DNA from: Rheinheimera sp.
Lineage (GTDB): Bacteria; Pseudomonadota; Gammaproteobacteria; Enterobacterales; Alteromonadaceae
Reading direction: 5' to 3'
Length of the DNA stretch: 64,000 nt
Assembly: GCA_003543135.1 (NCBI GenBank)
Contig: DPJG01000023.1
Span: 1-64,000, forward strand
Shown: piece after piece, positions 1 to 64,000 of the stretch
Layout: each line of letters opens with the position of its first letter
Numbering within the stretch: the stretch's first letter is position 1
The notes under the pieces: model-generated
Seen by the model: only the letters and a program-made list of their open reading frames with translations
What the model was told of the DNA's origin: nothing
The model's database searches: none
Made by a program: the position numbers and the translations under genes

Positions 1-22
1 TAACCAACTGAGCTAAGGACGC
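1..22 (-). tRNA. 5' end of a tRNA (partial, isotype unknown)
   Basis: Read on the minus strand, the window edge begins GCGTCCTTAGCTCAGTTGG. This is a 7-nt acceptor strand, then U8-A9, then the GCTC D-stem and a typical D-loop. The anticodon and the 3' half lie outside the window, so the isotype cannot be read. The acceptor sequence is compatible with a Val or Arg tRNA, but that is only a guess. Confidence 0.8.
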
Positions 23-151
23 ATTTTGCAATTCCACCGGCAGGTGGTTTTGACAACGGACGCTATAGTATTTTCGCGGCCAGGCTATTGCAAGTGATTT
101 TTTGGCAAGCCCAGTCAAGCGCTGGTATTTTGTGCGAAATGTCTGAAGCGT

Positions 152-1249
152 TCAGCTTTGCCCAGGTTTAGCGGCAATTGTAAACTGGCAATGCTGCCGT
201 AAACGTTGCCACCAGGCGACATGCTGGCTGAGTTGTTGTTTAAGCGCCTGGTGCTGTGATTCAGTGCGCTGATAAAGCGTCGCTGCTACCGGACTTTGCT
301 GATAAATCCGGTTTAACGCGGGCTGCAATTGCTGACTGATCCCATCCAATTCAGCCAAACGGGGCTGAATTTTGCCAATAAACTGTTGCAATAAAATGTT
401 GTTGAGAATATCTGTTTTATCTTTGACCTGAGGTTGTTTACAAAACACCTCAAGGTTAACAGCATCAAGTTGGGCATTCAGTGCACTGAGCCAGCTGTTA
501 TTGACTCTCAGGCTATATTGCCAGTCGGCCAGCACCTGACTTTGATATAGCGCGCCAACCTGGTAATTAATAAAAGCTGCATCAGTGGTAGCCAAAGCGG
601 TAAGATCCGCTTTGAGTACATAGTCCTGTAACTGACCGAGTTGCTGCAGTGCCGTTAATGTTGAGGTAATACTGACACCGCTTTGCATGCCACGCTGACT
701 GCCATGCAGTTGCTGGCGCAATGTCTGATCGGTCAGCAGGAAATTGGCCAGCACCCTCGGCAGTTGTTGCTGTTTTTCCTGATAAATCTGCTGTAGTTTC
801 TGTTGTAAATCAGTATCCAGTTCCGGGTGCTGCAGGCAGGGTTTAAGCTGACTGATTAATTGCAGCTCATACCCAAGCTGATTGGCAACTGTCATGGTTT
901 TGCCAAGACTGTTATTGCGCGCGGCAACAAGCTGCTGTAATCCACAGCGTCGCAGCACCACCAAATCAAGTACATTCAGTTTTGTGTCGGGGAGCGGCTG
1001 ATAAAGCTGCCGTATCGCCGGTAGTTCAGGCACAGGAGTAAGCTCAGGTGCCAACTCAGGCAGCGCCAGCATACGCTGAAGTCTGCTGTGATAATCCAGC
1101 CATAAATCTTCGGCATCAGGCTTGCTGCAGCTGCCGAGCATGAAACACAACAACAGCGGCAGCAAAGCGCCAAACAGCCTTCTGTTTAGTCGATCAGGCT
1201 GCGGTTTCCGGCGTTGCTGGGTTTGAGGTGTTGTTTTTTTGTTGGCCAT
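152..1249 (-). CDS. DUF3080 family lipoprotein
   Basis: This 365-aa protein resembles the DUF3080 family of Alteromonadales; the molecular function is unknown. The N-terminus is basic, followed by a hydrophobic stretch ending in a lipobox (L-G-S-C, Cys41), so it should be a lipoprotein. The rest is Leu- and Gln-rich and probably helical. The ATG lies 56 bases inside the 3' end of the upstream MATE gene, which suggests translational coupling. It gives a rather long n-region of about 25 residues, but no ATG is closer to the lipobox. The tRNA follows about 130 bp downstream on the same strand. Confidence 0.75.
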   Translation of the reverse strand: MANKKTTPQTQQRRKPQPDRLNRRLFGALLPLLLCFMLGSCSKPDAEDLWLDYHSRLQRMLALPELAPELTPVPELPAIRQLYQPLPDTKLNVLDLVVLRRCGLQQLVAARNNSLGKTMTVANQLGYELQLISQLKPCLQHPELDTDLQQKLQQIYQEKQQQLPRVLANFLLTDQTLRQQLHGSQRGMQSGVSITSTLTALQQLGQLQDYVLKADLTALATTDAAFINYQVGALYQSQVLADWQYSLRVNNSWLSALNAQLDAVNLEVFCKQPQVKDKTDILNNILLQQFIGKIQPRLAELDGISQQLQPALNRIYQQSPVAATLYQRTESQHQALKQQLSQHVAWWQRLRQHCQFTIAAKPGQS

Positions 1250-2594
1250 CTTCTATCCGGTGCAGTTGCTGTTTCAGGATCATGGCCAGTAATACGGCGG
1301 CAACAGTCAAACCGACGATAATGCCAATCCAAAATCCGTGCGCCCCCATTTTGGGTGTGAGCCAGTCGGTCAGACCAAGCACTGTGCCTAAACCAAAACC
1401 TATAGGCCAGTACGCAATCAGCGTAATAAAAAATATTGGTTTGGTATATTTTAAGCCACGCAGTGCACAGCTCGACACCACCTGAATCGCATCGGAGATC
1501 TGGTAAAAACAGGCCAAAATCAGAATAGAACTTGCCATGGCGATCACTGTTGCGTCTGTGGTGTATAAAGAGGCTACCCAGCTACGGGTGATAAAGGTAA
1601 AACCGGCAATGGCAAAAGCCATTATAATCGCCAGCACTATAGCGGTACTGATGGCAGTACGCAGCTCCCTTACATCCATAGCACCAGCCAGATGGCCGAC
1701 CCTAATGGTGGTTGCCATGCCCATACTGAGCGGCAACATAAATACTAAGGCACTGTAGTTATTGGCGATTTGATGCGCCGCCACAACGGTAGGGCCTAAA
1801 TGCACTATCATCAGCGGAATACAGGCAAAGAGGGTTACTTCAAAAAACATCGCAAAGGCGATAGGAGTGCCCAGCGCAATAATTTGCCAGATCTCGCGGA
1901 TTTTAGGTCTGTAATCCGGCAGTTTAACCCGATAAGGCGCTGTGCGGGCGCTTTTAAGCGCATACAGGCTAATGGCCAGCAGCTGCGCCAGAAACACCAG
2001 AGACGTTGCCACACCACAACCGGCACCACCGAGCGCCGGCATGCCGAACTTACCGTAAATAAAAATATAGTTGGCCGGAATATTTACCAAAATGCCAACA
2101 AAGCTTATCCACATGGTGGCTTTGGTATAACCTATGCCTTCAAATAAATTTCGCAGTACCATATAACCAGCGGCAGGGAACACGCCCCAGGCAATATAAC
2201 CCATATAATCGAGCGCTTTTTGCCTGAGCGTATCGTCCATTTCCATCATGCCAACAGGCACTGCAATAAACTGCATTAAAAAAAACACCAGCAAAGCCAG
2301 TGCAAACGCAAGGTAAGCGCCCTGCAAAGTCACAGCTGTCACTTCTTTTTTATGACCGGCCCCAAAATGCTGCGCAATCATTGGCGTCAGAGCCAACAAC
2401 AGTCCCTGAAATGTCAGAATAATCGGTAGCCACAAGGCGGATGCCACTGCAATACCGGCCATGTCGACCGGGCTGACCCGACCCGCCATCAGCGTGTCCA
2501 CAACATACATCATGGTTTGGGTCAGCTGCGCCAGCACTATAGGGCCTGACAGTTTCAGAATGGTTTTGGCTTCAAAGCGGGAAAAAGGTAACAT
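1194..2594 (-). CDS. norM: MATE family multidrug efflux pump (NorM/MdtK-like)
   Basis: This 466-aa, very hydrophobic protein has about 12 membrane segments and two homologous halves. It carries typical MATE sequence such as VDTLMAGRVSPVDMAGIAVA near the start and AAHQIANNYS in the second half. Family members export cationic drugs or metabolites by H+ or Na+ antiport across the inner membrane. The gene is divergent from riboflavin synthase, the same arrangement as mdtK and ribE (ribC) in E. coli, so the assignment has synteny support. The C-terminus is hydrophilic (HRIEDGQQKNN) and overlaps the DUF3080 lipoprotein gene. Substrates cannot be read from the sequence. Confidence 0.9.
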   Translation of the reverse strand: MLPFSRFEAKTILKLSGPIVLAQLTQTMMYVVDTLMAGRVSPVDMAGIAVASALWLPIILTFQGLLLALTPMIAQHFGAGHKKEVTAVTLQGAYLAFALALLVFFLMQFIAVPVGMMEMDDTLRQKALDYMGYIAWGVFPAAGYMVLRNLFEGIGYTKATMWISFVGILVNIPANYIFIYGKFGMPALGGAGCGVATSLVFLAQLLAISLYALKSARTAPYRVKLPDYRPKIREIWQIIALGTPIAFAMFFEVTLFACIPLMIVHLGPTVVAAHQIANNYSALVFMLPLSMGMATTIRVGHLAGAMDVRELRTAISTAIVLAIIMAFAIAGFTFITRSWVASLYTTDATVIAMASSILILACFYQISDAIQVVSSCALRGLKYTKPIFFITLIAYWPIGFGLGTVLGLTDWLTPKMGAHGFWIGIIVGLTVAAVLLAMILKQQLHRIEDGQQKNNTSNPATPETAA

Positions 2595-2672
2595 GGCAAC
2601 TCACAACAGACGGATTAGACGCGATTTTTTCGTCGCGAAACAGCGGTTAATTTAGCACAAACAGGGGCAGTG

Positions 2673-3317
2673 ATGTTTACCGGAATAGTTCAGACTCAGG
2701 CCATTGTCGACAAAATCCAGGATCAACCAGGTTTTCGTCAGCTGCAGCTCAAAGTGGCAGCATCTTATCTGACAGCGCTGGAGCAGGGCGCCAGTATTGC
2801 CATCAACGGTACTTGTTTAACAGTGGTGGGGTTTGCCGCTGATGGCAGCGAAGGCAGTGTCAGCTTTGATGTCATTGACGAAACCCTGCGCCTGACCAAC
2901 CTGGGATTATTAAAACAGGGGGATTTGGTTAATTTTGAGCGTTCTTTAACTATCGGCAAAGAGTTGGGTGGCCATATTTTGTCGGGTCATATTCATTGCA
3001 GAGCGCAAATTATCGAGGTGAATAAAACCACGCACAACTGCGCTATGCAATTAGCCTTGCCTGCGCCTTTTGGCAGTTATGTGTTTAGCAAAGGTTTTAT
3101 TGCGATTGACGGCATCAGTCTGACAGTAGGGCAGCTTCAGCTAAACGCCGACCAAAGCTGTGAGTTTTCGCTGCATTTAATACCTGAAACTTTAGCTGTG
3201 ACCAACCTTGGTAAACGTCAGTGTGGAGACTGGGTTAATATCGAAATTGACCAGCAAAGCTACACCATAGTGCAGAGTGTGGAGCGTATGCTGGCTGCCC
3301 GCGGCTTGATCCAATAA
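2673..3317 (+). CDS. ribE: Riboflavin synthase, alpha chain
   Basis: This 214-aa protein starts with the canonical MFTGIV. It has two lumazine-binding repeats (about residues 1-95 and 96-200), the first containing INGTCLTV and the second DGISLTV. It catalyses dismutation of two 6,7-dimethyl-8-ribityllumazine to riboflavin and a pyrimidine, the last step of riboflavin synthesis, in the cytosol. I chose ATG 2673 over the in-frame GTG at 2670 because MFTGIV is the family N-terminus and AGGGGCAG lies just upstream. No FMN riboswitch is visible; only about 78 bases separate it from the divergent pump gene. Confidence 0.96.
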   Translation: MFTGIVQTQAIVDKIQDQPGFRQLQLKVAASYLTALEQGASIAINGTCLTVVGFAADGSEGSVSFDVIDETLRLTNLGLLKQGDLVNFERSLTIGKELGGHILSGHIHCRAQIIEVNKTTHNCAMQLALPAPFGSYVFSKGFIAIDGISLTVGQLQLNADQSCEFSLHLIPETLAVTNLGKRQCGDWVNIEIDQQSYTIVQSVERMLAARGLIQ

Positions 3318-3338
3318 CTATCAGTGTATGTTCAGACT

Positions 3339-3373
3339 GCAGCCTTTAAGGCTGCGCCTTTGCCGCTTTTATT
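3339..3373. terminator. Possible terminator after ribE
   Basis: GCAGCCTT and AAGGCTGC (3339-3346 and 3348-3355) form a tight inverted repeat, followed by a T-rich stretch ending in CTTTT. It lies between the converging ends of ribE and the small zinc-ribbon gene. The pairing is clear but the T tract is interrupted. Confidence 0.4.
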
Positions 3374-3572
3374 AATAAATCTGTTCGTCATCGGCGTCGA
3401 TAAACACCTGCACGCTGCGGTGTGCTTCATCTTTGTGTGTTTTGATATGGATAGGGTTGCAGCAATTGCTGCAATCTTCAAAATCGTCCTGATCTTCGCC
3501 GCTGACATCCAGCGTGATATGGGTAGGGTGGCCACAAAACGGGCAGATAATGGTTTTGTTAATCAAGTCCAT
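3372..3572 (-). CDS. Small CPXCG-motif cysteine-rich protein
   Basis: This 66-aa protein has a zinc-ribbon pattern: Cys10-x2-Cys13 (ICPFCGH) and Cys34-x2-Cys37-Cys38 (DCSNCC), in a very acidic setting. It matches the small CPXCG-motif proteins found in many gammaproteobacteria, whose function is not established. I chose the second of two adjacent ATGs because GGAGG at 3578-3582 then stands 5 bases upstream. A 16-residue upstream extension in frame has no ribosome binding site. It sits alone between ribE and a HAD phosphatase gene on the same strand. Confidence 0.75.
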   Translation of the reverse strand: MDLINKTIICPFCGHPTHITLDVSGEDQDDFEDCSNCCNPIHIKTHKDEAHRSVQVFIDADDEQIY

Positions 3573-3742
3573 CATATCCTCCAGACGTGTTGTTGTGTAT
3601 TGCCGTTGCCATTGATGCACGGGCTTAGCCGATCCTCACTAGTTTAGGCCTAAATTGTGTTTTATGTCGGCTGACTTTGGTGCAGCAAAGTACTGTTTCA
3701 GGTAGCTTCGCCGTCATTGTTTCAGCAGTCTGTTGGTTTGGG

Positions 3743-4390
3743 TTATTGCAAATGGTCGGCGGTAAGCTCAGTCAGTGACGCAAGCACATGATCAGCAAGG
3801 GCATAACCCGGCGCACGTTGATGTGCGCTGTCAGGTACAGCAATACAGCGCATCCGGGCTGCTTTGGCAGCAATCAAACCTGTGACACTGTCTTCCAGTG
3901 CCAGGCAATATTGCGGCGCGACGCCTAAAGCAGCAGCCGCATTGAGATAGACCTGCGGATGAGGTTTTGCCAGTGGTAAAAATTCAGCCGAGCAGGTTGC
4001 CTGAAAAAACGGCAATAATTCAAAGTGTTTTAACGTAGCCAGCATCATTCTGTGGTTGGATGAAGTGGCCAAAGCCATGGGCAGCCTGAGCGATTGGCAT
4101 AACTTCAGCGCTTCAAGAGCGCCTGGCATCAGTTTGCCTTTGCTGATGATCATGTTTATCACCTGCTCAATAATCAGAGTGGCCACTTCCGCCTGAGTGG
4201 GGCCTTGCCAGGCAAAACGTTGATACCAGTGTTGCACCACATTATCACAGCGCCAGCCCAGTGTTTGTGCAGTGTCCTCTGGTTTGAGCGGTACACCAAG
4301 GGAAGAAAAAATTTGATATTCAGCCTGTTGCCAGAAATTTTCCGAGTCAAGCAACAAACCGTCCAGATCAAAAACGACGGCTTGGATCAT
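3743..4390 (-). CDS. hxpB: HAD family sugar-phosphate phosphatase, HxpB (YniC)-like
   Basis: This 215-aa enzyme has all HAD motifs: DLDGLLLDSE (nucleophile Asp8, Asp10), ATSSNH (motif II), KPHPQVY (motif III Lys) and LEDSVTG (motif IV). It is similar along its length to E. coli YniC/HxpB, which dephosphorylates 2-deoxyglucose-6-P and hexitol phosphates. The ATG has GGA 7 bases upstream. It lies 22 bases downstream of the fructosamine-kinase-like gene on the same strand, so they are probably co-transcribed; E. coli also keeps yniA and yniC close together near thrS. Substrate range is inferred from the homologue. Confidence 0.82.
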   Translation of the reverse strand: MIQAVVFDLDGLLLDSENFWQQAEYQIFSSLGVPLKPEDTAQTLGWRCDNVVQHWYQRFAWQGPTQAEVATLIIEQVINMIISKGKLMPGALEALKLCQSLRLPMALATSSNHRMMLATLKHFELLPFFQATCSAEFLPLAKPHPQVYLNAAAALGVAPQYCLALEDSVTGLIAAKAARMRCIAVPDSAHQRAPGYALADHVLASLTELTADHLQ

Positions 4391-4412
4391 CAGTTATCCA
4401 TAATTAAAAAGC

Positions 4413-5273
4413 TTACAACAAACGCTGACGGATCAAATCTCTGGCCTGCCAGCTGTAACGACCGCCGCGGATATAAGCGTGGTGTAATAAATGATACAGA
4501 TTATAAAGATCTTTCCTGTCGTTGTAATCGCTATCGAGCGGATACACCTGATTGTATGCATTAAAAAAACTGTCAGGCAAAGGGTCGAACATCTGGCTGT
4601 AGGCCAAATCTGTTTCCCGATCACCAAAATAGCTGGCCGGGTCAAATAACACCGGTACTTCCGATAAAAAGCCGATGTTGCCGCGCACCAGTTCCCCGTG
4701 CAGCAGCGCAGGTTTGGGTTGATGGCCATGCAATTGCTGGCGCACCCGTTCAACTATTTTATCAATGTCACCAAACTCCTGATGTTGTTCGGCTAAAAGT
4801 TGTAACAACCAGCCTATACGTTGCTCGGAAAAAAAAGTCGACCAATTGGCCTGCCACTGATTCGGCTGCATAGTGGCGCTTAAATAATTATCCCAGTCAA
4901 AACCATACATGGCCTGATCGTCGACCTGATGCAAAAAGGCCAGTTGATGGCCAAGAGCCTGCCAACCGTATGGATGTGCGTTGGTCATAGGCAAATATTC
5001 CAGCACCAAAAAGGATTTATCCAGAGTTTGACCCGCGCAGATCACCTTTGGCAAACGCACACATTGGCGCTGTGTCAGCGCCTGAATGCTCAGTGCTTCG
5101 GTGTCAAAACTGTCCAGCACCTCACGTTGATTCAGTTTGACAAAAAACTCCAACTCCTGACCTTTGAGGTGGTACAGCATATTGCCGGAATGGGTGGACA
5201 GCTGGTGTTTTTGCTCGATCTTAAAGTCACATTGCAATTCGGCACTGATTTGTTCTGCAAGAGCTTGCCACAT
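4413..5273 (-). CDS. Fructosamine/ketosamine-3-kinase family protein (YniA-like)
   Basis: This 286-aa protein has the APH-like kinase fold of the fructosamine kinase family. Visible elements are VKLNQREVLDSFDTEA (ATP-binding Lys46, Glu59), FLVLEYL (hinge), HGELVRGN (192-199) and FDPASYFGDRETDLA (metal-binding Asp210). The family phosphorylates ketoamines on glycated proteins or amines so that they break down. The catalytic-loop motif is normally HGDLWSGN; here the Asp is Glu194 (codon GAA, read directly). The ATG has GGAG 8 bases upstream. It probably forms an operon with the HAD phosphatase gene. Activity is uncertain because of the substitution. Confidence 0.82.
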   Translation of the reverse strand: MWQALAEQISAELQCDFKIEQKHQLSTHSGNMLYHLKGQELEFFVKLNQREVLDSFDTEALSIQALTQRQCVRLPKVICAGQTLDKSFLVLEYLPMTNAHPYGWQALGHQLAFLHQVDDQAMYGFDWDNYLSATMQPNQWQANWSTFFSEQRIGWLLQLLAEQHQEFGDIDKIVERVRQQLHGHQPKPALLHGELVRGNIGFLSEVPVLFDPASYFGDRETDLAYSQMFDPLPDSFFNAYNQVYPLDSDYNDRKDLYNLYHLLHHAYIRGGRYSWQARDLIRQRLL

Positions 5274-5449
5274 GAATAAACTCCGGTGTTGTCAGGAAAT
5301 AAAGCTGGGGATGTCAGTAGTATGGTGCAAATTTAGCCAAAGTGGAGTGGTTGTGCGCAGCAGCAACACCCTTGCCTGAGCGTCATTCAGCCAGTAAGAT
5401 AACGGCGCTTTTTGGCTGATAATTGCCCGCTACGTGCCGGTAGTTGTCG

Positions 5450-5528
5450 GTTTAACCGTTCGTATGGTTGAACACCATCAGGCATCCACTCAGATTTGAT
5501 AAAACAAGTGTCCCTTGGTATGGGCCAC
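5450..5528 (+). promoter_or_regulatory. Candidate thrS translational operator: two tRNA-Thr anticodon-arm mimics
   Basis: Two hairpins precede thrS. Hairpin 1 pairs GTTTAACC (5450-5457) with GGTTGAAC (5466-5473) around the loop GTTCGTAT, which shows CGU after U. Hairpin 2 pairs GTG-T-CCC (5508-5514) with GGG-C-CAC (5522-5528) around the 7-nt loop TTGGTAT, laid out like a tRNA anticodon loop: U33, GGU at 34-36, A37. CGU and GGU are both threonine anticodons. Hairpin 2 ends 18 bases before the ATG, just upstream of the AAGGA ribosome site. In E. coli, ThrRS binds two anticodon-like arms (domains 2 and 4) in its own leader and blocks translation. Folding was done by eye. Confidence 0.6.
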
Positions 5529-5546
5529 CACTGTAAGGAAAATGAC

Positions 5547-7457
5547 ATGCCAGTTATTACTTTGCCTGACGGAAGTCAGCGCGTTTTTGAAGCCCCTTTA
5601 TCTGTATTAGACGTTGCCAAAGACATAGGTCCTGGCCTTGCTAAAGCGACCATTGCCGGCAAAATTGACGGTGTATTGGTTGACGCCTGCGAAATGATTG
5701 ACCGTGACGTCAAACTCTCTATTGTCACCAGCAAAGACGACGAGGGCCTGGAAATTTTGCGCCACTCTTGTGCGCATTTGTTGGGTCATGCCATTAAACA
5801 GCTGTGGCCAAACGTCAAAATGGCCATTGGTCCTGTGATCGACAACGGCTTTTATTATGACGTTGATTTAGATCGGGCTATCAGTGCTGAAGACTTAGCA
5901 GCACTCGAAGAGCGTATGTTGAAGCTGGCAAAAACCGAATATGACGTTGTGAAGAAAAAAGTCAGCTGGCAACAGGCTTACGACACCTTCAAAGCGCGTG
6001 GCGAAAGCTACAAAATGGAAATTCTCGAGCAGAATGTCGCCAAAGACGACCTGCCGGGTTTGTACCATCACGAAGAATACATCGATATGTGCCGTGGTCC
6101 ACACGTGCCAAATATGCGTTTTTGCCAACACTTCAAAATTATGAAAGTGGCCGGTGCTTACTGGCGTGGTGACTCGAAAAATAAAATGCTGCAGCGTATT
6201 TACGGTACCGCATGGGCGGATAAAAAGCAGCTGGCTGCTTATTTAACCCGTTTAGAAGAAGCCGAAAAACGCGACCACCGTAAAATTGGTAAAGCTCTGG
6301 ATTTATTCCATTGGCAGGAAGAAGCGCCGGGCATGGTGTTCTGGCATAACGATGGCTGGACTATTTACACTGAGCTGGAAAAATTTGTCCGGGAGAAACT
6401 GCGTTCATTTGATTATGACGAAGTCAAAGGCCCGTTGATGATGGACCGTTCTTTGTGGGAAAAGTCAGGCCACTGGGATAAATACTCTAGTGCCATGTTT
6501 ACCACTGAGTCGGAAAAACGTGAATACGCCATTAAGCCGATGAACTGCCCTGGCCATGTGCAGATTTTTAACCAGGGTCTGAAGTCTTACCGTGACTTAC
6601 CGCTGCGGATGGCCGAGTTCGGCTGTTGCCACCGTAATGAACCTTCAGGTTCGTTACACGGTTTAATGCGGGTACGTGGTTTTACTCAGGACGACGCGCA
6701 CATTTTCTGTACTGAAGAGCAAATTGAAGCCGAAGTGGGCGCTTGTATCGACATGGTTTACCAGACTTATCAAACCTTTGGTTTTGATAAGATTGTGGTG
6801 AAGTTGTCGACCCGGCCGGAAAAAAGGGTAGGTTCTGACGAAATCTGGGACAAAGCCGAAAAAGCCCTGGCTGATGTACTGACCAGCAAAGGTATTGAAT
6901 TCCAGTACTTACCTGGTGAAGGTGCGTTTTACGGTCCAAAAATCGAATTTACTTTACACGATTGTCTGGACAGAGCCTGGCAATGTGGTACCGTGCAGCT
7001 CGATTTTTCAATGCCAGCCCGTTTAGGTGCTTCTTATGTAGCGGAAAACGGCGAAAAACAAATTCCGGTAATGATCCACCGCGCCATTTTAGGTTCGCTG
7101 GAGCGTTTTATCGGTATTTTAATTGAAGAGTACGCAGGTTTTATGCCGGCATGGTTAGCGCCAACTCAGGTTGTGGTGATGAATATTACCGACAATCAGG
7201 CCGAATATGCCCAACAATTAGTAAAAACTTTCAAATCTCACGGTATTAGAGCAACTTCTGACTTGAGAAATGAGAAGATAGGCTTTAAAATCCGCGAGCA
7301 CACGCTGGCTCGTGTTCCGTATTTAGTGGTTGTTGGCGACAAAGAAGTTGAAGCCGGCGATTTAGCACTGAGAACACGTAAAGGCGAAGACCTCGGTAAA
7401 ATGACTGTAGCTGCTTTTGTTGACAAGCTGACGACAGAAATCAAAAACCGGGTCTGA
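5547..7457 (+). CDS. thrS: Threonyl-tRNA synthetase
   Basis: This 636-aa class II synthetase has, in order, a TGS domain ([10 protein letters not shown], 1-60), the editing domain with [10 protein letters not shown], the catalytic core with [36 protein letters not shown] and LDFSMPARL, and a C-terminal anticodon-binding domain. The Cys and His residues that bind the active-site zinc in E. coli ThrRS appear to be kept. I chose ATG 5547, with TAAGGA about 8 bases upstream and the family start MPVIT. A longer in-frame reading from 5496 would run through the operator hairpins. It leads thrS-infC-rpmI-rplT and is probably autoregulated by the upstream operator. Confidence 0.98.
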
Positions 7458-7484
7458 TGATATTAATCCTTGGAGGAACATACC

Positions 7485-8027
7485 ATTAAAGTAGGAAAGA
7501 AACCGTTACCGACGAACAGACCAAATCGTATTAACGAAGAAATCAGCGTCCGCGAAGTGCGTTTGATTGGTCTGGAAGGTGAGCAATTAGGGGTTGTAGG
7601 TATTACTGAAGCCATTCGTTTGGCAGAAGAAGGTGGTTGTGATCTGGTAGAAATCAGTCCAACAGCTGAACCTCCTGTTTGTAAGTTGATGGACTATGGT
7701 AAGTTCCTTTTTGAAAAGGGTAAAGCTGCTAAAGAGCAGAAGAAGAAGCAAAAACAGATCCAGATCAAGGAAATTAAATTCCGGCCTGGAACTGATGAAG
7801 GCGATTACCAGGTAAAACTACGCAACCTGCGTCGCTTCATTGAAGAGGGTGACAAAGCTAAAGTAACGCTGCGCTATCGTGGTCGTGAAATGGCGCATCT
7901 GGACATCGGTATTGAGATGCTTAACCGGATCAAAGAAGATATGTCAGATATTGCTATCTGCGAATCTTTCCCAAGCCGTGTTGAGGGTCGTCAGATGATC
8001 ATGATGCTGGCCCCAAATAAGAAGTAA
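7485..8027 (+). CDS. infC: Translation initiation factor IF-3 (AUU start)
   Basis: This 180-aa protein is the same length as E. coli IF-3. It has the N-domain [21 protein letters not shown], the [19 protein letters not shown] linker and the C-domain [20 protein letters not shown]. The reading frame has no ATG, GTG or TTG at the conserved N-terminus. ATT at 7485 gives I(M)KVGKKPLP, aligning with the E. coli start MKGGKRV, which also uses AUU. GGAGG at 7472-7476 is 8 bases upstream. A TTG at 7470 in the same frame falls before the ribosome site. IF-3 rejects AUU starts, so the codon gives negative autoregulation in E. coli; the same is inferred here. Confidence 0.95.
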
Positions 8028-8052
8028 TAAGCGCATTCAAGTAGAAGTCGTA

Positions 8053-8086
8053 CACCACTGCGGCAACGCAGTGGTGTTTGATTTTT
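8053..8086 (+). terminator. Hairpin between infC and rpmI (terminator or attenuator)
   Basis: CACCACTGC (8053-8061) and GCAGTGGTG (8068-8076) pair perfectly around GGCAAC, followed by TTTGATTTTT. This has the form of an intrinsic terminator, yet lies inside the ribosomal operon, 54 bases before rpmI. It could attenuate read-through into rpmI-rplT or protect the infC 3' end. Confidence 0.6.
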
Positions 8087-8130
8087 CGCCTTATTATTCG
8101 TTGTAATTAAACAATGCGAGTTATTTAACT

Positions 8131-8328
8131 ATGCCTAAGATGAAAACCAATAAAGGTGCTGCAAAGCGCTTTAAAAAAACCGCTTCTGGTGGTTTTAAAC
8201 GTAAGCAATCACATCTTCGCCACATTCTGACGAAGAAGTCTTCTAAGCGTAAGCGTCAGTTAGGTCCAAAAACGTTAGTTGCAAAAGTTGACGTTGCTGG
8301 TATCGCTCGCTGCTTGCCATACGCATAA
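8131..8328 (+). CDS. rpmI: 50S ribosomal protein L35
   Basis: This 65-aa, strongly basic protein starts [17 protein letters not shown] and ends in the family-typical RCLPYA. It is a component of the large ribosomal subunit. The ribosome binding site is weak (GAG 11 bases upstream); in E. coli, L20 represses this gene by binding the leader, and a poor start region is in line with that. rplT follows after 16 bases. Confidence 0.97.
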
Positions 8329-8344
8329 TATTTAGGAGACTGAA

Positions 8345-8704
8345 ATGCCAAGAGTAAAACGTGGTGTGACCGCACGTGCGCGTCATAAGAAGGTATTAAA
8401 CCAGGCTAAAGGTTACTACGGTGCCCGTAGCCGTGTTTATCGTGTAGCTTTCCAAGCAGTTATCAAAGCCGGCCAATACGCTTACCGTGACCGTCGTCAA
8501 CGTAAACGTCAATTCCGTCAACTGTGGATCGCGCGTATCAACGCTGCTTCACGTCAAAACGGTTTATCTTACAGCCGTTTCATCGATGGTCTGAAAAGAG
8601 CATCTGTTGAAATCGACCGTAAAATTCTGGCTGACATCGCTGTATTCGACAAAGGCGCATTTGCTGCCTTAGTTGCCAAAGCGAAACAAGCTTTAACTGC
8701 TTAA
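8345..8704 (+). CDS. rplT: 50S ribosomal protein L20
   Basis: This 119-aa basic protein starts [18 protein letters not shown] and contains [12 protein letters not shown] and [16 protein letters not shown], all typical of L20. It is needed for 50S assembly and in E. coli acts as translational repressor of rpmI-rplT. TAGGAGACTGAA gives a good ribosome site. A strong terminator follows, so the operon ends here; pheS-pheT, which follow rplT in E. coli, are not present. Confidence 0.98.
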
Positions 8705-8717
8705 TTTTTAAGTAGTC

Positions 8718-8750
8718 AAAAAGGCAGCTCCGGCTGCCTTTTTGTTTTTC
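8718..8750 (+). terminator. Intrinsic terminator after rplT
   Basis: AAGGCAGC (8721-8728) pairs with GCTGCCTT (8733-8740) around TCCG, followed by TTTGTTTTT. An A run on the left side would also let it work for the potassium channel gene that converges from the other strand. Confidence 0.85.
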
Positions 8751-8769
8751 TGATGTCTGAAACTAAGGA

Positions 8770-9144
8770 TCAATTTTTCTTATCTTGCTGTATCAGGTGT
8801 GACTCGATTTTTCTCAGTTTATCCATCAGCTCGCGTTGCTCTTCATCGCTGAATAAATGTTTATCTTCAACCAGATGCATAATGATATTGGCCACTATCA
8901 TTGGGATCACCACAAAGATCCAAAAATGGCCAAATAAGATGCCAATAATACGGCCAGCAGTAGTAACCGGAGTTAAATCCCCATAACCTATCGTTAATGA
9001 AGTGACAGTGGCCCACCATAAACCATCCGCAAAGGATTTTGCTTCCAGTAATGAAAAACACCAAGCACCAAATAATAAGCTGGTTGCATACAACGCCAGA
9101 ATGAGCCATAGCCGGTTTGCAGTGTAGATCAGTAGTTTTTTCAT
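8770..9144 (-). CDS. Two-TM potassium channel family protein
   Basis: This 124-aa protein has one membrane helix (about 10-30), a pore loop with the selectivity filter T51-I-G-Y-G-D56, and a second helix (about 64-92). This is the minimal K+ channel subunit of the ion_trans_2 (KcsA-like) type. The C-terminal 30 residues are charged and could form a short helix (EEQRELMDKLRKIESHL). There is no RCK or cyclic-nucleotide domain, so gating is unknown. Four subunits should form the inner-membrane channel. It is probably a single-gene unit, because a terminator separates it from the upstream lipoprotein gene. Confidence 0.88.
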   Translation of the reverse strand: MKKLLIYTANRLWLILALYATSLLFGAWCFSLLEAKSFADGLWWATVTSLTIGYGDLTPVTTAGRIIGILFGHFWIFVVIPMIVANIIMHLVEDKHLFSDEEQRELMDKLRKIESHLIQQDKKN

Positions 9145-9163
9145 GATAAAAATCCATTTCAGC

Positions 9164-9190
9164 TAAAAAAACACCTCCAAAGGAGGTGTA
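9164..9190 (-). terminator. Intrinsic terminator after the NlpE/META lipoprotein gene
   Basis: Read on the minus strand, ACACCTCC and GGAGGTGT pair perfectly around TTT, followed by a run of seven T. It separates the lipoprotein gene from the potassium channel gene. Confidence 0.85.
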
Positions 9191-9236
9191 TTAAATAGCC
9201 ATCTAATAGCGTTTGATTTGCAATCGCCCTAAAGGC

Positions 9237-10346
9237 TTAATTCACTGCAGCAGTAAATTCCATAATGATGGCGTTGTCTTTAAACAATTGCAGTTTAGAT
9301 TGATTCACTTCAATCCTATCAGCCAGCTGCAACTGCCGGGTAAATTGTTGTTCATAAAAATGAGCGTCAGCACAATGTTTGCGGGTGCTCACCACCGGCA
9401 TCACTTTTAACTGATTGTCTTTTTGCTCATAAGCTGCGTTAAAGTTATTACAGCCGGAAAAACCATATAACTTGTTGTCGGCGAGCATCATGCGGATATT
9501 CAGTTTTTGTGGCACGCCAATTTGAGACACTGAATTTAACCGCCAGACCACACCCTGTGCAGAACCCGGTGCTGCCTGATTCGGGCAGGTGGCTCCAGGC
9601 CAGAACTGGTCGAACTTATCAACAAATAACGCCTGGTTATTGTCCGGGCTCTTTCTGGCGGTCATGGTTGCGACCACAGATTTACCATTGATGATCGGGT
9701 TGGTCTGGTAACTGCGCATCATCGGTAAATGATGTTGGGTCATGGCAATTTGATGGCTTTCGCCGGTCTGGCAGTCGGTAAAGCTCGCTTCGTTGCCTTT
9801 GAGCTGATACATACCCAATAACGGCAAACGGCTGTCAATTTTCTGCACCGTTGGCTGACGCGTCAGCGTCATATTGTCTGCCGACACAATAGGCTTGCCG
9901 GCAACGTCCAGCATCACCAAATGTTGATTACTGGCAAACTGGAAAGATGGCATCTGCTGGCGTTGGGTGGTGAAGTGTAAAGTGCGTTCGTCCAGCTGCC
10001 AGCTGCCTTCAATCAGCTCTACAACATTACGGTCGATAAATTCGCGGCGGGCTTCAAACTTACCGTTTTGGTAGACATTGATATGGTAGTTTACACCAGG
10101 GCATTTTTTGCAGGGCAAAGTGCCGGTAAAACTCATGTCACGGTCAATAAAAATTAAACCAAAGTCGGTGGCAATAGGCTGTGCATTATCAGAATGCACC
10201 ACCTCGTCAGGCACCAGCTCAGGAGCGACTTCTACTTCCTTAATTTCCTGTACAGGCGCGGGTTTGGCGGCTTGCTCAGGAACCACAGAACAGGCAGATA
10301 ACAATAATACGCTCAGTACTACACAGCTTTTTTTCACTTGAATCAT
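9237..10346 (-). CDS. Lipoprotein with NlpE-like and META domains
   Basis: This 369-aa protein has a signal peptide with lipobox LSAC (Cys19) and then a Pro/Glu-rich linker. An NlpE-type N-terminal domain covers about residues 65-160 (FTGTLPCKKCPGVNYHINVYQ, with the CxxC of that family). A C-terminal META/HslJ-like domain covers about residues 255-365 (LYGFSGCNNFNAAYEQ). NlpE of E. coli is an outer-membrane sensor of surface contact and copper stress, and HslJ-type META domains occur in envelope stress proteins. A role at the outer membrane under stress is inference. It is transcribed alone, with its own terminator. Confidence 0.8.
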   Translation of the reverse strand: MIQVKKSCVVLSVLLLSACSVVPEQAAKPAPVQEIKEVEVAPELVPDEVVHSDNAQPIATDFGLIFIDRDMSFTGTLPCKKCPGVNYHINVYQNGKFEARREFIDRNVVELIEGSWQLDERTLHFTTQRQQMPSFQFASNQHLVMLDVAGKPIVSADNMTLTRQPTVQKIDSRLPLLGMYQLKGNEASFTDCQTGESHQIAMTQHHLPMMRSYQTNPIINGKSVVATMTARKSPDNNQALFVDKFDQFWPGATCPNQAAPGSAQGVVWRLNSVSQIGVPQKLNIRMMLADNKLYGFSGCNNFNAAYEQKDNQLKVMPVVSTRKHCADAHFYEQQFTRQLQLADRIEVNQSKLQLFKDNAIIMEFTAAVN

Positions 10347-10460
10347 TACCGGATAACCAAAATTGGCGCCATTATACTGAAACTGTAAAAAGAGCGGCAG
10401 CGGTTTTTTTGTAACAGTAAGGCGCCGCTTTTTATCAGTTGTAGATCGGTGTGGCGGCGC

Positions 10461-11333
10461 TCAGATAAAGCCCCAATGTGTTAGCATCAGCTCTGCAGTG
10501 TGCTTTGGGTATTGCTGCATAAAACAATGCCCACCTTTTGTTTGTAATGAGGTGATAGCTGAGTTCAATGCCTGCCATTTGTGTACTGCTTTACTGACAA
10601 AAGGGTAAGTGTCGTCACCATAGATCACTAGAGTGTCGCTGCAAGGCCGTTTTAATTCCCGCCATAAATTTTTAGGGTAAGATGCAAAAATTTCCGCTTC
10701 ACGTTCCGGTTTACATTTCAGCCGGCTGCCATCCTGATGATGCAGTGCATGGTCGATATAAGCCTGCAATGCGTCCTGCTGCCAGCCCCTGAACAGACCT
10801 CTGTTGGTCAGATACTGCTCCGTTGCCAGCCTGTCTGGCCAGAACTGCCGGCGTTTTAATGCCTTTTTTGCCATTGGGTTATGCCGGTATAACCCCAGCA
10901 AATCCAACGTCTGCATAGAGCGAAGTAACAGTGGTGGAAATAACACAGGATCCAGCAGGATCACTTTATGAAAGAGCTGTTCTGGTTGTGCATTCATCAA
11001 GGCTGTTAACACACCACCAAAACTGTGACCACAACCATACAAAGCCACATCACCGAATTTGGGTAAATGCAGTGTTAACGCTGCTGTTGCAAGTTCCGCA
11101 CTCTGATTCCAGCCTATAAACTTGCCGCCATGGTCGCTGTCACCGTGGCCCTGGGCATCTGATAAAAAGAAATCAAAGTAGGGCGCGAGCTGTTGTAACA
11201 GTGGCAGATACATCAAACTGCAAAAACCATTGCCGTGCAACAGATGTAATAAGGGTTTGCCACTTGGGATGCTGTGATGGCCACGCAGGGTAAATCCATA
11301 ACGGCTTTGATAATGCCAGGGAATAAGTTGCAC
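10461..11333 (-). CDS. Alpha/beta hydrolase
   Basis: This 290-aa protein has an oxyanion-hole motif LHGNGF (32-37), the nucleophile elbow G-C-G-H-S104-F-G-G, an acid candidate in VIYGDDTYPF, and a C-terminal His in KGGHCFM. Together these are a full Ser-Asp-His triad of the alpha/beta hydrolase fold. There is no signal peptide, so it is cytosolic. The start is GTG (minus strand, 11331-11333) with GAGAT about 7 bases upstream. The substrate is unknown, and the gene stands alone between a lipoprotein gene and a TonB receptor gene on the same strand. Confidence 0.85.
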   Translation of the reverse strand: MQLIPWHYQSRYGFTLRGHHSIPSGKPLLHLLHGNGFCSLMYLPLLQQLAPYFDFFLSDAQGHGDSDHGGKFIGWNQSAELATAALTLHLPKFGDVALYGCGHSFGGVLTALMNAQPEQLFHKVILLDPVLFPPLLLRSMQTLDLLGLYRHNPMAKKALKRRQFWPDRLATEQYLTNRGLFRGWQQDALQAYIDHALHHQDGSRLKCKPEREAEIFASYPKNLWRELKRPCSDTLVIYGDDTYPFVSKAVHKWQALNSAITSLQTKGGHCFMQQYPKHTAELMLTHWGFI

Positions 11334-11510
11334 GCTTAAATCTCAAGTAAATGCTCTAATAAAACCATGCCATGTTTTCACTAAAGCAGCAAGCAAAGCG
11401 TAGTGCAGTTTGCAATGGCCATCCGGCTGGGACACCGGAGTGCTTGTGCATCTGCTAATGGTCGTACAACAGGACTCGATCATGGAACAAGAGTCTGTGA
11501 CATCACAGAT

Positions 11511-11544
11511 AAAAAAACACCCGAAGTGTTGCTTCGGGTGTTTT
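11511..11544 (-). terminator. Intrinsic terminator after the TonB-dependent receptor gene
   Basis: ACACCCGAAG (11517-11526) and CTTCGGGTGT (11532-11541) pair perfectly. On the minus strand the stem is followed by a run of seven T, placed 36 bases after the receptor stop codon. Confidence 0.9.
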
Positions 11545-11579
11545 GCAGGATACAGCGAGCTATAACTGTTGTCGGTTTA

Positions 11580-14198
11580 TCAGAAGTTGTAAGTTAAGCG
11601 GGCGTAGTAGAAACCGCCGTTAAAACCCATCACTGTGGTGGTTGGGTACTTCGCACCCAGCACGTCAGCCCAGCGGTTCTCGTCCGGCACTTCATCAAAC
11701 AGGTTATTAGCCCCTACAGCGATGTTGTAATTGTCGCTAAAGCTATAATTCAACTCTACATCAACAGTTTGCTCTGCACCTAAGAACAGCGGTAAACCGT
11801 CATCCTCAACCCTTAAGGCGCCAGAGTCAGCATGGTCTTCAAAATAAGAGCCATAGTGATTTAACCGGATAAAACCACCAATTTCGCCCCAGTTCTGGCT
11901 AACGGTGAAGCTGCCACGAACTTTTGGTAAACCATCTTCAATTTGTTTGACTTTGGCTTCATTGATATTACGCAGCACCACAGGATTGCCGTCGCCATCT
12001 ACACCAGGTCTTTCGGTGATGCGATCCACTTCTGTTTTGTTGTAGTTCAGTGCTAATGCAAAAGTGGTGCGGCCACCCATTAAATCGGCACTGTAATTGG
12101 CAACAAAATCCACACCCTGAGTTGTGGTATCAAAGTCGTTGGTGAAGTATTTGACACCGGCAAAGCTGGTTGCATCCGCCACACCCAGATTTAACAACGC
12201 CTGAATATCAGCAGGTGTTAAGGTCTGAGATGAAGATTGGCTGATGCGGTCTTCCACTTCAATGCGGTAGTAATCTAAAGTGGCATAAAAATCATCCACT
12301 TCAACCACAGTACCAAATGAATAGTTAGTCGACTCTTCCGGCGTTAAGGCTTTACCGCCTTTGAGCACAGAAATTGGATGGGTAGGCGGCAGAGTGGCGT
12401 TATCCACTAAACCCTGGCCTGCTGCAAAAGATGTGGTCACGTTACGCACCATGGATTGACCAATGGTTGGTGCGCGGAAACCAGTGCTGACTGCACCACG
12501 TAACGCCATTTCATCAGTTGCCTGGAAGCGGCCTGTTAATTTAGCGTTGGTGGTGGTGCCAAAATCTTCATAGTTTTCATAACGCAGTGCAAAGTCTGAA
12601 CGGAAGCGGTCAGAAAATTCCGCGCCAAATTCAGTGTAAGCAGCATAGTTATAACGGTTAAAAGAACCAGCATCATCAGGCTTAAAGCCCGGGAAACCGT
12701 TTGAACCTATACCAAAACCTTGTGAAGCCAGCGGGCCTACTTCAAAAGAGTTCTTATCACCGGCATAAATTTCAAAGGTATCAATACGGTATTCCAAACC
12801 ACCAGCGACAGCCAGCGGGTATGGCAGGGCATCAACTTCGATCAGTTTATTCATATCGTAGTTGATGGCTTGTTCCTGCTGTACATATTTACCAGCGTTA
12901 AAGTCGCGTGGTGTACGTGGGCCCATCGACGCGTTGATGGTGTTTTTAATATAGAACTCCACTTCGCTGCGGCCGTAGCTGGTGCTTAAATCAAAAAACC
13001 AGCCGTTGTCCATTTCGCCTTTCAGGCCGCCGGCCAGGGCACCATCCGTGACGATACCACCAAACTTCGGTGTAAAACCGCCAGGCAGCATTGAAAAGAA
13101 GGTGAAACAGTGAGACGGCAGGGCATTTACTTTTGCAGTTACCTGGTTGTAGTTCAGGCCCTGGATGTCGATATTGCTACATGCGCCTTTGCTGGCATCC
13201 AGATTGCCGACCAGTAAGGAGTCACCGCCATCATTTGAATACACACCACCGCGGGTTTGTGGGTTACGGAAGTAAAAACCGCCTTCCACATTACGCTGTG
13301 CAAAGTTACCAAAGGCGTAAAACTCTTTGTTTTTTGCAACTTCTAAACCGATGTTGCCGAATACTTTAAAGTCACGTTTAAATTCAGGAGAACCCCAGAC
13401 CTGAGCAGGATCCGCAATTTGGGTGTTGCCTTTTGCTGCTAAACCTGCAGCATCACCGCGTTGTACAGAGCGGCTGGTTGGATCAGATTGTTTAAATTCA
13501 GTACTGAAGTTGGCAAAACCATTGTCGGTGAATGGTAAACCAATATTGGCGGCAACCTGACGTAAGTCGCCGTCGCCGTCATAATGCTGACCGGTTTTCA
13601 GTTCTACCGCACCACCTTCACTGGCGTCTTTTAAGCGGAAGTTAATCACACCGGCAATAGCGTCAGAACCGTATTGAGCCGCTGCACCATCACGCAGAAT
13701 TTCAACCTGCTTTAATGCGATAGATGGAATAACTGAAATATCAGGGCCTTGTGAACCATCTGATAAACCACTGCCTAAGAAGGTAATTACAGCTGAACGG
13801 TGGCGACGTTTACCGTTGACTAAAACCAGGGTGCTGTCTGGTGGTAAACCACGAAGGTTGGCCGGGCGAACTAATGTAGAAGCATCATTGATTGGTTGGG
13901 TGTTAACGTTAAAGGAGGGAACTGCGGAACTCATCAGGGTCATCATGTCACTTGGGCCGGCTTTCACAAACTCATCGGCTCCGATGACATCTACTGGTAC
14001 CGCCGAATCGCCTACCGAGCGCGGCGCGCCGCGAGAACCTACAACGACGATCTTCTCAACATCTTCCGTTTTTTGCGCTTCCGCTGCATCCTGAGCTACA
14101 GCGGCAAAGCTGGTACCACTTAACATCAACAGGGCACTACCGGTCAGCGCAAACTTAATTCCCGCCGCAAGCGGCGCAAGTTTTGTCTTATTTTTCAT
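11580..14198 (-). CDS. TonB-dependent outer-membrane receptor
   Basis: This 872-aa protein has a signal peptide (residues 1 to about 33, ending TSFAAVA), a TonB-box-like EKIVVVGSRG (about 49-58) and a plug domain with LVLVNGKRRHRSAV and EILRDGAAAQYGSDAIAGVINF. A long beta-barrel follows and ends YYARLTYNF with the terminal Phe needed for outer-membrane insertion. The family imports large ligands with energy from TonB-ExbBD. The divergent gene encodes a secreted dipeptidyl-peptidase-like enzyme, so a peptide ligand is plausible, but this is inference from context. AAGG lies 9 bases before the ATG. Confidence 0.93.
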   Translation of the reverse strand: MKNKTKLAPLAAGIKFALTGSALLMLSGTSFAAVAQDAAEAQKTEDVEKIVVVGSRGAPRSVGDSAVPVDVIGADEFVKAGPSDMMTLMSSAVPSFNVNTQPINDASTLVRPANLRGLPPDSTLVLVNGKRRHRSAVITFLGSGLSDGSQGPDISVIPSIALKQVEILRDGAAAQYGSDAIAGVINFRLKDASEGGAVELKTGQHYDGDGDLRQVAANIGLPFTDNGFANFSTEFKQSDPTSRSVQRGDAAGLAAKGNTQIADPAQVWGSPEFKRDFKVFGNIGLEVAKNKEFYAFGNFAQRNVEGGFYFRNPQTRGGVYSNDGGDSLLVGNLDASKGACSNIDIQGLNYNQVTAKVNALPSHCFTFFSMLPGGFTPKFGGIVTDGALAGGLKGEMDNGWFFDLSTSYGRSEVEFYIKNTINASMGPRTPRDFNAGKYVQQEQAINYDMNKLIEVDALPYPLAVAGGLEYRIDTFEIYAGDKNSFEVGPLASQGFGIGSNGFPGFKPDDAGSFNRYNYAAYTEFGAEFSDRFRSDFALRYENYEDFGTTTNAKLTGRFQATDEMALRGAVSTGFRAPTIGQSMVRNVTTSFAAGQGLVDNATLPPTHPISVLKGGKALTPEESTNYSFGTVVEVDDFYATLDYYRIEVEDRISQSSSQTLTPADIQALLNLGVADATSFAGVKYFTNDFDTTTQGVDFVANYSADLMGGRTTFALALNYNKTEVDRITERPGVDGDGNPVVLRNINEAKVKQIEDGLPKVRGSFTVSQNWGEIGGFIRLNHYGSYFEDHADSGALRVEDDGLPLFLGAEQTVDVELNYSFSDNYNIAVGANNLFDEVPDENRWADVLGAKYPTTTVMGFNGGFYYARLTYNF

Positions 14199-14497
14199 AA
14201 TTATGCCTTTTAATCCTGGATCGTTTTTGTACGGCTCGTTTTATTTGTATGAGCTCGTGAACTAACTTATGGCAATTTTGTCCGTTTGTCCAACCTGTAA
14301 AATGCCCGATTTATCTCAAAACTGTTGCAGAATATTTTCAGCTGAATGTCTTTAATTTGGGTATTTTCGCGCCAGCGCAGGCTTGCAGCGGTGTTTCGGA
14401 CGTTTGAACGGCTTTAATCCGGGACTGGACGGATTTGATTGAAAAAATTAATTGGCTGGCGTTAGATAGAAGTCCTTCATTGTTTTCAGGATTTTTT
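14199..14497. promoter_or_regulatory. Divergent promoter region between receptor and peptidase
   Basis: These 299 bases hold no gene. They should carry promoters for both divergent genes. A short motif recurs: GTCCGTTTGTCC near 14280, CGGACGTTTGAACGG near 14397 and GGACTGGACGGA near 14422. These could be operator half-sites. I cannot place promoter elements with confidence. Confidence 0.4.
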
Positions 14498-16726
14498 ATG
14501 AACCCTTCTTTGACCACTGGTCTGACTCTGGTTGCTGCCGCAACTTTTTCCTTAGCCGTGAATGCCAAACAACTTGAGCTCAAAGCTTTGTTTGCTGATC
14601 CGGCCTTAAGTGGCCAGGCTCCCAAGTCACTGAGTTATTCGCCGGACGGTAGCCGCGTGACTTATCTCAAAGGCAAAACGACAGACGCAAACCGGCTTGA
14701 CCTTTGGCAATACCAGCTTAAAAGCCGTAAACACAGCTTGTTGGTTGATTCAGATACCCTGTTCAGTGGTCCGGAAGAATTGTCCGATGAAGAAAAAGCC
14801 AGACGGGAGCGTCTGCGGTTGTTTGCCAGTGGTATCGTCAGTTACAGCTGGTCAAAAGATGGCAAAGCTTTGTTATTCCCTTTAAACGGCGATTTGTATT
14901 ATTACGATCTGGCAAAAAATAAGGCGCGTAAACTCACCGACACCAAAGAGTTTGAAACCGACGCCCAAATTAGTCCTAAAGGGCGTTATGTGTCTTTTGT
15001 GCGTGAACAAAATATTTATGTGCTGGATTTGACCAGTGGTAAAGAGCAGCAACTGACCACTGACGGCAAGGGCACGGTAAAGAACGGTATGGCCGAGTTT
15101 GTCGCGCAGGAAGAAATGGCGCGGATGACAGGATACTGGTGGGCACCGGATGACAGCAAAATAGCCTTTACCCAGTTTGATGACGCGGCAGTGCCTGAGG
15201 TACTGCGTAATGAAATTTATGCCAATGAAATCAAACTTTATAACCAGCGTTATCCTTATGCCGGTGCCAATAACGTCAGTATTAAACTTGGGGTTGTGGC
15301 GCTGTCATCAGCAGCGGTGCAGTGGCTGGATCTGGGAGCGGAAAAAGACTTCTATTTACCCAGAGTGCAATGGACACAAAATCCTAATCAGCTGACTTAT
15401 CAGTGGCAAAGCCGCGATCAGCAAAAGCTGGAACTGAGAATGGTGGATTTAACCAGTGCACAACAACAGGTGCTGCTGACTGAACAAAACAATACCTGGC
15501 TGAATTTGCATGACGACCTGTACTTTTTCAAAGATAAACAACGTTTTATCTGGGCATCTGAGCGTGACGGTTTTAAACACCTGTATTTATATCAGTTTGA
15601 TGGCAAAGCACCGCTGCAGCTGACGTCAGGCCAGTGGGTGGTGAATAAAATTGAGTCTGTTGATGAAAAAAATGGCGTAGTTTATTTTACCGGCCGCAAA
15701 GATACAGTGCTCGAGAACCACTTATACCGCTTAAACCTGAACAATCAACACATTGCCCGCCTGACAACACCGGGCGCCAGCCACGCTGTAGTAGTAGCCA
15801 AAGATGGCAGTGGTTTCCTCGACAGTTATTCTGCGGTCAATAGCCTGCCCAAGGTGCAGCTCAACGATAACACTGGCAAAACCCTAACCGTGCTGGAAGC
15901 GAATGAACTGAACCCTGATCATCCGTTAACGCCATACTGGCCTGAACTGGTGCAGCCGCGTTTTGGTACCTTAACCGCCAAAGATGGCCAAACCCTGCAT
16001 TACCGTGTGTTTGAGCCAAAAAATCTGGACAAAAACAAAAAACATCCGGTGATTGTCAGTGTCTATGGTGGGCCTGGCGCACAACGTGTCACCAATAGCT
16101 GGAGTGGCAAAGACTTATATTTCCACTACATGGCGCAGCGTGGTTATATCGTCTTTCAGTTGGATAACAGGGGTTCGGAAAACCGCGGTAAAAAATTTGA
16201 AGATCCAATTTATAAACAGCTGGGTGTGGTTGAAGTCGAAGACCAGATCACAGGTGTGGAATATTTACGTACCTTACCTTATGTCGACAGTAGCAGAATA
16301 GGGGTGTATGGCCACAGTTATGGTGGTTATATGGCAATTATGGCGATGTTTAAGGCCGGTGATTATTTTGCAGCCGGTGTGTCGGGTGCGCCTGTTACCG
16401 ACTGGACTTTATACGATACCCACTATACCGAACGTTATTTAGGTCATCCGGCGCAAAATGCCCAAGGATATCTGGCAAGCTCGGTTTTCCCTTATAGTGA
16501 TGCGTTAAAAGGTGATCTCCTGATTTACCATGGTATGGCCGATGACAACGTCTTGTTCAGCAACAGTACCAAGTTGTTTTCTGATTTACAGACCAAAGGC
16601 AAAAACTTTGACATGATGACCTATCCCGGCAGTAAACACGCCATGTTTGGTCAGCAGGTGCAAACCCATTTACATCAAACGATTACCAACTTTTTTGACC
16701 GCACTTTATTAAACCGCGGCAACTAA
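14498..16726 (+). CDS. S9 family peptidase, dipeptidyl-peptidase IV type, exported
   Basis: This 742-aa protein has a signal peptide (1 to about 23, ending AVNA), an eight-bladed beta-propeller with a DPP IV-type entrance (DPPIV_N, about 100-480) and a C-terminal prolyl-oligopeptidase domain. The nucleophile is Ser607 in YGHSYGGYM, the acid is Asp in GMADDNVLF, and the His is in GSKHAMFG. EEMARMTGYWW resembles the Glu-rich segment that binds the substrate N-terminus in DPP IV. It should remove Xaa-Pro dipeptides in the periplasm or outside the cell. I chose ATG 14498 (CAGGA 7 bases upstream) over a TTG 21 codons earlier. Confidence 0.93.
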   Translation: MNPSLTTGLTLVAAATFSLAVNAKQLELKALFADPALSGQAPKSLSYSPDGSRVTYLKGKTTDANRLDLWQYQLKSRKHSLLVDSDTLFSGPEELSDEEKARRERLRLFASGIVSYSWSKDGKALLFPLNGDLYYYDLAKNKARKLTDTKEFETDAQISPKGRYVSFVREQNIYVLDLTSGKEQQLTTDGKGTVKNGMAEFVAQEEMARMTGYWWAPDDSKIAFTQFDDAAVPEVLRNEIYANEIKLYNQRYPYAGANNVSIKLGVVALSSAAVQWLDLGAEKDFYLPRVQWTQNPNQLTYQWQSRDQQKLELRMVDLTSAQQQVLLTEQNNTWLNLHDDLYFFKDKQRFIWASERDGFKHLYLYQFDGKAPLQLTSGQWVVNKIESVDEKNGVVYFTGRKDTVLENHLYRLNLNNQHIARLTTPGASHAVVVAKDGSGFLDSYSAVNSLPKVQLNDNTGKTLTVLEANELNPDHPLTPYWPELVQPRFGTLTAKDGQTLHYRVFEPKNLDKNKKHPVIVSVYGGPGAQRVTNSWSGKDLYFHYMAQRGYIVFQLDNRGSENRGKKFEDPIYKQLGVVEVEDQITGVEYLRTLPYVDSSRIGVYGHSYGGYMAIMAMFKAGDYFAAGVSGAPVTDWTLYDTHYTERYLGHPAQNAQGYLASSVFPYSDALKGDLLIYHGMADDNVLFSNSTKLFSDLQTKGKNFDMMTYPGSKHAMFGQQVQTHLHQTITNFFDRTLLNRGN

Positions 16727-16756
16727 TTTCGCGGAAAATGCCGGAGTTATCAGAAA

Positions 16757-16790
16757 TAAAAACGGTCAGCATGCTGACCGTTTTTTTTAA
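16757..16790. terminator. Bidirectional intrinsic terminator
   Basis: AACGGTCAGC (16761-16770) pairs with GCTGACCGTT (16773-16782), flanked by A on the left and eight T on the right. It lies between the converging peptidase and ldhA genes and could serve both. Confidence 0.88.
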
Positions 16791-16815
16791 GCTGATTAGA
16801 TGTTTAATCTGATGA

Positions 16816-17799
16816 TTACAACTCATTGCCCGAATTTTGTTGCCGGGAAAACGAAAGCAGGTTGTGGATAGTGGTCTGGCTGATTTGCGCCATAGCTTCT
16901 TTGGTAAAAAAAGCCTGATGCCCGGTGATCAGCACATTGGGAAAGGTTAACAAGCGCTGGAATACTTCATCAGAGATGACCTGATCAGACAGGTCTTTAA
17001 AGAATAAATCAGCTTCCTGCTCATAGACATCAAGGCCCAGATAACCAATTTTTCCGGATTTCAGTGCCTGGATCACTGCTTTGGTGTTAATCAGGGCACC
17101 GCGGCTGGTGTTGATCAACATCACACCGTTTTTCATCTGAGCGAGCGCTTCTTCATTAATAAGATGCTGGCTTTGTGGTGTCAGCGGGCAATGCAGACTG
17201 ATAATGTCGCTTTGTTGGTAAAGCTCGCTAAGGCCGACATAACGGGCGCCAAGCTGCTGCAATTCGGGGTTTTCGATTGGATCAACACAAAGCAGTTCAC
17301 AACCAAACCCCTGCAAAATTCGGGCTGTAGCTATACCAATACGACCTGTGCCAATTAAACCTACGGTTTTTTGGTACAGGTTAAAACCAAGCAGACCATT
17401 TAAATCGAAGTTATTGTCGCGGGTTCTGTTATAGGCTTTATGAAATTTGCGGCTTAAACAGAGCATCATACCAACTGTATGCTCAGCGACGGCCTGCGGC
17501 GAATAGGCCGGCACACGCATCACCTTTACGCCGAGTTTTTTAGCTACAGTAAGGTCGACATTATTAAAACCGGCGCAGCGCAGCGCCACGGCAAAAATGC
17601 CAAGCTCAGAGAGCTTTTGCAGTACTGTTGCCGATAAATCATCATTAACAAATACACAGACAGCGTCGCTGCCAGCAGCTGCCGCCACACTTAATAGATC
17701 CAGTTTTTGCGGCAAAAATTGCCAGTTGATATTATCCGGGCTGTACTGGCGTAAAGCCCGCTCATCATAAGGCTGACTGCTGAATACTGTAACGTTCAA
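16816..17799 (-). CDS. ldhA: D-lactate dehydrogenase (NAD-dependent, fermentative type)
   Basis: This 327-aa protein is closely similar to E. coli LdhA. It has ALRCAGFNNVDL, VPAYSPQAVAEHTVGMML, the NAD-binding GLIGTGRIG, SLHCPLTPQS, INTSRGALIN and the catalytic His in ITGHQAFFT. It reduces pyruvate to D-lactate. I chose the TTG at 17797-17799: GGAG stands 6 bases upstream and the protein then aligns end to end with E. coli LdhA (LNVTVFSS against MKLAVYST). The in-frame ATG at 17811 is just upstream of, and contributes to, that GGAG and has no site of its own. No operon partner is evident. Confidence 0.9.
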   Translation of the reverse strand: MNVTVFSSQPYDERALRQYSPDNINWQFLPQKLDLLSVAAAAGSDAVCVFVNDDLSATVLQKLSELGIFAVALRCAGFNNVDLTVAKKLGVKVMRVPAYSPQAVAEHTVGMMLCLSRKFHKAYNRTRDNNFDLNGLLGFNLYQKTVGLIGTGRIGIATARILQGFGCELLCVDPIENPELQQLGARYVGLSELYQQSDIISLHCPLTPQSQHLINEEALAQMKNGVMLINTSRGALINTKAVIQALKSGKIGYLGLDVYEQEADLFFKDLSDQVISDEVFQRLLTFPNVLITGHQAFFTKEAMAQISQTTIHNLLSFSRQQNSGNEL

Positions 17800-17859
17800 T
17801 CTGATCTCCATGGCGCAGTTTTACCCAGTTTATCAGGGGATGATACTGTTTTATAAGCG

Positions 17860-18360
17860 CTATTGTTGCTTTGGCAATAAGGCCAGTTCTTCCTGAATAG
17901 CGTCGATAAACTGCCCTGGTTTGGTTCTTGGTGCATAACGTTTTACCACCACACCGTCTTTGTTCACCAGAAACTTAGTGAAGTTCCATTTAATAGCACG
18001 GGTTTTTAACAAACCTCTGGCCTGATCTTTCAGGTATTCAAACAAAGGTTCGGCTTCCGGGCCATTGACATTAATTTTCGCCAGCACCGGAAAACTGACG
18101 CCGTAATTGAGTTGGCAAAACTGCTGAATGGCTTGATCTGAAGCGGGCTCCTGTCCACCAAACTGATTGCAGGGAAAAGCCAGTACCACTAAACCCTGAT
18201 CTTTATATTGCTGATGTAAGGCTTCCAGTTCCTGATACTGTGGGGTAAAGCCACACTGGCTGGCGGTATTGACAATCAGCAGCACTTTATCGCGAAACTG
18301 ACCGAGATCGATCATTTCGCCTGTTGCTGTTTTCACTTTAAACTGGTGCACATTGGCCAT
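17860..18360 (-). CDS. Glutathione peroxidase family protein
   Basis: This 166-aa protein has the thioredoxin fold of the family, with peroxidatic Cys36 in NTASQCGFTPQY (Cys, not selenocysteine), the Gln in FPCNQFGGQEP and the Trp-Asn in KWNFTKFL, completing the catalytic tetrad. It is comparable to BtuE of E. coli, which reduces peroxides with thioredoxin or glutathione. I chose ATG at 18358-18360, with AGGAGA 5 bases upstream; a 13-codon extension has no ribosome site. It is divergent from the dehydrogenase gene at 18447. Confidence 0.92.
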   Translation of the reverse strand: MANVHQFKVKTATGEMIDLGQFRDKVLLIVNTASQCGFTPQYQELEALHQQYKDQGLVVLAFPCNQFGGQEPASDQAIQQFCQLNYGVSFPVLAKINVNGPEAEPLFEYLKDQARGLLKTRAIKWNFTKFLVNKDGVVVKRYAPRTKPGQFIDAIQEELALLPKQQ

Positions 18361-18446
18361 GAGTTCTCCTGTCGCGGGCATTTTTGCTATTTGTATCATA
18401 ACTTTGTAAGCTAAAGTTCAGTGTGTCACAGAATTAAGACAGTTAT

Positions 18447-19346
18447 ATGGCAAATGCAGCAAAAGAGTTCAGATTGGCCTTTATCGGCCTTGGGGTGATG
18501 GGATTTCCAATGGCTGGCCACCTGCAGCAAAAAGGCTATCAGGTGACAGTTTATAACCGAAGTGCCGACAAAGCAGCGGCCTGGGTGGCACAGTATGGCG
18601 GCGAAAGTGCTGCAACACCGGCGCAGGCAGCCAGGCAGGCCGACATGGTGATGCTCTGTGTTGGCAATGATGACGATGTACGCTCCGTGGTGTACGGCGA
18701 CAATGGCGTGTTGTCTGGTATGAAATCCGGTGCTTTATTGATTGACCACACCACGGCATCAGCTGATTTAGCCCGCGAACTGGCTGAAGTATGCAAAACA
18801 AAAAATATTGGGTTTCTTGATGCACCTGTGTCCGGTGGTCAGGCCGGGGCGCAAAATGGTCAACTGACTATTATGGTGGGTGGCGAAGCTGTACACTTTT
18901 CTAAAGCTGAAACCGTGCTGCAAAGTTATGCCAAAAGTTGTCGTTTATTAGGCGCTGCCGGAGCCGGCCAACTGGCAAAAATGGTTAATCAAATTTGTAT
19001 TGCCGGTGTGGTGCAGGGCTTGTCTGAAGCCCTGCATTTTGCCACTCAGGCCGGGCTTGATGTGAAGTCGGTACTGGATGTCATTTCAAAGGGAGCGGCC
19101 CAATCCTGGCAAATGGAAAACCGCGGTTACACTATGGTGGATGGCCAGTTTAATTTTGGTTTTGCCGTGGACTGGATGCGCAAAGATCTTGGCATCACGC
19201 TGCAGGAAGCAAGGCGCAATGGCGCTCAGCTGCCACTGACCGCACTGGTTGATCAGTTTTATGCCGAAGTCCAGGCTCAGGGCGGGGGGCGTTTTGATAC
19301 TTCCAGTCTTATTACCCGCTTTAAATCAGCGACCAAGGCCACTTAA
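18447..19346 (+). CDS. NAD(P)-dependent beta-hydroxyacid dehydrogenase (3-hydroxyisobutyrate dehydrogenase family)
   Basis: This 299-aa protein has the N-terminal Rossmann motif FIGLGVMGFPMAGHL (about 13-27), the substrate-binding DAPVSGGQAGAQNG and the catalytic Lys in GQLAKMVNQ. The helical C-terminal domain is complete. It is a paralogue of the 3-hydroxyisobutyrate dehydrogenase at 35675, but stands alone. Tartronate semialdehyde reductase or succinic semialdehyde reductase activities are equally possible; the substrate cannot be decided here. Its stop codon lies inside the terminator palindrome. Confidence 0.85.
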   Translation: MANAAKEFRLAFIGLGVMGFPMAGHLQQKGYQVTVYNRSADKAAAWVAQYGGESAATPAQAARQADMVMLCVGNDDDVRSVVYGDNGVLSGMKSGALLIDHTTASADLARELAEVCKTKNIGFLDAPVSGGQAGAQNGQLTIMVGGEAVHFSKAETVLQSYAKSCRLLGAAGAGQLAKMVNQICIAGVVQGLSEALHFATQAGLDVKSVLDVISKGAAQSWQMENRGYTMVDGQFNFGFAVDWMRKDLGITLQEARRNGAQLPLTALVDQFYAEVQAQGGGRFDTSSLITRFKSATKAT

Positions 19347-19358
19347 GTGGCCTTTTTT
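19335..19358 (+). terminator. Terminator overlapping a stop codon
   Basis: AAGGCCACTT/AAGTGGCCTT is a perfect 20-base palindrome (19335-19354) followed by T. The stop codon TAA at 19344-19346 is at its centre, so the last coding bases double as the terminator arm. Confidence 0.85.
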
Positions 19359-19533
19359 CTGGCCGTTTACCGTGCTGATGATACCTGTTGTTGTTCCGGT
19401 CTTTGCTAAATAAGAAAAAGTGTATATTTAATGTGCGGTTAACTTTTTGTGTATAAATCTCTGTGATTTTTACGGGCACTTTTATTTTGCTGTGATACAA
19501 TTTTGTAACTTTATGTGTTTATGTTGTGAAATT

Positions 19534-20031
19534 ATGAATTTTATTGATATAGGCTGGCAGCTGTATCTGATTTTATTCAGCCTGCTGGTCGGGATCCCCG
19601 CGATGATTGGCTTGATCTTGTATCGTCTGGATCAACGCTGGTTAAAACCTTTGTTATGGTCTGTGCCTGCCTGCGCTTCGTTATTTTTATGGTCGGCCTG
19701 GTGGTTAACCCGTAACTCGGTCGAAATAGGCGACAACAGCATGTTGTTGCAGGCTGGCTTTTACCAGGCGACAGTAACTGATCTGTCATTGCCCCAAAGT
19801 GTTATCGACGTTATACCGCAGGAAGAACTCGGGCAGTACCGGCCTGATGTTGCCATTAATGGCATTAACCTGCCCGATTATCAGGTGGGGTGGTATCTGC
19901 TGGCCAATGGCAAAATGGCATTTGTGATGCTGATTGGCAACCCGGCTGAAATTACCTTAGTCAGCACGCCAAGCACTACAGCGCTGGTGGGGGGGAATAT
20001 TCACCAACGCGATTTAGTTGCAGCACAATAG
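19534..20031 (+). CDS. Membrane protein with C-terminal bacterial PH-like domain
   Basis: This 165-aa protein is not one I can name. It has two membrane segments (about 8-30 and 38-58), then a soluble region of about 105 residues containing INGINLPDYQVGWYLLANGKMAFVMLIG, which resembles the small bacterial PH-like domains found on membrane proteins. The function is unknown. I chose ATG 19534 because the upstream extension of 29 codons is Cys/Phe-rich and unlike a real N-terminus, but no good ribosome site precedes it. It is preceded by an AT-rich region and followed by a strong terminator, so it is a single-gene unit. Confidence 0.7.
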   Translation: MNFIDIGWQLYLILFSLLVGIPAMIGLILYRLDQRWLKPLLWSVPACASLFLWSAWWLTRNSVEIGDNSMLLQAGFYQATVTDLSLPQSVIDVIPQEELGQYRPDVAINGINLPDYQVGWYLLANGKMAFVMLIGNPAEITLVSTPSTTALVGGNIHQRDLVAAQ

Positions 20032-20044
20032 CTCCACGGCATAA

Positions 20045-20074
20045 TAAAAAAGCCCGCATTGCGGGCTTTTTTAT
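20045..20074. terminator. Bidirectional intrinsic terminator
   Basis: AAAAAAGCCCGC pairs with GCGGGCTTTTTT around ATT (loop 20058-20060). It lies between the converging membrane-protein gene and the end of the liu operon. Confidence 0.92.
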
Positions 20075-20108
20075 TGCTGATGGTCTGTGATCCTGGCCGG
20101 AACAGACG

Positions 20109-20768
20109 TTAGGCAAATACCATCTCAGGCACTTCACCTTTAATCACTAATTTACCGGCAGTTTTTTGCTGAATTTCTTCAACGCTGACCCCAGGTGCTC
20201 TTTCCAGTAAGTGGAAAGCGCCGTCTTTGACTTCAAGCACTGCTAAGTCGGTGACGATCTTTTTCACACAGCCAACACCGGTCAGCGGCAGGGTACAGGC
20301 ATCGAGGAGCTTAGAGCTGCCGTATTTATCAGCGTGCGTCATAGTCACCACAATATTCTGCGCACCAGCCACCAGATCCATGGCACCGCCCATACCTTTA
20401 ACCAGTTTGCCTGGGATCATCCAGCTGGCGATATTGCCGTTTTGGTCTACTTCAAAAGCACCTAATACGGTTAAATCCACATGGCCACCGCGGATCATGG
20501 CAAAACTTTCAGCTGAACTGAAAATCGCCGCGCCTTTAATCGCAGTGACTGTTTCTTTACCAGCGTTGATCATATCAGCGTCAATCTCTGCTTCAGTCGG
20601 GTAAGGGCCCATACCCAATAAACCGTTTTCTGATTGCAACATCACTTCAATGCCAGCTGGTACATAGTTGGCCACTAAAGTTGGAATACCAATACCTAAA
20701 TTTACGTAATAACCGTCTTTAAGTTCCTGCGCTACACGCATTGCGACCTGTTCACGGGATAATGCCAT
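20109..20768 (-). CDS. scoB: Acetoacetate:succinyl-CoA 3-oxoacid CoA-transferase, subunit B
   Basis: This 219-aa protein belongs to CoA transferase family I, beta chain: [15 protein letters not shown] near the start and the catalytic Glu in [12 protein letters not shown]. With subunit A it transfers CoA from succinyl-CoA (or acetyl-CoA, AtoA-like) to acetoacetate. It is the last gene of the liu operon, 11 bases after scoA, and removes the acetoacetate made by HMG-CoA lyase. Substrate preference between Sco and Ato types is inferred from the leucine context. Confidence 0.93.
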
Positions 20769-20779
20769 TTTTCTGCTCC

Positions 20780-21481
20780 TTAACCTTGGCGAACCATACG
20801 ACGTTCAATGCGTTTTTCGAATTTGGCCTGAATGACCCTTTGCACATAAATGCCAGGGGTGTGAATTTGTGACGGCTCAAGTTCACCGGGCTCTACAATT
20901 TCTTCGACTTCCGCCACAGTAATTTTGCCGGCTGTTGCCACCATAGGGTTAAAGTTCATCGCAGTGTGGCGGAAGACTAAGTTGCCGTAACGGTCGGCTT
21001 TCCAGGCGCGCACTATGGCAAAATCGCCGGTGATAGAAGGCTCTAACACGTAGTTGCGGCCATTAATTTCACGGGTTTCTTTACCTTCAGCCACCGGTGT
21101 GCCGTAGCCTGTCGCGGTAAAAAAGGCCGGAATACCTGCACCACCGGCGCGGATTTTTTCTGCCAGTGTGCCTTGTGGCGTCAGTTCTACTTCTAACTCG
21201 CCACTTAATAGTTGTTTTTCAAACAAAGCGTTTTCACCGACATACGAAGCCACCATTTTTTTGATTTGGCGATCTTCCAGTAATACACCCAAACCAAAAC
21301 CGTCGACACCACAGTTGTTAGACACCACAGTTAAATCGCGGGTACCCATTTTTTTGATTTGTGCAATTAAACCTTCCGGAATGCCACACAGGCCAAAACC
21401 GCCGGCTATCACTGTCATGCCATTTTCCAGGCCTGCCATTGCTTCGTCGTAGCTGTGTACAACTTTATTAAACCCTGCCAT
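20780..21481 (-). CDS. scoA: Acetoacetate:succinyl-CoA 3-oxoacid CoA-transferase, subunit A
   Basis: This 233-aa protein is the alpha chain of family I CoA transferases, with the CoA-binding Gly-rich segment [16 protein letters not shown] (about 20-35) and the later [16 protein letters not shown]. It pairs with the downstream subunit B. The gene lies 56 bases after liuE in the operon. Together with a thiolase the pair completes conversion of leucine carbon to acetyl-CoA. It could equally be called AtoD. Confidence 0.93.
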
Positions 21482-21537
21482 TTGAAGTCCTCTTCATTTT
21501 TATATGCTGTGTTGCCGCTGCGTTGCCCAAAAGCGGC

Positions 21538-22464
21538 TTAATTCTGCTGACATTTGGCTTTGAGCGCCAATCCTACTTTAGAACTAGGCGTTTTCCCCAA
21601 AGCTTCTGCAATAGCCCAGCCCGCGCGGGCGAGCGTATTTAAATCAACACCATGGTTTATGCCAAGGCCGCTTAGTAAATACACCACATCTTCAGTGGCA
21701 ACATTGCCTGACGCGCCGGCAGCATAAGGGCAACCGCCCAGGCCTGCCACTGCGCTGTCGACCACAGCCACACCACGGCTTAGCGCTGCGTAAATATTTG
21801 TTAACGCTTGGCCATAAGTGTCGTGAAAATGTACGGCAATTTTGTCCACAGGCACCACTTCAAGCACTGCATCGAGCATCAACAGCACTTTGGCCGGCGT
21901 ACCCACACCTATGGTGTCGCCTAAAGAAATTTCATAACAGCCCATATCGAGTAAGGCTTTAGCGACCCGTGCAACTTCAGCTGGCGCTACATCGCCCTGA
22001 TAAGGGCAACCCACCACACAAGACACATAACCACGCACGCGCAGGCCATCGGCTTTGGCAGCTGCCACAACGGGCTCAAAACGCGCCAGGCTTTCGCTGA
22101 TAGAACAGTTGATATTTTTCTGGCTGAAGGCTTCAGAAGCAGCACCAAAAATGGCGACCTCATCTGCACCTGCGGCTTTGGCGGCCTGATACCCCTGTAA
22201 GTTGGGGGTGAGTGCTGTATAAGTCACACCTTTTTTGCGCTGGATACCGGCAAATACCGCAGCTGAATCGGCCATTTGTGGCACCCACTTGGGGCTGACA
22301 AAAGAGCCGGTTTCAATGGTGGTTAAACCGGCATCAGCCAAAGCATTGACCAGCGCTATTTTGGCGGCAAGGGGCACAGCCACTTCGTTTTGCAAACCAT
22401 CACGTGGACCAACTTCAACAATTTGCACCTGCTTTGGGAAAGCGTTTTGAGTGAACTGACTCAT
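21538..22464 (-). CDS. liuE: Hydroxymethylglutaryl-CoA lyase
   Basis: This 308-aa TIM-barrel enzyme contains [12 protein letters not shown] (catalytic Arg-Asp), a HFHDTYGQ metal-binding segment and [20 protein letters not shown] with the active-site Cys. It splits HMG-CoA into acetyl-CoA and acetoacetate, the last liu step. I chose ATG at 22462-22464, with GGAGG about 7 bases upstream; a 15-codon extension into liuD is not supported. One base separates it from the liuD stop, a sign of tight coupling. Confidence 0.95.
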
Positions 22465-22465
22465 G

Positions 22466-24442
22466 TTAAGCCTCCGTTTTGGCGGCAAAATCCACCAGCT
22501 CGGCACCATCTTTGACTAAGTCACCGGCGGCATAAAACAGTGCATTCACCACACCTGCAGCCGGCGCTTTAATGGCATATTCCATTTTCATGGCTTCCAT
22601 CACCAGCAGCGTCTGACCCGCTTCTACTTCCTGGCCTGCGCTGACCAGCACAGCGACCACAGTGCCATTCATTGGCGCTTTTAAACTGCCGGCACTTTCG
22701 TCGTTTGTGGCAACTTCAACTGTGGTTTTGTAATCAAAATCAAAACGTTGTTGTTTGATAAACACAGAGACAGTGTCGCCGTACTGATTGACCCGAACCT
22801 TACATTGATGGCCGCTGATATTGGCCATCAATTCGTCCTGTTGCAGCTGGGCTTTAATGGTTAAACATAAATCGCCCACACAGACCACAAAGGCATCAGA
22901 AGATTGGGTGATCTGCACCGTCTTAGCGGTTTCATCCTGAGTCAGCACAAAACTGACGCTGGCATTTTCGTTCATGCGCCAGCCAATGGCCGACTGCCAT
23001 GGTGAGCTGGTTGTGCCTGCCGGCTGCTGTTTTAACAATAAATACAAAGCGGCCAGGATCAGCGCTTGGGTAGGCTCCTGCTGCTCAGGGGCAAACAACA
23101 CTTTTTGATGATGTTCAATAAAATGGGTGTCGAGTTCGGCTTTGGCAAAAGCCGGATGTTCTACCAAACGGGTTAAAAAGTTTAAATTGGTTTTAACCCC
23201 GGCAATACGGTAATCGTCCAGTGCGCGACGCATGCGGGCGATAGCACGATCGCGGCTTTCATCCCAGACAATCAGTTTGGCGATCATCGGGTCGTAAAAA
23301 GGCGACACTTCGTCGTTTTCTACTACTCCGGTGTCAATACGCACATGGCGGTTGGCGTCCGGCTGACGTAAATAGGTCAGTTTACCTGTGGCTGGCAGGA
23401 AGTTATTGTCTGGATCTTCAGCATACACCCGCACTTCAATAGCATGACCATCCAGCGGAATTTCAGCTTGTGTCAGTGGTAGCGGCTGATTAGCGGCCAC
23501 CAATAACTGCCATTTGACTAAGTCCTGACCTGTGATCATTTCGGTGATCGGATGCTCCACCTGTAAACGGGTGTTCATTTCCATAAAATAGAAAGAACCA
23601 TCTTCGTCAAACAGGAACTCCACAGTACCGGCTCCGGCGTAACCAATAGCCTGCGCCGCTTTAACCGCTGCTTCGCCCATGGCTTTACGCTGTGCTGCGG
23701 TAAAGTTGGGTGCCGGCGCTTCTTCAATCACTTTTTGATGGCGGCGCTGAATAGAGCAGTCGCGTTCATGTAAATACACTGCATTGCCAAAATTATCGGC
23801 AAACACCTGAATTTCCACGTGCCGTGGTTTGGTCAGATACCTTTCCATCAGGATTTTATCGTTACCAAAACCATTTAAGGCTTCACGCTTGGCACTTTGC
23901 AGCTGCTCGAGAAACTCGGATTTTTGCCACACCACTTTCATGCCTTTGCCACCGCCGCCATAAGCGGCTTTGAGCAGCAGCGGGTAACCCACTTTGTCGG
24001 CTTCCAAAGCTAAAAAGGCTTCATCCTGATTGTCACCATGGTAACCCGGTACCAGCGGCACACCGGCTTTACTCATAATTTCTTTGGCGGCACTTTTACT
24101 GCCCATAGCCGCAATAGCAGGCACTGGCGGGCCAATAAAAACCACACCGGCTTTGGCGCAGGCCTCGGCAAACTCTTCATTTTCCGATAAAAAGCCATAA
24201 CCAGGGTGAACGGCCTGAGCGCCGGATTTTTGGGCTATGTCGAGAATTTTGTCAGCGCGTAAATAAGATTCTTTGCTCGGTGCCGGGCCTAATAAATAAG
24301 CTTCGTCGGCCATTTGCACATGGCGGGCGTTGGCGTCCGCTTCCGAATACACAGCCACACAACGAATGCCCAGCTGATGTGCGGTTTTAATCACTCGACA
24401 GGCAATTTCACCGCGGTTGGCTATTAAAATTTTCTGAAACAT
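22466..24442 (-). CDS. liuD: Methylcrotonyl-CoA carboxylase, biotin-carrying alpha subunit
   Basis: This 658-aa protein has a biotin carboxylase region (1-450: [23 protein letters not shown] in the ATP grasp, [14 protein letters not shown]), a middle BT-like region and a C-terminal biotinyl domain with Lys619 in MEAMKM. With LiuB it carboxylates 3-methylcrotonyl-CoA to 3-methylglutaconyl-CoA. I chose ATG at 24440-24442 because [12 protein letters not shown] is the family N-terminus; a 51-codon extension overlaps liuC and is spurious. One base separates it from the liuC stop. Neighbours rule out propionyl- or acetyl-CoA carboxylase. Confidence 0.95.
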
Positions 24443-24443
24443 A

Positions 24444-25289
24444 TTAAGCCTGTCCTTTATTGTCTGTATCTTGAGTGTCTGCAGCATGCTGCCTTTGTTG
24501 CCAGGCCGGTGTGCGTTTTTGTAAAAAGGCCGATAAACCTTCCTGGCCTTCGCCGGATACCCGAATTTGGGCGATACGGCGGCTGGTTTCGTCAATTAAA
24601 GCCTGAGTGGTTGGCTGATTGGCCACGGTAAATATTAAGTCTTTTGCCGCTTTTACCGCTGCCGGGCTGTTAGCCAGCAGGGTTTGCACCATGGCATCGG
24701 ACACACCATGCAGTTCATCTTCGCTCACCAGCTGATGTAACAAACCTAAATGCAAAGCTTCGGCAGCAAAAAAACGCTCGGCCGTTAAAAAATACCGGCG
24801 GCTGGCACGTTCGCCAATAGCGCGCACTACATAGGGGCTGATCACTGCTGGTATTAAACCAATTTTGACTTCGCTCAAACAAAAGCTGGCTTTGTCACTG
24901 GCGATGGCAATATCACAACAAGCCACTAAACCTACAGCACCACCAAAAGCTGCACCTTGTACTATGGCAAGCGTTGGGGCAGGGAAGTTGTCGAGTTTTT
25001 GCATCAGCCTGGCAAGTTCACCGGCGTCCTGCAGATTTTCAGCATAGTTTTTGTCGGCCATGGAGCGCATCCAGCCTAAATCGGCGCCAGCGCTAAAGTT
25101 TTTGCCGCTGGAACGCAGCAATAACACCCGGACTTGCGGGTTTGTTGCAAACAAATCCAGCGCCTGAATAAGCTCCTGGATCATGTTATCGTCAAAAGCG
25201 TTATGCACTTCAGGACGGTTCAGAACCAGCTGCGCCACGCCACGCGCGTCGATGGCAGTGCTGATGTAATTAAAATTCTGGTTTTGCAT
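24444..25289 (-). CDS. liuC: Methylglutaconyl-CoA hydratase (enoyl-CoA hydratase family)
   Basis: This 281-aa crotonase-fold protein contains SSGKNFSAGADLGWM (oxyanion hole and CoA binding) and GAAFGGAVGLVACCDIAIA followed by EVKIGLIPAVISPYV. In the liu operon it should hydrate 3-methylglutaconyl-CoA to HMG-CoA. Two ATGs are adjacent; GGGAG is 3 bases before the first and 6 before the second, so I chose the second. The C-terminal 15 residues are hydrophilic and run up to the liuD start. Confidence 0.92.
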   Translation of the reverse strand: MQNQNFNYISTAIDARGVAQLVLNRPEVHNAFDDNMIQELIQALDLFATNPQVRVLLLRSSGKNFSAGADLGWMRSMADKNYAENLQDAGELARLMQKLDNFPAPTLAIVQGAAFGGAVGLVACCDIAIASDKASFCLSEVKIGLIPAVISPYVVRAIGERASRRYFLTAERFFAAEALHLGLLHQLVSEDELHGVSDAMVQTLLANSPAAVKAAKDLIFTVANQPTTQALIDETSRRIAQIRVSGEGQEGLSAFLQKRTPAWQQRQHAADTQDTDNKGQA

Positions 25290-25301
25290 CATCAGCTCCC
25301 G

Positions 25302-26909
25302 TTACATGCGGAACACGCCAAAGCGTGTCTCTTCAATAGGCGCGTTCAGTGAAGCGGCTAAAGCCAGGCCAACCACCATCCGGGTTTGCGCAGGGTCAAT
25401 AATGCCATCGTCCCATAAGCGGCCAGAGGCGTAATAAGGGTGACCCTGCTGTTCGTACTGCTCGATAATAGGTTTTTTAAGTGCAGCTTCAGCCTCCGCC
25501 GATAAAGTTTCGCCTTTGCGGGCTAAACCATCTTTGGTCACCTGCGCCATCACGCCCGCAGCCTGTTCACCACCCATCACTGAAATACGGGCGTTTGGCC
25601 ACATCCACATCATGGTTGGGTCGTAAGCCCGGCCACACATACCATAGTTACCGGCGCCATAAGAGCCGCCAATTAACACGGTAAATTTTGGTACCTTGGC
25701 GCAGGAAACGGCCGTCACCATTTTGGCACCGTGTTTGGCAATACCTTCGGCTTCGTATTTTTGACCAACCATAAAACCTGTGATGTTTTGCAGGAACAGC
25801 AGCGGAATTTTGCGCTGGCAACAGAGCTCGATAAAATGCGCGCCTTTTTGCGCGGACTCTGAAAATAAAATGCCGTTATTGGCAACTATGCCCACCGGAT
25901 TGCCAAAAATACGGGCAAAACCACAGACCAGCGTGGGGCCATACAGTTGTTTAAATTCATCAAAATCAGAACCATCGACAATGCGGGCGATGACTTCACG
26001 TACATCAAATGGTTTTTTCAAATCGGTGCCCACAATGCCGTATAACTCTTTGGCATCAAACAGCGGTTCCTGAGAAGGTTTGACATCCCGAAGCTGCGGT
26101 GCAGCGCGGTTTAGGCGGGCAATGCTGTTACGCGCCAGCTGCAGTGCATGTTCATCGTTTTGTGCGTAGTGGTCGGCAACACCTGAGATACGGCAATGTA
26201 CATCAGCACCGCCTAAATCTTCAGCTGAGACTTCTTCGCCGGTGGCGGCTTTGACCAGTGGCGGACCGGCCAGGAATATAGTGCCTTGTTCTTTGACGAT
26301 AATAGATTCATCCGCCATGGCAGGCACATAAGCGCCACCTGCAGTACAAAGGCCCATTACCACGGCAATTTGCGGAATACCTTTGGCCGACATATTGGCC
26401 TGATTAAAGAAAATCCGTCCAAAATGCAGTTTGTCCGGGAATACATCGTCCTGACGAGGCAGGTTGGCACCACCGGAATCGACCAGATAAATACAAGGCA
26501 GCTGACAACGTTCGGCAATTTCCTGGGCGCGTAAATGCTTTTTCACCGTCAGTGGATAATAAGTGCCGCCTTTGACTGTCGCGTCGTTCGCCACAATCAT
26601 ACATTCAACACCACTGACCCGGCCTATACCGGCGACCACACCAGCTGCTGGCACATAGTCGTCATAACACTGCCATGCGGCAAACTGGCCAATTTCTAAA
26701 AAGGGTGAGCCAGGGTCCAGCAGCTTTTGAATACGGTCACGCACAAACAACTTACCGCGGCTGGTATGACGGGCAATCAGGGCTTCACCGCCACCGAGTT
26801 TAATTTGCTGCACTTTGCTGTTGAGATCGTCCACCAGAGCTTGCATCGCTTCTGCGTTTTGCAAAAACTCTGCACTTCTTGGGTTAATTTTGCTGCTTAA
26901 TCTGGTCAC
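25302..26909 (-). CDS. liuB: Methylcrotonyl-CoA carboxylase, carboxyltransferase beta subunit
   Basis: This 535-aa protein has both carboxyltransferase half-domains: [19 protein letters not shown] and [19 protein letters not shown] in the first, GITGF-type [16 protein letters not shown] and [18 protein letters not shown] in the second. It transfers carboxyl from biotin on LiuD to methylcrotonyl-CoA. No ATG is available. Two GTG codons lie 9 bases apart; the one at 26907-26909 has AAGG about 8 bases upstream and gives 535 aa, the usual family length, so I chose it. It lies 262 bases after liuA, with an inverted-repeat element in the gap. Confidence 0.95.
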
Positions 26910-27051
26910 TGAAGTCACCTTTAGAAATTATTGGAAGTCGCGCTGTGTCTGTCACTGCGCTTTTTGCTCTTACCGCGACGAAAGCAGGGGCGCAGCCCCG
27001 GAGTCGGATTAAAAACTTATTGATCAGGGCAGATGATGTTGGGGATGTCGG

Positions 27052-27138
27052 CTACAAAAAAGCCGACCGTTGAGCAGCATGGATGCTGCGAAACGAGCCC
27101 CCCAGGGATGGGTTGATGGGCGTGTCGGCGTTTTGTAG
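27052..27138. repeat. Inverted-repeat element inside the liu operon
   Basis: In the gap between liuA and liuB, a 16-base left end (27052-27067, CTACAAAAAAGCCGAC) is an imperfect inverted copy of a 15-base right end (27124-27138, GTCGGCGTTTTGTAG). A perfect hairpin GCAGCAT-GG-ATGCTGC is at 27074-27089, then a conserved-looking stretch rich in G and C. The 87-base layout resembles small palindromic intergenic repeats of Alteromonadales genomes. It has no coding potential. Whether it recurs in this genome cannot be seen from one window. Confidence 0.55.
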
Positions 27139-27171
27139 GCGGCAATCCCCTTTACAAAGATTGCCGTGCAA

Positions 27172-28341
27172 TTAATTCGACTCGTTAAACAGTTCCCGGC
27201 CTATCAGCATACGACGGATCTCCGAGGTACCGGCGCCAATTTCATAGAGCTTAGCGTCACGTAATAAACGGCCTGTCGGGTATTCGTTGATATAACCGTT
27301 ACCACCGAGCAGCTGAATGGCATCCAGCGCCATTTTGGTGGCGAGCTCTGCGGTGTACAAAATTACCGCTGCGGCGTCTTTACGGGTGGTTTCACCGCGG
27401 TCACAAGCTTTGGCAACTGTGTAAGCGTAAGCTTTGGCGGCATTCATCTGAGTGTACATATCGGCAATTTTGCCCTGCACCAGCTGGAACTCACCGATAG
27501 CCTGACCAAATTGTTTGCGGTCATGAATATAAGGCACAACGATGTCCATACAAGCTTGCATAATGCCAAGCGGACCACCTGATAACACCAGACGTTCGTA
27601 ATCCAGACCCGACATCAATACCCGAACGCCTGAACCTACAGAACCCAGCACGTTTTCTTCCGGTACTTCACAGTCTTCAAACACCAGCTCACAGGTGTTA
27701 GAACCGCGCATGCCGAGTTTGTCGAGTTTTTGCGCCTGAGAAAAACCTTTAAAACCACGTTCTACGATAAAAGCGGTAATGCCTTTTGAGCCTGCGTTGA
27801 CGTCGGTTTTGGCATAAATCACATAAGTGTCGGCATCCGGGCCATTGGTGATCCACATTTTGTTGCCGTTTAAAATGTATTTATCACCGCGTTTTTCTGC
27901 ACGCAGTTTCATCGAAACCACATCAGAGCCGGCGTTAGGCTCAGACATCGCCAAAGCACCAATATGCTCGCCAGAGCACAGTTTTGGCAGATATTTCATT
28001 TTTTGCGCTTCGTTGCCGTTTTTGAAAATCTGGTTTACACACAGATTCGAGTGAGCGCCATAAGACAAACCAACAGAAGCGGAGGCACGGCTGATTTCTT
28101 CCATCGCCACAATGTGGGCTAAATAACCTAAACCAGAACCACCGTATTTTTCGTCAACTGTCACGCCAAGCAAACCTAAGTCGCCAAACTTACGCCATAA
28201 GTCATTTGGAAAAGCGTTGTCATGATCAATTTGGGCGGCACGTGGGGCAATTTCTTCGCGGGCAAAGGCGTTGACCTGTTCGCGGATCATATCGACCATT
28301 TCACCCAGGTCGAAGTTAAGCGATTTATAACTGCTAATCAT
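27172..28341 (-). CDS. liuA: Isovaleryl-CoA dehydrogenase
   Basis: This 389-aa acyl-CoA dehydrogenase has the N-terminal helical domain, a middle beta-domain with [16 protein letters not shown] and [14 protein letters not shown], and a C-terminal FAD domain ending [20 protein letters not shown]. It oxidises isovaleryl-CoA to 3-methylcrotonyl-CoA and passes electrons to ETF. Its position directly after liuR and before the methylcrotonyl-CoA carboxylase genes fixes the substrate. Its ATG overlaps the liuR stop (ATGA). Confidence 0.94.
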
Positions 28342-28775
28342 GAAAGTTCCCCGTTTGCGGATTGGTTATTGATTTTGGCTTCTGTGGCTTTGGCATCAGT
28401 CAGAGTCTCGCGGCAGCGTTTTTCCACTGTAACCAGTTCCATCAGCACCACTTTAATGTCGTCCATTTGCTGATGTAGTTCGGCTTTTTTCTGCTCTATC
28501 AGTTTCAGCATAATGGTCAGTTGGGTGACGCTGGACTTGTCAGCGTCATAAAGTTCAAACAGCTGGCCTGTTTCCGACAAGCTAAAACCCAAACGTTTAC
28601 CTCGTAAAATCAGTTTCAGCCTGACCCTGTCTCTTTTACTGTAAATACGGGTCTGCCCCTGACGCAAAGGTGTGATAAGACCCTGATCTTCGTAAAAACG
28701 AATACTGCGGGTGGTGATATCAAACTCTTTGGCAAGTTCGCTGATGCTATAGGTTTTATCGTCTTTTTCTGTCAT
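28338..28775 (-). CDS. liuR: MerR family regulator of branched-chain amino acid degradation
   Basis: This 145-aa protein has a MerR winged helix at the N-terminus ([29 protein letters not shown], about 8-36, then [24 protein letters not shown]). A dimerising coiled coil follows ([31 protein letters not shown]). It lacks the metal-binding Cys pattern of MerR or CueR. As first gene of the liu operon it matches LiuR, which represses liu and ivd genes in Shewanella and relatives. I chose the ATG at 28773-28775 with GGTGG upstream; a GTG three codons earlier has no ribosome site. Confidence 0.9.
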
Positions 28776-28801
28776 TTCGGCCACCGTAAAAATCGCCGGT
28801 A

Positions 28802-28830
28802 ACTATAAGTGAAGTTTACGTAAAGGTAAA
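28802..28830 (-). promoter_or_regulatory. Predicted liuR promoter with LiuR-like operator
   Basis: On the minus strand TTTACC (28825-28830) and TATAGT (28802-28807) are spaced 17 bases apart as a -35/-10 pair. The spacer contains the palindrome-like TTTACCTTTACGTAAA (28815-28830), similar to described LiuR sites. An operator over the promoter is consistent with autoregulation. Confidence 0.55.
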
Positions 28831-29119
28831 GCTGAAGGGTTGTTGTTGTATTCGGGTGGGAAAAGGTTGAGGCAGCTGTGTATAACCGCCGCCGAGCTGA
28901 TTATCTGATTAATTAGCTATATTATTCAGTATTTTGTATTGTTTTGTTTCAGCTGTGTCGGCTTTACCTCGCTATTTTCCGTCGTTTATTTTGTGATTAC
29001 AGCCATGACTTTAATGAGGGCGCATTTGGCAGATGTAAATTTTAACTGCCAAAAACTGGTCGGAATTTGGGACTATTTAGCGCAGTAAAATAGCGGCGTA
29101 ACACCAAAGTCTTGGTTGG

Positions 29120-29141
29120 TTGACGTTGGCGTAAACGTAAA
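29120..29141 (+). promoter_or_regulatory. LiuR-like operator upstream of ivdA
   Basis: TTGACGTTGGCGTAAACGTAAA shares the TTTACG/CGTAAA core of the site in front of liuR. It is framed by an 8-base inverted repeat, ACACCAAA (29101-29108) and TTTGGTGT (29142-29149). It lies 71 bases before the ivdA start, so LiuR probably controls both divergent operons. Confidence 0.55.
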
Positions 29142-29211
29142 TTTGGTGTAGGCTCATGCACAGTTGCAAACAGCAGGGTTGAACCCCAACAAATTTCGGA
29201 GAGCAGAATTC

Positions 29212-30396
29212 ATGGCGCAGCAGAATCAAGTGGTGATAGTGGCGGCAAAACGCACAGCAATGGGCGGTTTTATTGGTGGTTTGGCGGATGTAAGTGCCAC
29301 CGATCTTGGCGCAACTGCTATCAGTGCAGCTTTGGCTCAATCCGGTGTAAATGCAGATAAAGTCAGTGAAGTGATTATGGGCTGTGTGTTACCAGCGGGA
29401 CTCGGTCAGGCGCCAGCGCGTCAGGCAGTGTTAAAAGCCGGTCTGCCGTTATCAGCAGGTGCCACCACTATTAATAAAGTCTGTGGTTCAGGTTTAAAAG
29501 CTGTGATGCTGGCTTCTGACTTATTAAAAGCCGGCAGCGCCGATGTGGTGGTGGCCGGTGGTATGGAGTCAATGTCAAATGCGCCTTATCTGCTACCAAA
29601 AGCCCGTTCTGGTATGCGGATGGGCCATGGTGAAGTCAAAGATCACATGATGCTGGACGGTCTGGAGAACGCCTACGACGGTAAAGCCATGGGTTGTTTT
29701 GCCCAGCAGACTGCTCATGAACAGGATTTTAGCCGTGAAGCGATGGACGCATTTGCAGTGCAGTCGCTGACCCGCGCCCAAAAAGCCATCGCTGATGGTG
29801 CTTTTGTCGCTGAAATTGCCCCTGTGACTATGCAAAGCCGTAAAGGTGAAGTGGTATTTGCCACTGACGAGCAACCTGGCAATGCCAAAGTCGATAAAAT
29901 TCCTACGCTGCGTCCGGCTTTTGCCAAAGACGGTACTATCACAGCTGCCAACTCAAGCTCTATTTCTGACGGCGCTGCGGCGCTGGTGCTGATGCGTGAA
30001 GCTGATGCACAAGCGCAAGGCGTCAAGCCGCTGGCTCGTGTGGTGGGTCATGCTACCCATTCAATGGAACCTGCGTTGTTTACCGTCGCACCTGTTGGCG
30101 CCATGACAAAATTGCTCAGCAACTTAGGCTGGGACAAAAACGACGTGGACCTGTGGGAAATTAACGAAGCTTTTGCCATGGTCACTATGCTGGCCATCAA
30201 AGAAATGGGCCTGGACAGCAATAGAGTGAACGTCAATGGCGGCGCTTGTGCTTTAGGTCATCCTATTGGTGCCTCTGGTGCCCGAATTCTGGTGACATTA
30301 ATTCATGCGTTAAAGGCCCGTGGCCTGAAACGTGGTATCGCCTCTTTATGTATTGGTGGTGGCGAAGCTGTGGCTTTAGCGGTTGAAGTTGTTTAA
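29212..30396 (+). CDS. ivdA: Acetyl-CoA acetyltransferase / 2-methylacetoacetyl-CoA thiolase
   Basis: This 394-aa thiolase has the nucleophile Cys91 in INKVCGSGLKAV, the His in GGACALGHPIGASGA and the second Cys in SLCIGGGEAVA. As first gene of the ivd operon it should cleave 2-methylacetoacetyl-CoA from isoleucine to acetyl-CoA and propionyl-CoA. It may also cleave acetoacetyl-CoA delivered by the liu branch. I chose ATG 29212 (GGAG about 10 bases upstream) over an upstream in-frame ATG at 29164. A terminator-like hairpin follows, so much transcription may stop after it. Confidence 0.92.
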   Translation: MAQQNQVVIVAAKRTAMGGFIGGLADVSATDLGATAISAALAQSGVNADKVSEVIMGCVLPAGLGQAPARQAVLKAGLPLSAGATTINKVCGSGLKAVMLASDLLKAGSADVVVAGGMESMSNAPYLLPKARSGMRMGHGEVKDHMMLDGLENAYDGKAMGCFAQQTAHEQDFSREAMDAFAVQSLTRAQKAIADGAFVAEIAPVTMQSRKGEVVFATDEQPGNAKVDKIPTLRPAFAKDGTITAANSSSISDGAAALVLMREADAQAQGVKPLARVVGHATHSMEPALFTVAPVGAMTKLLSNLGWDKNDVDLWEINEAFAMVTMLAIKEMGLDSNRVNVNGGACALGHPIGASGARILVTLIHALKARGLKRGIASLCIGGGEAVALAVEVV

Positions 30397-30529
30397 CTGT
30401 TGATCACAACAGGGTTTAGAAAAAGGCCGTTTTGGCAGCCTGGTCGCAAAGCCAACAAACTAAACCAAAACTATTAAGCCAAAAACGAAGTCTAAAAAAT
30501 ATAAGCAGTGGCAACTACCACGCAACAAA

Positions 30530-30565
30530 TCCAAAGCCCGGTGCGAACAGCACCGGGTTTTTCTG
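30530..30565 (+). terminator. Terminator between ivdA and ivdB
   Basis: CCCGGTGC (30537-30544) pairs with GCACCGGG (30550-30557) around GAACA, followed by TTTTTC. It stands in the 221-base gap between ivdA and ivdB; the rest of the gap shows no gene. Confidence 0.8.
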
Positions 30566-30617
30566 AAAATCCGGGGCAGCGCTCAGAAGGTGGCTGCTTC
30601 CAAACGGGGAAAAAGTT

Positions 30618-32114
30618 ATGACCACTCAGGTTCAGCTGTTTATCAACGGCGAGTTTGTGCACTCAAAAAGTGAAAAATTCATCCCGGTGACTAATCCTGC
30701 CACGCAGGAAGTGATCGCTCAGGTGCCTTGTGCCACCATGGACGAAATGGAACATGCCATCAGTTCTGCCAAAGAAGCCTTTTTAAGCTGGAAAGAAACG
30801 CCGGTATCAGAACGCGCCCGCTTAATGATGCGTTTTGCAGCACTGTTAAAAGAACATCAGGCTGATATCGCCGATATTATTTGCCGTGAACTTGGCAAAA
30901 CAGTGGAAGATGCTAAAGGGGACGTCTGGCGTGGTATTGAAGTGGTAGAACAAGCCGCCAATATTCCGTCCCTGATGATGGGCGAAACTGTAGAAAACGT
31001 GGCGCGTAGCATTGACACTTATAGCTACATTCAGCCATTGGGCGTTTGTGCCGGTATTACGCCGTTTAACTTCCCGGCCATGATCCCGTTGTGGATGTTC
31101 CCGATGGCCATTGCCTGTGGCAATACCTTTGTATTAAAGCCTTCAGAACAAGACCCAATGACGGTGAACCGTATTGCCGAGTTGTTTGCCGAAGCCGGCG
31201 CGCCAAAAGGTGTGTTACAGGTGGTACATGGTGCTAAAGAGCAGGTTGACGTCTTATTGCATCATAAAGACATTAAAGCTATTTCATTTGTAGGTTCGGT
31301 GAACGTTGGCCAGTATATCTACAAAACCGGTACTGATAACTTAAAGCGGGTGCAGGCTTTTGCCGGTGCGAAAAACCATATGGTGATTATGCCTGATGCC
31401 AATAAAAATCAGGTGGTAAACGCCTTGGTTGGTGCCTCAGTGGGTGCTGCCGGTCAGCGTTGTATGGCGATTTCTGTGGCCGTGTTTGTCGGTGCAGCTG
31501 CTGAGTGGATCCCGGAAGTGGCCGCAGCCATTGCAAAAGTACGGCCTGGTGTTTATACCGATCCAAACGCTGCTTATGGCCCGCAAATCAGTCCGCAAGC
31601 GCGCGCCCGTGTGTTGTCTTTGATTGAACAAGGCAAAAAAGAAGGTGCGACTTGTCTGGTCGACGGCTCCACTATTGAGGTTGAAGGTTATCCAAATGGT
31701 AACTGGGTAGGACCGACAGTGTTCTCCAACGTCACCACCGATATGGCCATTTATAAAGAAGAAATTTTTGGTCCTGTGCTCAATACCATGACAGTGAATT
31801 CACTGGATGAAGCCATTGCTTTGGTAAACGCCAGCCCATACGGCAATGGCACCGCGATTTTTACCGCCAGTGGCCATGCCGCCCGTAAATATCAACATGA
31901 AATTGAAGTTGGTCAGGTGGGCATTAATATTCCAATTCCGGTACCACTGCCGTTTTTTTCTTTCACCGGCTGGAAAGGCTCATTCTACGGTGATCAACAT
32001 GCTTACGGTAAGCAGGCTGTGCGTTTTTACACTGAAACCAAAACCATTACCGCCCGTTGGTTTGAAGACGATATGGCCGCAACAGGCCCCAATATGTCGA
32101 TTAATCTGCGTTAA
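30618..32114 (+). CDS. ivdB: Methylmalonate-semialdehyde dehydrogenase (CoA-acylating)
   Basis: This 498-aa aldehyde dehydrogenase of the MmsA type has the NAD-binding [10 protein letters not shown], the catalytic Cys282 in [10 protein letters not shown] and [16 protein letters not shown]. It converts methylmalonate semialdehyde to propionyl-CoA and CO2, the last valine step. AACGGGGAAAAAGTT upstream gives a usable ribosome site. Also known as mmsA; the name ivdB follows the Shewanella operon order, which is identical here. Confidence 0.94.
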
Positions 32115-32126
32115 TGTGGCACTGGA

Positions 32127-32190
32127 TGTCAGAGCCGTGTGACCGGCTCTGACACGCGGACCCGCCGTGCTATCCATGCGCGGCTTTTAA
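32127..32190 (+). other. Two intercistronic hairpins between ivdB and ivdC
   Basis: Hairpin 1: GTCAGAGCCG (32128-32137) with CGGCTCTGAC (32144-32153), ten perfect pairs and no T tail. Hairpin 2: GCCGTGC (32164-32170) with GCGCGGC (32178-32184), one G-U pair, followed by TTTT. They may act as partial terminator, processing site or mRNA stabiliser. Confidence 0.6.
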
Positions 32191-32272
32191 TTATCCGCTT
32201 TACCAGAACCAATAATATGGCTGCACGAGATCATCGATAGTCATCTCTTATCAGTACAAAAAAGGTAATCCA

Positions 32273-33430
32273 ATGAATTTCAATTTAACCGAAGATCAAC
32301 AGGCTTTTGCCGAAACGGCTCGTCAGTTTGCGGAAACTGAACTGGCGCCTTTTGCCGCTGAATGGGACAGAACCCATCATTTTCCAAAAGAAGTATTACA
32401 AAAAGCCGGTGAGTTGGGCTTTTGTTCGTTATATACCCCGGAAGATGCCGGTGGTTTAGGTTTGTCGCGCCTTGATTCTTCGATTATTTTTGAGCAGCTG
32501 GCCATGGGCTGTACAGCTACCACGGCCATGTTAACTATTCACAACATGGCGACCTGGATGATTGCCAGCTGGGGCACAGAACAGGCTAAAAACGAGTGGT
32601 GCCCAGGTCTGGTGACGGGTGAGAAGCTGGCTTCTTATTGTTTAACAGAACCAGGTTCAGGCTCTGATGCTGCTTCACTTCGCACCAGCGCGAAAAGAGA
32701 CGGCGATTTTTATGTGCTGAACGGCTCAAAAATGTTTATCTCGGGAGCTGGCTCTACTGAAGTTCTAGTGGTGATGGCCCGTACCGGTGAAGCAGGTCCA
32801 AAAGGTATTTCAGCTTTTGTGGTACCGGCTGATGCTGCTGGCGTGATATACGGCAAAGCAGAAGAGAAAATGGGCTGGAATGCGCAGCCAACCCGTTTAG
32901 TGACTTTTGACAATGTGCGTATTCCGGCGCATTACCTGCTGGGCAATGAAGGTGAAGGTTTTACTTTTGCCATGAAAGGTTTAGATGGCGGCCGTATTAA
33001 TATTGCTACCTGTTCTATTGGTACTGCGCAGCAGGCGCTGAATACCGCCCGCAACTATATGCTGGAGCGTGAGCAGTTTGGTAAACCACTGGCGGCTTTT
33101 CAGGCATTACAGTTTAAACTGGCTGACATGGCAACTGAACTGGTTGCGGCCAGACAGTTGGTACGCTTAGCTGCATTTAAGCTGGACACTGATGACGCTG
33201 AAAAAACTGCTTATTGCGCCATGGCAAAACGTTTTGCCACTGATATCGGTTTTCAGGTGTGCGACCAGGCACTGCAAATTCACGGTGGTTATGGATATAT
33301 CAAAGAATATCCGCTGGAGCGGCATTTCCGCGATGTAAGGGTGCACCAGATTTTAGAAGGCACCAATGAAATTATGCGTTTAATCATTGGCCGTCGTTTA
33401 CTCGACACTGCAGCCAACGATATTTTATAA
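32273..33430 (+). CDS. ivdC: Isobutyryl-CoA / 2-methylbutyryl-CoA dehydrogenase (acyl-CoA dehydrogenase family)
   Basis: This 385-aa acyl-CoA dehydrogenase contains CLTEPGSGSDAASLRT and KMFISGAGSTEVLVVM in the middle domain, and LQIHGGYGYIKEYPLERHFRDVR followed by LEGTNEIMRLIIGRRLL at the end. By operon position it should oxidise isobutyryl-CoA to methacrylyl-CoA and perhaps 2-methylbutyryl-CoA to tiglyl-CoA, with ETF as acceptor. AAAGG before the ATG serves as ribosome site. It is clearly distinct from LiuA at 27172. Confidence 0.9.
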   Translation: MNFNLTEDQQAFAETARQFAETELAPFAAEWDRTHHFPKEVLQKAGELGFCSLYTPEDAGGLGLSRLDSSIIFEQLAMGCTATTAMLTIHNMATWMIASWGTEQAKNEWCPGLVTGEKLASYCLTEPGSGSDAASLRTSAKRDGDFYVLNGSKMFISGAGSTEVLVVMARTGEAGPKGISAFVVPADAAGVIYGKAEEKMGWNAQPTRLVTFDNVRIPAHYLLGNEGEGFTFAMKGLDGGRINIATCSIGTAQQALNTARNYMLEREQFGKPLAAFQALQFKLADMATELVAARQLVRLAAFKLDTDDAEKTAYCAMAKRFATDIGFQVCDQALQIHGGYGYIKEYPLERHFRDVRVHQILEGTNEIMRLIIGRRLLDTAANDIL

Positions 33431-33479
33431 GCGTTTGTTGTCAGAAGACGCAGCTTATGCGCAAACACACTGAAATAAA

Positions 33480-33504
33480 GGCAGCAGCGGCTAAGGCTGC
33501 TGCC
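33480..33504 (+). other. Intercistronic hairpin between ivdC and ivdD
   Basis: GGCAGCAGC (33480-33488) pairs perfectly with GCTGCTGCC (33496-33504) around GGCTAAG. No T run follows, so it is more likely a stability or processing element than a terminator. Confidence 0.55.
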
Positions 33505-33534
33505 AAAGGCACAGAAGAATAAAAAGGATAAAAC

Positions 33535-34308
33535 ATGTCACAACTGAAGCTGGAAAAACGTGGCCACACGGCTCTTATCACCATCAGCAATCCTCCTGCC
33601 AATACCTGGACCCGCGAAACTTTGACACAGCTACGTGATGCGGTCAGGTCGCTTGAGCAGGATAAAAATATTTATGCGCTGGTGATCACAGGTGAAGGTC
33701 AGAAGTTTTTCTCAGCGGGTGCCGATTTAAATCTGTTTGCTTCAGGTGATAAAGCGGTCGCCAGTGAGATGTCGCGTATTTTTGGTGAAGCATTTGAAAC
33801 CTTATCGGCCTTTCGTGGTGTGTCTATTGCTGCCATTAATGGTTATGCCATGGGCGGTGGCTTAGAAGTGGCGCTGGCTTGTGATTTACGTATTGCCGAA
33901 GAGCAGGCGCAAATGGCACTGCCTGAAGCCAAAGTAGGGTTATTGCCATGTGCCGGTGGCACCCAAAATCTGGCCTGGCTGGTGGGTGAAGGTTGGGCAA
34001 AACGCATGATTTTATGTGGTGAGCGCATCGGCGCTGCCAAAGCTTTGCAAATTGGTCTGGTCGAAGAAGTAGTTGCCACCGGCTTGTCGCTGGAAACTGC
34101 TTTGTTGCTGGCCGATAAAGTTGCAGAACAAAGCCCGCCAGCTGTGACTGCCTGTAAAAAACTCATACAGCAAGGCCGCACTGGCAGCATCAATGCAGCC
34201 TTACCACTTGAACGTGAGTTATTTGTTGGTTTGTTTGATACCAAAGATCAGGTCGAAGGAGTGTCGGCGTTTTTACAAAAACGTAAAGCAAACTGGGTGA
34301 ACGGCTGA
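33535..34308 (+). CDS. ivdD: Enoyl-CoA hydratase (methacrylyl-CoA / tiglyl-CoA hydratase)
   Basis: This 257-aa crotonase-family enzyme contains EGQKFFSAGADLNLFA, GYAMGGGLEVALACDLRIAEEQA and LPEAKVGLLPCAGGTQNL. Both hydratase glutamates are present (Glu in GGLEVA and in LPEAKVG). It should add water to methacrylyl-CoA and tiglyl-CoA. AAAAGGATAAAAC precedes the ATG. Its stop overlaps the ivdE start (TGATG), which couples the two. Confidence 0.9.
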   Translation: MSQLKLEKRGHTALITISNPPANTWTRETLTQLRDAVRSLEQDKNIYALVITGEGQKFFSAGADLNLFASGDKAVASEMSRIFGEAFETLSAFRGVSIAAINGYAMGGGLEVALACDLRIAEEQAQMALPEAKVGLLPCAGGTQNLAWLVGEGWAKRMILCGERIGAAKALQIGLVEEVVATGLSLETALLLADKVAEQSPPAVTACKKLIQQGRTGSINAALPLERELFVGLFDTKDQVEGVSAFLQKRKANWVNG

Positions 34309-35459
34309 TGACAGAGATAACAACGACTGCAGATGCAGTAGTGCTGTTTAGCACTATTGCTGCCGACAACGGCAAGCTGATTGGCGTGGCGACGCTCAAC
34401 AGTGAAAAATCACTGAATGCGCTGAGTTTACCAATGGTAGAAATGTTGCTGCCACAAATGCAGGCCTGGAAAGAGGATAACAATATAGCCATGGTCCTGC
34501 TGCAGGGCGCAGGCGATAAAGCCTTTTGCGCCGGTGGTGATATCCGTGATTTGTACCACAGCATGAAAAATGAACCCGGCAGCTATCAGCACTATGTGCA
34601 GGATTTTTTCACCAAAGAATACAGTCTGGATTATTTAATTCATACCTTTGATAAACCTGTGCTGGTGTGGGGCAATGGCATAGTGATGGGTGGTGGCCTT
34701 GGTTTAATGGCCGGCGCATCCCACCGTATTGTGACCGTCACCTCCCGTATAGCCATGCCGGAAATGGCGATTGGTTTATACCCTGATGTAGGCGGCAGCT
34801 GGTTTTTAAACCGCATGCCCAAAGGTTGTGGCTTATTTTTAGGTTTAACCGGCGCTTCTATTAATGCAGCCGACGCTAAACTCATTGATTTAGCAGACCA
34901 TTTTATTCCGCATGAACAAAAAACGCAGGTGATTGAGCAGCTGAAAACTATTCGCTGGGGCAATACAGTGGCGCTGAATCATCAGAAATTATCCGACGTG
35001 CTGCACAATATTGAAGAGTTGTACCGCAATCAGCAGCCGGCCAGTCAAATCCGGTTACATCAGGCAGCCATTGCAGAGCTGGATGGCCAGCCGGATTTAG
35101 CCAGTGCCATGCAAGCCATTTTGGAAATCAAAGGTGAAGACAGCTGGCTGGCCAAAGCCAAAGCGTCATTACAGTACGGCAGCCCCATCACAGCCCATAT
35201 TGTCTACCGTTTATTGCAGCTGGGTCAGTCAAAAATTCTGGCGGACAGTTTCCGGCTGGAACTTGGTTTAAGTGTGCAATGTGGCAAATTGGGTGAATTC
35301 ACCGAAGGGGTGCGGGCCCTGTTGATTGATAAAGACCAAAAACCGCAGTGGTTATATCCGGATGTTGCAGCAGTGCCACAGGCTGTGATTGATGAGTTAT
35401 TCCGATCACCCTGGCCGGACAATGAACATCCGCTGCGTGAGCTTGGAAAAGTAAATTAA
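34308..35459 (+). CDS. ivdE: 3-hydroxyisobutyryl-CoA hydrolase (enoyl-CoA hydratase/isomerase family)
   Basis: This 383-aa protein has a crotonase core with AGDKAFCAGGDIRDLY, GNGIVMGGGLGLMAGASHRIV and MPEMAIGLYPDVGGSWFLNR, plus the long C-terminal extension typical of HIBCH-type hydrolases. It releases 3-hydroxyisobutyrate from its CoA ester and prevents build-up of reactive methacrylyl-CoA. It overlaps ivdD by one base. The next gene starts 215 bases later, an unusually wide gap for this operon, in which I see no gene or strong hairpin. Confidence 0.91.
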   Translation: MTEITTTADAVVLFSTIAADNGKLIGVATLNSEKSLNALSLPMVEMLLPQMQAWKEDNNIAMVLLQGAGDKAFCAGGDIRDLYHSMKNEPGSYQHYVQDFFTKEYSLDYLIHTFDKPVLVWGNGIVMGGGLGLMAGASHRIVTVTSRIAMPEMAIGLYPDVGGSWFLNRMPKGCGLFLGLTGASINAADAKLIDLADHFIPHEQKTQVIEQLKTIRWGNTVALNHQKLSDVLHNIEELYRNQQPASQIRLHQAAIAELDGQPDLASAMQAILEIKGEDSWLAKAKASLQYGSPITAHIVYRLLQLGQSKILADSFRLELGLSVQCGKLGEFTEGVRALLIDKDQKPQWLYPDVAAVPQAVIDELFRSPWPDNEHPLRELGKVN

Positions 35460-35674
35460 AGATAAATCTCAGTAATTAAGGTTGTTTTATATAGCCTTGT
35501 AGCAATACCGGGTTGTTAAAATTTTTAGTTACAGAACTTAATCACCTCACTGTCAATGATGGCGGCCTTGAGCAAGGCATCAGGATTTTGTGGTGTTATT
35601 GCAAAAACCAGACAATACCGGTTTGCAGAAGCTGCTAAAGCAGTCCGCCGGTTCAGAGAAAACGGGGAAATATC

Positions 35675-36562
35675 ATGGCGTTAGTTGCTTTTATTGGTTT
35701 AGGAAATATGGGTGGCCCAATGGCCATCAATTTACTTAAAGCCGGCCACCAGGTACAGGCTTTTGATTTATCAAAAGATGCGCTGGCGCAGGTACAGGCG
35801 CAAGGTGCTGTGGTGGCCGCTTCTGCTGTGGACGCCGTCAAAGGCGCTGAATTTATTATTTCCATGCTGCCGGCCGGTAAACATGTGGCCGGTTTATATC
35901 TGGGCGAGCAGGGTGTTGCTGCTCATCTTGAGAAAAATGCACTGGTGCTGGATTGCTCCACCATAGATGCCGCAACGGCGCGCAGTGTAGGTGCAGGTCT
36001 TGCAGCACAAGGCATTGCTTTTATCGATGCACCTGTTTCCGGTGGCGTGGGTGGTGCCAAGGCCGGTACTCTGACTTTTATTGTAGGTGGCTCGGCGCAG
36101 AATTTTGAACGTGCCAAAACAGTGCTGGAAGCCATGGGCAAAAACCTGTTCCACGCCGGTGATGTTGGCGCAGGTCAGGTAGCCAAAATCTGTAACAACA
36201 TGCTGCTGTCCATTTTAATGGCTGGCACCAGTGAAGCTTTGCAGCTGGGTATTGATAATGGGTTGGATCCAAAAGTGTTATCCGACATTATGCTCAAAAG
36301 CTCGGGCCGCAACTGGACATTAGAGCTGTATAACCCTTGCCCTGATGTGCAGCCCAATGTGCCATCCAGCAATAACTATCAGGGTGGTTTTATGGTGGAT
36401 CTAATGGCAAAAGATTTAGGTCTGGCCGCCGAATGTGCCCAGCTTAGTCAGTCGGCGACGCCTATGGGCTCCCTGGCGCGCAATTTATATGTGACCCATC
36501 AGCGTCAGGGCAATGGCAAACTGGATTTTTCCAGTATTTTCCGCCTCTTTGGCAAAAAATAA
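35675..36562 (+). CDS. ivdF: 3-hydroxyisobutyrate dehydrogenase
   Basis: This 295-aa protein has the Rossmann motif FIGLGNMGGPMAINLLKAGH (5-24), the substrate site DAPVSGGVGGAKAGTLTF and catalytic Lys in GQVAKICNNML. It oxidises 3-hydroxyisobutyrate to methylmalonate semialdehyde with NAD+, feeding IvdB. AACGGGGAAATATC precedes the ATG. Also known as mmsB. A second family member at 18447 lies outside any valine context. Confidence 0.93.
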   Translation: MALVAFIGLGNMGGPMAINLLKAGHQVQAFDLSKDALAQVQAQGAVVAASAVDAVKGAEFIISMLPAGKHVAGLYLGEQGVAAHLEKNALVLDCSTIDAATARSVGAGLAAQGIAFIDAPVSGGVGGAKAGTLTFIVGGSAQNFERAKTVLEAMGKNLFHAGDVGAGQVAKICNNMLLSILMAGTSEALQLGIDNGLDPKVLSDIMLKSSGRNWTLELYNPCPDVQPNVPSSNNYQGGFMVDLMAKDLGLAAECAQLSQSATPMGSLARNLYVTHQRQGNGKLDFSSIFRLFGKK

Positions 36563-36633
36563 TGCAGGCTCTTCGAAGCATAAATTTTGACGGCAAGGCT
36601 TTGTATCGCAAAGCGTTTTAAGAAAGGTTAGTT

Positions 36634-37392
36634 ATGAATTTACAAGGTAAAACCATAGTGATCACAGGCGGCGCTCAGGGCCTTGGCCTGGAGATGGCTA
36701 AAATGTGTGCCGCGCAGGGCGCTCATCTTGCGCTGATCGATATGAATGAGCAGCAATTGCAAACGGCAAAAGCAGAACTGGGCTCTGCGGTCACAGTGCG
36801 CACTTATCTGGCAAACGTTGCCAGTGAAACTGAAGTGGAAGCCACTTTTGCTGCTATTGATACAGATTTTGACGGTATTGATGGCCTGATCAACAACGCC
36901 GGTATTTTGCGTGACGGCTTATTGCTGAAATTTAAAGACGGTGAGCTGCAAAGCAAAATGTCATTACAGCAATTTCAGTCAGTGATTGACGTGAACCTGA
37001 CCGGCGTGTTTTTGTGTGGCCGTGAAGCTGCGGCCAGTATGGTCAAACGGGGCCGCAAAGGTGTGATTATTAATATGTCCAGTGTGGCGCGTGCCGGCAA
37101 TATGGGCCAGACCAACTACGCAGCGTCTAAAGCCGGTGTGGTTGCGATGACAGTGACCTGGGCGCGCGAGCTTGGCCGTTATGGTATTCGCGTTGGTGCT
37201 ATTGCCCCTGGTGTTATTCGTACTGCCATGACTGATGCCATGAAACCGGAAGCACGTGACCGTCTGGAAAAAATGAAGCCGGTGGGCAGGTTAGGTGAAG
37301 CCAGCGAAATCGCGCACACCGCCCGTTATATTTTCGAAAATGATTTTTTCACCGGCCGTGTGGTGGAAATTGACGGTGGTATTTCGATGTAA
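36634..37392 (+). CDS. ivdG: SDR family 3-hydroxyacyl-CoA dehydrogenase
   Basis: This 252-aa short-chain dehydrogenase has GGAQGLGLEMAK (cofactor binding, about 10-21), NNAGILRDG, the Ser in NMSSVARAG and the catalytic Tyr-x3-Lys in NYAASKAG. By operon position it should oxidise 2-methyl-3-hydroxybutyryl-CoA (isoleucine branch) to the substrate of IvdA. AAGAAAGGTTAGTT gives a ribosome site. It is the last gene of the operon, before a strong terminator. The substrate is inferred from the Shewanella ivdG counterpart. Confidence 0.88.
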   Translation: MNLQGKTIVITGGAQGLGLEMAKMCAAQGAHLALIDMNEQQLQTAKAELGSAVTVRTYLANVASETEVEATFAAIDTDFDGIDGLINNAGILRDGLLLKFKDGELQSKMSLQQFQSVIDVNLTGVFLCGREAAASMVKRGRKGVIINMSSVARAGNMGQTNYAASKAGVVAMTVTWARELGRYGIRVGAIAPGVIRTAMTDAMKPEARDRLEKMKPVGRLGEASEIAHTARYIFENDFFTGRVVEIDGGISM

Positions 37393-37451
37393 TGTCGGGC
37401 TTTTGGCGCCTTGTGCTAAAACCTTAGCGGTCGCAGCTGATTTTACCGACA

Positions 37452-37487
37452 GATAAAAAAAGCCCGCATCTCAGCGGGCTTTTTTAG
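37452..37487. terminator. Bidirectional terminator between ivdG and purC
   Basis: AGCCCGC (37461-37467) pairs with GCGGGCT (37474-37480) around ATCTCA, with seven A to the left and T to the right. It serves the converging ivd operon and purC. Confidence 0.92.
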
Positions 37488-37505
37488 CTCTGCACAAACA
37501 CAATA

Positions 37506-38609
37506 TTAATCAATCAAACCATATTGTTGTTTCAGCACTTCGATAATTTCTGCTTTTGGATTGGCGGATAATTGAATAGCTTTGCCAATCACTTTTTCGG
37601 CGATGCCTAAATAAGTGCGGGAAATATCCATCATCACAGCTGTTGGCAATTTGTTATCGCGCGCCAAAGCTTCACGCTCCGGCATCCGGTCTTTATTTAG
37701 CAGAATATCCGGATCCGGGAAGTTGTTTAATAACCACTGGCGGAAACCTTCTTTGGACTGCTCCACAATCTGACCTTCACGCCAGGCAGCGCCGTCCCAA
37801 ATCCGTGAGCTGTCCGGTGTGCCCACTTCATCCATATAAATCAGCTTGCTGGCGCCATCAGCGCCTTTGACATAACCAAACTCAAATTTGGTATCGACAA
37901 ACATCTGATCCAGCGCTGCTAAAGCGTCACTGATCACAGCAAAACCTTGTTTTAAGAGTTTTTCGTACAGGTCGATGTCTGATGTTTGTTCAAAACCAAA
38001 AGCCTGATAATGACGTTCGATATCAGCGCGGGAAATATTGACGTCATCCGCTTCCGGCACGCCGGCAAGACCGGTCAGGATACCTTTGGTTGATGGTGTA
38101 ATCAGAATTTCCGGTAGTTTTTGATCTTTTTTCAGGCCTTCAGGTAAAGTGATACCACAAAACTCACGTTCACCTTTTGTATAAGCACGCCACATAGAGC
38201 CTGTGATGTACTGACGGGCAATAGCTTCAATTTTTACCGGCCGCGCTTTTTGCACTATCCACACCAGCGGGTGCGGAATATCCAGAATATGACTGTCGGC
38301 CAAGCCATGTTGTTTAAACAACGAGAACCAGTGATTGGAAATAGCATTGAGCGCCGCGCCTTTTCCAGGCACGCCATTTAGGCCGTTCTCACCTTGCCAG
38401 ATGCAGTCAAAAGCAGAAATACGGTCGCTGATCACCATAATGGCCAGCGGGGTGTCGGCGGCAACCGGATAGTTTTTCTCTTTGATAAGGCGTGCGCTGT
38501 CCGCTTCGGTCAGCCAGTACACACTGCGGACTTTGCCGGAGTGCACAGGTAAATGGGTACGAATTGGCAGATCGTCGTTCACCGCCAGAACCTGGGTTGC
38601 AAGAGTCAT
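37506..38609 (-). CDS. purC: Phosphoribosylaminoimidazole-succinocarboxamide synthase
   Basis: This 367-aa SAICAR synthetase of the longer type found in Shewanella contains [11 protein letters not shown] (nucleotide binding), [53 protein letters not shown] and a C-terminal extension. It couples aspartate to CAIR in purine synthesis. I chose ATG at 38607-38609 with AGAAG 8 bases upstream, over a GTG two codons earlier. I see no PurR-type palindrome in the short upstream region. Confidence 0.94.
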
Positions 38610-38746
38610 AATCACATCTTCTGTTGCTGAAAAAAGGCGGGGCTCAGTCTAACAGAAAGCAGGCCACAACAGAATCTGGCGGTAGAGATAAAATGGCTCT
38701 GGTATCATGGGCCTTTTTTGTATTCAAAATAAGGATTTATTCTGTG

Positions 38747-39412
38747 ATGGCTGAGCTTCTTGCACCGGCGTCTTGCCCTTTGTGTCTGGGGGGGGACAAC
38801 AGATTCTATCACCAGGATAAAGTGCGTTGTTATTGGCATTGTGCACACTGTGCGCTGGTATTTGCCGATCCCGGCAGTCATTTAGCTGCCGATGCCGAAT
38901 TGGCCATTTACCGTCAGCATGAAAATAATCCGCAGGATAGTCGTTACCGCGCTTTTTTAAATAAACTGGCAGCGCCTTTATCACAGCGTCTTGGCACTAC
39001 AGGATTAACAGGGCTGGATTTTGGTTGTGGCCCTGGGCCTACCTTGTCTTTGATGCTGCAAGAAGCTGGGCAGCAGATGGCAGTGTTTGACCCTTATTTT
39101 GCCAATGAGCCCGAGGTACTGCAGCAGCAATACGATTTTATTTGTTGTACCGAAGCAATAGAGCATTTTTATCAACCGGCCAAAGAATGGGCTTTGTGGC
39201 TGACTTTACTCAAAGCAGGCGGCTGGCTTGGTCTGATGACCAAATTGGCGCCGACTCAGGATGAATTTGCCCGCTGGCATTATAAAAATGACCCGACTCA
39301 TGTGTGTTTTTTTAGCCGCGAGACATTTTTATTTTTGGCTGAGCGTGATGGATTTACTGTTGAATTTATTGGCAACGACGTGATTTTACTGCATAAAAAA
39401 GCTTTAAGTTAA
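38747..39412 (+). CDS. SAM-dependent methyltransferase with Cys-rich N-terminus
   Basis: This 221-aa protein begins with a zinc-ribbon-like pattern, Cys10-x2-Cys13 and Cys32-x2-Cys35, then a class I methyltransferase domain with motif I LDFGCGPGPTLSLM (about 88-101) and the later CCTEAIEHF. The layout resembles the type-12/23 methyltransferases with an N-terminal zinc-binding segment. The target is unknown. ATG 38747 and GTG 38744 are adjacent, and AAGGA at 38731-38735 could serve either. Long in-frame codons upstream (from 38624) overlap the purC leader and are not supported. Confidence 0.8.
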   Translation: MAELLAPASCPLCLGGDNRFYHQDKVRCYWHCAHCALVFADPGSHLAADAELAIYRQHENNPQDSRYRAFLNKLAAPLSQRLGTTGLTGLDFGCGPGPTLSLMLQEAGQQMAVFDPYFANEPEVLQQQYDFICCTEAIEHFYQPAKEWALWLTLLKAGGWLGLMTKLAPTQDEFARWHYKNDPTHVCFFSRETFLFLAERDGFTVEFIGNDVILLHKKALS

Positions 39413-39425
39413 GGAGTCTGGTCAA

Positions 39426-40400
39426 ATGGATTTGTTACAACCTCAGCTGCTGATTTGGTTGTTGTTGGCTGTTGCCATAGTGCTGGTATTTGTAACGAAT
39501 ACTGACAGCAAGCCCCTGGCATCAGATAGAGGGCCTTTGCAACAACCAAAGCCAGACCAAGCGCAGCAGTACCAGACACAACAAGCTTTTTATCGCCGCT
39601 GGCTTGACGCTTTTTTTAACCAGCAGAAAGTACGTCAGCTGGCCTGGTTTAGTTTTGCGGCGGCGCTAGTGATGGCATTGTTATTACAACGGCTGGCGCC
39701 TGCGAGTTTTGTTGCACTGCTGTTTGTTTTTATGCTGGTATTTTGGCTTAACAAGGGCAAGCAGCGCTGGCAGCAGGTGGTGCGCCATAGCCTGGTGATA
39801 GTGTTGTCGCTTTTGCTGAGCCTGCATCTGCTGCCTGGTTTTGAAAACTGGTTGCAGTTTGATCAAATTCAACTCAGTGAACAAAGCCGGCCTTTTTCCT
39901 TGTATCTGAATCTGGATAAACCTATTGCATTTTTTCTGTTGTTATTGCTGCTGCCTGATTTAACCGGGCGTTATCAATTGAACTTCAGGGCAAGCGTACA
40001 ACTCTTATCAATAAGTCTGCTGGCGATTGTTGTGCTGTCGCTGCTGGCGGTCGCTTTGGGTTTTGTCGCGCTGGAATGGAAGCTGCCAGATTGGTGGTGG
40101 TTGTTTGCGCTGAATAACCTGCTGTTTACTTCTGTGGTTGAAGAAGCGTTTTTCCGGGGTTATCTGCAGCGTCTTTGCGGCGAAAAAACCGGCCCTGTGG
40201 TTGCCATCTTATTGGTGGCATTGTTATTTGGACTGGCACATCTGGCAGGTGGTGTATGGTACGCAATGTTGGCGGGGCTGGCAGGGATCTTTTACGGTTA
40301 TCTGTATTGGCGAAGTGGCAGTCTTGCCGTGGCAGTTGCCGGACATTTTGCGGTGAATCTGGTGCATTTTCTGGCGTTAACCTATCCGGCGCTGCGCTAA
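39426..40400 (+). CDS. CPBP family intramembrane glutamic endopeptidase
   Basis: This 324-aa protein has about eight membrane segments and the CPBP (Rce1/CAAX-protease-like) signature: EEAFFRGYLQRL (two Glu and Arg), then FGLAHLAGG and GHFAVNLVH with the conserved His residues. Such proteins cleave within or next to membranes; bacterial substrates are mostly unknown. AAGGAGTCTGGTCAA gives a strong ribosome site, 13 bases after the methyltransferase stop, so the two are likely co-transcribed. Confidence 0.85.
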   Translation: MDLLQPQLLIWLLLAVAIVLVFVTNTDSKPLASDRGPLQQPKPDQAQQYQTQQAFYRRWLDAFFNQQKVRQLAWFSFAAALVMALLLQRLAPASFVALLFVFMLVFWLNKGKQRWQQVVRHSLVIVLSLLLSLHLLPGFENWLQFDQIQLSEQSRPFSLYLNLDKPIAFFLLLLLLPDLTGRYQLNFRASVQLLSISLLAIVVLSLLAVALGFVALEWKLPDWWWLFALNNLLFTSVVEEAFFRGYLQRLCGEKTGPVVAILLVALLFGLAHLAGGVWYAMLAGLAGIFYGYLYWRSGSLAVAVAGHFAVNLVHFLALTYPALR

Positions 40401-40518
40401 AAATGAAACGGCAAATACCGACAAATAAGCGCAAAGTGGTTGTTGCACTTGCCTTTTTTTTCGCAGGCAGGCCATACTGCCAGTACAAAAATGACACTTC
40501 AACAGCCAAGGAGCCATA

Positions 40519-40959
40519 ATGCCACTCGCGCTGAAAAAAATTCTGGCGTTGTTAGCAGGTCTGATGGTCAGTATCGGCACTATCGCATTATTGGAACAAT
40601 TCAGTCATTGGTTGTATCCGGTGGGCACGCAGCCTGACTGGCAGGATCCGTCCGCTGTTGCTGCTTATATGCAATCTTTGCCGGTGGGCGCTTATTTATT
40701 GGTGTTGCTGGCCTGGTTTAGTGGTGTTGTTGTGGGGATAGCTGCAGCCACTTTGCTGGTCAAAAGAGTCAGCCGGCTTTTTGTTGTGGTGATCACTGCT
40801 ATGGTGTGGCTGGCCACTCTGGCCAATGTGTATCTTATTCCGCATCCGCTTTGGGTGTCTGTTACTTCGTTGGTTTGTTTGCCGCTACTTGGGTTTCTCT
40901 GTGGCCATCTGCTGAATCGTTGTTATCCGCACCATACTGAAACTGAAATTATTGATTAA
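40519..40959 (+). CDS. Small four-TM membrane protein, unknown function
   Basis: I do not recognise this 146-aa protein with confidence. It has four predicted membrane segments (about 7-29, 56-80, 88-108, 112-130) and a short His-rich C-terminal tail (NRCYPHHTETE). The region between the first two segments is hydrophilic (YPVGTQPDWQDPSAV) and probably periplasmic. AAGGAGCC before the ATG is a strong ribosome site. It lies 118 bases after the CPBP gene and 38 before the FMN reductase gene. Confidence 0.75.
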   Translation: MPLALKKILALLAGLMVSIGTIALLEQFSHWLYPVGTQPDWQDPSAVAAYMQSLPVGAYLLVLLAWFSGVVVGIAAATLLVKRVSRLFVVVITAMVWLATLANVYLIPHPLWVSVTSLVCLPLLGFLCGHLLNRCYPHHTETEIID

Positions 40960-40997
40960 TCTTCGGTGTTGCCCTTTTTTCATCATAAGGAATTGTT

Positions 40998-41549
40998 ATG
41001 TCTGAGCTAAATATTTTGGCGATCTGCGGTAGTTTAAGAGCCAAATCACATAATCTGACTTTACTCAAATATGCCAAGGCGCATGCGCCGGCCGGAATGA
41101 AGATTAGCATCGCCGATTTATCCCAGGTGCCATTTTACAATGCAGATCTGACTGATAAACCAGAAGCAGTGCAGCAGTTATTGGCGCAATGTGAAGCAGC
41201 AGATGGCTTTTTGTTTGGTTGCCCGGAATACAACTATTCACTGGCACCTGCGTTAAAAAATGCGCTGGACTGGGCGTCACGAGAACCCGATAACCGCCTG
41301 CTCGCCGGCAAAGCCGCTGCTATTATGGGCGCCGGTGGTGGCATGGGCACCTCAAGGGCACAATATCACCTGCGTCAGGTGGGAGTGTTTTTAGATTTGC
41401 ATTTTGTCAATAAACCCGAAGTATTTGCCAATGCTTTTTCCGGCAGCTTTGATGCAAGCAGCGGCGCATTAACTGACGAGCGTTTACAAAAACTGATAGT
41501 GCAGCAATTGCAGGCCTTGGCTGTGCTCAGCCAAAAACTCAAAGGTTAA
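40998..41549 (+). CDS. NADPH-dependent FMN reductase family protein
   Basis: This 183-aa flavodoxin-like protein has the phosphate-binding ICGSLRAKSHNL (about 9-20), GCPEYNYSLAPALKNALDWASR and GAGGGMGTSRAQYHLRQV. It resembles the ChrR/YieF-type quinone and chromate reductases. It should be a soluble FMN enzyme protecting against quinone or oxidative stress; the physiological substrate is inference. AAGGAATTGTT provides the ribosome site. The hydrolase gene starts 4 bases after its stop. Confidence 0.88.
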   Translation: MSELNILAICGSLRAKSHNLTLLKYAKAHAPAGMKISIADLSQVPFYNADLTDKPEAVQQLLAQCEAADGFLFGCPEYNYSLAPALKNALDWASREPDNRLLAGKAAAIMGAGGGMGTSRAQYHLRQVGVFLDLHFVNKPEVFANAFSGSFDASSGALTDERLQKLIVQQLQALAVLSQKLKG

Positions 41550-41553
41550 GCCA

Positions 41554-42663
41554 GTGCTGCAGAAGTTGTCTGAAATAAAAACCACAAAAGTGGTTCGCAA
41601 TCTCCTTACGGTGCTGATGCTTGGTAGTGTTGTTTTGGCAGATGCCGTTGCAGTTACAAATGCTGAGCAGAATGCCGGCCTTGCAAATCCATTTTTTCTG
41701 CTGACTGAACAGGAACTCGGGCAAAAAGACGCGGCATTAGCGGACTTTTGGCAACAGCAGGTGGTAACAGGTTTTCTAAAGGCCGCTGATGGTACGCCAC
41801 TTTTTTATGCTTATCACAATCCGGTTCAGGCCAAAGCCACTGTAGTGATAGTCACAGGGCGCACTGAAGCCATCGCCAAGTATCAGGAATTGTTTTTTGA
41901 ACTGGGTCGGTTGGGGTATGCCGTCCTTGGTTATGATCACCGGGGGCAGGGACAATCCGGGCGTTTATTGGCCGATATGCAAATTGGCCATGTACAGTCT
42001 TTTGCTGACTATGTGCAGGATTTGCACTTGTTGCAATCTGAACTCAGCCCGTTATTACCCAAAGACAAAGTGTTATTAGCCCATTCAATGGGCGGCGCTG
42101 TCGCCAGCAGTTATCTGGCAACTTATCCCGGGGTTTTTAAAGCAGCGGCTTTGTCAGCCCCTATGCATGCGCCCAATACGGAGCTGGTTTTTGGCGCAAA
42201 AGATGGTTGTTATCTGCAGCAAGTCCTTGGCTGGACTTGCCCGGATTGTTATGCCGGTTTTGTCAGCAGTCCTTATCAGAACAGCGCTTTTGCCAATAAT
42301 ATCTACAGCCATTCAGAAGTTCGTTACCAGCGTTTTCGGCAGTTATTTGAGCAACAACCAGGCTTGCAACTGGGCGGCCCCAGCTGGCAGTGGCTGGGGG
42401 AGGCTTGTGCTATTGCCGATCAGATGCCAGGTATTGCCAGTCAAATCCGGGTGCCGGTAAAAATTCTGCAGGCAGGTGAGGATGTTGCTGTCAGACCGGA
42501 GGCACAACAGTTATTTTGCGAAGCTTTGGGGACTTATTGTGCCGGTGGTAGTGTAATGAAAATTGAAGGTGCAAGGCATGAAATTTTATTTGAAGCCGAC
42601 CGGTATCGCTTGCCGGCGCTGACGGAAATTCTGCGTTTTTACCAGCAACAACTGGCGATTTAA
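41554..42663 (+). CDS. Alpha/beta hydrolase, lysophospholipase-like, probably exported
   Basis: This 369-aa protein has an N-terminal hydrophobic segment (about 15-35, LLTVLMLGSVVLADAVAV), then the serine aminopeptidase/lysophospholipase fold. YDHRGQGQSGR, nucleophile Ser in LLAHSMGGAVASS, and a C-terminal His in EGARHEILFE resemble PldB. The start is GTG, 4 bases after the FMN reductase stop, and the ribosome site AAAGGTTAAGCC overlaps that gene. It could act on membrane lipids or esters; the substrate is not known. Confidence 0.83.
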   Translation: MLQKLSEIKTTKVVRNLLTVLMLGSVVLADAVAVTNAEQNAGLANPFFLLTEQELGQKDAALADFWQQQVVTGFLKAADGTPLFYAYHNPVQAKATVVIVTGRTEAIAKYQELFFELGRLGYAVLGYDHRGQGQSGRLLADMQIGHVQSFADYVQDLHLLQSELSPLLPKDKVLLAHSMGGAVASSYLATYPGVFKAAALSAPMHAPNTELVFGAKDGCYLQQVLGWTCPDCYAGFVSSPYQNSAFANNIYSHSEVRYQRFRQLFEQQPGLQLGGPSWQWLGEACAIADQMPGIASQIRVPVKILQAGEDVAVRPEAQQLFCEALGTYCAGGSVMKIEGARHEILFEADRYRLPALTEILRFYQQQLAI

Positions 42664-42711
42664 GCAGCTGAATTTTGTGATTATCCGCAGCAACAGCTTG
42701 GTTGCAAAGCA

Positions 42712-42776
42712 TAAAAAAGCCAGACCTTAGTCTGGCTTTTTGTTATCGCAAAGAAGCAGGGGCTTACCCCTGCTTT
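42712..42776. terminator. Two adjacent terminators between the hydrolase gene and rne
   Basis: Hairpin 1: GCCAGAC (42719-42725) with GTCTGGC (42730-42736), flanked by A left and T right, works on both strands. Hairpin 2: AGCAGGGG (42755-42762) with CCCCTGCT (42767-42774) followed by TTT. They separate converging units. Confidence 0.88.
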
Positions 42777-42786
42777 TGGCTATGGT

Positions 42787-45700
42787 TTATTCATCCACAG
42801 CTTTTGGTTTGGTCATAGGTGCAGCTGTAACCTGACGTGCTACTGTGCGCGGTGTTGATACCACCACAGGACGTTCAGCAGCTGGCATGCCGGTTGGCAC
42901 TTCGGCCGCAGGCTCAGCATCCACCACCACAGGTTTAGTCATGGTCGAGGTCACCATATTGCCGTAGCGGTTGCCTTTGGCAGCGGCAGGCGCAGTAGTA
43001 ACAGGTGCTGTCTGAGCCACAACCTGTTCAGTTACTGGTGTTGGCTGAGCCACAACTGGTTCCGCAGACTCAACCGGAGCTGGTTTGGCCGCCGGTGCTT
43101 CAGCTTGTGCAACTGCGGCCGGTGCAACTGGTGTAGCAACAGCTGCTGGTACCATTTCAACTGCAGCAGGAGCAGCGACCACTTCAGCCGGTGCCACTGT
43201 TGCAGTGGCAACAGGCTCAGCGCTCAGCGCAGCTGGTTCTGGTGTCGCCTGAGTTTCTGCTGCGACTTCAGCTTGTGCAGCTGCTTTGGCGCGGCTACGG
43301 CTACGTGGTTTAGCAGCAGCTTCCGGCGCTTGTTCAGCGTCAGTTGTCACTGCCGCAGCCTCAAGCTGAGGTTCAGCTACAGCTTCAACCACAGTCTCCG
43401 CCAGAATTGGCAGATCCAACTGCTGTTCTGCCGCGAGCTCTACATCATCAACCGGATAACGGGCTTCAACTGATTCGTCCGTTTCACCGTTTTGTTGCTC
43501 TTTTTTGCGTTTTTGGCCAGCGGCACGTAAATGACGTGGTGAACGGCGTGAACGGCTACGATTTTCGCTGTTCTCTTTATCTGCAGTTTCGCTTTGCTGA
43601 GTTTCAGCCGCTTCTGTTTGCGTTTCAACAGCAAGCTCTGTAGCTGATTCTGCAATGACCACTGTTTCAGCTGCAACTTGAGGTGCTGACTCAGGGGTGA
43701 CTGCCACAGTTACAGTGTCTGCAGCCACATTTGCCACTTCAACACTTTCAGTAACCGCAGTATGTGCCACAGTTGTGTCTTGTGGAGCAGTGTCTAAAGC
43801 GGTGATCACCTGATCTGCTGCAACTGCTTTTTCCAGGCGTACAGATTTACGCATATTACGACGCTGACGGCGTTCAGCCACTTTGCTTGAGCTCGGTACT
43901 TCATCGTCGCTGTCAACGGCAACAACCTTGGCTGGTTTTTCGGCTGCAGGTTTTTTGCTTTCGTTGCGATCTAATCTTTCGGTGCGTTCAGTACGTTCCG
44001 GGCGCTCAGTACGATCGGCGCGCTCACTGCGTTCTGCACGTTCGCCGCGGGCAGGGCGTTCACCCCGTTCGTTGCGTTCGTTACGTGGCTGACGGTCCTG
44101 CTGCGGACGAGCTGGTTTGCCTTCTTCACGTTGTTGCTGTGGTGCACGTTCTTCCTGACCTTCGTTACGACGATTTTGGTTACGGCCGTTACGACGGTTT
44201 TTATTGTCGCGGTTGTTGACACGGCGTTGTGGCTGCTCAGGTTTTTCTTCAACCTTGGCCGGGGTCGCGCCAAACAGCGACTTAAAGAAACCAGTGACTT
44301 TAGCAACCAGACCGGTTTCAGCCGCTGCTGCTACCTGAACCTGTGGTAGTGCTTTTGCAACAGGTGCTGGAGCAGGGGCTGTTTCCTGCAAAGAAATAGC
44401 GGCGATGGCCGGTTTTTCTTTTACAGCATCAGACACTGGTTGATACAGCGTATTTTGTACTGCTGGTGCTTTGACCATGTTGTAACTGGATTCTTCGATT
44501 TCTTCATCAAAACGAATGCGGGTTACTTCATAGTGAGGGGTTTCCATATGCTCGTTTGGAATGATGTAAACACGCACACCTAACCGGCTTTCAATACGAC
44601 GGATAGATTCGCGTTTTTCATTCATCAGGTAAGTGGCAACTGATACTGGCACCTGAGCATGGATTTGGCTGGTGTTGTCTTTAATGGCTTCTTCTTCGAT
44701 CAAACGTAAAATCGACAGGGCAGAAGACTCAGTACTGCGGATAGTGCCGCGGCCATGACAACGTGGACACACATGAGTGGCCGACTCGCCAAGTGATGGA
44801 CGCAGACGCTGACGCGACATTTCCAATAAACCAAAACGGGAAATACGGCCAATCTGAACCCGGGCGCGGTCTTGTTTTACAGCTTCTTTTAAGCGGTTTT
44901 CTACTTCACGCTGATGCCGTACCGGCGTCATATCGATAAAGTCGATCACAATCAAACCACCTAAGTCGCGCAGGCGTAACTGACGGGCAATTTCATCTGC
45001 TGCTTCTAAGTTGGTGTTAAAGGCCGTCTCTTCGATATCACCGCCTTTGGTGGCTTTTGATGAGTTGATATCAATAGCGGTTAAAGCTTCGGTGGAGTCG
45101 ATGACAATAGAACCACCAGAGGGTAAACGTACTTCTCGGCGGAAGGCGGTTTCAATCTGGGTTTCAATCTGGAAATGCATAAACAGCGGCACTTCACCCT
45201 GATACATTTTGACACGGTGGGCAAAATCCGGGCGGAACTGCTGGATATACAGTTTGGCTTCTTCAAAAATACGGGTGTTGTCGATCAGGATTTCACCAAC
45301 GTCACGGCGCAGATAATCACGGATAGCGCGGAATACCACGTTGCTTTCCTGGTGAATAAGGAAAGGTGCAGGGCGGTTTTGTGCTTCAGTGGTAATGGCT
45401 GACCAATGTTTCATCAGCGCTTTTAAGTCGTAATCCAGCTCTTCGTAAGATTTGCCAACACCGGCGGTGCGCACAATCAAACCCATGCCATCTGGCATTT
45501 CCAGCTGACCTAAAGAGTCTTTTAATTCCTGACGTTCATCCCCTTCGATACGGCGGGAAATACCACCGGCACGTGGGTTGTTTGGCATCAGTACCAGGTA
45601 AGAACCGGCCAGACTGATAAAAGTGGTGAGCGCAGCGCCTTTTTGGCCACGTTCTTCTTTATCAATCTGGATAATCACTTCCTGACCTTCACGCACCACT

Positions 45701-45975
45701 TCTTTGATATTCGGGCGACCGTCAAAAGAATAACCTTGTGGGAAATATTCACGGGAGATTTCTTTGAGTGGCAGGAAACCATGGCGCTCTGCACCATAAT
45801 CAACAAAAGCAGCTTCGAGGCTTGGTTCTACGCGGGTGATACGGCCTTTGTAAATATTGGCCTTTTTCTGTTCATGGCCTGGGCTTTCAATATCCAGGTC
45901 GTACAATTTCTGGCCATCGACCAGTGCTACGCGGATTTCTTCTTCCTGCGTGGCGTTAATGAGCATTCTTTTCAT
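42787..45975 (-). CDS. rne: Ribonuclease E
   Basis: This 1062-aa protein has an N-terminal catalytic half (1-520) almost identical in motif to E. coli RNase E: S1 domain, 5'-sensor, DNase I-like site with [13 protein letters not shown] and [13 protein letters not shown] (the metal Asp pair), and the Zn-link CPRCHGRG. The C-terminal half (about 520-1062) is low-complexity: an Arg/Glu-rich RNA-binding tract (residues about 590-700), then Ala/Pro/Val/Glu-rich sequence. This half should anchor the degradosome. I chose the ATG at 45973-45975 ([10 protein letters not shown] as in E. coli). It is divergent from rluC, as in E. coli. Confidence 0.97.
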
Positions 45976-46512
45976 TGTGTCTGACTCGTCCATTCAGCCA
46001 CAACGACAGCGAACATGCGTTTGCGTGTCAGATGTTGTCAAACATATTCTGGTGCAGTCTCCCGACTGGAATGCTTGAATAATCAATTATTTATCAATTG
46101 TTATTGTCAATCTTGTTTATCCGGCCGGATTGAAACCCCCGCCGTATTACAAATTTGCTCTGATCCACATCGCTTCTGAGCGCTGCGTTATAGCGTTTTA
46201 CTTTTATTTTTTTGCTCATCGACCGGAAGCGGTGTTGTGCTGGTGTTGGTAACAAATTACGCAGCATTACCTCAAGCATCTGGCGTTATTGTCGTTCGGG
46301 ATAGATAAAGTCGTTGGTTTTCACCACGAATTAGGTATGATCTGTCTCCCGACCGGTGCCTCACATCTTCTCTTACGTCTTGATGAGCGCCCTAATGGCC
46401 TTAAGTGATTCAAACCACTGGCACAATTAGCGGGCTGATTATCCCATCAATCAGTAAATAATAGCAACCGAAAATATTGTTAAAACCCGAAGTAGCAGAG
46501 CAGCAAATACGC
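45976..46512 (-). promoter_or_regulatory. Long non-coding region upstream of rne (candidate rne 5' UTR)
   Basis: These 537 bases between divergent rne and rluC hold no gene. In E. coli a 361-base rne leader folds into hairpins sensed by RNase E itself for autoregulation, and the conserved gene order suggests the same here. I can see local palindromes (TCCGGCCGGA at 46119-46128) but cannot assign hp1-hp3 by eye. The rluC promoter must also lie here. Confidence 0.45.
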
Positions 46513-47466
46513 ATGACTGATGAAATCAAAACCCCGATCCAATTTATTGATGTGGATGAAGAATATGCAGGCCAGCGCCTGGATAATTTTTTGCTGGCCA
46601 GGCTCAAAGGTGTGCCTAAAAGTGTGATCTATCGGGTAGTGCGTAAAGGTGAGGTTCGGGTGAATAAAGGCCGGATCAAACCTGAATACAAATTGCAGGC
46701 CGGTGACCAGGTGCGGGTGCCACCTTTGGTGGTGTCGGCTGAAAAAGACCAGGTGTCGACCAAGTTGTCGCTGGTGAAAAATCTCGAAAGCCATATTTTG
46801 TTTGAAGACAACGATTTAATTGTCATTAACAAACCCACCGGCATGGCAGTGCACGGCGGCAGTGGCTTACAGTTTGGCGTCATTGAAGCCTTACGCGCTT
46901 TGCGCCCAACTGCGAAGTTTTTAGAGCTGGTGCACCGGCTGGACCGTGATACCTCGGGCTGTCTATTAATTGCCAAAAAACGCTCAGTGCTTACTCACTT
47001 ACATGAGCAGCTGCGGTTAAAAACAGTTGAGAAAAAATACTGGGCTTTAGTGGCTGGCCAGTGGGATGCCCGCAATAAAAAAGTCACAGAGCCTTTAAAG
47101 AAAAACACCCTGCAATCCGGTGAGCGGGTGGTAAGGGTGGATGAAAAAGACGGTAAACCGTCGGAAACCCGCTTTAAAATTCTGCAGCGTTATGTTGAAG
47201 GTACTTTGGTGGAAGCTTTTCCGGTAACAGGCCGCACCCACCAAATCCGCGTGCACACTGCCTGTGTTGGTCATCCTATTGCCTGTGATGATAAATACGG
47301 CGACAACGAATTTACTGCGCAAATGAATGCCCTTGGTTTAAAGCGGCTGTACCTGCATGCCAAAACTCTGGCTTTTACCCACCCCAATACCGGGGTTGTG
47401 ATGAAGTGTGAAGCGCCGCTCGATGCTGAGCTGGAAAAAATTCTGCAGAAACTCAGCAAAAAATAA
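46513..47466 (+). CDS. rluC: 23S rRNA pseudouridine synthase RluC
   Basis: This 317-aa protein has an N-terminal S4 RNA-binding domain (GQRLDNFLLARLKGVPKSVIYRVVRKGEVRVN), then the RluA-type catalytic domain with the Asp in HRLDRDTSGCLLIAKK, and GRTHQIRVHTA. It modifies U955, U2504 and U2580 in E. coli 23S rRNA. I chose ATG 46513; an upstream TTG at 46477 is in frame but lacks support. Its place divergent from rne confirms the identity. Confidence 0.95.
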   Translation: MTDEIKTPIQFIDVDEEYAGQRLDNFLLARLKGVPKSVIYRVVRKGEVRVNKGRIKPEYKLQAGDQVRVPPLVVSAEKDQVSTKLSLVKNLESHILFEDNDLIVINKPTGMAVHGGSGLQFGVIEALRALRPTAKFLELVHRLDRDTSGCLLIAKKRSVLTHLHEQLRLKTVEKKYWALVAGQWDARNKKVTEPLKKNTLQSGERVVRVDEKDGKPSETRFKILQRYVEGTLVEAFPVTGRTHQIRVHTACVGHPIACDDKYGDNEFTAQMNALGLKRLYLHAKTLAFTHPNTGVVMKCEAPLDAELEKILQKLSKK

Positions 47467-47502
47467 CAAGGTACAGCATAACGCCAGGTTAGTTGTTCAA
47501 AT

Positions 47503-47530
47503 GGAAAAAGCCGGCCGAGGCCGGTTTTGT
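47503..47530 (+). terminator. Terminator after rluC
   Basis: CCGGCC (47511-47516) pairs with GGCCGG (47519-47524), flanked by AAAAAG on the left and TTTTG on the right. The stem is short but GC-rich. Confidence 0.7.
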
Positions 47531-47557
47531 AGTTGCATAAAAAGGTAGTAGCAATAA

Positions 47558-48205
47558 ATGTCGGCACAAAAAGTTGTGATTTTTGATTGGGATGGCACTG
47601 TGATGGACTCCATCGGCAAAATTGTCAATTGTGTGCAGGGCGCGGCCAAAGCGCTGAACATCGATGTGCCCGATCATCATCAAGCCAAACAAATTATTGG
47701 TCTGAGCCTGGAAACCGCTTTTGCCACTTTATTTCCGTCTGCTGATAAGCCAACACTTTTATTGTTGTGTGAAGCTTATAAAGACATTTATCTGCATCAG
47801 GATAAAACGGCAACACCGCTGTTTGAAGGCGCTGTTGAGCTTTTTGAAAGGCTCAGGCAACAGGATTATTTATTGGCGGTGGCAACAGGTAAAACCAGGG
47901 TTGGTCTCAACCGGATGCTGGAAGAAACTAATACTGCACATTTTTTTGCAACCAGCCGCTGTGCTGATGAAGCAAAGTCAAAACCTGATCCACAAATGCT
48001 GCAACTCATTCTTGCTGAGCTTGCTTGCTCAGCAGACCAGGCGCTGATGGTGGGGGATACGACTCATGATTTGGCAATGGCACACGCGATACACATGCCA
48101 AGAGTCGGCATCACCCATGGAGTACACAGTGCTTTGGATTTTGCGCCTTTTGCGCCAAAAGCAGTGATCGACTCACTGCCGGAGCTGCTGGCGCATTGTG
48201 CCTGA
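47558..48205 (+). CDS. HAD-IA family phosphatase (Gph-like)
   Basis: This 215-aa HAD enzyme has motif I FDWDGTVMDS (nucleophile Asp9 region), motif II VATGKTR, motif III KSKPDPQML and motif IV MVGDTTHDLAMA. It resembles the phosphoglycolate phosphatase-like proteins next to rluC in many gammaproteobacteria. The phosphate ester hydrolysed is unknown. AAGGTAGTAGCAATAA precedes the ATG. It converges on yceF. Confidence 0.87.
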   Translation: MSAQKVVIFDWDGTVMDSIGKIVNCVQGAAKALNIDVPDHHQAKQIIGLSLETAFATLFPSADKPTLLLLCEAYKDIYLHQDKTATPLFEGAVELFERLRQQDYLLAVATGKTRVGLNRMLEETNTAHFFATSRCADEAKSKPDPQMLQLILAELACSADQALMVGDTTHDLAMAHAIHMPRVGITHGVHSALDFAPFAPKAVIDSLPELLAHCA

Positions 48206-48220
48206 CGCTGCGCCTTTTGG

Positions 48221-48811
48221 TCATGGCTGCAATAATAAGTCGCGGCCTTGTTGTTTTAACAACTGATGCAGCTTAATCAGCGGTAAACCAATCAGACTGT
48301 TTGGATCATCACCTTCCAATCTGGAAAACAACGTAATGCCCAAACCTTCACTTTTAAAACTGCCGGCGCAGTTCAGGGGTTGTTCGCGCTTGATATAAGT
48401 GTGGATGTCATCATCACTGAGCTCGCGAAAATGTACATAAAAAGGCTCAACACAGTGACAGACTTCAGCCGTAGCGGCATTGACCACGGCAAGACCGGTT
48501 AAGAAAGTGACTTTGTGACCGCTAAAAGCTTTTAACTGACGATAGGCATTTTCAGCGGTATGAGGTTTGCCAAGAATGGCACCATTAAATAAAGCAACCT
48601 GATCTGAACCTATCACCAGGCCGTCGTTAAGCTTGTCAGCAATAGCGCGGGCTTTGGCAATGGCGAGCCGCTCAACCAGCGCCTGGGCAGTTTCGCCAGG
48701 CAGTGCAGTTTCATCCACTTCTGGTTTTGCGGTTTGAAAGTTGGGGGTGAGTTTTTCCAATAAGGCTTTACGATAGACTGAAGTTGAGGCGAGCCAAAGG
48801 TTTTGTGGCAT
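48221..48811 (-). CDS. yceF: Maf/YceF family nucleotide pyrophosphatase (7-methyl-GTP)
   Basis: This 196-aa protein starts with the Maf motif LASTSVYRKALLEKL and has EVDETALPGE, GSDQVALFNGAILGKPH and LEGDDPNSLIGLPLIKL. The GSDQ variant is the YceF subgroup, which hydrolyses m7GTP in E. coli, rather than the dTTP/UTP-specific Maf. GGAGCTGTTTT gives the ribosome site. It is divergent from yceD, matching the yceF-yceD-rpmF-plsX synteny of E. coli. Confidence 0.93.
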   Translation of the reverse strand: MPQNLWLASTSVYRKALLEKLTPNFQTAKPEVDETALPGETAQALVERLAIAKARAIADKLNDGLVIGSDQVALFNGAILGKPHTAENAYRQLKAFSGHKVTFLTGLAVVNAATAEVCHCVEPFYVHFRELSDDDIHTYIKREQPLNCAGSFKSEGLGITLFSRLEGDDPNSLIGLPLIKLHQLLKQQGRDLLLQP

Positions 48812-48950
48812 AAAACAGCTCCGTTTTCTCTCTGAAGCAAATGAATGGCGGCACTATACTTATTTTTTCACCGATTTGCGCGTGAAAAATTGACAAAAGT
48901 GTGATCAACCCTTTGACAGTGCAGGCCTTGATCTATATGATGCGCGCCTT

Positions 48951-49475
48951 ATGCAAAAGGTAAAAATCCCAATCACTATAGATCCGTCCCGTACTGCACA
49001 AAAAAGGCTGAGTTACGAAGGGATCATTCCGCTGAACACGCTGACGCGTTTTACCGAGTCATTGCTGAGCACGGAAGGTGATGTTGCTGTAATCATCGAT
49101 TGCGGAACCGACGAACAAGGCTTGGTCTTTATTAAAGGTGAAGCCCACTGTACTGTCAGTCTGACCTGTGAAAGGTGTGGTGACGAAATGTCGCTGACGA
49201 TTGACAGCAGTTTTGCATATACCCCTGTTAAAGGGGATGATTCGGCTCACGATGAAATTCCGGAACGCTACGACGTGATCGAAAAAGACGAACACGGCGA
49301 AGTTAACTTGAGGCAATTGGTTGAGGACGAATTAATTCTGGCTTTACCGTTGTTCCCGATGCATGATGCTGATCAATGTGATCCAGCAAAGTTGCAAACG
49401 AGCTTCGGGCATATAGAGCCGGAACCAGAAAAACCGAACCCATTTGCAATATTGCAAGAATTGAAGAAAAAGTGA
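48951..49475 (+). CDS. yceD: YceD (DUF177), 23S rRNA accumulation protein
   Basis: This 174-aa protein contains the family core [24 protein letters not shown] with a CxxC, an acidic centre, [21 protein letters not shown], and the C-terminal [12 protein letters not shown]. YceD is linked to 23S rRNA maturation in bacteria and plants and is co-transcribed with rpmF. The start codon has hardly any Shine-Dalgarno sequence in front. rpmF follows after 16 bases. Confidence 0.93.
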
Positions 49476-49491
49476 ATTTAGGAGAATAGCA

Positions 49492-49656
49492 ATGGCTGTA
49501 CAACAGAACAAAAAATCTCGTGCAAGACGTGATATGCGTCGTTCTCATGATGCGTTGACAGGTCCAACGCTGTCTGTAGACGCAACAACTGGTGAAACGC
49601 ACCGTCGTCACCACATCACTGCTGACGGTTTCTACAAAGGCCGTAAAGTTAAATAA
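49492..49656 (+). CDS. rpmF: 50S ribosomal protein L32
   Basis: This 54-aa protein reads [20 protein letters not shown] and ends [13 protein letters not shown], matching L32. It lacks the CxxC zinc pairs of the other L32 type. TAGGAGAATAGCA gives a strong ribosome site. It sits between yceD and plsX, as in E. coli, linking ribosome and lipid synthesis. Confidence 0.97.
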
Positions 49657-49662
49657 GTCGCG

Positions 49663-50703
49663 GTGCACTCGTTGCAACCAGAACGGCTTAAAATAGCTTT
49701 AGATATGATGGGGGGCGATCATGGCCCCCTGTCTACTATTCCTGCAGCCATAGCTGCTGTCGAAGAATTTCCCAATCTTGATTTAATCCTCTGTGGCGAC
49801 GCCACGACGCTTGAGCAGCAACTGCTTGAAGCCGGCATTTCCAACCATCCACAACTTTCTGTAAAACATGCATCACAACAAGTGCTGATGACGGATAAAC
49901 CTTCGGTGGCACTGCGTAATAAACGCGACTCTTCAATGCGTGTTGCCCTGGATTTAGCAGAAAAACAACAGGTGCATGCCTGTGTCAGCGCTGGTAATAC
50001 CGGTGCTTTAATTGCCATGGCACATTTTGTATTAAAAATGCTGGGTGGGGTGGAACGACCTGCGCTGATTAGCGCTTTGCCAACCACAGTGGGCAGTCCG
50101 GTTTTTATGCTCGATTTAGGCGCCACAGTAAACTGTGATTCCGATACTTTATTTCAATTTGCCGTGATGGGCGCTGTGATGGCGGAGGAAGTTGAAGGCA
50201 TTCACCGCCCAAAAGTAGCGCTGTTGAATATGGGCGAAGAGGAAATTAAAGGTTCGGATCAAATCAAACGCACTTCTTTATTGTTGTCTGAATGTGCTGA
50301 TATTAACTACATAGGTTATATCGAAGGCAATGATATCTTCTCCGGCAAGGCAGATGTGATTGTCTGTGACGGTTTTGTCGGCAATGTGGCACTGAAAACC
50401 TGTGAAGGTGTGGCCAAACTCATTATTAGAAGGTTTGAACAGGCACTGAAAAACAGTATGTCTGCGCATTTATTCGGCTGGATGATCAAACCGCTGTTAA
50501 AAAGTATCGGAACCGGCGTGAACCCCGACCACTATAACGGTGCAAGTCTGATAGGATTGCGCGGAATTGTAGTGAAAAGTCATGGAAATGCGACAAAAGA
50601 AGCATTTCTCAGTGCCATCCGGCAGGCGGTGCGCGAGGTTGAACGCCAGGTGCCCGCAAAAATAAAAGACCGGTTGGAACACGTATTAATCGATAAAGCG
50701 TAG
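49663..50703 (+). CDS. plsX: Phosphate acyltransferase PlsX
   Basis: This 346-aa protein has ALDMMGGDHGP (about 12-22), SAGNTGALIAMAHFVL, DLGATVNCD and GFVGNVALKTCEG, all typical of PlsX. It makes acyl-phosphate from acyl-ACP for phospholipid synthesis. The start is a GTG 6 bases after the rpmF stop with a weak ribosome site, so translation may be coupled to rpmF. A TTG three codons later is an alternative. Confidence 0.94.
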   Translation: MHSLQPERLKIALDMMGGDHGPLSTIPAAIAAVEEFPNLDLILCGDATTLEQQLLEAGISNHPQLSVKHASQQVLMTDKPSVALRNKRDSSMRVALDLAEKQQVHACVSAGNTGALIAMAHFVLKMLGGVERPALISALPTTVGSPVFMLDLGATVNCDSDTLFQFAVMGAVMAEEVEGIHRPKVALLNMGEEEIKGSDQIKRTSLLLSECADINYIGYIEGNDIFSGKADVIVCDGFVGNVALKTCEGVAKLIIRRFEQALKNSMSAHLFGWMIKPLLKSIGTGVNPDHYNGASLIGLRGIVVKSHGNATKEAFLSAIRQAVREVERQVPAKIKDRLEHVLIDKA

Positions 50704-50709
50704 GTCCTC

Positions 50710-51669
50710 ATGTATTCACGCATTATAGGCACCGGCAGTTATTTCCCGGCGCAAATCCGTACCAATGCCGATTTAGAAAGCATGGTTGAAACCACCGACG
50801 AGTGGATTATTGAACGTACCGGCATTCGTGAACGCCGTATTATTGGTGAACACGAAACAGTGGCCACCATGAGTACACAAGCTTCATTAAAAGCTATTGA
50901 AGCTGCGGGTATCGATAAAAATTCCATTGATATGATAGTGCTGGCCACCACCAGTGGTTCACGGGCTTTGCCAAGTTCCGCCTGTGAAGTACAGCGTGAA
51001 CTGGATATTCCGAATATTCCTGCCTTTGATATTTCCGCAGCCTGTGCCGGTTTTTGTTATGCCTTAAGTATTGCTGATCAATATATTAAAAGTGGCATGG
51101 CAAAACGGGTGCTGGTGATTGGCGCCGACTGTTTATCACAGCTGGTCAGCCCGGAAGATCGCTCTATGGTGATTCTGTTTGGCGATGCCGCCGGTGCTGT
51201 GGTGTTGGAAGCCTCTGAAGAGCCAGGCATTTTATCAACCCATATTCACTCTGATGGCAAATATTCTGAGCTTTTATATGTCAACAACCCGCGCCGTGGT
51301 GATGAAGCCTCTATCCACAACAGCTGGGGTGTAATGAAAGGCAACGACGTGTTTAAAGTGGCCGTCACTAAGTTGTCTGAAGTGGTAGAGCAAACGCTGG
51401 CTGCCAATAACCTGGACAAATCTCAGATTGACTGGCTGGTGCCACACCAGGCGAATTTGCGCATTATCTCTGCTGTTGCCCGCAAATTGGATATGTCGAT
51501 GGACCAGGTTGTGATTAACCTGGACCGTTACGGCAACACTTCAGCGGCCACAGTGCCAACAGCGCTGGATGAAGCAGTACGGGATGGCCGGATCAAACGC
51601 GGACAAACCCTGCTGCTGGAAGCATTTGGTGGTGGTTTTGCCTGGGCTTCTGCGCTGGTGAAATATTAA
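50710..51669 (+). CDS. fabH: 3-oxoacyl-ACP synthase III
   Basis: This 319-aa condensing enzyme has the catalytic triad Cys112 ([10 protein letters not shown]), His in PHQANLRI and Asn in [10 protein letters not shown]. It starts fatty acid synthesis by joining acetyl-CoA to malonyl-ACP. The start ATG is 6 bases after the plsX stop. The fab run continues downstream in the E. coli order H-D-G-acpP-F. Confidence 0.97.
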
Positions 51670-51776
51670 TAAAGACGCACAGCCTAGATGTACTGCGGCA
51701 CAGCCCCCATTTAAAGGGCTTTGCTGCGCAGTAAGCTGTGCCAGCTGAACAATACAAATACAAAGCGAGCATTCAA

Positions 51777-52718
51777 ATGACCAACAAACTTGCATTGGTA
51801 TTCCCGGGCCAGGGCTCACAAAGCCTTGGCATGTTAGCTGAACTATATGCTGAATTTCCTTTGGTTCGTGACACTTTTGCCGAAGCTTCCGAAGCTTTGG
51901 GCTACGACTTATGGGCGCTTGTCGCCAATGGTCCGGAAGAAGCATTAAATGAAACTTTCCGCACCCAACCTGCGCTGCTGACCGCTTCTGTTGCAGTTTG
52001 GCGCTTATGGCAGCAGCAGGGCGGGCAAACGCCGGCTTATCTGGCGGGCCACTCTTTAGGTGAATATTCAGCTTTGGTTTGTGCCGGTGTACTGAGCCTT
52101 GCTGATGCGGTTAAACTGGTCCAAAACCGTGGTCACTATATGCAAACCGCAGTGCCGGCCGGTACCGGCGCTATGCAGGCTATTATTGGTCTGGATGATG
52201 CGCTCATTGCCAAGGCCTGCGAAGAAGCTGCGCAGGGTGAAGTGGTGTCACCGGTGAATTTTAACTCACCAGGCCAGGTGGTGATTGCCGGTAATAAGGC
52301 AGCGGTCGAACGGGCCGGTGAACTGTGCAAAACTTATGGTGCAAAAAGAGCTTTACCACTGCCGGTGAGCGTGCCTTCACATTGTGCGTTGATGAAGCCA
52401 GCAGCCGAAAAACTGGCGGCCGATTTAGCAGCGCTGTCGTTTCATACCCCTGTCATCCCAGTGCTGAATAATGTGGACGTAGCCATAGCAAATGACGCTG
52501 CAGCTATCAAGGATGCGCTGGTTCGGCAGTTATTCAGCCCGGTGCGCTGGACTGAAAGTATCGAATGGCTGGCCGCTCAGGGCGTGACTGAAGTGGTAGA
52601 ACTTGGCGCAGGCAAAGTACTGGCCGGTTTGATTAAACGTATTGATAAAAATCTGCTGACAACTTCGGTAAACGATGTTGCCAGTTTAAAAGCGGCCTTA
52701 AACCCGGCTGCAGAATAA
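51777..52718 (+). CDS. fabD: Malonyl-CoA:ACP transacylase
   Basis: This 313-aa protein begins FPGQGSQ after eight residues and has the catalytic Ser93 in AGHSLGEYSAL and His in VPSHCALMKPA. It loads malonyl onto ACP. I chose ATG 51777 (GCGAG upstream), because the 13-codon extension upstream has no ribosome site. The 107-base gap after fabH shows no gene. Confidence 0.96.
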   Translation: MTNKLALVFPGQGSQSLGMLAELYAEFPLVRDTFAEASEALGYDLWALVANGPEEALNETFRTQPALLTASVAVWRLWQQQGGQTPAYLAGHSLGEYSALVCAGVLSLADAVKLVQNRGHYMQTAVPAGTGAMQAIIGLDDALIAKACEEAAQGEVVSPVNFNSPGQVVIAGNKAAVERAGELCKTYGAKRALPLPVSVPSHCALMKPAAEKLAADLAALSFHTPVIPVLNNVDVAIANDAAAIKDALVRQLFSPVRWTESIEWLAAQGVTEVVELGAGKVLAGLIKRIDKNLLTTSVNDVASLKAALNPAAE

Positions 52719-52732
52719 GGAATTTTGCATAA

Positions 52733-53476
52733 ATGACAGTTTTTATTTCTTTAGAAGGCCAGGTTGCGCTGGTGACAGGTGCCAGCCGTGGTATCGGCCG
52801 TGCTATTGCTGAGCAACTTGCTGCACTGGGCGCCAAAGTCATTGGCACCGCAACCACTGAAAAAGGCGCTCAGGCTATTGCCGATTATTTAGGTGCAGGT
52901 CAGGGGTTGGTATTGGATGTAGCGAATGCTGAATCTATTGAGCAATGTCTTGAAACTATTAAAACCAACTTTGGTGACATTGATATTCTGGTCAATAACG
53001 CCGGTATTACCCGTGACAACTTATTAATGCGGATGAAAGATGAAGAGTGGTTTGACATTATGCAAACCAACTTAACTTCAGTATTTCGCATGAGCAAAGC
53101 TGTGCTTCGAAGCATGATGAAAAAACGCCATGGCCGTATTATCACTATCGGATCTGTAGTAGGATCAATGGGTAACGCCGGTCAAACCAACTACTCAGCG
53201 GCCAAAGCCGGGGTACTAGGTTTTACAAAATCTCTTGCGAAAGAAGTGGCGTCTCGTGGTATAACTGTTAACGCTATTGCGCCAGGTTTTATCGACACCG
53301 ATATGACCAAAGATCTGTCAGATGAGCAAAAGCAAGCAATCTTTAGTCAGGTACCGGCGAATCGTCTCGGTCAGCCTGAAGAAATTGCGGCAACGGTCGC
53401 GTTTTTGGCATCCCGCCAGGCGGCTTATATCACCGGTGAAACGATTCACGTAAACGGTGGCATGTATATGGTGTAA
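52733..53476 (+). CDS. fabG: 3-oxoacyl-ACP reductase
   Basis: This 247-aa SDR enzyme has TGASRGIG (15-22), NNAGITRDN, catalytic Ser141, Tyr154 and Lys158 (NYSAAKAG), and ends GETIHVNGGMYMV. It performs the NADPH-dependent reduction step of fatty acid elongation. AAGGAATTTTGCATAA precedes the ATG. It sits between fabD and acpP. Confidence 0.97.
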   Translation: MTVFISLEGQVALVTGASRGIGRAIAEQLAALGAKVIGTATTEKGAQAIADYLGAGQGLVLDVANAESIEQCLETIKTNFGDIDILVNNAGITRDNLLMRMKDEEWFDIMQTNLTSVFRMSKAVLRSMMKKRHGRIITIGSVVGSMGNAGQTNYSAAKAGVLGFTKSLAKEVASRGITVNAIAPGFIDTDMTKDLSDEQKQAIFSQVPANRLGQPEEIAATVAFLASRQAAYITGETIHVNGGMYMV

Positions 53477-53604
53477 GCGAATCAGGTTTGACCAGCAGGA
53501 AATGAAACGCTCATTGCTTGCATCAAACCGCGCTTGCCACTAAACTAGCCGCCATCCAAAATTGCACGAATTGTTGCGATTTATATGAGAAAAAGGAAGA
53601 AAAG

Positions 53605-53841
53605 ATGAGCAACATCGAAGAACGCGTTAAGAAAATTATCATTGAGCAGTTAGGCGTTAAAGAAGAAGACGTAAAACACGAAGCTTCTTTTGTTGATGAC
53701 CTGGGTGCCGATTCTTTAGACACAGTTGAACTGGTCATGGCGCTGGAAGAAGAATTCGATACAGAAATTCCTGATGAAGAAGCAGAAAAAATCACGACAG
53801 TACAATCTGCTATCGACTACATCAAAGCGCACGCTGAATAA
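53605..53841 (+). CDS. acpP: Acyl carrier protein
   Basis: This 78-aa acidic protein starts [18 protein letters not shown]. Ser37 in [12 protein letters not shown] takes the phosphopantetheine arm. I chose ATG 53605 (GGAAGAAAAG upstream); an in-frame extension to 53518 is not supported. The 128-base gap from fabG probably holds a second promoter for this very abundant protein, as in E. coli, but I cannot locate it. Confidence 0.98.
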
Positions 53842-53852
53842 GCAAAGCGCGA

Positions 53853-53884
53853 TGCAGACGGGTAGCTAAGCTACCCGTTTTCAT
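53853..53884 (+). terminator. Terminator after acpP
   Basis: ACGGGTAGC (53858-53866) pairs perfectly with GCTACCCGT (53870-53878) around TAA, followed by TTTTC. It probably limits read-through into fabF and helps keep acpP mRNA separate. Confidence 0.8.
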
Positions 53885-53965
53885 TTCTGGCACAGGCAAA
53901 CCGATGATCTAAAACCGGTTTGTAGCAGTAAAGCAGAGAAAGATAATTTCCTTGCGGAGGACATA

Positions 53966-55204
53966 GTGACTAAACGTCGAGTCGTTGTAACTGGATTGGG
54001 GATGCTGACGCCGCTTGGCAATGATGTCGCTTCTACCTGGCAGGGCCTGCAACAAGGCAAAAGTGGCATTGGTTATATCACGCATTTTGATACCGAAGCC
54101 TACAGCACCAAGTTTGCTGGTTTAATTAAAGATTTTGATGTCGAGTCGTTTTTCCCGGCCAAAGAGGCGCGGAAAATGGACTTATTTATTCAATATGGCG
54201 TGGCAGCAGGCATTCAGGCCTTCCGTGATTCCGGTATTGAAGTAACAGAACAAAATGCCGGCCGTATTGGCGCTGCTATAGGTTCAGGCATCGGCGGTTT
54301 GGGTTTGATTGAAGAAAACCACGAAAAGCTGCTGGCCAGTGGCCCCCGCAAACTGTCTCCGTTTTTTGTGCCTTCAACCATCATCAATATGATTGCAGGT
54401 CATCTGTCGATTATGTTGGGTTTGCAAGGACCAAACATCAGTATCGTGACCGCCTGTACCACTGGTGTGCACAATATTGGTCACGCAGCGCGGATGATTG
54501 CCTACGGTGATGCCGATGCCATGTTAGCCGGTGGTGCTGAGAAAGCCTCAACCCATTTAGGGATGGGTGGTTTTGGTGCTGCCCGTGCACTCTCTACCCG
54601 CAACGACGCACCACAGCAAGCCAGCCGGCCCTGGGACAAAGACCGTGACGGTTTTGTGCTGGGTGACGGTGCCGGTGTGGTGATGCTGGAAGAATATGAA
54701 CATGCCAAAGCCCGTGGTGCAAAAATTTATGCCGAACTGGTTGGTTTTGGTATGAGTGGTGATGCTTATCATATGACATCACCACCGGAAGATGGCCGCG
54801 GTGGCGCCAATGCGATGGCCAACGCCTTGCGTGATGCCGGTCTTGCACCGGAGCAGGTGGCTTATATCAATGCGCATGGTACTTCAACACCAGCCGGTGA
54901 CATCGCTGAAACTATGGCGATTAAAAAAGTATTTGCAGGTTCGCTCGATAAACTGATGGTTAGCTCCAGTAAGTCGATGATTGGCCATTTATTGGGTGCT
55001 GCAGGCTCGGTTGAATCCATTATCACTATTCTGTCATTGCAGGATCAGCTGGTGACACCAACCATCAACCTGGATAACCCTGGTGAAGGTTGCGACCTGG
55101 ATTATGTACCACACGAAGCACGTCAGGTTTCCATGGAGTATGCACTCTGCAACTCTTTTGGTTTTGGCGGTACTAACGGCTCTATTCTGTTCCGTAAGAT
55201 CTGA
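53966..55204 (+). CDS. fabF: 3-oxoacyl-ACP synthase II
   Basis: This 412-aa condensing enzyme has Cys164 ([13 protein letters not shown]), His in [11 protein letters not shown] and His in [12 protein letters not shown]. It elongates acyl-ACPs, including C16:1 to C18:1. The start is GTG at 53966 with GCGGAGG 5 bases upstream. It follows acpP after a terminator and is followed by pabC. Confidence 0.97.
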
Positions 55205-55255
55205 TTTCGCCAAAGTACACAAAAACTGCAAAGTGACTCTTTGCATGCAATTCAG

Positions 55256-55280
55256 GACCGCCGCTTTGGCGGTCTTGTCA
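55256..55280 (+). terminator. Weak terminator after fabF
   Basis: GACCGCC (55256-55262) pairs with GGCGGTC (55268-55274), followed by TTGTCATTTT. The stem is good, the T tract poor, so read-through to pabC is likely. Confidence 0.45.
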
Positions 55281-55342
55281 TTTTCAGGCCGGAAAATTTC
55301 AGGCATACTGCCGTTTTAACCGCTTTTAGGCATCTTCTGGCC

Positions 55343-56122
55343 ATGCATGTGCAGCAACCCTCTGTTTCTGACCGCAGTTTTCAATATGGCGACGGCATTT
55401 TCAGCACCATCAGAGTGAAAAATGGCGTTTTGCAGTTCTGGCCTTTGCACTGGCGCAGATTGCAGCAGTCGATGCAACGCCTCGGCTTTGGTTTGGTACC
55501 CGAAGCAGAGGTAAAAGCACAGGCACAGGCGCAAATCAGCAAGCCGGAGCAGGTGGTGAAAGTGTTGGTCAGCCGTGGTCATGGTGGCCGTGGTTACAGC
55601 ACCAAAGCACTGACCGCACCTGATATATATTGTACGGCCAGCCCTTTGCCTGATTACAGTGTGCAGCAACAACAGGGCATCAGTGTGGGCAATGCCAGTT
55701 TGAGATTGGGTATTCAGCCGCTGCTGGCCGGTATTAAACATACCAGCAGGCTTGAGACTGTGCTGCATAAAACCGAAGTAGAACAAAGTGGCTTTGACGA
55801 GCTGCTGGCATTTGACACTGAAGGTTTTGCCATTGAATTTAGTGCTGCCAATATGTTTTTTTATCAAAACGGCCAATGGTTTACGCCTGAACTTCGTCAA
55901 GCCGGTGTTGCCGGAGTGATGCGGGCATTTTTACTTAAAAAGCTGGCAGTGACAGAGGGCCGTTTTATGGCTCAGGATATTGCTGATTGTGAGGCTATGT
56001 TTGCCTGTAACGCCCTGATGGGGGTGGTACCGGTGCACCATTATTTACAGCGGCCACTGGCGCTTGCGCCGGTGTGGCCGGTGCAGCAGTTGCTGGTTAC
56101 TAATTCTGAAGAAGGTTGTTAA
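55343..56122 (+). CDS. pabC: Aminodeoxychorismate lyase
   Basis: This 259-aa fold-type IV PLP enzyme has SFQYGDGIFSTIRV near the start, PLP Lys132 in GIKHTSRLETVLHK and EFSAANMFF. It releases p-aminobenzoate for folate synthesis. I chose ATG 55343, which gives the usual length; the ribosome site is weak (AGGC). A 34-codon upstream extension spans the hairpin after fabF and is unlikely. Order fabF-pabC-mltG-tmk-holB is as in E. coli. Confidence 0.92.
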   Translation: MHVQQPSVSDRSFQYGDGIFSTIRVKNGVLQFWPLHWRRLQQSMQRLGFGLVPEAEVKAQAQAQISKPEQVVKVLVSRGHGGRGYSTKALTAPDIYCTASPLPDYSVQQQQGISVGNASLRLGIQPLLAGIKHTSRLETVLHKTEVEQSGFDELLAFDTEGFAIEFSAANMFFYQNGQWFTPELRQAGVAGVMRAFLLKKLAVTEGRFMAQDIADCEAMFACNALMGVVPVHHYLQRPLALAPVWPVQQLLVTNSEEGC

Positions 56123-56128
56123 CGCAGG

Positions 56129-57139
56129 ATGTTTAAAAAAATTGTGGTACTGCTGCTATTAGGCGCTGTGGTGGCTTTTGGTCTGCGTAATCAGGTGCAG
56201 CAGTTTAGTCAGACTAGGCTCGCGCTTGCGGGCCCTTATTTTGAAGTGAAAGCAGGCAGTTCTTTATCTGCTTTATGCCAAAGCTGGCAGCAGCAGGGTT
56301 TATTAAGCAGCTTTCAGTGTACTCAGCTGAAATTGCTCAGTGTATTTCATCCACAGCTGCGTGATATTAAAGCCGGTGTTTACCGGGTTGCCCCGGATTT
56401 GCTGTTGGCTCAGCTGGCGTTGTTTCGAAGTGGCAAAGTAGCGCAGTTTAGTTTTATGCTGCGTGAGGGGGAAACCTTACAACAAAGTTTGCAGGCGTTA
56501 AGTCAGGCAGAATTTGTGCAAAACGATATTCAGTCTGTGGCTGAACTGCTGGCGCTGGTGCGCTGGCCGGCGGACTGGGGGCCGGCTCCATCCGATCCTG
56601 AAGCGTTGTTTTTCCCGGAAACATATTATTACCATGCCCACAGCAAAGCCTCCGACATTTATCGGCGGGCACATCAGGCGTTATTAACCCAACTGGAAAA
56701 AGCCTGGGCAGCACGCGACCCGTCTTTACCGCTGCAGTCGCCTTATCAGCTGTTAACCCTGGCTTCTATTATTGAAAAAGAAACCGGCGTGCTGACAGAA
56801 AAGCCGCTGATCGCCTCGGTATTTGTGAACAGGCTCAGATTAAAAATGAAGTTACAGACGGATCCGACCGTTATTTATGGTTTAAAAGAGCGTTATCAGG
56901 GTGACATCACCAGAGCACACTTAAAAGATCCGCACCCTTATAACACTTATGTCCATTTTGGCTTGCCACCTGGCCCCATAGCGCTGGTCAGCGCTACTTC
57001 GTTGCAGGCCGCTGCTCAACCCGAAGTCAGTAAGATGTTGTATTTCGTGGCAAAAGGCGATGGTTCGCATCAGTTTTCCGAAAATCTAGATGCCCATAAC
57101 AAAGCAGTTCAGCAGTATATTTTTGGGAAAAAATCATGA
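56129..57139 (+). CDS. mltG: Endolytic murein transglycosylase MltG
   Basis: This 336-aa protein has an N-terminal membrane anchor (4-20), a LysM-like domain ([16 protein letters not shown]) and the YceG catalytic domain with FPETYYYH, the catalytic Glu in [10 protein letters not shown] and [10 protein letters not shown]. It cuts nascent glycan strands in the periplasm and sets their length. It starts 6 bases after pabC and overlaps tmk by 4 bases. Confidence 0.95.
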
Positions 57140-57756
57140 GCAGAGGTCAGTTTGTTGTGATTGAAGGCCTGGAAGGGGCCGGTAAAACCACGGCGGTTCA
57201 TACTGTGTATCAGTGGCTGACAGCACAAGGTCATACAGTGGTGCAAACCCGTGAACCCGGCGGCACACCGCTTGCTGAGCAGATCAGAACTTTGGTGAAA
57301 TCGGTGCAGCATGAGCCCATGGCGCCGGAAACTGAGTTACTGCTGATGTATGCAGCCAGAGTGCAGTTACTCAGTCAGGTTATCAGGCCAGCACTTGAGC
57401 GCGGTGATTGGGTACTGGGGGACAGACATGATTTATCCTCCCGCGCTTATCAGGGCGGCGGACGTCAGTTAGATGAACAGTTAATCAATCAAATTCGCAC
57501 TGCGGTGCTGGGTGATACCAGGCCGGATTTTACCCTTTATCTGGATATTGACCCGGCACTGGGTCTTGCAAGAGCCAAAGCACGGGGTGAACTTGACCGG
57601 ATTGAGCTTGAGCAACTGGCTTTTTTCCAGCGCACCAGAGCCAAATATCTGCAAATAGCTGGCTCTGAAGCCAATATTTGTGTGATTGATGCCAGCCAGC
57701 CACTGGAACAGGTACAACAAGCCATCCGTCAGGCGCTCACGGAGCATTTTGCGTGA
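57136..57756 (+). CDS. tmk: Thymidylate kinase
   Basis: This 206-aa protein has the P-loop GLEGAGKTT (11-19), TREPGGT and [16 protein letters not shown]. It phosphorylates dTMP to dTDP. The start ATG overlaps the mltG stop (ATGA), and the stop overlaps the holB GTG start, so the three are translationally coupled. Confidence 0.97.
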
Positions 57757-58652
57757 ACAGGCAGCTTCCGCCCTGGCTTGAAGCAACACAGTTACAGCTT
57801 GGCACACTGGCATTAGCAGGGCAGTTGCATCATGCGCTTTTGCTGACCGGAGCCGCCGGTGTCGGCAAACACCTGCTTGCAGCAGAGCTGGCGCAGCTGC
57901 TGCTGTGCAGTCAGCCAACGGCAGTGGGAGGCTGTGGCCAATGCAAAAGCTGCTTGCTGGTGAAAGCCGGACATCATCCGGATTTACTGCACTTACAAAG
58001 TGAAACCAGCCTGGGTGTCGATGCGGTGCGCGAACTCAGCCATTTTATGCAGGGCTCGCCGCAGCAAGGTGGTGCACGGGTTGTGTTGCTGCCACAGGCA
58101 CACAAAATGACCGAAGCCGCCGCCAATGCGTTATTAAAAACACTGGAAGAACCTGGCGCTAATAGCTTTTTATTGTTGCAAACAGCTTATGAGCAGCAGC
58201 TATTGCCCACTATTTTAAGTCGCTGTCAAAAATGGTTGATAGCGCCGGTGCCAGCGCCGGTTGCCATGCAATGGCTTTCGGCGCAAACTAATCTTGCTGT
58301 TCCGGATTTTTTACTGAGTTTTTGTGAAGGTGCACCGCTAAAAGCGCTTGGATTGTTAGAGTCTGGTACTGCAGCAGAAATTTCCACCTTGCTACAACAG
58401 CTCAGCGCTTATCTTCGTGCTGAACAGGCATTGCCTGAGCTGGTGAAAAGGCTGGAACAGTTTGGCGATACTGCGGCGTTATTCAGCTACTTTGTGCGCC
58501 AGCAGCTGCTATCGGCACCACAACAGGCAAAACCACAGGCGCTGTTTGAACGGCTGGCACAATGGTGCCGTGACGAACAGCAAATTTTGGGGCAGAATAA
58601 GAACTTAGCACTCACTGCCTTGTTATTGGACTTGCCCGTATTACTGCGCTGA
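57753..58652 (+). CDS. holB: DNA polymerase III, delta' subunit
   Basis: This 299-aa clamp-loader subunit has a degenerate P-loop GAAGVGKH (33-40), a zinc site built from [27 protein letters not shown] and SRCQKW (SRC motif). It helps load the sliding clamp in the replisome. The start is GTG, overlapping the tmk stop by 4 bases. The C-terminal domain is divergent, as usual for this subunit. Confidence 0.94.
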
Positions 58653-58663
58653 GAGAGGAATAA

Positions 58664-58990
58664 ATGGAAGAAATCCCACTGGACTTTTTAGACATCAAAG
58701 AACTGAACCGTGCTTATATGCCGTTTCTGAAACAAGGTGGGTTGTTTGTCCGTACCGCGCGCCAATATAAAATTGGCCAGTCCCTGGCGCTGTTGGTGAC
58801 ATTACCGGACGCGCTGGAGGCGATGCCGGTGTCAGGCAAAGTGGCCTGGTTAACACCACATGGTGCACAAAATAACAGCCCGGCCGGTATAGGTGTGGCT
58901 TTTATTGACGACAAACTTGGTCTTCGCGACAAAATCGAAAAACTGATCAGCGGTTTGCAGGAATCAACCGAGCCTACCTACACACTGTAA
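58664..58990 (+). CDS. pilZ: PilZ domain protein
   Basis: This 108-aa protein is the type IV pilus PilZ found after holB in gammaproteobacteria: LNRAYMPFLKQGGLFVRT, GKVAWLTPHGAQ and GIGVAFID. It lacks the N-terminal RxxxR motif needed for c-di-GMP binding, so it should be the non-binding type that works with PilF/FimX-like partners. GAGAGGAATAA is a good ribosome site. No other pilus genes are in the window. Confidence 0.9.
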   Translation: MEEIPLDFLDIKELNRAYMPFLKQGGLFVRTARQYKIGQSLALLVTLPDALEAMPVSGKVAWLTPHGAQNNSPAGIGVAFIDDKLGLRDKIEKLISGLQESTEPTYTL

Positions 58991-59130
58991 CAGTGACAGC
59001 GTGGCGCCTCTTCAGCTAAGATCGCGCCCGTTCCGCCATCCTGAAATCATCAAACCTGCCGGAATATTGGTTTCTTTTAAAAACATCTGCAGTCTGTTTT
59101 ATATTGCCCATAGCACACGGAGATATTGTT

Positions 59131-59913
59131 TTGTTTGTTGATTCCCATTGTCACCTGGATCGTCTGGAATTGGAAAAGTTAGGCACGGATTTACCCGCAG
59201 TGCTTGCCACAGCGAAGGCGCAGCAGGTTGAGCATATGCTCTGCGTATCCGTCAGCCTTGCCGAGTTTCCAGCCATGGCGGCGCTGGTACAGGATTACCC
59301 CCAGGTGTCAATTTCTTGTGGTGAACACCCGCTGCATCAAACCGATGTGCTGGACGCTGAGCTTTTAGCGCAACTGGCTGCCGATCCGCATGTTGTGGCG
59401 GTAGGGGAGACGGGACTTGATTATTTTTATAGCCCGGACACAAAACAACTGCAGCAGGATGCGTTTATCCGGCATATCGAGGTGGCGAACAAGGTCAATA
59501 AACCGCTGATAGTTCACACCAGGGACGCGAAAGCCGACACTTTAGCCATATTGCGGCAATATCAGGCACAAAATTGTGGTGGGGTGCTGCATTGTTTTAC
59601 TGAAGATTGGGATACAGCAAAGGCGGCGCTTGATCTTGGTTTTTATATTTCGTTTTCCGGCATTATGACCTTTAAAAATGCTTCACCACTTCGTGAAGTG
59701 GTGAAGCAGGTTCCGCTGGATCGGCTGTTGATAGAAACCGACTCTCCTTATCTGTCCCCGGTGCCTTATCGTGGCAAAACCAATCAGCCCGCCTATGTCA
59801 CTGCTGTTGGCGCTGCTGTGGCAGAACTGAAAGGCGTAACCGTGGAACAGCTTGCGCATCAAACCACGGAAAACTTTTACCGTTTGTTTTCTTTGGTTAA
59901 AAAGCCGAGTTAA
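59131..59913 (+). CDS. TatD family metal-dependent hydrolase (YcfH-like)
   Basis: This 260-aa TIM-barrel protein has the metal ligands in FVDSHCHLD (His6, His8), GETGLDYFY, HTRDA, HCFTED and ETDSPYL. TatD-type proteins act as deoxyribonucleases or deacylases. I chose the TTG at 59131: GGAGA (59119-59123) is 7 bases upstream, giving M-F-V-D-S-H as in relatives. There is no ATG in this region; a TTG nine codons earlier has no ribosome site. It closes the fab-holB-pilZ run, as ycfH does in E. coli. Confidence 0.92.
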   Translation: MFVDSHCHLDRLELEKLGTDLPAVLATAKAQQVEHMLCVSVSLAEFPAMAALVQDYPQVSISCGEHPLHQTDVLDAELLAQLAADPHVVAVGETGLDYFYSPDTKQLQQDAFIRHIEVANKVNKPLIVHTRDAKADTLAILRQYQAQNCGGVLHCFTEDWDTAKAALDLGFYISFSGIMTFKNASPLREVVKQVPLDRLLIETDSPYLSPVPYRGKTNQPAYVTAVGAAVAELKGVTVEQLAHQTTENFYRLFSLVKKPS

Positions 59914-60440
59914 ATAAATCAGTTAGCTCTAAAAGAAAAGAAGCCCAGAACCAATCCGCATTGTTCTGGGCCTAGGGGAATGGCTCATTAACTGAGCCGT
60001 GCGCTACCGGTGGAACACTGCCAAAGTGCAGTGTGACATAAGCTTCAGTGTAGCCAAGCGCACAAAAAATGCTCAGCAGTAAAAGGTGCAACAGAGCGTT
60101 GAAAAGGTGAAGAATTTGTAAGTTTCCCCAAAGTTGCTCCCAACTTATGCAAGGGTTATCCCCAGCTTGTTCAGTGCAAGCCAATAACGGCGCGATAGTC
60201 CCTGTTTGAGATCCAAATCTAAGTATTATTTTTTATTCTGCCACGCTATTGGTTGTCTGTTTTATAATCAAAAATAATCTAAAAAAAATTTCTTAAAGCT
60301 GTGCTTCAAGCCAAACGGCAAAAATTTTTTACATACCCTCAGCGCTTCTCAGTCTAAAAATAACAGCAACTTTGTGTGTTTTGTCGACAATTGTGTTGAC
60401 GAAAGTGGTTGTAAAAGGTAAAAAGGCACCATTCATTCTG
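59914..60440 (-). ncRNA. Gene-free stretch with candidate structured RNA (about 59940-60200)
   Basis: No convincing ORF lies between tatD and prpR. Four hairpins follow each other, read on the minus strand: AAGTTG/CAACTT with loop GGAG (60131-60146), ACACTGC/GCAGTGT (60015-60034), GGCTCA/TGAGCC (59982-59998) and GCCCAGAAC/GTTCTGGGC (59943-59971). The last is followed on the minus strand by a T/C-rich tail (TTCTTTTCTTTTAG), as in a terminator. This suggests a minus-strand small RNA, but I recognise no known family. The left part, 60200-60380, is AT-rich with no clear feature. Confidence 0.3.
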
Positions 60441-60453
60441 AATTGTCGACAAT
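60381..60453 (+). promoter_or_regulatory. Two palindromic operators and promoter of prpR
   Basis: TTGTCGACAA occurs at 60381-60390 and again, extended to ATTGTCGACAAT, at 60442-60453. Both are perfect palindromes, as expected for a GntR/FadR-type dimer. Between them TTGACG (60396-60401) and TAAAAA (60419-60424), 17 bases apart, could be the -35 and -10. The second operator ends 3 bases before the prpR ATG, where a ribosome site would be expected. Confidence 0.65.
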
Positions 60454-60456
60454 ATT

Positions 60457-61134
60457 ATGCAAAGCCCCATTTGGCGTGATCCTGTTACCGCCGCTGATCG
60501 TGTGCTGCTGGAAATCCAAAAAGCCATTGTCGAAGGCCAGATAGCGCCAGGCAGCAAAATTTCTGAACCTGAGCTTGCCAAAAAGTATGATCTAAGCCGG
60601 GCGCCGCTCAGGGAAGCCTTAGCCAGACTGGAGCGTTGTCACTTAATTGAACGTACTCCAAATGCTGGCGCCAGAGTGGTGAAGTTATCGGTTGCTGGCC
60701 TGATTTCGTTGTATCAGCTTAGGGAAACGCTGGAAGGTTTGGCCTGTCGTCTGGCGGCAGAGCATATGTCGGATGATGAAATTGCTCAGGTGCAGCAGCT
60801 GCTGGATCAGCATTTGTCGACACAAAGAGTGCGCGAAGGTGAAAGTTATTATCAGGAAGCAGGGGATGTCGACTTTCACTACCGCATTATTCTGGGCAGT
60901 AAAAACCCGTATTTAATCAATTTGTTATGTGACGAGTTGTATTTTCTGGTGCGGATGTACCGGGTGCAACTTGGCATGAATGGTCCGAGGGTATCGCGGG
61001 CATTTGACGAACATAAAGCTATTATCAATGCCATTGCCAACCGTGATGGTGAATTGGCCGATTTATTGATGCGCCGTCATATAGGTGCATCCAGACGCAA
61101 TATTGAACAACATTTTAAGCAACAGGGGAATTAA
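60457..61134 (+). CDS. prpR: GntR family regulator of propionate catabolism
   Basis: This 225-aa protein has an N-terminal winged helix (residues about 10-75: [42 protein letters not shown] in pieces) and a C-terminal FCD domain with the metal-binding pattern D-x-x-FH (DVDFHYRII) and later His residues ([17 protein letters not shown]). FadR-type regulators sense organic acids; here methylcitrate or propionyl-CoA is likely. It is one base upstream of prpB, so it is the first gene of the operon. No Shine-Dalgarno precedes the ATG; the second operator occupies that place. Confidence 0.9.
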
Positions 61135-61135
61135 C

Positions 61136-62023
61136 ATGGCAACAGCAAGCGCAGGTCTGAAACTTCGTCAGGCCATTACCGCACATAACCCACTGCAACT
61201 GGTGGGCACTATTAACGCTTACACCGCCATGATGGCCGAGCGGGTTGGTCACCAGGCCCTGTATTTATCAGGTGCCGGAGTGGCAAACGCCTCTTTTGGT
61301 TTGCCGGATTTAGGCATGACATCGCTGAACGACGTCTGTGAAGACATTCGCCGCATCACAGGCGCCACATCTTTACCTCTGTTGGTAGATGCCGACACTG
61401 GTTGGGGTGGTGCTTTTAATATTGCCCGTACCGTCAAAGAGATGACCCGTGCCGGCGCTGCCGGTTTTCATATTGAAGATCAGGTGATGCAAAAACGTTG
61501 TGGTCATAGACCCAACAAAGAAATTGTGTCGTTGGAAGAGATGGTTGACCGGGTCAAAGCTTCGGTGGATGCCAGAACCGACGAAAACTTCTTTATTATG
61601 GCGCGCACTGATGCGCTGCAGCAGCAAGGTTTACAGGCGGCCATCGAACGGGCCCAGGCTTGTGTCGAAGCGGGCGCTGATGCCATTTTTGCTGAAGCTG
61701 TGTATACGCTGGAGCAATACAAGGCTTTTACCGATGTGATTAAAGTGCCGGTGCTTGCCAATATCACTGAGTTTGGTCAGACACCACTGTTTAATAAACA
61801 AGAGCTGGCCGATGTTGGCGTGAAGATGGTGTTGTATCCGCTCAGTGCCTTCCGTGCGATGAACAAAGCAGCGCTGAATGTGTATCAGCACATTCTGGCT
61901 GACGGCGACCAAAAAGCCGTGATCGACAGCATGCAAACCCGGATGGAGCTGTACGATTTTCTGAATTATCACAGCTACGAGCAAAAGCTCGATGCACTTT
62001 TTGCTGAAAATAAAAACAAATAA
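61136..62023 (+). CDS. prpB: 2-methylisocitrate lyase
   Basis: This 295-aa protein of the ICL/PEPM family has DADTGWGG (metal site), catalytic Cys122 in [11 protein letters not shown] and ADAIFAEAV. It splits 2-methylisocitrate to pyruvate and succinate. I chose ATG 61136 (AGGGGAATTA upstream, one base after the prpR stop) over an in-frame upstream start. The 132-base gap to prpC shows no gene. Confidence 0.96.
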
Positions 62024-62155
62024 CAGCAAATGGCTGCAACTTGCTTGTATTTGCAGCAGCAAACGGGAATAGCGGCAGGTGTTCACAATATCTCTGTACC
62101 TGCCGATGCAATCTTGAATCAATTTTAAGCATCAACATTCAAAGGGGAGTTACCC

Positions 62156-63286
62156 ATGGCAAATGCAAAAGAGTTAACAGGCGCAGGCCTGCGTGGTCAA
62201 ATCGCAGGTAAAACCGCTTTATCCACTGTAGGTAAAACAGGTTCTGGCCTGACGTACCGCGGTTATGACGTAAAAGATTTAGCGGCGCATTGTGAATTTG
62301 AAGAAGTGGCCTATCTGATTTTAAAAGGTGAGTTACCAACAGAAGCACAACTTGCTGCTTATAAAAGCAAACTGAAAGCCATGCGCAGTCTGCCACAGGC
62401 ACTCAAAGAAGTGCTGGAGCGTATTCCGGCTTCTGCCCATCCGATGGATGTGATGCGTACCGGCTGCTCTATGCTGGGCAATCTGGAAACAGAACAATCC
62501 TTTGCAGAGCAGCAGGACGCGACAGACCGAATGCTGGCGATTTTCCCGGGCCTGATTAACTACTGGTACAACTACAGCCACCATGGCAAACGAATTGACG
62601 TGGAAACAGCCGCTGATTCTATTGCAGAGCAGTTCCTCTGGACTTTACACGGTGAAAAACCGCAGGCGCTGCATACCCAGGTCATGCAGGCTTCATTAAT
62701 TTTATACGCCGAGCATGAATTTAACGCTTCGACTTTTACCGCCCGTGTTTGTGCTTCAACCTTGTCAGATATGCATTCCTGCATCACAGGCGCTATTGGT
62801 TCACTGCGCGGTCCACTGCACGGTGGTGCCAATGAAGCGGCAATGGAACTGATTGAGAAGATGCAAAACCCGGATCATGCCGAAGAAACCTTAATGGGTA
62901 TGCTGGCACGCAAAGACAAAATTATGGGTTTTGGCCATGCAATTTACGCAGAATCAGACCCACGTAACGCCGTGATCAAAGCCTGGTCGGAAAAACTGGC
63001 CGCAGCTAATGGTGACACCAAACTTTATGATGTGTCAGTGCGCTGTGAAGCGGTGATGTGGCGTGAGAAAAAACTGTTCTGTAATGCCGACTTTTTCCAT
63101 GCCTCGGCCTACAACTATATGGGCATTCCAACCAAATTGTTTACACCGATTTTTGTTTGCTCACGTTTAACCGGCTGGGCCGCTCATGTGATGGAGCAGC
63201 GGGCTGACAACCGTATTATCCGGCCAAGTGCTGAATATACCGGTGTGGAGCCGCGTGAAGTCACGCCTATTGCACAGCGCGGCTAA
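62156..63286 (+). CDS. prpC: 2-methylcitrate synthase
   Basis: This 376-aa citrate-synthase-fold enzyme has GLTYRGYDVKDLA, the catalytic His in LHGGANEAAM and in FGHAIYAESDPR, and the C-terminal NRIIRPSAEYTG. It condenses propionyl-CoA with oxaloacetate. AAAGGGGAGTTACCC gives a strong ribosome site. The length and place after prpB separate it from the TCA-cycle citrate synthase. Confidence 0.96.
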   Translation: MANAKELTGAGLRGQIAGKTALSTVGKTGSGLTYRGYDVKDLAAHCEFEEVAYLILKGELPTEAQLAAYKSKLKAMRSLPQALKEVLERIPASAHPMDVMRTGCSMLGNLETEQSFAEQQDATDRMLAIFPGLINYWYNYSHHGKRIDVETAADSIAEQFLWTLHGEKPQALHTQVMQASLILYAEHEFNASTFTARVCASTLSDMHSCITGAIGSLRGPLHGGANEAAMELIEKMQNPDHAEETLMGMLARKDKIMGFGHAIYAESDPRNAVIKAWSEKLAAANGDTKLYDVSVRCEAVMWREKKLFCNADFFHASAYNYMGIPTKLFTPIFVCSRLTGWAAHVMEQRADNRIIRPSAEYTGVEPREVTPIAQRG

Positions 63287-63294
63287 TCAACCAT

Positions 63295-63320
63295 AAAGGG
63301 ACGCAAAGCGTCCCTTTTGG
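63295..63320 (+). terminator. Terminator-like hairpin between prpC and acnD
   Basis: AAAGGGACGC (63295-63304) pairs perfectly with GCGTCCCTTT (63308-63317) around AAA and ends in TTTT. It lies inside the operon, 65 bases before acnD, and may lower read-through. Confidence 0.7.
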
Positions 63321-63382
63321 CTTGATGCTGCTTATCGCTCAATTTTTTTGGGCAGCAACAGTTGCTGCTCTGGAAGCTAAAA

Positions 63383-64000
63383 ATGAATACTCAATATCGC
63401 AAGCCGCTTGCCGGCACGCAGTTAGACTATTTTGATGCCCGCGAGGCCGTCAATAACATCAGCCCTGGCGCCTGGGAAACCTTGCCTTATACCAGCCGTG
63501 TCCATGCGGAAAACCTGGTGCGCCGTGCAGATCCTGCCCAGTTAAATGCCTATTTAAGCCAGCTGATTGAACGCAAACAAGAGCTGGATTTTCCCTGGTT
63601 TCCGGCTCGAGTGGTGTGTCATGACATTCTTGGCCAAACTGCGCTTGTGGATTTAGCTGGCTTGCGTGACGCCATCGCCCAGATGGGCGGCGACCCTGCC
63701 AAAGTAAACCCTGTGGTGCCAACCCAGCTGATTGTTGACCATTCACTGGCGGTTGAGCATGGCGGTTTTGAAAAAGACGCTTTTGACAAAAACCGCGCTA
63801 TTGAAGACAGACGCAACGACGACAGATTCCATTTTATTAACTGGACAAAAAAAGCCTTTAAAAACGTTGATGTGATACCGCCTGGCAACGGCATTATGCA
63901 TCAGATCAATTTAGAACGGATGTCGCCGGTGATCCATGCCATTGATGGTGTGGCTTTCCCCGACACTTTGGTCGGCACCGACAGCCATACCCCGCACGTG
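63383..64000 (+). CDS. acnD: 2-methylcitrate dehydratase AcnD, Fe/S-dependent (partial, 3' end outside window)
   Basis: The reading frame from ATG 63383 is open to the window edge (206 codons). It begins MNTQYRKPLAGTQLDYFDAR and includes SRVHAENLVRR, VCHDILGQTALVDLAGLRDA, NPVVPTQLIVDHSLAVE and VGTDSHTPHV, the aconitase N-terminal pattern in the AcnD form. AcnD with PrpF converts 2-methylcitrate to 2-methyl-cis-aconitate. TGGAAG precedes the start. The cluster-binding Cys residues and prpF should lie beyond the edge. Confidence 0.95.
   Translation, partial: MNTQYRKPLAGTQLDYFDAREAVNNISPGAWETLPYTSRVHAENLVRRADPAQLNAYLSQLIERKQELDFPWFPARVVCHDILGQTALVDLAGLRDAIAQMGGDPAKVNPVVPTQLIVDHSLAVEHGGFEKDAFDKNRAIEDRRNDDRFHFINWTKKAFKNVDVIPPGNGIMHQINLERMSPVIHAIDGVAFPDTLVGTDSHTPHV

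Follow-up and report, generated by a model that had tools for sequence, protein, structure and literature searches.

Free and fixed positions in the anticodon-like leader of thrS in Rheinheimera and its relatives

Introduction

Which letters of a tRNA does an mRNA imitate when it offers a binding site to an aminoacyl-tRNA synthetase? The leader of the threonyl-tRNA synthetase (ThrRS) gene thrS in Rheinheimera sp. raises this question, as it carries two hairpins resembling anticodon arms of tRNA-Thr that show different triplets, CGU and GGU. The locus lies in a stretch of 64,000 nucleotides (contig DPJG01000023.1 of assembly GCA_003543135.1), referred to as the window. In E. coli, according to the sections on this system in three publications, ThrRS binds the arms of such a leader, its N-terminal part blocks the 30S subunit, and tRNA-Thr competes (PMC7373986, PMC9976931, PMC3858243). 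Yeast AspRS is similarly described, where two of these sources turn to it, as binding an anticodon-like element in its own mRNA (PMC9976931, PMC7373986); synthetase, kingdom and binding mode differ from those of ThrRS, and no homology is claimed. The original prediction for the window proposed a feedback operator of the E. coli type and considered the use of two different Thr anticodons a notable variation.

Results and discussion

Layout of the thrS leader

Two anticodon-like hairpins, as originally predicted, are indeed present in the leader, here referred to as arm A (distal) and arm B (proximal to the gene). The features of the region are:

5372..5400, + strand: probable thrS promoter, TTGCCT (5372-5377), 17 nt, TAAGAT (5395-5400)
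5450..5473, + strand: arm A, 8-bp stem and 8-nt loop GUUCGUAU with CGU at 5461-5463, counterpart of E. coli operator domain 4
5474..5507, + strand: linker between the arms, poorly conserved, counterpart of E. coli domain 3
5508..5528, + strand: arm B, 7-position stem and 7-nt loop UUGGUAU with GGU at 5517-5519, counterpart of E. coli operator domain 2
5529..5533, + strand: CACTG motif between arm B and the Shine-Dalgarno (SD) sequence
5535..5539, + strand: SD sequence AAGGA
5547..7457, + strand: thrS, threonyl-tRNA synthetase, 636 aa, proposed repressor

The domain numbers, where they go beyond what reviews give, follow what we take to be the E. coli convention. Arm A consists of GTTTAACC-GTTCGTAT-GGTTGAAC, with 8 pairs including one G-U, and arm B of GTGTCCC-TTGGTAT-GGGCCAC, with 6 pairs and a U.C mismatch at the fourth stem position, ending 18 nt before the ATG at 5547. 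An (A/G)AGGA SD sequence is common to the 15 aligned leaders of the genus, and TTGCC or TTGCT together with a TA..AT hexamer is kept, as judged by eye, in 14 of them, L015 being the exception. A consensus promoter scanner reported no promoter-like site in the leader, the candidate matching 8 of 12 letters by eye at a threshold of 9. The thrS transcript would probably start near 5407, 5' of both arms; with the promoter at 5372-5400, both arms would thus be part of the thrS mRNA.

Two further in-frame starts lie upstream of 5547, namely a TTG at 5496 and an ATG at 5520 inside arm B. The open frame comprises 639 aa, for a match of 636 residues, in 14 of the 20 full-length thrS matches of the genus, which we interpret as a stop within about 3 codons 5' of the ATG, so that an N-terminal extension is not conserved. 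An extension from TTG 5496 was rejected on this basis, and the warning in the original prediction that a longer start at 5496 would be a miscall appears well founded, this start being probably spurious. The start of thrS was placed at 5547, and not at 5496 or 5520, because of the conserved N-terminus and the SD sequence. An alignment of the encoded protein with the solved chain 1qf6_A spans residues 1-635, making it a full-length ThrRS with its N-terminal domains included; we take 1qf6 to be E. coli ThrRS and 1kog to be its operator complex.

Arm B is conserved and covaries

Located through the protein, 102 thrS leaders were compared, comprising 21 from the genus, 80 genome_contigs loci and one from E. 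coli, with two genome_contigs loci repeating genus genomes. The genus leaders represent 21 of 22 genomes, one genome having given no thrS match, and the 80 loci are the best 80 of 583 confirmed relatives, so the sample leans to near kin. Arm B is present in 101 of the 102 leaders, with 11-20 nt from CACTG to the ATG, and shows GGU in all 21 genus leaders. One leader, L073, keeps arm B with GGU in an 8-nt loop. The thrS leader of Alteromonas sp. 5E99-2 (L051), located before position 1001, has neither arm B nor CACTG and is a probable natural loss of the operator.

Across 60 distinct arm B sequences (alignment A1, which left out L073 and repeated hairpins), 96% of cells are paired and two-sided compensatory changes occur in all 7 pairs. 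The covariation score is 0.522, compared with a mean of 0.242 for shuffled alignments and at most 0.142 when the pairing is slid. Folding energies give a different picture: the 136-nt leader is no more stable than its shuffles (z -0.24) and arm B alone is thermodynamically ordinary, with 49 of 200 shuffles being as good. Thermodynamic significance was rejected as proof of an operator on these grounds. Arm B is judged real because of the comparison, specifically its presence in 101 of 102 leaders and covariation in 7/7 pairs, and not because of its energy.

Arm A and the comparison with E. coli

Folded as 5446-5477, arm A reaches -11.3 kcal/mol, a value matched by 1 of 200 shuffles. Its computed minimum adds two pairs within the loop, leaving UCGU, and these pairs are not kept by relatives. 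CGU is found in arm A of 20 of the 21 genus leaders, L015 having a different arm with AGU. Beyond the genus, arms at A's place were sought with fixed thresholds, with GU in register and a loop start 40-64 nt 5' of arm B, after dropping two repeated leaders. An arm with GU at 35-36 was identified in 43 of 99 distinct leaders, while other dinucleotides gave 0-10 and a control position gave a GU arm in just 2 of 99; the remaining 56 leaders are without a GU arm at A's place under the script's thresholds. At a looser placement an arm is found in 63 of 101 leaders, compared with 9.9 expected from dinucleotide shuffles. Within the genus arm A covaries weakly: among 5 distinct rows, two-sided changes affect 2 pairs, and 238 of 500 shuffles equal the number of covarying pairs and 17 of 500 the score. 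Confidence in arm A is accordingly lower than in arm B. The expectation that relatives keep CGU and GGU in the two loops thus holds within the genus and fails beyond it, and the compensatory changes expected along with them are found for arm B, while those of arm A in the genus do not exceed shuffles.

The E. coli thrS operator (L004) likewise places two anticodon-like arms before the SD sequence, and ThrRS is related over its full length. Its proximal arm has a 7-nt loop with GU at 35-36, is followed by CACTG after the stem and aligns without gaps to arm B, while its distal arm shares the 8-nt loop with GU. The distal arm is a longer, interrupted hairpin in E. coli and a simple one in the window, and CACTG lies 16 nt from the ATG in E. 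coli and 13 nt in the window. The triplets differ as well, the proximal arm showing GGU in the window and CGU in E. coli and the distal arm CGU and UGU, respectively. The E. coli distal arm was read by the arm scan as AGC-AUUUGUUG-GCU; in the passage of one review that deals with this operator, CGU and conserved G and U are given for both E. coli stem loops (PMC7373986), which does not agree with the UGU seen in the distal arm here. This E. coli sequence, 112 bases between the distal loop and the start, recurs with at least 99% identity in 5301 of the 5375 genomes that match it. Yeast mitochondrial tRNA-Thr1, as described in one paper, is another case in which a ThrRS deals with an anticodon loop of 8 nt (PMC4267643); it is a tRNA that reads CUN as Thr and offers a parallel to arm A for loop size only.

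Two different triplets are the common state, being shown by 37 of the 43 distinct leaders with both arms at standard spacing (21 of these 43 come from the window's genus). The difference between CGU and GGU is for this reason ordinary and not the notable variation it had been taken for.

Position 34 varies while G35 and U36 are fixed and CACTG nearly so

Changes were counted on a FastTree phylogeny of ThrRS for 100 leaders in register, leaving out L051 (no arm B) and L073 (8-nt loop). Position 34 of arm B has changed 17 times on this tree, with G in 56, C in 27, U in 9 and A in 8 of the 100 leaders. G35 and U36 are present in 100/100 leaders with 0 changes. Among the other loop positions there are 18 changes at position 37, 15 at 38, 7 at 32 and 8 at 33, and each of the 26 columns counted 5' of arm B has changed 24-50 times, compared with 0-18 within the arm. 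The CACTG motif following arm B is as conserved as G35-U36, being found in all 100 register-aligned leaders with 0 changes on the tree. We know of no role for CACTG.

These counts are most naturally explained by a ThrRS that recognises G35 and U36 of the mimic without regard to position 34. Of the three anticodon letters imitated, it would seem, two matter, and G34 would not be needed for operator binding. In the table of one review, G34, G35 and U36 are listed as identity determinants of bacterial tRNA-Thr (PMC9976931). This entry, the main published counterargument, is in tension with a free position 34, unless it is valid for charging only or for other species. In effect, these leaders are a natural mutagenesis experiment in which position 34 has passed through all four bases, and stems and second arms have taken many and several forms, respectively, with G35, U36 and nearly always CACTG retained. 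Such natural variation offers an inexpensive and direct way of testing which features of its own mRNA ThrRS recognises. A literature search turned up reviews and papers dealing with the E. coli system; none of the titles listed was a comparative survey of position 34 or CACTG, though such a survey may have been published.

tRNA-Thr genes and the two triplets

If the two arms mimicked two isoacceptors, CGU and GGU, the operator could sense two tRNA-Thr species separately. The loops do differ as CGU and GGU in 20 of the 21 genus leaders, and many genomes of the genus have a tRNA-Thr gene corresponding to GGU. The searches for tRNA genes used patterns, with ARAGORN run on selected matches and not on whole genomes. 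In the 22 genus genomes, the tRNA-Thr genes found carry UGU and GGU, and no tRNA-Thr(CGU) gene was found with two patterns; a looser CGU search gave nine matches, 0 of which are tRNAs according to ARAGORN, and the same applies to two more pattern matches in the genus, one AGU and one GGU. The window's own assembly has no exact tRNA-Thr pattern match, and its tRNA set rests on relatives. With no tRNA-Thr gene found for it in the genus, the CGU arm would not be an isoacceptor copy. Likewise, AGU stands in arm B of 8 genomes (Alteromonas and Colwellia relatives) whose pattern-found tRNA-Thr genes are UGU and GGU only; in these AGU-mimic genomes, ARAGORN confirms example tRNA-Thr genes and rejects one stray match. 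Together with the 17 changes at position 34, the tRNA gene searches argue that the pair of arms does not copy two isoacceptors, and separate sensing of two isoacceptors was rejected as very improbable.

Spread across the class

A covariance model of arm B (R1), which includes the window among its sequences, matches the window at 5505-5549 with 55.4 bits. Within the class, 115 of 369 genomes gave matches, as did 46 of the 299 genomes of a phylum sample, all 46 in the same class or nearer; the 253 genomes without a match may include members of the class as well as outsiders. The filters of both scans were strict, so the match counts are lower bounds. Of 116 class matches, 113 adjoin thrS, whose start follows the arm at a distance of 12-51 nt, or of 12-25 nt in 108 cases; for L264, L279 and L284, tblastn found no thrS in the fetched stretch. 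The 113 arms show CGU in 67, GGU in 31, AGU in 8 and UGU in 7 cases. The script used here required GU at 35-36, so these counts are no test of GU, which is provided by the 102 protein-fetched leaders. Following arm B, the 113 leaders carry CACTG (105), CTCTG (4), CACTA (2) or TACAC (2), and in one of them (L245) the best arm has just 3 pairs.

A textbook example of tRNA mimicry, described for E. coli, is extended here to numerous genera across the class. What we consider worth noting is this class-wide spread, the free position 34, AGU mimics for which no matching tRNA was found, a CACTG that hardly ever varies and a second arm restricted to certain lineages. We hypothesize, at roughly even odds, that the operator core is not an anticodon copy and instead combines two elements, G35-U36 within the loop and CACTG following the stem. 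The element would be old and class-wide (Gammaproteobacteria in GTDB's sense), with position 34 drifting through all four bases, including an A34 without a found tRNA-Thr counterpart, CACTG serving the N-terminal domains of ThrRS or the ribosome as an unrecognised contact, and a second arm added in particular lineages.

Two arrangements were observed among the class loci. In L258 (352-426, minus strand), two arm B elements, both with CGU, stand in tandem before one thrS, representing a natural duplicated operator. Of 29 scanned loci (L139, L141-L168), 19 have a tRNA-Val(GAC) gene in the sequence fetched around thrS; in many, this gene directly precedes a short leader that leaves little space for arm A.

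Proposed mechanism and alternative readings

With high confidence, the thrS leader is a translational operator like that of E. coli, to which ThrRS would bind. This part of the original prediction is supported by the conserved, covarying proximal stem and by the GU kept in the loops, and is very probably correct as far as sequence comparison can tell. The sequences directly show the two arms and their conservation, the compensatory changes of arm B and the freedom of position 34, while binding, dimer symmetry, repression and competition are modelled on E. coli. With ThrRS in excess over free tRNA-Thr, the dimer would grip both arms with its two anticodon-binding domains, contacting mainly G35 and U36 of each loop, and its N-terminal domains would keep the 30S subunit off the SD sequence and AUG just 3' of arm B. 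A rise in free tRNA-Thr would compete ThrRS off the leader and translation would resume. Position 34 of the mimic would go unread, so that CGU, GGU, UGU and AGU would be interchangeable.

It could alternatively be proposed that the leader is mainly an SD-sequestering RNA switch in which, when the RNA is free, the CCUUG segment of arm B is base-paired to the SD region, the arm being the alternative form. This pairing is in fact the predicted minimum-energy structure in the window (-8.7 versus -7.3 kcal/mol for arm B over 39 nt, with an arm B probability of 0.07), and for 34 of 100 leaders, including many genus members, the predicted probability of arm B is at most 0.5. However, the other 66 leaders favour arm B, several clades lack the required CCUU when the alignment is inspected by eye, and covariation, which was scored for the arm B pairing only, strongly backs arm B. 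A switch as the main function therefore appears highly unlikely, though the SD-pairing hairpin may compete with arm B in free RNA of the genus.

A transcription attenuator or T-box-like leader, which a structured leader before an aminoacyl-tRNA synthetase gene could bring to mind, was rejected as having a negligible chance of being correct, given that no terminator-like site was found in 5270-5560 and that a search of 5300-5600 gave no Rfam family with E values up to 10. As the leader had no match in the Rfam copy searched, the covariance model of the proposed operator could serve for annotation.

Other features of the window

E. coli infC starts with AUU. In the window, infC, located 3' of thrS, can similarly begin with ATT (AUU) at 7485 behind GGAGG, while the default ORF list gives TTG at 7470 instead. 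An SdsR/RyeB sRNA was identified at 59931-60078 on the minus strand with 62.9 bits, and the antisense SraC/RyeA on the plus strand of the same interval barely passes, with 37.7 against a threshold of 37.
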